DNA of 10,272 nt. Source: Nitrososphaera sp. (GTDB lineage: Archaea; Thermoproteota; Nitrososphaeria; Nitrososphaerales; Nitrososphaeraceae). The position numbers and the translations under genes were made by a program. The stretch is from contig JAJPDY010000023.1 in NCBI GenBank assembly GCA_023252395.1, positions 1 through 10,272 of the forward strand, written 5' to 3'. The first letter of the stretch is position 1, and each line of letters starts with the position of its first letter. Below, piece by piece: positions 1 through 10,272 of the stretch. Under the pieces are notes generated by a model that was given only the letters and a program-made list of their open reading frames with translations, ran no database searches and had not been told where the DNA came from.

Positions 1-306
1 GAGAATGGCCAGAAATTCGAGGCCAAGATGGCAGGCTACACGATGCAGACGATAAAGTTCGGCACCTTCGAGGTAATAACTTGGACCGGCGAGTGGCCAG
101 CAGCAAGAAACATCATCCGCAAAGCCAGCAACAAGAACCGCGCAAAGGTGATAGAATCCGGCTTCCACGAAAAGCGCGGCCTCCTGTCAGCGATGTTTGG
201 AGGAGCCGAGTATGGCAAGGTCTATTCAAACGGCAAGCTGGCCGGCCAGGTGGTACTGGACAAAAAGTCCGGCAAGTGGATAGCCAAGTCAGAGAGCTTT
301 GTCTGA
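1..306 (+). CDS. Unknown protein, 5'-truncated by window edge
   Basis: The reading frame is open from base 1 (nine codons before the first ATG at 28) to the TGA at 304-306, so the gene probably begins outside the window and the ATG at 28 need not be its start. The visible ~101 residues are soluble and basic, with no signal peptide or membrane span. Residues read as alternating beta strands and charged turns (IKFGTFEVITW, YGKVYSNGKLAGQVVLD), ending GKWIAKSESFV. I recognise no family. The stop lies two bases from the stop of the convergent DHS-like gene, so the two transcripts must end face to face or overlap. It is probably real, given its sensible protein composition and the lack of a better frame, but its function is unknown. 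Confidence 0.6.
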   Translation, partial: ENGQKFEAKMAGYTMQTIKFGTFEVITWTGEWPAARNIIRKASNKNRAKVIESGFHEKRGLLSAMFGGAEYGKVYSNGKLAGQVVLDKKSGKWIAKSESFV

Positions 307-308
307 CC

Positions 309-1379
309 CTATTTCTTGTTCTTGAAGTACATCTTTTTCATCTCCTCGACCCACGCGTCCTTTTTCTCGTACATCCTCTTTGGTGCCCTCGGCTTGCAGA
401 CAGACATGGCGTAGGAGCAGAGAAGTGGGAAGTAGACAGACGAGTCGCCGTAGACAATGACGTTGCCCTTGTGGGAGGTCTTTATCTTGCCCCAGCTCTT
501 GCCCTCCTGCAGGGTAGCGCCAGACAGGCCGCCGGTGTCCGGCCGCGCGTCTGTCATCTGTATCAAATAGTCCTGCCCGCCCTCCTTTATCTTCAATATC
601 TGGTACAATGCCGGCCCGGTCTGCTGGAAAAAGTTCTTGGGGACTCCGCCGCCTAGCTCAAGGCCGCCAGAGCGCGCGCTCTTCCAAAGTATCGCGGCAG
701 ACTCGGCCACGTCGAGTATCACGTTTGGGAAAACGCCCTTGCCTTCGAGCAGCAGCGGCAGCATGTTGAGCCCGATTGACGAGTCGCCTATCGCAGGCAT
801 GTAGACAGGCACCTTGTGCTCGTATGCCTTTACCAAAAACGACTTGTCCGGGTACTTGGCGTTCTCTTTGGCGGCCTTGCCCAGCGCGTAGGCAATGTCC
901 GCAGTTGACGCGTTCTCGGGCACATTTTTAGCCCTCTTGATCTCTTTTTGCACAATCAGGTCCTGAGCCTGCAAGGTCCCCATCTCTTTGATGTAGACGT
1001 CGTATATCCTCACTATCTGCTTTGAATACAGCACGTCGTCGTCTACGTCAAAGTGCCCCTGCCTCACAGGCAGGTCGTAGGCAAAGTGCAGGTCATGGTA
1101 GACGTTGGCGCCAGTAGCCACTATCCAGTCGATAAAGCCGTTCTCTATCATTGCAGAGATTGTCCGGCCAAGGCCGATGGGTGTCATTGCGCCAGCAAGG
1201 GTCAGGCAAACTGTCGAGTTGGTGTCGATCATGTCCTGCATGATTTCTGCCGCTTCGGCCAGACGGCGCGCGTTGTAGCCGGTCGAGCCGTAAAACTTTA
1301 TCAGGTCTGCAACGGTCATGTTCGCAGAAACTGTCGGCGGGTCGATTTTTCTGCCGGTAAAGGAATGTCTGCTGTCCAC
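309..1379 (-). CDS. Deoxyhypusine synthase-like protein (bacterial-type DHS paralogue)
   Basis: This 356-residue protein belongs to the DHS fold family (NAD-dependent transfer of an aminobutyl group from spermidine or a related amine). The C-terminal signature SWGKIK (295-300) holds the Lys equivalent to the catalytic lysine of human DHS (Lys298 here), and LSGATLQEGKSWGK matches the family. It differs from the canonical enzyme. The NAD-site region reads ATGANVYHDLHFA (88-100) instead of TTxGxxEEDx, and GGGVPKNF (243-250) replaces GGGVxKHH, so the usual active-site His is missing. These are features of the bacterial 'DHS-like' clade, some members of which are thought to make polyamines such as homospermidine. 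The start is GTG at 1379, about 26 nt below a TATA-like element with no Shine-Dalgarno, so it is probably leaderless. An internal ATG at residue 21 (MTVADL) is an alternative. The gene lies 33 nt downstream of the methyltransferase on the same strand. A second, canonical DHS lies at 7464-8435, so this one is unlikely to be the main eIF5A/aIF5A modifier. Confidence 0.88.
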   Translation of the reverse strand: MDSRHSFTGRKIDPPTVSANMTVADLIKFYGSTGYNARRLAEAAEIMQDMIDTNSTVCLTLAGAMTPIGLGRTISAMIENGFIDWIVATGANVYHDLHFAYDLPVRQGHFDVDDDVLYSKQIVRIYDVYIKEMGTLQAQDLIVQKEIKRAKNVPENASTADIAYALGKAAKENAKYPDKSFLVKAYEHKVPVYMPAIGDSSIGLNMLPLLLEGKGVFPNVILDVAESAAILWKSARSGGLELGGGVPKNFFQQTGPALYQILKIKEGGQDYLIQMTDARPDTGGLSGATLQEGKSWGKIKTSHKGNVIVYGDSSVYFPLLCSYAMSVCKPRAPKRMYEKKDAWVEEMKKMYFKNKK

Positions 1380-1395
1380 CCTTTTGCTAAAAAGG

Positions 1396-1412
1396 CACTT
1401 GCTATTAAAAAT
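1396..1412 (-). promoter_or_regulatory. TATA-like promoter element of the DHS-like gene
   Basis: Read on the - strand, an AATTTTTAATAG stretch is centred about 26 nt before the GTG start at 1379. That is the spacing expected for an archaeal TATA box driving a leaderless transcript. The DHS-like gene may therefore be transcribed separately from the methyltransferase just upstream. This is inferred from spacing and composition only. Confidence 0.35.
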
Positions 1413-2198
1413 TCAGTGCTTCAATACTAGGCAGGCGCAGACTGCGCTGTGCAGATATGCCGGCACTTCAACATCAACACTGTCTGCAACAGCCTGGCTG
1501 CACTTTTTCCATTTTCCCGAGTCATAGCGGTAAAACTCTTTTTTCTCTATGGAAAGGCCGGCAGCAAGCTTGAACAGCGTGTCCCTGTCATAGATCCTGT
1601 GCTCTGGCTTTTTGCCCTTGCCGTACGGGACTGTAATGATTGCGCTTCCGCCCTTTTTTAACAAGCGCGAGATTTCCCGCATTGCCTTCATGTCGCCGTC
1701 GATATGCTCTATTGTGCTTATGCTGATCACCTGGTCAAATGCTGCGTCGGCAAAGCCCATCGACCGCGCGTCCATCCTAGCGTCGCAGCCTGATTTTGCC
1801 AAGTCGATGCCAAATACCTGCCACCTCTTTCCAAAATCGCGAATCGCCTGCACGAGCCCGGAGCCGGCCGAGCCGACGTCAAGAATAGTCGCATCTCTGT
1901 CAGGCGATATCAGGTTTCTGGCGAGAAAGCCATATTCCACGAGCCTCTCAGACGTGACTCCTGCAAGGAGGTTATGAAGGTCAAGCTTGTCCTGCTTGCC
2001 GGCTGACAGCGAATAGACAGGTATGTCAAGCCCTGTTCGCTCGCTCTTTCTGTACCTGGCAACGTGGATGATTTTTTGTTGCTGCAGCTCTGCGATTGCT
2101 TTTGTTATTTCTGCCATGCTTGTACCGACCTGCCGGTAAAGCGAGTACTGGTCGGCAGGCGATTTTTTCAGGATGGAAACTATGCGCTTTTGCAGCAA
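1413..2198 (-). CDS. Winged-helix domain fused to class I SAM-dependent methyltransferase
   Basis: The protein has 261 residues. Residues ~1-65 look like a winged helix-turn-helix: helix MLQKRIVSILKKS, a second helix, a recognition-type helix around MAEITKAIAELQQQKII (28-44), then a basic wing ending in YSL. Residues ~103-200 are a Rossmann methyltransferase core: motif I ILDVGSAGSGLVQAI (105-119), an acidic strand end GIDLA (130-134), FDQVISISTIEHIDG (154-168) as motif IV/post-II, and LLKKGGSAIITVPYG (179-193). The substrate cannot be read from the sequence; the core resembles small-molecule, lipid or sugar type UbiE/COQ5-like methyltransferases (Methyltransf_11 style). The start is taken as TTG at 2198 because an in-frame TAG lies immediately upstream, and ATAAAAG sits ~27 nt before it, so a leaderless start is likely. 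It is followed on the same strand by the DHS-like gene after 33 nt. The DNA-binding-like domain on a methyltransferase is unusual. Confidence 0.8.
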   Translation of the reverse strand: MLQKRIVSILKKSPADQYSLYRQVGTSMAEITKAIAELQQQKIIHVARYRKSERTGLDIPVYSLSAGKQDKLDLHNLLAGVTSERLVEYGFLARNLISPDRDATILDVGSAGSGLVQAIRDFGKRWQVFGIDLAKSGCDARMDARSMGFADAAFDQVISISTIEHIDGDMKAMREISRLLKKGGSAIITVPYGKGKKPEHRIYDRDTLFKLAAGLSIEKKEFYRYDSGKWKKCSQAVADSVDVEVPAYLHSAVCACLVLKH

Positions 2199-2221
2199 CT
2201 ACAAATCTATCAAAAAATCTG

Positions 2222-2240
2222 CTTTTATGTTTTTAAAAAA
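2222..2240 (-). promoter_or_regulatory. TATA-like element of the methyltransferase gene, overlapping a T-rich terminator-like run
   Basis: On the - strand this short spacer reads TTTTTTAAAAACATAAAAGC. The T run directly follows the stop of the 55-residue gene (2241-2243) and resembles an archaeal oligo-T terminator. The ATAAAAG is centred ~27 nt before the TTG start of the methyltransferase and fits a TATA box. End of one transcript and start of the next would thus share about 20 bases. Confidence 0.35.
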
Positions 2241-2408
2241 TTAAGCGTGGTTTGGCTTGCGCCTTGCCATTATCGCTTCCTCTGCTTCAATTCTGGCCAG
2301 GTTCTTTTCAATTTCTGGCTGGAACTTGGTCTTTGCAAACCAGGCAGCGGCAGCGCACCCGCCAAGGATGGCGACTATTGTAACTGCTTCAGTTATCATG
2401 ACAGACAT
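2241..2408 (-). CDS. Small single-span membrane protein (55 aa), unknown
   Basis: The ATG is at 2408 and the TAA at 2241-2243, giving 55 codons on the - strand. The protein has one hydrophobic helix at residues ~4-25 (ITEAVTIVAILGGCAAAAWF) followed by a charged amphipathic tail rich in Glu, Lys and Arg (FQPEIEKNLARIEAEEAIMARR). This looks like a bitopic membrane anchor with a helical cytoplasmic tail. Support for reality: a coherent hydrophobic/charged layout, a TATA-like AAAATATAG ~26 nt before the ATG (leaderless pattern) and an oligo-T run right after the stop. The opposite-strand frames here are long only as shadows of this gene. The family is not recognised. It could be a small subunit or stabiliser of a membrane complex, but nothing in the sequence says which. 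Confidence 0.6.
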   Translation of the reverse strand: MSVMITEAVTIVAILGGCAAAAWFAKTKFQPEIEKNLARIEAEEAIMARRKPNHA

Positions 2409-2585
2409 TTGCGTATGTAAGGATATAAACTATATTTTATCATATTATCATAAAATTCAAATTTTGTGATATGAAATTTCTATGTAAAGAGCCATTCAAG
2501 GCAAAAGTTTCTTGATACAGAACAGCAATATAGCATAATTAATATGAAATTTGCGTCTACTTGAAAATTAGTAAACTACGCACGC
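2409..2585. other. AT-rich intergenic spacer with promoter and short repeats
   Basis: The spacer lies between two - strand genes and holds no convincing ORF or RNA gene. On the - strand AAAATATAG at about 2430-2438 suits a TATA box for the 55-residue gene. An 11-base direct repeat, ATATGAAATTT, occurs at 2469-2479 and 2542-2552. GTAAACTACGCA at 2571-2582 lies at the end of the next gene and recurs at 5063-5074. Confidence 0.5.
2571..2582 (+). repeat. GTAAWCTACG motif, copy 1
   Basis: GTAAACTACGCA lies four bases beyond the stop of the 173-residue gene. The same 12 bases occur at 5063-5074, and variants with T in place of the fifth A occur on the other strand at 8431-8440 and 8493-8502. A TGCGT at 2552-2556 pairs with the ACGCA at 2578-2582, so this copy could also sit in a weak hairpin. 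Confidence 0.4.
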
Positions 2586-3107
2586 TTAGAACGAAAGGAT
2601 CTTTTTCGCGGCGTTGACTTTTTCCAGCAGTTCTTTCAAAAATATGTCGGCAAACTGCTCAAAGGTCTGCACGCCGTACTTGGCTCTATACTCCTGCTTT
2701 CTTTTCCCGTATTCTTCGACAAGCCACCTAAAGTCAGCTTCCTTTAGCCTGACGATGTTGTTCTGCGCGGCCGCCTTTGATTCAAACACATTGAGCATAA
2801 AGATGGCAGCAAAATGGGTAAAGCTGTTTGCCTTGTACTTCCTGTCATAATCTTCCTTCAATTTTTCGTAATTTTCCTCAAGCCACACCTTGACGTCGGA
2901 CCGGATAGTCAGCGACGTGTAGCGGCCTGAAAAATCGACCTTCATGTTATGCATTTCAACGGAATAAAAGCCGCGCTTTACCTCGTTCATCATTATTATC
3001 AGCGCGCTTGGGAGAAACATGCCGGGATAGAACTCGTCGGTGTCCTTTTGGAGCCGGGTTAAAATCGCCGGCTTTAATCCGATGGTCGCGTACCCTTGGC
3101 TTGGCAC
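2586..3107 (-). CDS. Unknown protein with three ribbon-helix-helix-like repeats
   Basis: The protein has 173 residues, is soluble and is highly charged. I see three related units, each a short strand, a Trp/Leu-containing helix, a turn and a second helix: residues ~6-46 (YATIGLKPAILTRL... then SALIIMMNEV), ~63-109 (YTSLTIRSDVKVWLEENY... then FTHFAAIFMLNVFE) and ~118-163 (NIVRLKEADFRWLVEEY... then FEQFADIFLKELLE). Units 2 and 3 align closely (WLEENYEKLKEDY against WLVEEYGKRKQEY; SFTHFAAIF against TFEQFADIF). Unit 1 is looser but resembles a CopG-type ribbon-helix-helix. A DNA-binding or protein-scaffold role is possible but is inference. The start is GTG at 3107: an in-frame TAA lies 27 nt upstream, no Shine-Dalgarno is visible, and an AT-rich TATA-like element (CTAATTAAC on the - strand) lies ~26 nt before it. 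Confidence 0.65.
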   Translation of the reverse strand: MPSQGYATIGLKPAILTRLQKDTDEFYPGMFLPSALIIMMNEVKRGFYSVEMHNMKVDFSGRYTSLTIRSDVKVWLEENYEKLKEDYDRKYKANSFTHFAAIFMLNVFESKAAAQNNIVRLKEADFRWLVEEYGKRKQEYRAKYGVQTFEQFADIFLKELLEKVNAAKKILSF

Positions 3108-3149
3108 GAAGAAGGGAGAAGTCGGGGACAGTTAATTAGTTTTTCAGCC

Positions 3150-4685
3150 CTATCCAACCTTGCCCCCTGAAGGCGTGACATATCCCTTCAAGTCGTCGCC
3201 ATTGACAACGTCTTCTTCCGGCGGGACATAGTCGACTACTCCGTGCCTCTGCTCTCCAGGGTACTTCTTTTGCGTTGCAAGGGCGACTCCGATAAAGATT
3301 GCAAATGATATTGGTGGAGGTATCATTGTGTCAATGCCTGCCAGATCTACAGGAATGACAAAGAATAGCACCAGCCTGATTGCCGAGCCGATGATAAGCG
3401 ACGCGATTGCGGCAGGCATATTGGCCTTTTTCCAAAAGAGACCCAAGGTCAGCGGCGCCCATGCGCCGGCAAATACAATGTCAAAAGCCAAGACAAGGTA
3501 GATTCCGGGCTGTGGAAGTACATAGCCGAGGATAAACGCCGCTATCATCATTGGTATTGTAAATATACGCGTAGTCATAAGCAGCTTCTTGTCATTCATG
3601 CCGGGCCGTTTCATGATCCTCCTCATGATGTCCCTCTGTATGATGTTTCGAGACATGACACTTGAAATGGCAAGCAGGCCACCGTTTGCTGTTGACATTG
3701 AAGCTCCGAGCACGCCCATAAGGAGCGCCGCGCCTATTGCAAATGGCATGTGGTTTATGGCAAGATCAGGGTATGCCGTAAAAGGATCTGCAAGGCCCGG
3801 CCCTAGGAAGTATAGCGCGATAATTCCCATCATGCTTGTCGGGATGACTGTCAGCAATGTCAGGCCAGCACCCCAGAAAGCGCCCCTTGATGCGGTCTTG
3901 GGATCCTTTGCCGCAAACACCCTTTCCATAAAGTCAAGGGCGACAATGTCGCCAAGCCCAAGAGCCGCTATGCTTGCCCAGTTGACATATGCCCCATTTG
4001 CCGGGTCTGTCAGACCCGAAAGGTCGAGGTAGCCGGCTGGCGCGTTTCCAAGGATGACGCCAAAATCCACGCCTGCAAACCCTGCTGCAAAGAATATGAA
4101 TGCCGCCCAGAAAGCGCCTATCGCCAAGTAAATCTGGAAAATGTCAGTGTAGGCAGACGAGAATAGGCCGCCTGCAAAAGTGTACACCAAGACAATAATA
4201 GATCCGATCAGCATTGCCCAGAAAAAGTCAATCTGCAAAACTGTTGACAGGATAAATCCAGTTGCTGCAAAATTTCCTGCAACCAACACGATGAAGCTTA
4301 TCATCATCAGGACGCCCGAAATTCCTTCGGCTCCGTTTCCAAACCTGCGGTAATAAAAGTCCGGCAGAGTCAGCATCGCCATCTTGTTGAGCCTTTTTCC
4401 ATAGAACGCGCCTGTGAGAATAAGGCACACGGCAAGACCTATTGGAATTACCGCTCCGGCCCAGAATCCAAACTGGTAAACGAGCGATACGTTTCCAAGC
4501 GACGAATTGCCATCTATGGATTGCGCGGCGAGCATTGTTCCAACAAAAGCTAGAGGAAGGCTCTTACCGGCCACCATGTAGCGCTTGCTGCTTCTCTTGA
4601 CAAGTTTGACTGTTAATGTTCCAACTACAATCGACAGCCCCAGAAAAGCGATTACTGCAATCCCATATCCAGTAAGCTCTGCCAT
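3150..4685 (-). CDS. Sodium:solute symporter, SSS family (urea/polyamine-type candidate)
   Basis: The protein has 511 residues with about 13 hydrophobic segments, matching the LeuT-fold SSS family (Na+-driven uptake across the cytoplasmic membrane). Family marks include RYMVAGKSLPL (35-45) after the first span, GGLFSSAYTDIFQ (172-184) at the usual 'GG..av..TD..Q' site, and LGASMSTANGGLLAISS (326-342), which carries the Ser/Thr pair of the Na2 sodium site. FAGAWAPLTLGLFWKK (405-420) is also typical. The C-terminal ~40 residues are hydrophilic. The substrate is not readable. Ammonia-oxidising archaea often carry SSS transporters assigned to urea (DUR3-like), and DUR3 relatives also take polyamines; the urea/polyamine-related genes elsewhere in this window make those plausible. 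The start is ATG at 4685 with a TATA-like stretch ~26 nt upstream. A perfect palindrome 58 nt upstream may be an operator. Confidence 0.88.
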   Translation of the reverse strand: MAELTGYGIAVIAFLGLSIVVGTLTVKLVKRSSKRYMVAGKSLPLAFVGTMLAAQSIDGNSSLGNVSLVYQFGFWAGAVIPIGLAVCLILTGAFYGKRLNKMAMLTLPDFYYRRFGNGAEGISGVLMMISFIVLVAGNFAATGFILSTVLQIDFFWAMLIGSIIVLVYTFAGGLFSSAYTDIFQIYLAIGAFWAAFIFFAAGFAGVDFGVILGNAPAGYLDLSGLTDPANGAYVNWASIAALGLGDIVALDFMERVFAAKDPKTASRGAFWGAGLTLLTVIPTSMMGIIALYFLGPGLADPFTAYPDLAINHMPFAIGAALLMGVLGASMSTANGGLLAISSVMSRNIIQRDIMRRIMKRPGMNDKKLLMTTRIFTIPMMIAAFILGYVLPQPGIYLVLAFDIVFAGAWAPLTLGLFWKKANMPAAIASLIIGSAIRLVLFFVIPVDLAGIDTMIPPPISFAIFIGVALATQKKYPGEQRHGVVDYVPPEEDVVNGDDLKGYVTPSGGKVG

Positions 4686-4702
4686 CCATACTTTTTATAT
4701 TT

Positions 4703-4716
4703 AATAAATATATAAG
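4703..4716 (-). promoter_or_regulatory. TATA box of the SSS symporter gene
   Basis: The - strand reads CTTATATATTTATT, centred ~25 nt before the ATG at 4685. This is a strong archaeal TATA-like sequence with leaderless spacing. It separates the symporter's transcription from the 84-residue gene upstream. Confidence 0.5.
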
Positions 4717-4742
4717 CATTGCCAAAATCATAAATACGCTAA

Positions 4743-4759
4743 AGTTCGACTGTCGAACT
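4743..4759. repeat. Perfect 8-1-8 palindrome, possible operator or hairpin
   Basis: AGTTCGACTGTCGAACT is a perfect inverted repeat with a one-base centre. Its right end overlaps the stop codon of the 84-residue gene, and it lies ~27 nt beyond the TATA box of the symporter. That is a typical activator position in archaea, so I favour a dimeric regulator site over a terminator, but a stem of seven pairs with a three-base loop is also possible. Confidence 0.45.
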
Positions 4760-5013
4760 CAATGTTTGCATACGCCGGACACCTTCAGCATGTAAAAGCA
4801 AAAGCGGATGTCCTCCTTTCGAATGTCTGGAACCTGCTTACCGGCTTCATGCCTCATGTCCTGAATAAAGTCATAGATTTCGTCGACAGTAACAGGCGCA
4901 TCGTCGTACCCGATTTCCCTGTTCACAGAGTTGTACATCGATATGTAATAACTGAGAAAGGCTGTTTTGACCATCGTTTGCTCGGTCAGCACCTCGCTCA
5001 GGTTACTTTTCAT
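4759..5013 (-). CDS. Unknown 84-residue protein
   Basis: This is a small, soluble, mostly helical protein. It begins MKSNLSEVLTEQTMVKTAF and has a middle acidic part (DDAPVTVDEIYDFIQDM) and a C-terminal DIRKEDIRFCFYMLKVSGVCKH with two Cys. It has no membrane span and no recognised family. The pattern VTVDEIYDFIQDM resembles the helix of a winged-helix protein, but the domain is too short to be sure. The start ATG at 5013 sits ~28 nt below TTATATCA on the - strand (5037-5046), giving a leaderless promoter. It is divergent from the ParB-like gene and shares a 182-base regulatory spacer with it. It is upstream of the symporter on the same strand, which however has its own promoter. Confidence 0.6.
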   Translation of the reverse strand: MKSNLSEVLTEQTMVKTAFLSYYISMYNSVNREIGYDDAPVTVDEIYDFIQDMRHEAGKQVPDIRKEDIRFCFYMLKVSGVCKH

Positions 5014-5062
5014 TCTCTACTCAAGCTTGCTTGAAAATGATATAAGGTTTGGGGTAAAAGAT

Positions 5063-5105
5063 GTAAACTACGCATCACAATACAGAAAAATGATGCGTAT
5101 ATTAC
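5063..5105. repeat. Inverted repeat containing two GTAA-type motif copies
   Basis: The left arm is GTAAACTACGCATCA (5063-5077) and the right arm TGATGCGTATATTAC (5091-5105), separated by 13 bases. The inner nine bases of the arms pair perfectly and the outer six pair except for two. The left arm shares its first 12 bases with the motif at 2571-2582. Confidence 0.6.
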
Positions 5106-5122
5106 TTTTGATATTATCAAAA
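5106..5122. repeat. Perfect 8-1-8 palindrome
   Basis: TTTTGATATTATCAAAA is a perfect inverted repeat with a one-base centre. It directly abuts the preceding inverted repeat and lies ~40 nt upstream of the ParB-like gene's TATA box. It has the same 8-1-8 layout as the palindrome at 4743-4759 but an unrelated sequence. AT-rich palindromes arise easily by chance, so function is uncertain. Confidence 0.4.
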
Positions 5123-5195
5123 AAGAAAAATTTTGTGTTATAGTGCCAGAAATCGCATAGATATTTATAAATAAGTCAATTAGTAATGTTGTACC

Positions 5196-5942
5196 ATGAA
5201 GGTCAGGAACATCCCGGTAGAGCTAATCGACGTCGCAGAAGAGAATGTCCGCAAGGATCATGCATTTGGCAAGGACAGCAGTGACCAGTTGATGAAGGAG
5301 CACCTGTCAAAGTTTGACCTTCTCCAGCCAGTAGTCGTGCGCTTTGACGATGAAAGCAGGCGCTACAAGTTGCTTATCGGCCGCAGGAGGTTTTTTGCGC
5401 TAAGCGCCAAGGGAATGACTGAAGTTCCTGCAGTCATTACAGAGCTTGAAGGAGCTGAGGCGGAGGCCGCGTCGCTCTTTGAAAACCTTATCCGCAAGGA
5501 TCTTTCGCCGCTTGAAAAGGCGCGCATGGTGAAAAAGTTGGTAGACTCTACAAAGGAAGGGATCACTGGCGTGTCGTCAAGGTACGGCCTGCCAAAGAGC
5601 ACCGTAAGCGAATGGCTCAGCATCCTGACCCTGCCGCAGGCGCTGCAGGAAAGAATAGAGAAGGGCGAGATCACTTCCTACGAAGCGATCAGGATTGCGA
5701 GGAAGCCAGAGATCCATGAAAGGCTCATTGCGGCAGCAGAAGAGTCGAGGCTGCAGGAAGAGATGGCTGCAACCGGAGTAAAGAGAGGAGCGCCAAAGGG
5801 GCTCTTGACAGTACGCCTTGTATTTGACCCGCGCAAAAAATCAGACAGGCGGATCTGGGAGCGGCTGAATGAAAAGGCAAACCAGAACGGCTTGAAAGTC
5901 GCGGACTATGTCAGAAACGTCGTGGCAAAAAACGTGCACTGA
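5196..5942 (+). CDS. ParB/Noc-like DNA-binding protein with ParB N-terminal and HTH domains
   Basis: The protein has 248 residues. Residues ~1-90 form a ParB N-terminal (ParB/sulfiredoxin fold) domain: a leading IPVELIDVAEENVRKD, QPVVVRFD (44-51) and IGRRRFFAL (61-69), equivalent to the GERRxRA box that binds CTP in ParB. The box II-like stretch ENLIRKDLSPLEKARM (96-111) follows. A helix-turn-helix occupies ~122-146 (GITGVSSRYGLPKSTVSEWLS), and a KorB-like helix (LPQALQERIEKGEIT, 146-160) follows. The C-terminal ~45 residues (LLTVRLVFDPRKKSDRRIW... then ADYVRNVV) look like a strand plus two helices, reminiscent of ribbon-helix-helix. No ParA/SegA ATPase is adjacent, so it may be a regulator rather than a partition protein. 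It has its own promoter with palindromes upstream. The box residue Glu is replaced by Arg (GRRR), so CTP handling may differ. Confidence 0.82.
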   Translation: MKVRNIPVELIDVAEENVRKDHAFGKDSSDQLMKEHLSKFDLLQPVVVRFDDESRRYKLLIGRRRFFALSAKGMTEVPAVITELEGAEAEAASLFENLIRKDLSPLEKARMVKKLVDSTKEGITGVSSRYGLPKSTVSEWLSILTLPQALQERIEKGEITSYEAIRIARKPEIHERLIAAAEESRLQEEMAATGVKRGAPKGLLTVRLVFDPRKKSDRRIWERLNEKANQNGLKVADYVRNVVAKNVH

Positions 5943-5951
5943 GCCCGAACT

Positions 5952-5961
5952 ATATTTATAC
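5952..5961 (+). promoter_or_regulatory. TATA box of the SLC13/ArsB-type permease
   Basis: TATATTTATA lies in the 43-base spacer after the ParB-like gene, centred ~30 nt before the TTG start at 5986. It fits a leaderless transcript starting near the TTG and suggests independent transcription of the permease. Confidence 0.45.
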
Positions 5962-5985
5962 GAGCCATTAATAATTACGTAGGTT

Positions 5986-7422
5986 TTGGAAGTTGCCGCG
6001 CGGCCAAGAGCTGCAAAAAAAATTGCGATTGGCGTTGCCATAATTGCTGCTTTTGCAGCGCTGATATTCGCGGTGCCGCCGGCGCTCGGTAAGAACATCC
6101 ACCCCATGATCCTAGTCTCGGCGTTCATACTAGCCTCCATCTACGTGGCGCTCTCGTTTGAATTTCTCCACAGAAGCACAATTGCGCTCGCAGGCGCAAT
6201 ATCGATAATCATAGCGGCCCTTGCCTTTGGAAGCATCCAAGCCGAGGAGAGCTTTGAGTTCATCGTCGGTGCCATCGACTACAACACAATAGGGCTCTTG
6301 CTCGGCATGATGATAATAGTCGCCATACTTGCCGAGTCTGGAGTATTTCAGTGGGTCGGGATCAAGGCGAGCAAGGCAAGCAAGGGCAACCTGTGGAAGC
6401 TGATGGTCATCCTGTGCACGTTCACCGCGGTGACTTCGATGTTCATCGACAACGTCACGACCATCCTGCTGATGGTCCCAGTCACGGTAGCAGTTTTCAG
6501 GATCTTTAGGGTGTCGCCGATGCCCTTTATCCTTGCCCAAGCGCTTGCGTCAAACGTAGGTGGTGCTGCGACTCTCATAGGCGACCCTCCAAACATATTG
6601 ATTGGATCGGCCGCAGGCATTGACTTTAACGCGTTCATTATCCACCTAGGCCCGACTATCGCAATTTCGTTTGCCGCGTCGCTATTCTTGCTGAAATTCA
6701 TGTTCAGAAAAGATCTGAAGGCACAGGTCCAGAATCTGGAGGAGTTGATGAAAGAAGATGAAAGCTCGTACCTGAAAGACAAAGGCGTCTTGAAAAAATC
6801 GCTGGCAGTACTTCTTGGAGTTGTCGCGCTGTTTGTTGTGCATGGGTCGCTGCACATCGAGCCGTCAGTCATTGCCCTTGGAGGCGCGGGCGTGCTGCTT
6901 GCAATCACCAAGGCAAGCCCAGAAAAGGTGTTCCGCGAAGTGGACTGGCCGACCCTGATATTTTTCACAGGGCTTTTCATCATTGTCGGGGTTGCCGAAC
7001 ACGCGGGGATGATAGAAGTGTTGTCAAAGGCGGCACTTGGCGCGACTGGAGGCAACCCGTGGCTTGCGTTTGCGATGATAATATGGATGTCCGCCATTGC
7101 CAGCGCGTTCGTTGACAACATCCCGTTCACCGCCACCATGATACCGTTAGTGCACACTCTCAATGAAAGCGCGGGAATATCGGGTGCGTTTGGCGACCTC
7201 CACATCAGCCCGCTTTGGTGGGCCCTATCGCTTGGAGCCAACTTGGGCGGCAACGGCACGCTCATCGGCTCAAGCGCCGGCATCGTGGCAGCCGGCATAA
7301 GCGAAAAGCACGGACACCCGATAAGCTTCATCAGGTGGCTCAGGGTAGGCTTTCCATTCATGATAATTACAGTTGCGATAGGCACGATTATCCTTGCAAT
7401 AGACGTGTTTCTCCGGGTGTAA
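5986..7422 (+). CDS. ArsB/NhaD/SLC13-type ion permease
   Basis: This 478-residue integral membrane protein has roughly 12 spans and belongs to the ion transporter superfamily (ArsB, NhaD, P protein, SLC13). It shows the two inverted half-repeats of that fold. Half one has MFIDNVTTILLMVP (152-165) followed by ASNVGGAATLIGDPPNI (188-204). Half two has AFVDNIPFTATMIPLV (374-389) followed by GANLGGNGTLIGSSAGI (417-433). The GG.(A/G)TLIG stretches are the helix-hairpin substrate and sodium sites. A charged cytoplasmic loop around 240-268 joins the halves. The substrate could be arsenite, sodium/proton, a carboxylate or another anion; the sequence does not decide. The start is TTG at 5986: an in-frame TAG sits at 5980-5982, and a TATA box lies ~30 nt upstream. 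No arsenic regulator or ArsA is nearby. It lies 41 nt upstream of DHS, which has its own TATA-like sequence. Confidence 0.85.
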   Translation: MEVAARPRAAKKIAIGVAIIAAFAALIFAVPPALGKNIHPMILVSAFILASIYVALSFEFLHRSTIALAGAISIIIAALAFGSIQAEESFEFIVGAIDYNTIGLLLGMMIIVAILAESGVFQWVGIKASKASKGNLWKLMVILCTFTAVTSMFIDNVTTILLMVPVTVAVFRIFRVSPMPFILAQALASNVGGAATLIGDPPNILIGSAAGIDFNAFIIHLGPTIAISFAASLFLLKFMFRKDLKAQVQNLEELMKEDESSYLKDKGVLKKSLAVLLGVVALFVVHGSLHIEPSVIALGGAGVLLAITKASPEKVFREVDWPTLIFFTGLFIIVGVAEHAGMIEVLSKAALGATGGNPWLAFAMIIWMSAIASAFVDNIPFTATMIPLVHTLNESAGISGAFGDLHISPLWWALSLGANLGGNGTLIGSSAGIVAAGISEKHGHPISFIRWLRVGFPFMIITVAIGTIILAIDVFLRV

Positions 7423-7430
7423 TAGCAAGA

Positions 7431-7440
7431 CATTTTATAC
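7431..7440 (+). promoter_or_regulatory. TATA-like element of the deoxyhypusine synthase gene
   Basis: CATTTTATAC lies in the short spacer after the permease stop, centred ~28 nt before the ATG at 7464. This supports that ATG as a leaderless start over the in-frame ATG at 7452, which would be only ~17 nt away. A GGAG at 7457-7460 just before the ATG is too close to be a standard ribosome site. Confidence 0.4.
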
Positions 7441-7463
7441 TGCAAATCCAAATGCTGGAGCAT

Positions 7464-8435
7464 ATGGCCGGCAGGACAAAAAAGCAAAAGGGCGGCGACC
7501 TTTTGCGCGACGCGGTGAAAGATTATGCCATAAACGATGACGATGATGTCCAATCAATTTTCTCAAACATGGCAAACTCGGGCGGCTTTGAGTCGCGGAA
7601 CTTGGCCGACGGGGTAGACATACTGCGCAGGATGATTGACGAGAAGAACTGCACAAAGTTCCTGTCATTTGTCGGGGCGCTGATGTCGACAGGAGCAAGG
7701 GGCATCGTGCGCGACATGGTAAAGAACAAGATGTGCGACGTCATCATCACCACCTGCGGCGCGCTAGACCACGACATCGCAAGGTCGTACGACAAGTACT
7801 ACGCCGGCGATTTCCGCATGGACGACAGCATGCTACTGGGCAAGAACATCCACAGGCTCGGCAATGTGCTTGTTCCGATGGACAACTACGGCCCGCTCAT
7901 TGAAGAAAAGGTGCAGGCTTGTCTGAAGGATATGTACAAGGAAGGCAAGCGCCAGATAGCAACTTACGAACTGACCGATTACATTGGAAGCACGCTTGAC
8001 AAGTCGTCGTTTCTATACTGGGCCCACAAGAACAAGATTCCTGTCATTGTCCCCGGAATCGTGGACGGTGCAGTCGGGAGCCAGGTGTGGTTCTTTTACC
8101 AGCAGCACAAGGATTTCAAGATAGACATCTTGAAGGACGAGAGCAGGTTGTCAGATATCGTTTTTGAAGCGAAAAAATCCGGCGCATTCATGATAGGAGG
8201 AGGCATTTCAAAGCACCACACCCTCTGGTGGAACCAGTTCAGGGGTGGGATGGACTACGCAGTATACATCACCACTGCCCCTGAGTGGGACGGCAGCCTG
8301 AGTGGGGCGCTGGTCGCAGAAGCGATATCGTGGGGCAAGGTGACTACAAAGGCGCGACAGACCACCATCCACGGCGAAGCTACTACCCTCTTGCCCTTCA
8401 TTTACGCAGCGCTCGCAAAGGCAAGAAAAACGTAG
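7464..8435 (+). CDS. dys: Deoxyhypusine synthase (canonical archaeal/eukaryotic type)
   Basis: The protein has 323 residues. It performs the NAD-dependent first step of hypusine formation on translation factor aIF5A in the cytoplasm, transferring an aminobutyl group to a lysine. It tracks human DHS closely: TTCGALDHDIARSY (96-109, NAD region), GNVLVPMDNY (133-142), PVIVPGIVDGAVGSQ (193-207), GGGISKHH (245-252) with the active-site His, MDYAVYITTAPEWDGSLSGA (263-282), and AISWGKV (287-293) with the catalytic lysine (Lys292). All key residues seen in the family are present. I chose the start at 7464 from the TATA spacing; the frame stays open upstream, with an in-frame ATG at 7452. Next on the same strand is the ureohydrolase, after a 114-base spacer. 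In haloarchaea the DHS pathway has been shown to use agmatine followed by a ureohydrolase, which makes this neighbour suggestive. A second, divergent DHS paralogue lies at 309-1379. Confidence 0.92.
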   Translation: MAGRTKKQKGGDLLRDAVKDYAINDDDDVQSIFSNMANSGGFESRNLADGVDILRRMIDEKNCTKFLSFVGALMSTGARGIVRDMVKNKMCDVIITTCGALDHDIARSYDKYYAGDFRMDDSMLLGKNIHRLGNVLVPMDNYGPLIEEKVQACLKDMYKEGKRQIATYELTDYIGSTLDKSSFLYWAHKNKIPVIVPGIVDGAVGSQVWFFYQQHKDFKIDILKDESRLSDIVFEAKKSGAFMIGGGISKHHTLWWNQFRGGMDYAVYITTAPEWDGSLSGALVAEAISWGKVTTKARQTTIHGEATTLLPFIYAALAKARKT

Positions 8436-8502
8436 ATTACGCTTTTCCGTGCACGGGCGGCAAGCCGTTCGGCTGCCGAACCAGCCTCAAAACGTAGATT
8501 AC
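8427..8502. repeat. 14-base direct repeat flanking a GC-rich hairpin
   Basis: AAAACGTAGATTAC occurs at 8427-8440 and again at 8489-8502, a period of 62 bases. The first copy includes the DHS stop codon. Between them is a GC-rich stretch holding a strong potential hairpin at about 8459-8479 (CGGCAAGCC, then GTT, then CGGCTGCCG, with one bulged A). In reverse complement each repeat contains GTAATCTACG, a variant of the GTAAWCTACG motif found elsewhere. It may be a 3'-end structure of the DHS transcript, a double regulator site for the ureohydrolase promoter, or a small duplication. No T run follows the hairpin. Confidence 0.5.
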
Positions 8503-8506
8503 TTAG

Positions 8507-8548
8507 CAATATTTAAAATATACTTACTAATTAATTAAGAGGACCTCT
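8507..8548 (+). promoter_or_regulatory. Promoter and Shine-Dalgarno region of the ureohydrolase operon
   Basis: A TATA-like TATTTAAAATA lies at 8510-8520, 30-40 nt before the ATG at 8550. A Shine-Dalgarno-like GAGG (8539-8542) is seven bases before that ATG, unlike the leaderless genes nearby. The GAGG sits inside an 11-base palindrome, AGAGGACCTCT (8538-8548). A second ATG at 8556 is an alternative start. Confidence 0.45.
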
Positions 8549-8549
8549 A

Positions 8550-9665
8550 ATGGGGATGGAATTTTATGGTGACTCTTACAAGGGAAACGACGAGCCTATC
8601 TTTGTTGGCATACCGACATTTTTGAAGCTGCCATGGCTGCGGAGCCAAGCGGAGCTGAAAAAAGTAAAGCCGGATGTCGCAATAATAGGCGAGCCATTTG
8701 ACTTTGGAACTACAATACGCCCCGGCGCAAGGTACGGCCCAAGGGCTATCCGCGCGGCTTCAACGGTGCCCTCTCCGCCGTACGAGCACTTTAACATAGA
8801 GACTGGCGTCGACCCATTTGGAGTGTTTCGCACAGTCGACTATGGCGATGTCAACATATCTCCCGGCGACGTCGTGGAATCGCACAGGAGGATGACTGAC
8901 AAGGTCAAAGAGGTACTTGACATTGACGGCATCCCCGTAATGCTAGGAGGCGATCACTCTATCACGTTTGCAAACGTCAGGGCATTTGCCAAAAAGCACA
9001 AGAATATCGGCATGATCCATATTGACACGCATGCAGACTGCGCGCCGCAGGGCCTCTGCGGCTTCAAGTACGACCATGGCGCCCACATCCGCAGGATAAT
9101 GGAGCTTGGCTGCCTAAAGGGCAAGAACTACACGCTCATCGGCCCGCGCGGCTACTGGCCGGGCCCAGACCTGTACAAGTGGATGGCAGACCAGGACTTC
9201 CAGTGGTTCACCATGCTTGACGTGGAAGAGCTGGGAATTGACCAGATTGCAAAAGAAGCGGCAGACAGGGCAAACGACAACGTTGATGGCGTCTACATCA
9301 GCTGGGACATTGACACTTTTGATCCGGCTTATGCGCCGGGAACGGGCGAGCCGGAGCCAAACGGCCTGACTTCAAGGGAGGGCATGAGGCTCATGCGGTT
9401 GCTGTCGACCTCATTTGATCCGGACAAGTTCGCGTTTGACCTTGTAGAGGTTGCGCCAAACTATGACGTAAGCGACGTCAATTCGTACAACGGCGGCATA
9501 ACGTCGGGCCTTGCAAACAGGCTGATAGTCGAGCTCTTGGCAGGGCTTTCGCTCACAAAGAAGGGCCAGATGGAAGGCAAGCCAGTGAGGCCAAGGCAGT
9601 ACCGCGGCAAAGGTCACACGTACAGCTTTGGCGGGCCAAAAGCAAAGGTGCCAAGGCGCGGATGA
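8550..9665 (+). CDS. Ureohydrolase of the arginase/agmatinase superfamily
   Basis: This 371-residue cytoplasmic hydrolase should release urea (or ammonia plus urea) from a guanidino compound. All six bimetal ligands are present: GGDHS (His136), DTHAD (Asp159, His161, Asp163) and SWDIDTFDP (Asp253, Asp255). The N-terminal RPGARYGPRAIR (57-68) and YDHG (174-177) also match agmatinase-type enzymes. Odd points: DTHAD instead of the common DAHxD; GTGEPEPNG (264-272) where most have GTGTPEPGG; an IGPRGYWPGP loop (197-206); an extended N-terminus of ~40 residues; and a basic ~30-residue C-terminal tail. Substrate could be agmatine (or an agmatine-modified aIF5A intermediate, given DHS next door), guanidine, or another guanidino compound. 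Guanidine hydrolases are nickel-dependent members of this superfamily, which matters because a nickel permease follows. The stop overlaps the next start as ATGA, so translation is probably coupled. Confidence 0.88.
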   Translation: MGMEFYGDSYKGNDEPIFVGIPTFLKLPWLRSQAELKKVKPDVAIIGEPFDFGTTIRPGARYGPRAIRAASTVPSPPYEHFNIETGVDPFGVFRTVDYGDVNISPGDVVESHRRMTDKVKEVLDIDGIPVMLGGDHSITFANVRAFAKKHKNIGMIHIDTHADCAPQGLCGFKYDHGAHIRRIMELGCLKGKNYTLIGPRGYWPGPDLYKWMADQDFQWFTMLDVEELGIDQIAKEAADRANDNVDGVYISWDIDTFDPAYAPGTGEPEPNGLTSREGMRLMRLLSTSFDPDKFAFDLVEVAPNYDVSDVNSYNGGITSGLANRLIVELLAGLSLTKKGQMEGKPVRPRQYRGKGHTYSFGGPKAKVPRRG

Positions 9666-9871
9666 TCCAGATAAAGGCGACTGTAAGGGGCGAGCCAGAT
9701 GTTACGCCCTTTACCAAGATCTTTGACTATGGCAGCTCTGACGAAGAGATTTTTTTCAGCTCGTCTGCCATGATTAAAGAAAAGCTCCAGCGCGGCATGA
9801 AGATAAATGCAAACGAAGCGCTGATAATATACTGCGACTACGCGGTAGAGGCTATACGCGCAGGCGTGTAG
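9662..9871 (+). CDS. Urease gamma-subunit (UreA)-like protein, N-terminal part ending at in-frame TAG
   Basis: The 69 residues start at an ATG overlapping the ureohydrolase stop by four bases (ATGA). Residues ~28-68 resemble UreA: a helix (EEIFFSSSAMIKEKLQRG), then the RGxKLNxPEA-like GMKINANEAL (45-54), then a helix ending in EAIRAG (63-68), where UreA has 'LEGARDG'. The first ~27 residues are not UreA-like. The frame stops at TAG (9869-9871), right where UreA would continue, and the same frame past the TAG encodes the rest of the UreA pattern. If only this part is made, it is a truncated UreA-like protein. Urease gamma is a small structural subunit that helps build the nickel enzyme; here no urease alpha or beta is visible. 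Homology is judged by eye and is moderately secure. Confidence 0.65.
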   Translation: MIQIKATVRGEPDVTPFTKIFDYGSSDEEIFFSSSAMIKEKLQRGMKINANEALIIYCDYAVEAIRAGV

Positions 9872-10045
9872 GACAGTGGCATACAAGAAGGCGCTTCAAA
9901 AATTCTGTCAGCCAATATGGTGATGATAGGCGTGCCAGAAACCCTGCAAAATATCACATTTGAAGCAAGGATAGACACCATCCCTGCAAGAAAGATTATA
10001 ATCAAAGAGCCGATGCAGACAAGCGGCTACATGATGGCAGGCTGA
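9872..10045 (+). pseudogene. Remainder of the UreA-like gene after the in-frame TAG
   Basis: In the same frame as 9662-9871, after the TAG, there are 57 more codons to TGA at 10043-10045. They read DSGIQEGASKILSANMVMIG, then VPETLQNITFEARID and IIIKEP. MIGVPE matches the UreA hallmark 'VMxGVPE', ITFEARID matches 'IQVEATFPD', and the IIIKEP end corresponds to UreA's 'VTVHNPI'. Counting both halves, the protein would be 126 residues with one stop inside, against about 100 for UreA. The best independent start is ATG at 9917, giving a 42-residue peptide with no clear Shine-Dalgarno. Possible explanations are a recent nonsense mutation, a base error, stop read-through, or a split gene. Confidence 0.6.
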
Positions 10046-10057
10046 GGTGGCAAAAAA

Positions 10058-10272
10058 TTGATAGCAGAATCGTTCAACCACTTGATAGAGATGGTTTTTG
10101 CGCCGGTTGAAGGCAACATCAGTGCCACAACTCCGGCAGGACTTTTGCTCCTCGGGCTAGTCATCGGTCTTCGCCATTCGATGGAAGCTGACCATGTTGC
10201 AGCAGTATCTACCATAGTCGCAGGCAGCAACAAGAGCAAGTTCCGCGCGCCGATGCTTGGCGCACTGTGGGG
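10058..10272 (+). CDS. Nickel permease, UreH/NiCoT-type, 3'-truncated by window edge
   Basis: The start is TTG at 10058, 12 bases after the UreA-like TGA, with a GAGGTGG Shine-Dalgarno-like stretch at 10045-10051 (an in-frame ATG at 10091 is the alternative). The visible 71 residues hold a hydrophobic span (AGLLLLGLVIGL) leading into RHSMEADHVAAV, the HX4DH nickel-binding motif of NiCoT/HoxN and UreH transporters. The sequence around STIVAGSNKSKFRAPMLGAL resembles UreH, the urease-linked nickel permease, more than HoxN. It should import nickel across the cytoplasmic membrane. It is probably co-transcribed with the ureohydrolase and the UreA-like frame, which suggests that the operon supplies or uses a nickel enzyme. 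Cobalt transport cannot be excluded. Confidence 0.8.
   Translation, partial: MIAESFNHLIEMVFAPVEGNISATTPAGLLLLGLVIGLRHSMEADHVAAVSTIVAGSNKSKFRAPMLGALW

Follow-up and report, generated by a model that had tools for sequence, protein, structure and literature searches.

The analyzed stretch of DNA (the window) is the entire contig C143, 10272 bases long, of a metagenome-assembled genome (MAG) that is 66.7% complete. Toward its right end lies a ureohydrolase gene, here called UOH (8550 to 9665, plus strand), which encodes 371 amino acids, matches PF00491 with 266.8 bits (cut-off, 22), and has its relatives in ammonia-oxidizing archaea (AOA). It is followed by a urease-gamma-like gene of about 127 codons, here called UreAX (9662 to 10045, plus strand; PF00547). 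The ATGA overlap between these two genes, described earlier in a sequence-only reading of this DNA, was confirmed, UOH being a complete arginase-family ORF and the ATG frame running from 9662. The UreA-like frame reported in that reading does match PF00547 but is interrupted by an in-frame TAG (9869 to 9871, plus strand; codon 70 of the frame) that the reading had not recorded. The 5' fragment of a NicO/UreH-like permease gene (10058 to 10272, plus strand) comes next. Its TTG start lies 12 bases past the final UreA-like stop and it contains HSMEADH, which fits HX4DH, as had been read; the fragment itself has no Pfam match, and full relatives weakly match PF03824. On the minus strand, a sodium:solute symporter of 511 amino acids (3150 to 4685) tracks UOH across genomes. 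The TAG in UreAX, a separate agmatinase-like gene, the UOH-linked symporter, and a Glu replacing the guanidinase Trp are points that go beyond the sequence-only reading. Also present in the window are two deoxyhypusine-synthase-family genes (309 to 1379, minus strand, and 7485 to 8435, plus strand), one of which passes the NF001980 (homospermidine biosynthesis protein) cut-off and the other that of NF002294 (deoxyhypusine synthase), as well as a CitMHS/ArsB-type transporter gene (5986 to 7422, plus strand), the cluster of which was found in 6 sources, the window included.

In the window, PF00547 matches UreAX at 9755 to 9973 with 40.4 bits (cut-off, 23.9), and the gathering score is also passed by the UreAX of L045 (46.9) and L035 (72.5). 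The two NCBIfam urease gamma equivalog cut-offs are missed by the intact relatives that were scanned, L044 (47.4 against 123 and 46.4 against 82.3) and L045 (46.0 against 123 and 40.3 against 82.3). UreAX has the urease gamma fold across residues 21 to 115 and retains the gamma core motif; its N-terminal 20 residues fall outside the urease gamma matches, and most UreAX proteins have about 25 additional N-terminal residues compared with UreA. As assembled, UreAX stops after 69 amino acids; past the TAG, the frame stays open up to 10045 and still encodes conserved motifs. Homologues without the interruption align along its full length, and the UreAX genes of the listed relatives are intact. The TAG as a coded residue is not supported, because the deoxyhypusine synthase gene of the window terminates in TAG; it may be a sequencing error or a fresh lesion. 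In L044, from a close relative (G144), an in-frame TAG lies at codon 227 of UOH, where the window has GAG; this, too, may be an error or a lesion.

The PF00547 search covered 300 genomes of the class, 114 of which contain a match. In many genomes the matches comprise a true UreA plus a diverged paralogue, mostly in frames of 130 to 145 amino acids, so that true UreA and UreAX coexist. Thirty-nine loci around the listed paralogues were collected (L035 to L073, with L074, an extra urease region, set aside); UOH is present in 38, and L071, the 39th, has UOH just upstream. A UreAX profile (A1) built from 26 rows, the window sequence excluded, matches the window at 9662 to 10039 (E value, 4.6e-49). 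Among the matches listed, 61 loci outscore every true UreA, and each of their genomes has UOH. All of these loci lie directly 3' of UOH, 60 of them on the same strand by script; in the 61st, from G112, the UOH and UreAX ORFs overlap by one base and the profile match begins late, and the addition of G181 by its position beside UOH brings the script count to 61 of 62. Weaker second matches of the profile in the UOH-lacking genomes G048, G061, G108, and G172, and one in G076, lie outside the rows used here. The named loci total 80, of which 75 have at least 450 nt downstream and 31 have 6 kb on each side (the long loci). In 68 of the 75, UOH is immediately followed by UreAX, including L135, counted on a weak match (3e-7) adjoining masked bases; the other seven are L102 and L106 (both Nitrososphaeraceae), L107 (Nitrosocosmicus), L139, L140, L145, and L149. 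The adjacency of UOH and UreAX is not a matter of chance. The neighborhood is conserved in relatives, and the earlier proposal of the UreA-like protein as a partner of the ureohydrolase is supported, in the sense of a dedicated pair, by gene position in all 61 listed loci. One MAG, G232, carries two UOH-UreAX loci (contigs C149 and C105). Other genes also recur around UOH. A 173-amino-acid family with no Pfam match over the cut-off (window, 2586 to 3107, minus strand) is near UOH in 28 of the 31 long loci, an 84-amino-acid family likewise with no Pfam match over the cut-off (L054, 9152 to 9406, minus strand) is near it in 29, and 25 have a thermosome (Cpn60/TCP-1) gene (for example, L041, 2521 to 4209) no more than about 9 kb away from it.

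Orthologues of UOH occur in 73 of the 300 genomes, with identities of 79 to 99%, and other arginase-family proteins are 28 to 39% identical to it among the matches listed. The residues H136, D159, H161, D163, D253, and D255, which we take to be metal ligands, and H176 and E300, presumably catalytic (roles from arginase), occupy columns that are invariant in 25 aligned sequences and common to solved ureohydrolases, and the di-metal ligands align with those of the guanidinase GdmH. When aligned to GdmH (7esr), T55 falls at the Thr97 position, which is Thr in the AOA and haloarchaeal tree rows, and E267 falls at the Trp305 position, which is Glu in the AOA and haloarchaeal tree rows, with Gln in 1 of 25 AOA rows. 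The named haloarchaeal rows share this Glu, as do P0015, P0027, P0030, P0032, P0036, and P0042, and the position is Thr in the bacterial-type rows P0086, P0095, P0112, and P0113 and in Rubrobacter. The AOA and haloarchaeal UOHs form one clade (100/99) that joins bacterial proteins (96/94), apart from GdmH; the outer order of the tree is unsure because several reference rows have long branches. Thr97 and Trp305 are given as guanidinase marks in the available portion of PMC11410670. Judged by alignment and tree, UOH is not a canonical guanidinase; Thr97 is kept, but Glu stands for Trp305 and the branch is another. The predicted structure of UOH is a poor model (pLDDT, 53.3).

The nearest NCBIfam name for UOH is agmatinase, and UOH proteins are named agmatinase, some guanidinobutyrase, in database sources, but UOH misses both agmatinase cut-offs (200.6 against 302 for NF002564 and 154.2 against 174.3 for TIGR01230). 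An arginase-family match at 1e-20 is present in 257 of the 300 genomes. A further, weaker arginase-family match (E value, ≤1e-20) accompanies UOH in 50 of its 73 genomes, including the one from which the window comes, and none was found at this limit in the other 23, which comprise 18 of the 30 UOH genomes in the window's family (f1) and 5 of the 43 elsewhere. UOH could thus be the only agmatinase-like enzyme of these 23 genomes. However, f1 genomes without UOH have an agmatinase-like match of about 1e-21 or nothing, and since they too score near the limit, it may hide an agmatinase in that family. In the tree, three of the weaker AOA proteins (L160 to L162) are widely separated from UOH, and they lack its Thr and Glu. 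By identity, tree position, and active-site residues, UOH and the common agmatinase-like protein belong to separate families. With two such families in AOA, the 2 to 3 speB copies reported for most AOA in the accessible part of PMC10753782 may mix two enzymes.

By sequence, the closest solved structures to UOH are GdmH (Synechocystis, 7esr; Nitrospira inopinata, 9fek), guanidinobutyrase and guanidinopropionase (3nio and 3nip), and proclavaminate amidinohydrolase (1gq6). GdmH shares the ureohydrolase family, the metal ligands, and the Thr97 position with UOH, and its use in a nitrifier is an idea common to the proposal made here. It differs in having Trp305 instead of Glu and in its separate branch, and no guanidine riboswitch was found for UOH at the gathering score in 7 sources. 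The other three have Thr at the 305 position where UOH has Glu and, by their names, act on carbon-chain substrates. We know of no UreAX counterpart for GdmH and of no urease-gamma partner for the other three. GdmH is served by an APC or ABC importer, according to the available text of PMC11410670, whereas a symporter accompanies UOH. In the same portion of that paper, Palatinszky et al. assign guanidine genes to ammonia-oxidizing bacteria and comammox and to no AOA, and a floodplain study (PMC12625717), as far as its available sections go, has no guanidine genes in its nitrifier MAGs.

The haloarchaeal “agmatinase family protein” is the sister group of AOA UOH (50 to 53% identity for the named rows) and has the same Glu. 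A symporter lies within 4 kb of UOH in three of four haloarchaeal records (Halalkalicoccus and two Haloarcula), and the two haloarchaeal symporters compared are about 37 to 40% identical to AOA symporters (best rows). In each of the four, the gene immediately preceding UOH is PhoU-like or of AbrB type. Natronorubrum has a urease cluster near UOH, with a standard ureA inside that cluster, and the gene tables of the four records, which are incomplete for plasmids, list no UreA-like neighbor of UOH. Since UreAX is absent 3' of UOH in seven of the 75 named loci and was not seen next to UOH in these haloarchaeal records, not every UOH depends on it. In Haloarcula, a distant thermosome gene lies near UOH.

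The distribution of symporters was determined in 40 genomes chosen by UOH and urease status, namely, 17 of the 73 UOH genomes and 23 others, 16 with urease and 7 without. The 511-amino-acid symporter (E value, ≤1e-40) is present in 17 of 17 genomes with UOH and in 0 of 23 without it. Six genera contain both UOH and UOH-lacking genomes, and symporter and UOH go together in each. A long DUR3-like symporter of 773 amino acids occurs in 10 of the 17 UOH genomes (two in pieces), in 14 of the 16 urease-only genomes, and in 0 of the 7 urease-lacking ones. These counts indicate that the short symporter follows UOH and the long one follows urease. In the long loci, the symporter is found in 30 and UreAX in 27 of the 31. 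The 511-amino-acid protein is the probable importer of the UOH substrate. AOA symporters of this class have been interpreted as urea transporters in the portions available of PMC11131427, PMC10579303, and PMC12686405; the UOH-linked symporter is distinct from the long DUR3-like protein, and the two should not be tallied together untested.

UOH also goes together with urease. A strong-scoring UreC is present in 65 of the 73 UOH genomes, compared with 41 of the 227 genomes that lack UOH (p, 1.7e-28, a statistic that ignores relatedness), and the block gain or loss of neighboring genes can inflate such co-occurrence. In G173 and G202, UreC is truncated at the end of a contig; with these two, 67 of the 73 have urease, and the remaining six are incomplete assemblies (66.7 to 92%). 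In G232 and G277 (92% complete), no UreC, UreD, or UreF was seen. Genus g8, at one point considered to have UOH and UreAX without urease, was withdrawn as such a case; its G202 has UreD, UreF, and the truncated UreC. Within the long loci, ureC is present in 18 of 31. The most compact arrangement is that of L035 (G112, another family), where genes for UOH, UreAX, permease, UreA, UreB, UreC, UreE, UreF, a UreG-type protein, and UreD lie on one strand within 7.7 kb and the symporter is nearby on the opposite strand. Each of these genes has a Pfam match, that of the UreG-type protein being CobW/HypB/UreG and that of the permease barely above the NicO cut-off. The L035 UOH ends in a His-rich tail. 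The L035 UreAX lacks the N-terminal extension and branches between UreA and the other UreAX proteins (99/98 and 98/98, on a short alignment with long branches); this form and tree position suggest that UreAX arose by duplication of ureA. The possibility raised earlier, that a urease operon by itself accounts for UreA and UreH, does not hold for this contiguous operon, which has its own ureA besides UreAX. Matches to the Rfam 5' ureB sRNA were found antisense to the urease gene in the ureC region of L044, L042, and L051 (62.7 to 69.8 bits; cut-off, 40); in archaea, they are perhaps only coding conservation.

The reading we favor, and hold to be moderately probable, is a salvage module supplying ammonia for oxidation. 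In this module, an external guanidino compound would enter through the short sodium:solute symporter, UOH would hydrolyze this compound, releasing urea together with an amine or ammonia, and urease would convert the released urea to ammonia. UreAX would be a duplicated and diverged urease gamma turned dedicated UOH partner, acting in assembly, in stability, or as a docking subunit, and the NicO/UreH-like permease would supply nickel to urease and probably also to UOH. The module builds on the observed gene order, conservation, co-occurrence, retained catalytic residues, and separateness of the UOH family, and from these we infer the direction of transport, the substrate, the metal, and the contact between UOH and UreAX. 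A route from a guanidino compound through urea to ammonia had been suggested by the sequence-only reading, and it gains support from the co-occurrence with urease and a private transporter. Free guanidine is our first guess for the substrate, with other small guanidino compounds open, because no complete putrescine catabolism is reported in the accessible part of a nitrifier genome survey (PMC10753782) and no carbon-handling gene was seen to recur beside UOH in the loci examined. Several observations weigh against the module: the Glu at the Trp305 position and the branch apart from GdmH, the lack of a riboswitch match, the 23 genomes in which UOH could be the only agmatinase-like enzyme, the loci without UreAX, the limited frequency and weak NicO match of the permease, the interrupted UreAX of the window, and the published screens without known guanidine genes in AOA.

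The contig end at 10272 truncates the window permease, and its full relatives were therefore used to name it. At 0.001, the fragment matches nothing in Pfam or NCBIfam, and a PF03824 search of the source genome gave no match; the NicO scores of relatives (cut-off, 27.7) are 28.4 for L041, 27.9 for L035, and 18.4 for L044. HX4DH is, we assume, the NicO/UreH nickel permease motif. A same-strand permease follows UOH in 34 of 71 loci and is present in 21 of the 31 long ones; with this frequency and the weak NicO match, nickel is not secured. It is nevertheless the likely metal of UOH, in view of the permease neighbor, the His-rich tail of one lineage, and the urease linkage. Manganese is the metal of most ureohydrolases, and UOH as a manganese enzyme, with the permease serving urease alone, is an alternative that we consider quite possible though not probable. 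It would agree with the 37 of 71 loci in which no same-strand permease was found after UOH, and urease alone could explain the need for nickel. However, the permease directly follows UOH in four of the seven loci without UreAX (L139, L140, and L145 by HMM and L149 by eye), and the His-rich tail, a common nickel-handling feature, sits on UOH itself in L035.

UreAX might instead act in urease, as an alternative gamma subunit or as a tether that docks UOH on urease for the hand-over of urea, which we consider rather unlikely. It has fold, PF00547, and core residues in common with UreA, nearly all UOH genomes have urease, and in L035 it shares one strand with the urease genes. Compared with UreA, its urease gamma scores are weak. 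It sits by UOH, however, and only sometimes near urease, as the ureC count in the long loci indicates, and a true ureA is usually present too. A tether would also be a UOH partner, and to this extent the urease role overlaps with the salvage module. A search of open-licence papers turned up no description of a ureohydrolase linked to a paralogue of urease gamma. The metformin hydrolase MefH, as described in the available portion of PMC11399263, is a ureohydrolase that requires a second protein and nickel and is in this similar to the proposal for UOH, but its partner is a decayed ureohydrolase and not a urease-gamma paralogue, and HypA and HypB genes are part of its operon.

Published interpretations of such genes, in the portions available to us, follow the agmatinase name: an NS-delta SSS-agmatinase (SpeB) cluster is taken to convert agmatine to putrescine and urea (PMC11131427), agmatinase is placed in polyamine synthesis (PMC8573960), and the speB counts are understood likewise (PMC10753782). 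That UOH is a plain agmatinase, turning arginine-derived agmatine into putrescine for polyamines while urease recovers the urea, is unlikely; the database names, the 23 genomes without a further arginase-family match, and the deoxyhypusine synthase gene just upstream of UOH in the window speak for it, but UOH is below both agmatinase cut-offs, 50 of its 73 genomes have a further match, it is limited to 73 of the 300 genomes, where it goes with urease and with an importer of its own, biosynthesis from internal arginine requires no importer, and only 12 of the 31 long loci have a deoxyhypusine-synthase-family gene in the vicinity of UOH.

The salvage module remains the preferred reading. Its most specific form, an AOA energy pathway for guanidine or small guanidino compounds with its own symporter, a nickel-dependent UOH, and a repurposed urease gamma, possibly docked on urease for urea hand-over, would be a tentative and rather improbable extension. 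AOA are among the most abundant nitrifiers, and the list of their known substrates is short; a conserved route from importer through UOH to urease, with its enzyme filed until now as agmatinase, would give them a further source of nitrogen and energy. As the partner of UOH, UreAX would exemplify a urease subunit recruited by an enzyme of a different superfamily, a form of subunit reuse that is new to our knowledge.
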